From Actinomycetes bacterium (GTDB lineage: Bacteria; Actinomycetota; Acidimicrobiia; Acidimicrobiales; Palsa-688), in NCBI GenBank assembly GCA_021827225.1, contig JAKAXG010000216.1:1-7195 (forward strand): DNA of 7,195 nucleotides, written 5' to 3'. The notes under the pieces are model-generated. The model saw only the letters and a list, made by a program, of their open reading frames with translations. It was not told where the DNA came from and did not search any database. Every line of letters starts with the position of its first letter. Positions within the stretch are counted from its first letter, which is position 1. Position numbers and translations under genes: made by a program. Positions 1-7,195 of the stretch are shown here, in pieces.

Positions 1-630
1 CGGGGTCGAAGCCCGCTGCTGGATCCGGCGCTGTTCGCCCTCGGGGCGCTACGGGCCGGCCTGCTCACCCAGCTGGCCTTCTGGTGCCAGCAGGCGGCCT
101 CCTATCTGGTGCTGGCCCTGTTCCTGCAGCAGGGCCGGGGGTTGTCGCCGCTGGGGTCGGGAGCCGTGTTCAGCGTCCTGGCCGCAGGCTACCTGGCCAC
201 GTCCCTCCGGGCGCCGGCCTGGACGCTCCGGTACGGCCGGACGGTGGTCACCACCGGGGCCCTGACCGCCGCCGCCGGCAACGGGCTGCTGTGGGCGGTC
301 GTGGCCCACTGGGGTACGGGCGGCGGACCGGCCGCGCTGTTTCCCGGCCTGTTCCTGGTGGGGGCGGGCCAGGGGCTGTGCATAACCCCGCTGACCACCA
401 CGGTGCTGTCGTACGCCGAGCCGGTCACGGCCGGGGCGGTGTCGGGTGCACTGTCCACCATGCAGCAGGTGGGCAACTCGGTCGGGGTGGCCGTCATCGG
501 TGTGCTGTTCTTCGACGGGGTGACCCACGGATACGGGGCGGCCTTCCAGCGCAGCGCCGCCGCCATGCTGGTCCTCCTGGCCGGCGTGGCCGTTCTGTCC
601 CGGCTGCTGCCACAGCGGACGGCCCCTTGA
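1..630 (+). CDS. MFS drug exporter, DHA2/EmrB type, C-terminal part (5' cut by window)
   Basis: The frame is open from the first base to a TGA at 628-630, giving 209 residues; the start lies outside the window. It looks like the last five or so membrane segments of a 14-helix, proton-driven drug exporter of the inner membrane. Visible family signs are a cytoplasmic loop ending in SPLLDPALF near residues 4-12, and a motif-C-like stretch, GAGQGLCITPLTT, near 121-133. The AGAVSGAL and QQVGNSVGVAVIGVLFF segments follow near 145-171 and are typical of EmrB/QacA-like transporters. Full members run about 450-500 residues, so roughly half is missing. A GTG at 109 is internal and should not be taken as the start. 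A MerR regulator follows 33 bases later on the same strand, which supports an efflux role. The substrate cannot be read from sequence. Confidence 0.9.
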   Translation, partial: RGRSPLLDPALFALGALRAGLLTQLAFWCQQAASYLVLALFLQQGRGLSPLGSGAVFSVLAAGYLATSLRAPAWTLRYGRTVVTTGALTAAAGNGLLWAVVAHWGTGGGPAALFPGLFLVGAGQGLCITPLTTTVLSYAEPVTAGAVSGALSTMQQVGNSVGVAVIGVLFFDGVTHGYGAAFQRSAAAMLVLLAGVAVLSRLLPQRTAP

Positions 631-657
631 CTCTCCCGCAGGGGGAGAGCCGATACT
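627..657 (+). promoter_or_regulatory. MerR-type promoter and operator for the regulator gene
   Basis: A TTGACT -35 box (627-632) and a GATACT -10 box (652-657) are separated by 19 bases, the overlong spacer characteristic of MerR-controlled promoters. A perfect 7-base inverted repeat, CTCTCCC (631-637) and GGGAGAG (643-649), lies almost wholly in the spacer and is the expected operator. The -10 box ends 6 bases before the ATG at 664, so transcription should start at or next to the start codon (leaderless). The stop codon of the upstream exporter lies inside the -35 box. The layout implies autoregulation by the adjacent MerR protein. Confidence 0.8.
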
Positions 658-663
658 CGTGCC

Positions 664-1491
664 ATGCCAGCACTGCTCTCCATCGGCGACTTCTCCCGGA
701 TGACCCATCTGAGTGTCAAGGCCCTGCGGCACTACCACGAGCTGGGGCTGCTGGAGCCGGTCCGGATAGACGACACGAGCGGTTACCGCTACTACGAGCC
801 GGAACAGGTCCCCGTAGCCCAGGTCATCCGGCGCTTCCGCGATCTCGGCATGCCCCTCGAGCAGGTCAAAGCGGTGCTGGAGGCGCCCGACGTGCCGACC
901 CGTAACAAGGCGATCCTGGTCCACCTCCAGGGCATGCAGGCCGAGCTGGCGCGAACCCAGGCGACCGTGGCGGGCCTGCAGGCGCTGCTCGAGGGTCCTC
1001 CTCGACGACTGCCTGTCCTGTTCCGGACCATCCCAGCCGTCGATGCCGTCGCCGTCCGGGAGGTGGTGGACGTGGACGACTTCGCCCCGTGGTGGACCGG
1101 CGTCTTCGACGAGCTGTACCGAACCATCGCCGGCGCCGGCGCTGAGCCGGCAGGGCCGGCGGGGGCGCTCTACCCGGGAGAGTTCTTCGAGCTGGACCGG
1201 GCCGAGGTGACCGCGTTCGTGCCCGTGGAACCGCCGGTCGGCTCCCCGGGCCCCGCCGGGAGGGTGAAGCGCCTGCAGATCCCGGGAGGCCAGTTCGCGG
1301 TGGCTCTGCACGAGGGCCCGCTCGACGACATAGACCACGCCTACGGTGCCCTGGGGACGGTCGTCGCCGAGCGGGCGGTCGGCGTCGACGGGCCGATCCG
1401 CGAGTACTACCTGGTCAGCTTCGGGGACACCGAAGACCAGGACCGTCACCGAACCGAGGTGTGCTGGCCGGTGTTCCAGGTCGCCCCATGA
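664..1491 (+). CDS. MerR-family multidrug-type regulator with GyrI-like ligand domain (BmrR/TipAL type)
   Basis: The 275-residue protein has three parts. An N-terminal MerR winged helix-turn-helix covers about residues 5-75; LSIGDFSRMTHLSVKALRHY and GYRYYEP are diagnostic. A dimerisation coiled coil spans about 76-110. A GyrI-like/SOUL-type effector-binding domain covers about 115-275 and ends in the family's TE-x-x-x-PV motif (E265, PV 269-270). Such proteins bind hydrophobic cationic drugs and untwist the overlong spacer of their target promoter. The ATG at 664 is chosen because the MerR motif begins at once and a MerR-type -10 box sits 6 bases upstream. There is no Shine-Dalgarno at normal distance, which agrees with a leaderless mRNA. 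The upstream exporter is a likely second target (inference). The order regulator-after-exporter is less usual than divergent pairs. Confidence 0.93.
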   Translation: MPALLSIGDFSRMTHLSVKALRHYHELGLLEPVRIDDTSGYRYYEPEQVPVAQVIRRFRDLGMPLEQVKAVLEAPDVPTRNKAILVHLQGMQAELARTQATVAGLQALLEGPPRRLPVLFRTIPAVDAVAVREVVDVDDFAPWWTGVFDELYRTIAGAGAEPAGPAGALYPGEFFELDRAEVTAFVPVEPPVGSPGPAGRVKRLQIPGGQFAVALHEGPLDDIDHAYGALGTVVAERAVGVDGPIREYYLVSFGDTEDQDRHRTEVCWPVFQVAP

Positions 1492-1494
1492 CGC

Positions 1495-1524
1495 GGGCAG
1501 CCCCGGTCGCGCTCGGGCCTGCCC
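1495..1524. terminator. Convergent-junction hairpin between MerR and EEP genes
   Basis: GGGCAG (1495-1500) pairs with CTGCCC (1519-1524), and CCCG (1502-1505) with CGGG (1514-1517). A symmetric C/C mismatch separates the two stem parts and the loop is 8 bases. It fills the 33-base gap between two converging stops. No T-tract follows, so this is a hairpin of the kind common at high-GC gene ends rather than a canonical intrinsic terminator. Confidence 0.5.
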
Positions 1525-2595
1525 CTACCACGATGGCGAGAACGGCAGGCCGGCGGTCAGCATCCTCACCACCACTCCGGCGTGGTCGGAGGGCCACCTG
1601 GGCTCGGAGGTCCCGATCGGGTTGACTCCGGTGCGCCACGCCGAGAGGGGGATGACGAGGCCCTTGCCGTAGATATGGTCGATGCGCTGGTCGAGGGTGC
1701 CGCCCGTCAGATCAGCGTTGCGGCAGCAGGTGTAGCCGGGGGCGCCGGGCCTGGCGGCTGTCCACTCGTCGATGTAGCGGGCGGCCGTGAACGTGTCGGC
1801 GGCGGCGTCGTAACCGGCGATAGCCGGATCGGAGTTCATGTCCCCGGCGAGCACCGTCGGGAGCCGGGAACCGGCGAGCACCGACACCAGCTGGGCGGCC
1901 TGCCGGCCGGCCACGGTGGGGTCGTACGCCTCGAGGTGGGTGTCGACGAACCTGGTCACGCCCAGGCCCAGTCGCATGTCGGCCCACACGTAGCCGCGGG
2001 TGAAGGTGACCGGGCCGAGGATGGGAGTGCTGTAGGTGAGCTGGTCGGCGAAATGCCCCCCGCCGGTGGCCAGGACCTTCGTGCCGGTGCGTACGAGGAT
2101 CACGTCGCGGTCTATGAACCTGCCGGGAAGGGCGGCGGGCAGGGACGCGGAGTCGAAGTTGTCCTGGGTCACCGCCACCTTGTAGCGGTCTCCGAGCGCC
2201 GCCAGCCGGTCGAGTATCAGGGAGGTGAAGTCGTAGCTGACAGTCGCCGTCCCGGGGAGGGAGATGGTCCAGTCGGCCGCTTCCTGGAGCGCCACCACAT
2301 CCGGCCTGGCGTGGTCGATCTCCTCGGCGACGGCCGCCATCCGGGCGGGCGGGTTGGACTGTTCCACCTTGGAGAGCACGCTGATGACGGCGCTTCCGAG
2401 ATCTCCGGAAGGACTTATGAGCGGTGTCAGGTCGGCGCCGAGGTAGAGGTTGCGGGTCATCACCGACTCGGTGATCGGTGGCCGGTGGGCGGGTGGACCG
2501 GCGGCCGATGCCCGGCCGGGCCCCACGGCCACGGTGGCGGCCACCGCCACCACGGCGGAGAGTGCTGTAGCGAACCTGCGCAACGGCGTAGTCAT
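1525..2595 (-). CDS. Secreted endonuclease/exonuclease/phosphatase (EEP) family protein
   Basis: The 356-residue protein is a metal-dependent phosphoesterase of the DNase I-like superfamily, acting outside the cell. A signal peptide occupies residues 1-32: Arg residues at 6-7, a hydrophobic core at 9-24 and an ASA-A cleavage site near 29-32. EEP motifs follow in order: RNLYLG with N49, DVVALQE with catalytic E105, DTHLEA with H220, LAGDMNSD with D252 and N254, RIDHIYG with D306, and WPSDH with D337/H338. The active site therefore looks complete. The frame stays open upstream to 2757, but the ATG at 2595 is preferred. It starts the signal peptide and has GGAGGA (2605-2610) 9 bases ahead. The only cysteines are adjacent, C290-C291. 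The substrate (nucleic acid, lipid head group or inositol phosphate) cannot be told. The N-terminal RR-F is a poor Tat motif, so Sec export is more likely. Confidence 0.92.
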   Translation of the reverse strand: MTTPLRRFATALSAVVAVAATVAVGPGRASAAGPPAHRPPITESVMTRNLYLGADLTPLISPSGDLGSAVISVLSKVEQSNPPARMAAVAEEIDHARPDVVALQEAADWTISLPGTATVSYDFTSLILDRLAALGDRYKVAVTQDNFDSASLPAALPGRFIDRDVILVRTGTKVLATGGGHFADQLTYSTPILGPVTFTRGYVWADMRLGLGVTRFVDTHLEAYDPTVAGRQAAQLVSVLAGSRLPTVLAGDMNSDPAIAGYDAAADTFTAARYIDEWTAARPGAPGYTCCRNADLTGGTLDQRIDHIYGKGLVIPLSAWRTGVNPIGTSEPRWPSDHAGVVVRMLTAGLPFSPSW

Positions 2596-2597
2596 AA

Positions 2598-2622
2598 CCG
2601 GGAATCCTCCAGGGTTTCCCGG
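2598..2622 (-). promoter_or_regulatory. 5'UTR hairpin presenting the EEP ribosome binding site in its loop
   Basis: On the minus-strand mRNA, CCGGGAA (from 2622) and TTCCCGG (to 2598) form a perfect 7-base stem around an 11-base loop. The loop holds the GGAGGA Shine-Dalgarno, and the stem ends 2 bases before the ATG. A competing stem, GGGTT with AACCC, uses part of the same upstream arm. The pairing is seen directly; any control of translation is inference. Confidence 0.4.
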
Positions 2623-2644
2623 AACCCGCCCAGAGTCGCACGTC
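2621..2644 (+). promoter_or_regulatory. Weak candidate ECF-sigma promoter for the PNPOx-like gene
   Basis: GGAAC (2621-2625) and CGTC (2641-2644) are 15 bases apart, resembling the GGAAC/CGTC boxes of many ECF sigma factors. The start point would be near 2650, about 100 bases before the 14-codon ORF. Both boxes are short and could occur by chance in GC-rich DNA. No better promoter is visible for this gene in the 2596-2787 gap. Confidence 0.22.
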
Positions 2645-2746
2645 CCATCTTGCGCCGGTCTGGAGCTGCCGCCCCGCCCGGGTGGGCGACGGTGGCCGGG
2701 CTCCAGGAACTGCGTAAGGGGCCCCGGCGCTGGGAAGGCCCCGGGT

Positions 2747-2791
2747 ATGAGCACCATCCAACCCCACTACCGGGGAGAGGTCGCCGAGTGA
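2747..2791 (+). CDS. Possible 14-codon upstream ORF (leader peptide) overlapping the PNPOx-like gene
   Basis: An ATG at 2747 opens a 14-codon frame, MSTIQPHYRGEVAE, ending at TGA 2789-2791. GGGAAGG (2732-2738) lies 8 bases upstream at good spacing. The stop overlaps the GTG start of the next gene as GTGA, the usual sign of translational coupling. The downstream gene's own Shine-Dalgarno lies inside this frame. The peptide has no recognised family, no attenuator-type codon run and no membrane segment. It may be a chance frame. Confidence 0.3.
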   Translation: MSTIQPHYRGEVAE

Positions 2792-3600
2792 CCCCGCTCG
2801 CGCCGGCGGCGGCGAGCATCCTCGCCGAGGGACGTCAGGCCTACGTGGCCATCGACACCCCGAGCGGCCCGCACGTGACCCCCCAACTGTGTGCCTGGTC
2901 AGGTGGCAGGCTGTGGTTCGCCGCAGCATCGACCACCCGCAAGGCCGCGGTGCTCGTCGGCGGATCGCGCGCCGCGGCGGTCGTGGCTGCGCCCGGTCGG
3001 AGCGTGACGCTGGCCGGGTCGGTGGCCGTCCTGGACCTGCGCAGGCCCACGGCGCTGATACAGAGTGTCGGGCACCTACCGGAGGCGGTGCGGGCAATGC
3101 TCGGGTTCGCCGCCCGCAACGCCGCCGACCTGGCCGGGTTCGTCGGTGACCTGCTCAGAGGGAGACCCGGCTGGCGGGTGCCGCCGGTCCGGGTCCTCTA
3201 CGCCGTGACGCCCGATCACATGGCCGCCATCGAGAACGACGCGGTGACGTGGTCAGCCGGCTGGCCCCGCCCCGGCGACGAGCCCGGCGCCGGCGCGCCT
3301 CGCGGGGGAGAGCCGGCGGTGGTGACCGTGTCCGGGCCGCTGGGCGCGCCGGCCCGGTGGTTCGCCAACGACCGACTGGTGGTGGTGGCTCCGCCGGTCG
3401 CCTCCCTCCTGGGTATCGCCGACCACGCCGGTCCGATGGCCGTGGTCGTGGACCGCTACAACGCGGTCGGGCCGGCCGCCAAGCAGGGGATGCTGACAAT
3501 GGGCGACGCGCTTCCCCTCGGCGCCGGCCGGTTCACACTGATCCCCGAGCGCATCGCCGAGTGGGACGGCATCGAGGTGACCAGCCGGAAGTCCCGATGA
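2788..3600 (+). CDS. PNPOx-like FMN-binding split-barrel family protein, two-domain
   Basis: The 270-residue protein starts at GTG 2788, with GGGAGAGG (2773-2780) 7 bases ahead. The frame is open far upstream, but that part is antisense to the EEP gene and is rejected. Residues about 8-85 resemble the pyridoxamine 5'-phosphate oxidase-like split barrel. The pattern is ILAEGRQAYVAI, then a strand with HVTPQLCAW, then GGRLWFAA and STTRKAAVL, where R51/K52 sit where this fold often contacts the flavin phosphate. Residues about 85-130 are helical. The second half (about 176-262, with GPLGAPARWFAND and VDRYNAVGPAAKQG) may be a second barrel-like unit. Members bind FMN, F420 or haem and act as oxidoreductases in the cytoplasm. 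The cofactor cannot be decided here. It stands alone between a divergent and a convergent neighbour. Confidence 0.7.
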   Translation: MTPLAPAAASILAEGRQAYVAIDTPSGPHVTPQLCAWSGGRLWFAAASTTRKAAVLVGGSRAAAVVAAPGRSVTLAGSVAVLDLRRPTALIQSVGHLPEAVRAMLGFAARNAADLAGFVGDLLRGRPGWRVPPVRVLYAVTPDHMAAIENDAVTWSAGWPRPGDEPGAGAPRGGEPAVVTVSGPLGAPARWFANDRLVVVAPPVASLLGIADHAGPMAVVVDRYNAVGPAAKQGMLTMGDALPLGAGRFTLIPERIAEWDGIEVTSRKSR

Positions 3601-3607
3601 GCCCCCA

Positions 3608-3637
3608 GCCTTCGATCAGAAGGCGCCGGGCGCCGGC
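3608..3637. terminator. Tandem hairpins at the convergent junction of the PNPOx-like and GAF genes
   Basis: GCCTTC (3608-3613) and GAAGGC (3619-3624) form a perfect 6-base stem with a GATCA loop. It is followed at once by GCCGG (3625-3629) and CCGGC (3633-3637) with a 3-base loop. The two hairpins fill the 38-base gap between converging stop codons and can fold on either strand. There is no clear T-tract, so efficiency is uncertain. Confidence 0.55.
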
Positions 3638-3638
3638 A

Positions 3639-4154
3639 TCAGCGGGCCACCTCGAAGCGCTGCGAGCCCCGGGCCAGGGCGGAGGCCGTCAGGCGGGCGA
3701 GCTCCCGGAGGGCGGCCAGCTCCGACGCCGTGGCGGTGTGGTACGTGGCCCAGTAGGCGCCGATGGCCCCGATGGGCTCGTCGCCGATCGGGACCATAGC
3801 CAGGCTCTTGACGAACGTGGGCCGGTACGCCTCCACCGGTATCCGCTCGTCCCTGTACACGTCGGGCACGACCGCCGGCTCGGCGTGGAGCATGGCCCAG
3901 CCGCTGATGCACTGGGTTATGGGGAAGCGCTGGCCCTTCCAGAGTGGGCTGATGGCGTCCTCGTCGGCGTAGAAGCACTGGTCGTCCTCGCGAAGGACGA
4001 GGGTCGATCCGTGCGCCCGGGCGACGCTGCGGCCCGCGGCCCGGACGATCTCCTGGATTGCGGCGAGATCGGTGGCCGAACCGAGCCTCTCCGCGATGTC
4101 CTTCATGTGGGGGCTGCTACGGGTTTGTTCCCTGCTGCCTCGGGTCGCGGCCAT
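3639..4154 (-). CDS. Stand-alone GAF domain sensor protein
   Basis: The 171-residue protein is essentially one GAF domain (about 25-165), a small-molecule, light or redox sensing fold usually attached to kinases or cyclases. The core LWKGQRFPITQCISGWAM (71-88), followed by DVYRDERIP, TFVKSLAMVPIG and IGAIGAYWA, matches the GAF type seen ahead of PAS/histidine-kinase domains. Here no output domain is attached. C60 and C82 could serve redox sensing or chromophore binding (inference). The ATG at 4154 is chosen because a -10-like TAGATT lies 7 bases upstream and no Shine-Dalgarno is present. A second ATG at 4106 would also leave the domain intact. It is the last gene of a three-gene minus-strand cluster, 27 bases after the flavodoxin stop, so it could be read through or made alone. 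Confidence 0.85.
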   Translation of the reverse strand: MAATRGSREQTRSSPHMKDIAERLGSATDLAAIQEIVRAAGRSVARAHGSTLVLREDDQCFYADEDAISPLWKGQRFPITQCISGWAMLHAEPAVVPDVYRDERIPVEAYRPTFVKSLAMVPIGDEPIGAIGAYWATYHTATASELAALRELARLTASALARGSQRFEVAR

Positions 4155-4161
4155 AGCGGGG

Positions 4162-4167
4162 AATCTA
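4162..4167 (-). promoter_or_regulatory. Leaderless -10 box for the GAF gene
   Basis: Read on the minus strand, TAGATT fits the actinobacterial TANNNT -10 pattern and ends 7 bases before the ATG at 4154, the spacing of a leaderless start. No good -35 box is seen 16-18 bases further up. The absence of a Shine-Dalgarno supports it. Confidence 0.4.
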
Positions 4168-4181
4168 GTAAGACGCCGGCA

Positions 4182-4739
4182 CTAACTTGCATCGGCACTG
4201 CCAATCCGTACTTCTGTATCGGGCCGACCGCTGGGACGGTGGAGGTCCGTCGCCACGACCGCCACCCAGGCGTCGACTTCGTCCCAGTTGCGGAAGTCCC
4301 CGTAGCGGCCTCCCATCAAGCGGAATTTGGCCCTCCCGGCGGGCGCCAGATGCTCCTTGCGCACGACCCCGGAGAACAACCGGTGGCCACGGGGACGGAC
4401 CAGGTGCGCCAGCTTGCTGGCCATCTGTCCCTCCTCCTGCATCGCCCAGTTCTGGAGTCGTCCGGGCAGGGCCGCCGGCATCCCCACGCTGAACAGCCAG
4501 ACAGGCATGGCCGCCAGGTCGGAAGCGAAGCGGGACAGGAAGGCCATCGCCTCGCCCAGCCAGGCCTGGTCGTGGATGGCGCTGCCGGCCACCACAGCGT
4601 CGTAGGGCGACAGGTCGGGCACCTCCCTCATCGCCCGGCATTCCACCGTGTCACCGGCTGACTCCAACCGGCCGGCTATCCGCCCGGCGATCTCCGCGGT
4701 CGATCCGTGGCTGCTGGCATAGGCGACAAGGATCCGCAT
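4182..4739 (-). CDS. Flavodoxin-domain protein, HemG-like
   Basis: The 185-residue protein has the flavodoxin fold: MRILVAYASSHGSTAEIA at 1-18 carries the FMN-phosphate loop (S9-T14). Further flavin-side loops are AGSAIHDQAWLGEAMAF (51-67) and LFSVGMPAALPGRL (82-95). The C-terminal stretch GGRYGDFRNWDEVDAWVAV (143-161) resembles menaquinone-dependent protoporphyrinogen oxidase (HemG) and related family proteins. It should be a soluble FMN-binding electron carrier or oxidoreductase. A role in haem synthesis is not shown, as no haem gene is nearby. GGGAGG sits 5 bases before the ATG. It starts 12 bases after the stop of the DUF4389 gene, so the two are almost certainly co-transcribed. The tail after residue 167 is polar and unconserved-looking. 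Confidence 0.88.
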   Translation of the reverse strand: MRILVAYASSHGSTAEIAGRIAGRLESAGDTVECRAMREVPDLSPYDAVVAGSAIHDQAWLGEAMAFLSRFASDLAAMPVWLFSVGMPAALPGRLQNWAMQEEGQMASKLAHLVRPRGHRLFSGVVRKEHLAPAGRAKFRLMGGRYGDFRNWDEVDAWVAVVATDLHRPSGRPDTEVRIGSADAS

Positions 4740-4751
4740 CGTCTCCTCCCT

Positions 4752-5339
4752 TCACGGTTCCAGGCTGAACGGGGGGTAGCGATCGGTGAGCAGACCGACA
4801 TACGCCTGGACCCGCAGGCCGTAGCGGTACACATCGATCAGGAAGCTCCGTGCCCCGTGCGGGTACTCGCCGCGGATCAGCACCGCGAAGAACCCGGCCA
4901 CCACCGCCAGAGCCGCCGCCAGCCACAGGACGGACAGGACCAGATAGTGGGGGACGGCCACGAACCACTTGTAGAGCGGAGCCCAACGGGCCAGTCGCTC
5001 CGGATACTCGATGCTGAGCGTGGTGTGGGGCTCCATCCGGTCGTCCTCCGCGGACATCTCGAAGTCGAACGGCGGGTAGTCCTCGTGGAGGAACAGCGCG
5101 TAGCTCACCGCTCGCCATTCGTAGCGGTAGCACATGGTGATGGCGTCGAAGATGGGCCGCGGTATCTGCTCGGTGAACAACACGGTGACCAGGCTGATCA
5201 GGGTCAGCACGTTGCGCAGCGAGCCCAGCGCGCCGGCAACCATCAACTGCGGAATGGCCAGCACCCACTGGGCCAATGGCCTCCAGCGGGCGATGTGGTA
5301 GTCGGCCTCGAAATCCAGACGGGCGGGGTAGGGGAGCAC
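4752..5339 (-). CDS. Tandem DUF4389 membrane protein
   Basis: The 195-residue membrane protein consists of two DUF4389 units. Unit 1 covers about residues 4-94 and unit 2 about 112-195. Each has YP-x-RL, RW-x-PL-x-x-W (19-25, 118-125), a pair of membrane helices, a YRY motif (71-73, 171-173) and the hallmark DYPPF/RYPPF (88-91, 188-191). Predicted helices lie at about 24-57 and 123-156, four in all. An acidic linker, SAEDDRMEP (96-104), joins the units. The function of DUF4389 is not known; it is usually a small membrane protein of actinobacteria. The start is GTG at 5339, supported by GGAGGTGG (5346-5353) and by the first YP-x-RL motif following directly. It heads the cluster with the flavodoxin and GAF genes, suggesting a membrane-linked redox role (inference). 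Its promoter was not recognised. Confidence 0.88.
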   Translation of the reverse strand: MLPYPARLDFEADYHIARWRPLAQWVLAIPQLMVAGALGSLRNVLTLISLVTVLFTEQIPRPIFDAITMCYRYEWRAVSYALFLHEDYPPFDFEMSAEDDRMEPHTTLSIEYPERLARWAPLYKWFVAVPHYLVLSVLWLAAALAVVAGFFAVLIRGEYPHGARSFLIDVYRYGLRVQAYVGLLTDRYPPFSLEP

Positions 5340-5415
5340 GGCGCACCACCTCCGGACTCCAGCATCGACCGGAACTGCTCCCAGGGCTAGGGCAGAACGA
5401 CCCGCCCGGAGCGTG

Positions 5416-5445
5416 TGGAGCTCGACCCAGGCCGTTACCTAGGCT
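5416..5445 (+). promoter_or_regulatory. Leaderless promoter of the COG4705-type gene
   Basis: TAGGCT (5440-5445) fits the TANNNT -10 pattern and ends 7 bases before the ATG at 5453, so the start point would be at the start codon. TGGAGC (5416-5421), 18 bases upstream, is a poor -35 match (three of six). No Shine-Dalgarno precedes the ATG, which supports leaderless use. A CCTAGG palindrome (5438-5443) overlaps the -10 box and could be a binding site or chance. Confidence 0.45.
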
Positions 5446-5452
5446 AACGAGT

Positions 5453-6256
5453 ATGAGGCAAACGGGTCGTCATCGCCGGTCCTGGCTCACCGCCGGAGGA
5501 GCGCTTCGGGTGCCGCAGGTGGGGGTGATGTTCTGGATCATCAAGGGGTTGTCGACCGCGATGGGCGAGGCGACCTCCGACTACCTGGTGCACTCCATGC
5601 TCCCCCAGCTGGCGGTTCTACTCGGTTTCGTGGCGTTCGTCGCCGCTCTGGTGGTGCAACTCAGGCAGGGCCGCTACGTGGCCTGGTCGTACTGGCTGGC
5701 GGTGGCCATGGTGGGCGTGTTCGGGACGATGGCGGCGGACGTGCTCCACGTGGCCCTGCACGTGCCCTACACGGCGTCCGCCGCTCTCTACGCCGTCGTC
5801 CTGGCCGCGGTGTTCTTCGCCTGGTGGGCGACGGAGGGGACGCTGTCGATCCACAGCATCGACACCCCCCGTCGCGAGATGTTCTACTGGGCGGCGGTCG
5901 CGGCCACCTTCGCCATGGGCACGGCGCTGGGTGACTTCACCGCCTACGACCTGCATCTGGGCTACTTCCCGTCGGCCGTCCTGTTCGCGGCGGTCATCGC
6001 CGTTCCGGCGGCCGGCTTCGCCTGGCTCCGCCGGTACGCGGTGCTGTTCTTCTGGTGGGCGTACGTCGTGACCCGGCCGCTGGGCGCCTCGCTGGCCGAC
6101 GGGATGGGTAAGCCGAGGGACGTGAGCGGCCTCGGTCTGGGCGACGGTCCCGTGGCGCTGGTTCTGGCCGCTCTCATCGTGATGCTGGTCGGCTACCTGA
6201 CGGTGACGGGGTCGGACGTGCAAGCGGCGCCGGCCCTGGAGACCGAACGCGCCTGA
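5453..6256 (+). CDS. Eight-helix membrane protein, COG4705 type, with fourfold repeat
   Basis: The 267-residue inner-membrane protein resembles the uncharacterised COG4705 family, recalled from its VPQV-x-x-x-FWIIK-x-L-x-T-x-MGE start and the TRPLGASLAD segment. It has about eight membrane helices arranged as four two-helix units (about 20-72, 74-129, 138-193 and 195-251). Each unit begins with the same spaced motif, [FY]W-x9-G-x4-D: W28/G38/D43, W81/G91/D96, W146/G156/D161 and W201/G211/D216. Four aspartates placed alike in the membrane suggest a shared ion- or substrate-binding site, as in a transporter (inference; no activity known to me). The ATG at 5453 is chosen for the leaderless -10 box 7 bases upstream; the first 18 residues are basic and poorly patterned. 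It diverges from the DUF4389 cluster, so shared control is possible, and it converges on DedA with 6 bases between stops. Confidence 0.8.
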   Translation: MRQTGRHRRSWLTAGGALRVPQVGVMFWIIKGLSTAMGEATSDYLVHSMLPQLAVLLGFVAFVAALVVQLRQGRYVAWSYWLAVAMVGVFGTMAADVLHVALHVPYTASAALYAVVLAAVFFAWWATEGTLSIHSIDTPRREMFYWAAVAATFAMGTALGDFTAYDLHLGYFPSAVLFAAVIAVPAAGFAWLRRYAVLFFWWAYVVTRPLGASLADGMGKPRDVSGLGLGDGPVALVLAALIVMLVGYLTVTGSDVQAAPALETERA

Positions 6257-6262
6257 GGGGGT

Positions 6263-6892
6263 TCAACGAAGCGATGAGCAGTCATTGCTCCGGTCGCGTA
6301 TGCGGCGGGTGATCCACCAGGCGATGATGACCACCGCGATCACGGCGATGGCGACGCTCACGTAGGTGAACGCCGACGCCACGCTGTTCCAGTTGGCGGC
6401 CACTGCGTAGCCGACCGCGGCCAGGGCGAACGTCCAGGGCAGGCTCCCGATGAGGGTGTACAGGCTGAAGCGGCCGACGGGCATCTCGGCCACCCCCGCC
6501 GGCAGGCTGACGAAGGTCCGCACCACCGGCAACACCCGGCCGACCAGTACCGCCAGATCCCCCCGGCGGGCGAAGAACGCCTCGGTGCGGTCCAGGTGCT
6601 CCGGGCGGACCAGCAGGTACCGGCCGTAGCGCTCCAGGAGCGGCCGGCCACCTGCCCGGCCGACCCCGTAGGCGATCAGCGCCCCGACCAGGTTGCCCAG
6701 GGCGCCGGCCACTCCTATCCCCAGCAGGCCGACGTGAGCGTGCCCGCTCGCCAGCAGGCCGCCGGCCAGAGCCCCGCCGAAGAGCATGATCACCTCGCTG
6801 GGGATCGGGACGCACGCCGACTCCAGGACCATGAGCACGAACACCGCCACGTAGCCGTGATGGCTGATCTGGGTGGTCAGAAAGTGGGTCAA
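6263..6892 (-). CDS. DedA/VTT-family membrane protein
   Basis: The 209-residue inner-membrane protein belongs to the DedA (VTT/SNARE-associated) family, whose members act in phospholipid flipping and proton-dependent membrane homeostasis. Visible marks are ES-x-x-VPIPSEVIMLFGG (24-40, with E24 and E33) and GNLVGALIAYGVGRAGGRPLLERYG (66-90). Next come FFARRG (106-111) and the hallmark GRVLPVVRTFVSLPAG (118-133) with the two conserved arginines R119 and R125. GSLPWT and GYAVAANW follow (149-168), then a last helix at about 175-194 and a basic tail. The length is normal. The start is a TTG at 6892: no ATG, GTG or TTG occurs in frame for 45 bases upstream, and the next ATG (residue 21) would remove part of the first helix. 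GAGAGG lies only 3 bases before it, short for a Shine-Dalgarno. A TACCGT 9 bases upstream is a weak -10 candidate. Confidence 0.93.
   Translation of the reverse strand: MTHFLTTQISHHGYVAVFVLMVLESACVPIPSEVIMLFGGALAGGLLASGHAHVGLLGIGVAGALGNLVGALIAYGVGRAGGRPLLERYGRYLLVRPEHLDRTEAFFARRGDLAVLVGRVLPVVRTFVSLPAGVAEMPVGRFSLYTLIGSLPWTFALAAVGYAVAANWNSVASAFTYVSVAIAVIAVVIIAWWITRRIRDRSNDCSSLR
6271..6297 (+). terminator. Hairpin just beyond the COG4705-type gene, inside the DedA 3' end
   Basis: GAGCA (6276-6280) and TGCTC (6286-6290) pair around a 5-base loop, and GCGA (6271-6274) pairs with TCGC (6294-6297) across an uneven internal loop. It begins 15 bases after the stop at 6256 and has no T-tract. It could end or protect the plus-strand transcript, but it is also DedA coding sequence. 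Confidence 0.3.
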
Positions 6893-7069
6893 ACGCCTCT
6901 CACGGTACCGGCCGCCGAGTCGTGAGCGACCGGCTGGCGTCCGTCACCGCTGAGCCGCAGCCCGGCGTTGACCGCGGATATATGACGTTCGGCCCGCCAC
7001 CCCGTGCCCGTACCGGGGATTGGATGGAGGTGAGGCTGGTGACCGCTGGACCGGGAAGCGAGGTGTGCG
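6893..7069. other. Divergent intergenic region with one hairpin, no gene seen
   Basis: This 177-base gap separates the divergent DedA and CBS genes. It holds a palindrome CGGTACCG (6903-6910) and a bulged hairpin. In the hairpin GCCG (6914-6917) pairs with CGGC (6931-6934) and GTCG (6919-6922) with CGAC (6927-6930), around a TGAG loop. A short AT-rich run, GATATAT (6977-6983), stands out and is the best place for a promoter, but no -35 box fits it on either strand. An ATG at 6982 opens a frame with no stop to the window end; it is out of frame with the CBS gene and lacks protein character. Confidence 0.4.
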
Positions 7070-7195
7070 ATGAGAGTGGGCCATCTACCGGTGGACGACC
7101 TCGGCGAAACCCACCTGTGCGAGTTGCACTGTCCTGTGAAGCACGTGATGCACGCACCGACGGTGTACTCCGACGCGGACGCGACGGTCCAGATC
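7070..7195 (+). CDS. CBS-domain protein, N-terminal 42 residues (3' cut by window)
   Basis: The ATG at 7070 has GAGG (7060-7063) 6 bases ahead, and the frame is closed by a TGA at 7040-7042 with no other start between. Residues 22-42, starting PVKHVM and followed by APTVYSDADATVQI, match the opening of a CBS domain, the adenosyl-ligand-binding regulatory module usually found in pairs. Just before it lies H15-x-C17-x2-H20-C21, an unusual run of possible metal ligands. The rest is outside the window, so it cannot be said whether this is a small two-CBS protein or the N-terminus of a larger enzyme or channel. Confidence 0.7.
   Translation, partial: MRVGHLPVDDLGETHLCELHCPVKHVMHAPTVYSDADATVQI

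Follow-up and report, generated by a model that had tools for sequence, protein, structure and literature searches.

The locus examined here, a window of 7,195 nucleotides from an Actinomycetes bacterium, raises the question of whether a motif that recurs four times in a predicted 267-residue membrane protein reflects an internally repeated fold and, if so, what role that protein may have in the membrane. The first-pass annotation of this DNA had described an exact fourfold [FY]W-x9-G-x4-D repeat, and the positions are as it claimed: [FYW]W-x9-G-x4-D begins at residues 27, 80, 145 and 200, with no further copies, giving the triplets W28/G38/D43, W81/G91/D96, W146/G156/D161 and W201/G211/D216. 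A chance origin of the pattern was rejected: when the protein was shuffled 200,000 times at constant composition, one motif copy arose in 787 cases, two copies in 3 and three or four copies in none. The units had been put at about 55 residues each; this holds for two of the three W-to-W distances (53 and 55 residues) but not for that between copies 2 and 3 (65 residues). The Pfam model PF03988, "Repeat of Unknown Function (DUF347)", matches the protein as four repeated stretches (E 1.1e-45), scoring 154.1 bits against a curated cut-off of 28.2. It is the sole Pfam family detected at E<=10, a threshold at which the MFS, VTT_dom and DUF368 profiles gave no match, and no NCBIfam model matched at E<=1; NCBI names the family 'COG4705 family protein'. 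We take the PF03988 entry to describe four repeats per protein, each with two transmembrane helices and a conserved Trp, a description that the query fits in its motif, its conservation and its AlphaFold2 model. The fourfold repeat is real, and it is already catalogued as the trait that defines the DUF347 family, hence not new; the earlier reading overlooked both this identity and a metal role already proposed in print.

The W/G/D pattern is a conserved core of the DUF347 family. Three protein searches, in each of which the 8,000 or 7,999 candidates that had the most words in common with the query were scored, gave 7,753, 7,999 and 7,999 matches, and 120 from each were used. Together with the query and a protein translated from a plasmid, these 360 listed matches make a set of 362, which is redundant and clustered round the three queries; in it, strict W-x9-G-x4-D copies number four in 355 proteins and three in the other 7. 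An alignment of 129 chosen homologues, with 27-80% identity to the query, retains W, G and D in every row for repeats 2 to 4, while repeat 1 has W28 in 128 rows (one being gapped), G38 in all 129 and D43 in 127 (Ala in 2). Insertions or deletions between W and D are confined to a single row, in repeat 1. Homologues lacking these positions in most units, which the annotation had named as evidence against its proposal, were not found among the 129 aligned sequences. E39, T92, T157, T207, R208, P209 and E142 are likewise invariant, and K31 and T35 are conserved in at least 90% of rows. The close relatives of the query are mostly from Actinomycetota. The family was detected in 59 of 197 genomes sampled from the class to which the genome with a Kutzneria locus (G001) belongs, and in 52 of these 59 the number of DUF347 matches was a multiple of four, by a hand count that may be low for the larger genomes, in which 32 candidates were scored. 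Among 101 sampled genomes from the phylum of the Desulfosporosinus locus genome (G004), only G004 itself has the family, and no DUF347 match was obtained in 14 control genomes. DUF347 is, in short, a patchy, accessory gene.

The relationship among the four repeats was assessed by profile-profile comparison in global and local modes, each set against 30 controls made by reversal or shuffling. W, G and D fall in register in all six repeat pairs in the global mode, and five of the six pairs outscore every control. Repeats 2 and 3 are the closest pair (E 1.9e-8 global, 4.7e-11 local), followed by repeats 3 and 4 (E 2.8e-5 and 8.9e-7, respectively); the pairs 1-3, 1-4 and 2-4 are weak, yet they exceed all 30 controls in both modes. 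Repeats 1 and 2 score just under the best control (17.7 versus 18.8 local, 13.41 versus 13.47 global). We consider all four units to be homologous because Pfam matches four stretches, as the weak profile pairs would be insufficient alone. Together, the Pfam stretches and the profile comparison support the internal fourfold repetition that had been proposed. The further proposal of two rounds of internal duplication fared less well: it predicts that the pairs 1-3 and 2-4 should be closest, whereas the closest pairs observed are 2-3 and 3-4, and a doubling of a doubled unit is not favoured by these sequence comparisons. The features of the window are collected in the table.

Table. Positions and strands of features in the window, with the basis of each assignment.
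Feature	Positions	Strand	Basis
MFS piece, upstream of the MerR-type gene	109..630	+	
MerR-type regulator with GyrI-like domain	664..1491	+	
Exo_endo_phos-family protein; hydrophobic stretch resembles an export signal	1525..2757	-	export signal by eye
DUF4389 protein, uncharacterised, matched in two stretches; gene divergent from that of DUF347	4752..5339	-	
DUF347 (PF03988) membrane protein gene, COG4705-type, 267 aa	5453..6256	+	translation; Pfam; AlphaFold2
Extent of the four units	about 5504..6217		
Extent of the four motif copies	5531..6100		
Repeat 1, residues 18-74: F27-W28, K31, T35, G38, E39, D43	5504..5674	+	motif, conservation; matched least well by the profiles of the other repeats
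Repeat 2, residues 75-135: Y80-W81, G91, T92, D96	5675..5857	+	motif; best Pfam stretch, residues 80-130; profile alignment
Repeat 3, residues 138-192: Y145-W146, G156, T157, D161	5864..6028	+	motif; nearest profile is repeat 2
Repeat 4, residues 193-255: F200-W201, T207-R208-P209, G211, D216	6029..6217	+	motif; T207, R208 and P209 invariant in 128 rows
DedA/VTT protein	6263..6892	-	VTT_dom, E 3.1e-24; nearest curated model UptA (NF052604), 136 bits, cut-off 250

How the repeats are arranged in the membrane can be approached from the predicted structure. The AlphaFold2 model of the query (pLDDT 93.8, pTM 0.90) has eight helices, at residues 25-48, 51-72, 77-100, 106-128, 139-166, 171-191, 193-219 and 231-252, and the motif always falls in the first of the two helices predicted for a unit. 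The two helices per motif unit anticipated by the annotation are borne out by this model, and the same eight helices are predicted for a distant relative of the MmfC1 type, P0243 (pLDDT 88.9, pTM 0.83). An eight-helix membrane protein with two helices per unit is, therefore, predicted with high confidence. Foldseek detected no PDB fold match at E<=0.001 for either the query or the MmfC1-type model, and a structural comparison with VIA-align gave middling Z scores (best 6.5), which exclude nothing. A solved relative was also sought by sequence; the single match to the query, a bacteriorhodopsin fragment (E 0.048), was rejected, and a profile search gave none. The loops at the Trp ends of the helices carry a mean positive charge of about 9.2 (net about 6.0, excluding the C-terminal tail with a net charge of -0.6), as compared to about 1.8 (net about 0.6) for the loops at the Asp ends. 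Because positive charge is concentrated in the Trp-end loops, the positive-inside rule predicts that the Asp ends are extracytoplasmic. The first helices are more conserved than the second (3.2-3.5 versus 2.4-2.8 bits) and on average less hydrophobic, and so they probably lie inside the bundle. The four Asp residues share one end of helices 1, 3, 5 and 7, pointing 72-129 degrees away from the hydrophobic face and 83-128 degrees away from the most conserved face of their helices; the conservation moment is significant in helix 1 only of these four (p 0.08, 0.11 and 0.23 for helices 3, 5 and 7). By helix-wheel geometry, the Asp side chains are neither lipid-facing nor clearly central.

The annotation had suggested that the four Asp residues could line one site. 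Covariation was examined by a mean-field method (488 sequences, 172 effective at 85%) and by pseudolikelihood (121 effective at 80%, with 100-odd of 150 planned iterations). The covarying pairs join each second (B) helix with the next first (A) helix and also B1 with A3, a contact that recurs as the wrap-around B4-A2. A test of the wrap-around signal was weak, with p values of 0.06, 0.20 and 0.08 for the ten, twenty and forty best pairs and of 0.01-0.09 for the control 1-to-3 pairing. An unconstrained fit of eight helices to the covariation did not converge, and the eight best solutions shown disagreed. A fit with imposed C4 symmetry does converge, with the first helices inside, Asp C-betas 5-7 Å from their neighbours and 8-10 Å apart across the bundle, and the Asp residues pointing partly inward (cosine 0.42-0.74). 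This fit satisfies 64% of 25 and 50% of 40 pairs, with the first-helix radius at its preset lower bound, and it beats eight of eight scrambled controls (energy fraction 0.52 versus 0.28-0.39). The distance between neighbouring Asp residues in those controls ranges from 4.0 to 12.6 Å and is below 7 Å in two of eight. When the wrap-around pairs are omitted the Asp residues are still close (6.0 and 8.5 Å; cosine 0.94), with the radius moving from 5.4 to 11.6 Å. An arrangement of the four Asp residues around one shared site is compatible with these models, conditional on the imposed C4 symmetry.

Published data on this family deal mostly with metals. In the accessible parts of PMC4531530, DUF347 is termed a new potential metal transporter, a metal export-precipitation system is proposed, and operons containing UppP and DUF347 are reported as up-regulated under lead stress, in an organism that is not plain from those parts; Davis 2006 is cited there for metal-specific induction in diatoms. 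The available text of PMC4914505 describes mmfC1 and mmfC2 of Tn6048 as DUF347 genes and reports that an mmf-bearing plasmid alters growth at different levels of Fe and V, together with a plasmid effect on bacitracin. The plasmids of that study are said to carry no resistance to the heavy metals used, and the cassette was read as a metal capture system, opposite in direction to export. As far as the excerpts of these two papers go, both place a UppP or UPP phosphatase next to DUF347. Extracts of a further paper (PMC12029693) state that the mmf cluster, with its two DUF347 genes, is upregulated by Pb and Zn, and that growth with Cd, Co or Zn did not differ between a strain with mmf and one without. 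The mmf papers call the DUF347 proteins 'putative MFS permease'. Enrichment of DUF347 in polar algae is mentioned in the consulted sections of PMC9756366 and PMC6249206, and the portion available of PMC3431237 sets out an export-and-precipitate model for lead based on PbrA and PbrB. The literature searched, partly in the form of excerpts, yielded no study in which a DUF347 protein was assayed directly; no literature was found under the name COG4705, and none among the matches listed joined DUF347 with DedA or undecaprenyl.

The neighbours of the gene in the window itself are of a different kind from those of the mmf cluster. Scanning of the eight other open reading frames gave MFS, MerR/GyrI, Exo_endo_phos, a sub-cut-off Pyridox_ox_2, GAF, Flavodoxin_5, DUF4389 and VTT_dom, and neither a two-component system nor a metal transporter gene was recognised among these eight beside the DUF347 gene. 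An mmf-type cassette, with a UPP phosphatase and a two-component system beside DUF347, was not found in the window. The DedA and DUF347 genes converge, with 6 bases between them; the match of the DedA protein to UptA, an undecaprenyl phosphate transporter, falls below the cut-off of that model. A MerR-type regulator with a GyrI-like domain is a build commoner among sensors of drugs in multidrug responses than among metal sensors. A tblastn search of 80 genome loci of relatives returned no homologue of the DUF4389 protein. A gene annotated as Exo_endo_phos adjoins the DUF347 gene at one Paraburkholderia locus (L101).

Neighbourhoods of relatives were compared in three collections. For the 80 genome loci, the best 80 of 169 by similarity to the query, genes were counted as near when within 3 kb of a DUF347-like open reading frame (loosened motif) and as far-only otherwise; over 466 and 343 kb, respectively, and uncorrected for genome kinship, the near and far-only counts were 14 and 0 for DedA, 3 and 0 for BacA, 4 and 1 for PAP2, 2 and 0 for FetB, 18 and 3 for response regulators and 12 and 3 for kinases. 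A DedA, BacA or PAP2 neighbour occurs at 15 of these loci, with PAP2 and DedA nearly co-located at three, where they may be one fused gene. Counting by tblastn with single queries gave 10 near and 1 far for DedA, 3 and 0 for UppP and 2 and 0 for FetB; five PAP2 or PepSY queries gave none. Among 226 neighbours at the 80 loci there were 7 VTT_dom and 10 kinase domains, and PAP2 was absent from the 25 families shown (of 109 and of 133). The second collection comprised 40 actinomycete loci, one each from 40 of the 59 positive genomes, picked blind to their neighbours; over 244 kb near and 234 kb far, again uncorrected for kinship, response regulators numbered 25 near and 1 far-only, kinases 22 and 0 and FetB 2 and 0, while the lipid-carrier set (DedA, PAP2 and BacA) was near in 8 and far-only in 1, all 8 being on the same strand. 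In a Pfam scan of 110 neighbouring proteins from 36 of these 40 loci (at the other 4 a simple gene caller had overlooked the DUF347 gene), kinase and response-regulator domains came first together with HAMP and PAP2; UPF0014 (FetB) and Zip were among several families found twice each in the 25 of 77 shown. The third consisted of 23 plasmid stretches from several phyla, six taken for interest and 17 for organism spread, with flanks of 6-8 kb; a hand count of the 21 that were annotated found a response regulator or full two-component system in 12, PAP2 or undecaprenyl-diphosphatase in 9, DedA in 1 more and FetB in 3. Two-component systems are the commonest neighbours of DUF347, and lipid-carrier enzymes outnumber metal pumps in the scanned loci. 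Metal genes (FetB, CzcA/CusA, metal P-type ATPases, DmeF, RcnA and ZIP) do occur near some relatives. An iron export permease of the FetB type lies near DUF347 at seven loci (L067, L074, L155, L157, L097, L100 and L112), including ones from Cellulomonas, Deinococcus, Rhizobium and Paenibacillus. DedA, where present near DUF347 relatives, is often close by and on the same strand.

DUF347 probably takes part in a response to metal or cell-envelope stress. Of the roles that we considered, the most likely, though held tentatively, is that the DUF347 protein is a carrier or channel for a divalent metal cation under metal stress. Helices 1, 3, 5 and 7 would form a central bundle, surrounded towards the lipid by the four second helices, and the four Asp residues would together form an acidic ring close to the extracytoplasmic opening of a path also lined by the conserved K31, T35, E39, T92, T157 and R208. 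Under metal stress, a divalent cation of the Zn, Pb or Fe type may thereby be moved across the cytoplasmic membrane. The protein is probably controlled, in many relatives, by the neighbouring two-component system, and in some an adjoining phosphatase could free phosphate outside the cytoplasm so that exported metal is precipitated, as for PbrA/PbrB; these last steps are drawn from relatives because the window gene has DedA as its neighbour and no two-component system. Consistent with a metal carrier are the family and repeat data, the eight-helix models of the query and P0243, the conservation of the first helices, the loop charges, the covarying pairs and the C4 fit above all eight scrambled controls, as well as the induction by Pb and Zn and growth effects of Fe and V seen in the published excerpts and the metal genes near relatives. 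However, the geometry of the Asp ring depends on the imposed symmetry, and the Asp residues are equally close in two of the scrambled controls. The Asp, Gly and Trp residues may instead be determinants of the fold, with Gly packing the first helices, Asp bonding a neighbouring helix or loop and Trp anchoring at the interface, and no shared substrate site. The near-equal invariance of W, G and D across the four units is as expected of packing positions, the Asp residues diverge from the most conserved face, and motif offsets 3, 7 and 18 face the axis of the symmetric fit more directly than Asp does. Nevertheless, all four Asp residues lie at one level, at the outer end, and their C-betas are 5-10 Å apart in the imposed-symmetry models; moreover, placing Asp inside a helix for structural reasons is costly. 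We regard this explanation as rather unlikely.

Other points also count against a metal carrier. The excerpt of PMC12029693 has growth with Cd, Co and Zn unchanged by mmf, that of PMC4914505 finds no heavy-metal resistance and proposes capture, and no metal transporter gene was recognised beside the window copy. K31 and R208 stand beside acids in the most conserved charged set, which does not resemble a plain cation pore, and two-component systems and lipid-carrier enzymes are commoner neighbours than metal pumps. An alternative is that DUF347 serves undecaprenyl phosphate recycling, either by translocating the lipid carrier or by aiding phosphatases or DedA flippases, with metal-bound carrier lipid or envelope damage as the stress that is sensed. 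The lipid-carrier counts in all three collections, the shared strand at the actinomycete loci and the phosphatases described beside DUF347 in the excerpts of PMC4531530 and PMC4914505 favour such a role, and the conserved K31 and R208 could bind phosphate. Yet such a neighbour is present in only 15 of 80 and 8 of 40 loci, in counts uncorrected for genome kinship, sequence kinship to DedA or DUF368 was not seen (Pfam, E<=10), the window DedA gene is convergent, not co-transcribed, and phosphatases fit the metal-phosphate model too. A recycling role appears unlikely, and slightly more doubtful is its fuller form, in which DUF347 would be a further recycling component, a fourfold pseudosymmetric bundle unmatched among solved structures, repeatedly recruited beside three unrelated families (PAP2, BacA and DedA) under metal or envelope-stress control. 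The two-component systems raise the additional possibility that DUF347 transports nothing and is the membrane partner of the adjacent system, where it would sense metal or the condition of the envelope and gate the kinase. The excess of response regulators and kinases near DUF347 in the 40 and 80 loci and the 12 of 21 plasmid stretches agree with such a sensor, but many loci, the window included, have no adjoining two-component system, a transporter under its own two-component system would give the same picture, and the charged residues conserved inside the helices point to a path for a substrate; we consider a sensor improbable, the least probable of these roles. The family spans several bacterial phyla and marine algae, and a proven function was not met in the literature searched, as far as the excerpts extend. 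An eight-helix model with no clear PDB match, a possible outward-facing Asp ring and the link to lipid-carrier and two-component genes lead to two testable ideas, a metal carrier or lipid-carrier recycling.

Comparison with known systems places the query copy as a four-repeat DUF347 member beside a convergent DedA gene. It has the same repeat, motif and two helices per unit as the PF03988/COG4705 family, with no notable difference. MmfC1 and MmfC2 (mmf of Tn6048; Cupriavidus metallidurans, plasmid pHB44) are DUF347 proteins with the same motif, and MmfC1-type sequences, 37-41% identical to the query in 10 rows, share its eight predicted helices; however, the additional mmf genes, for PepSY, a UPP phosphatase, a two-component system and a secreted protein, have no counterpart beside the query gene. 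The Frankia DUF347 proteins, proposed partners of UppP in export-precipitation, are of the same Pfam family and, like most close relatives of the query, from Actinomycetota, but the accessible text of PMC4531530 gives them six helices as opposed to the eight of the present models, and the query copy has no adjoining UppP. PbrA and PbrB of C. metallidurans, as described in the part of the source available, pair a membrane exporter with an undecaprenyl-pyrophosphate phosphatase, as in the proposed scheme; PbrA is a P-type ATPase, whereas the query matches only DUF347 in Pfam. For the undecaprenyl phosphate translocases UptA/DedA and PopT/DUF368, DedA and phosphatase genes recur near DUF347, but the query has no sequence match to VTT_dom or DUF368. 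On an Enterobacter plasmid (L083, 5505-8744), the DUF347 gene lies downstream of mcr-10.1, a lipid A phosphoethanolamine transferase gene, and at another locus (L118) a transferase of similar type is accompanied by a PAP2 gene and a diacylglycerol kinase, all within 6 kb of the DUF347 gene.
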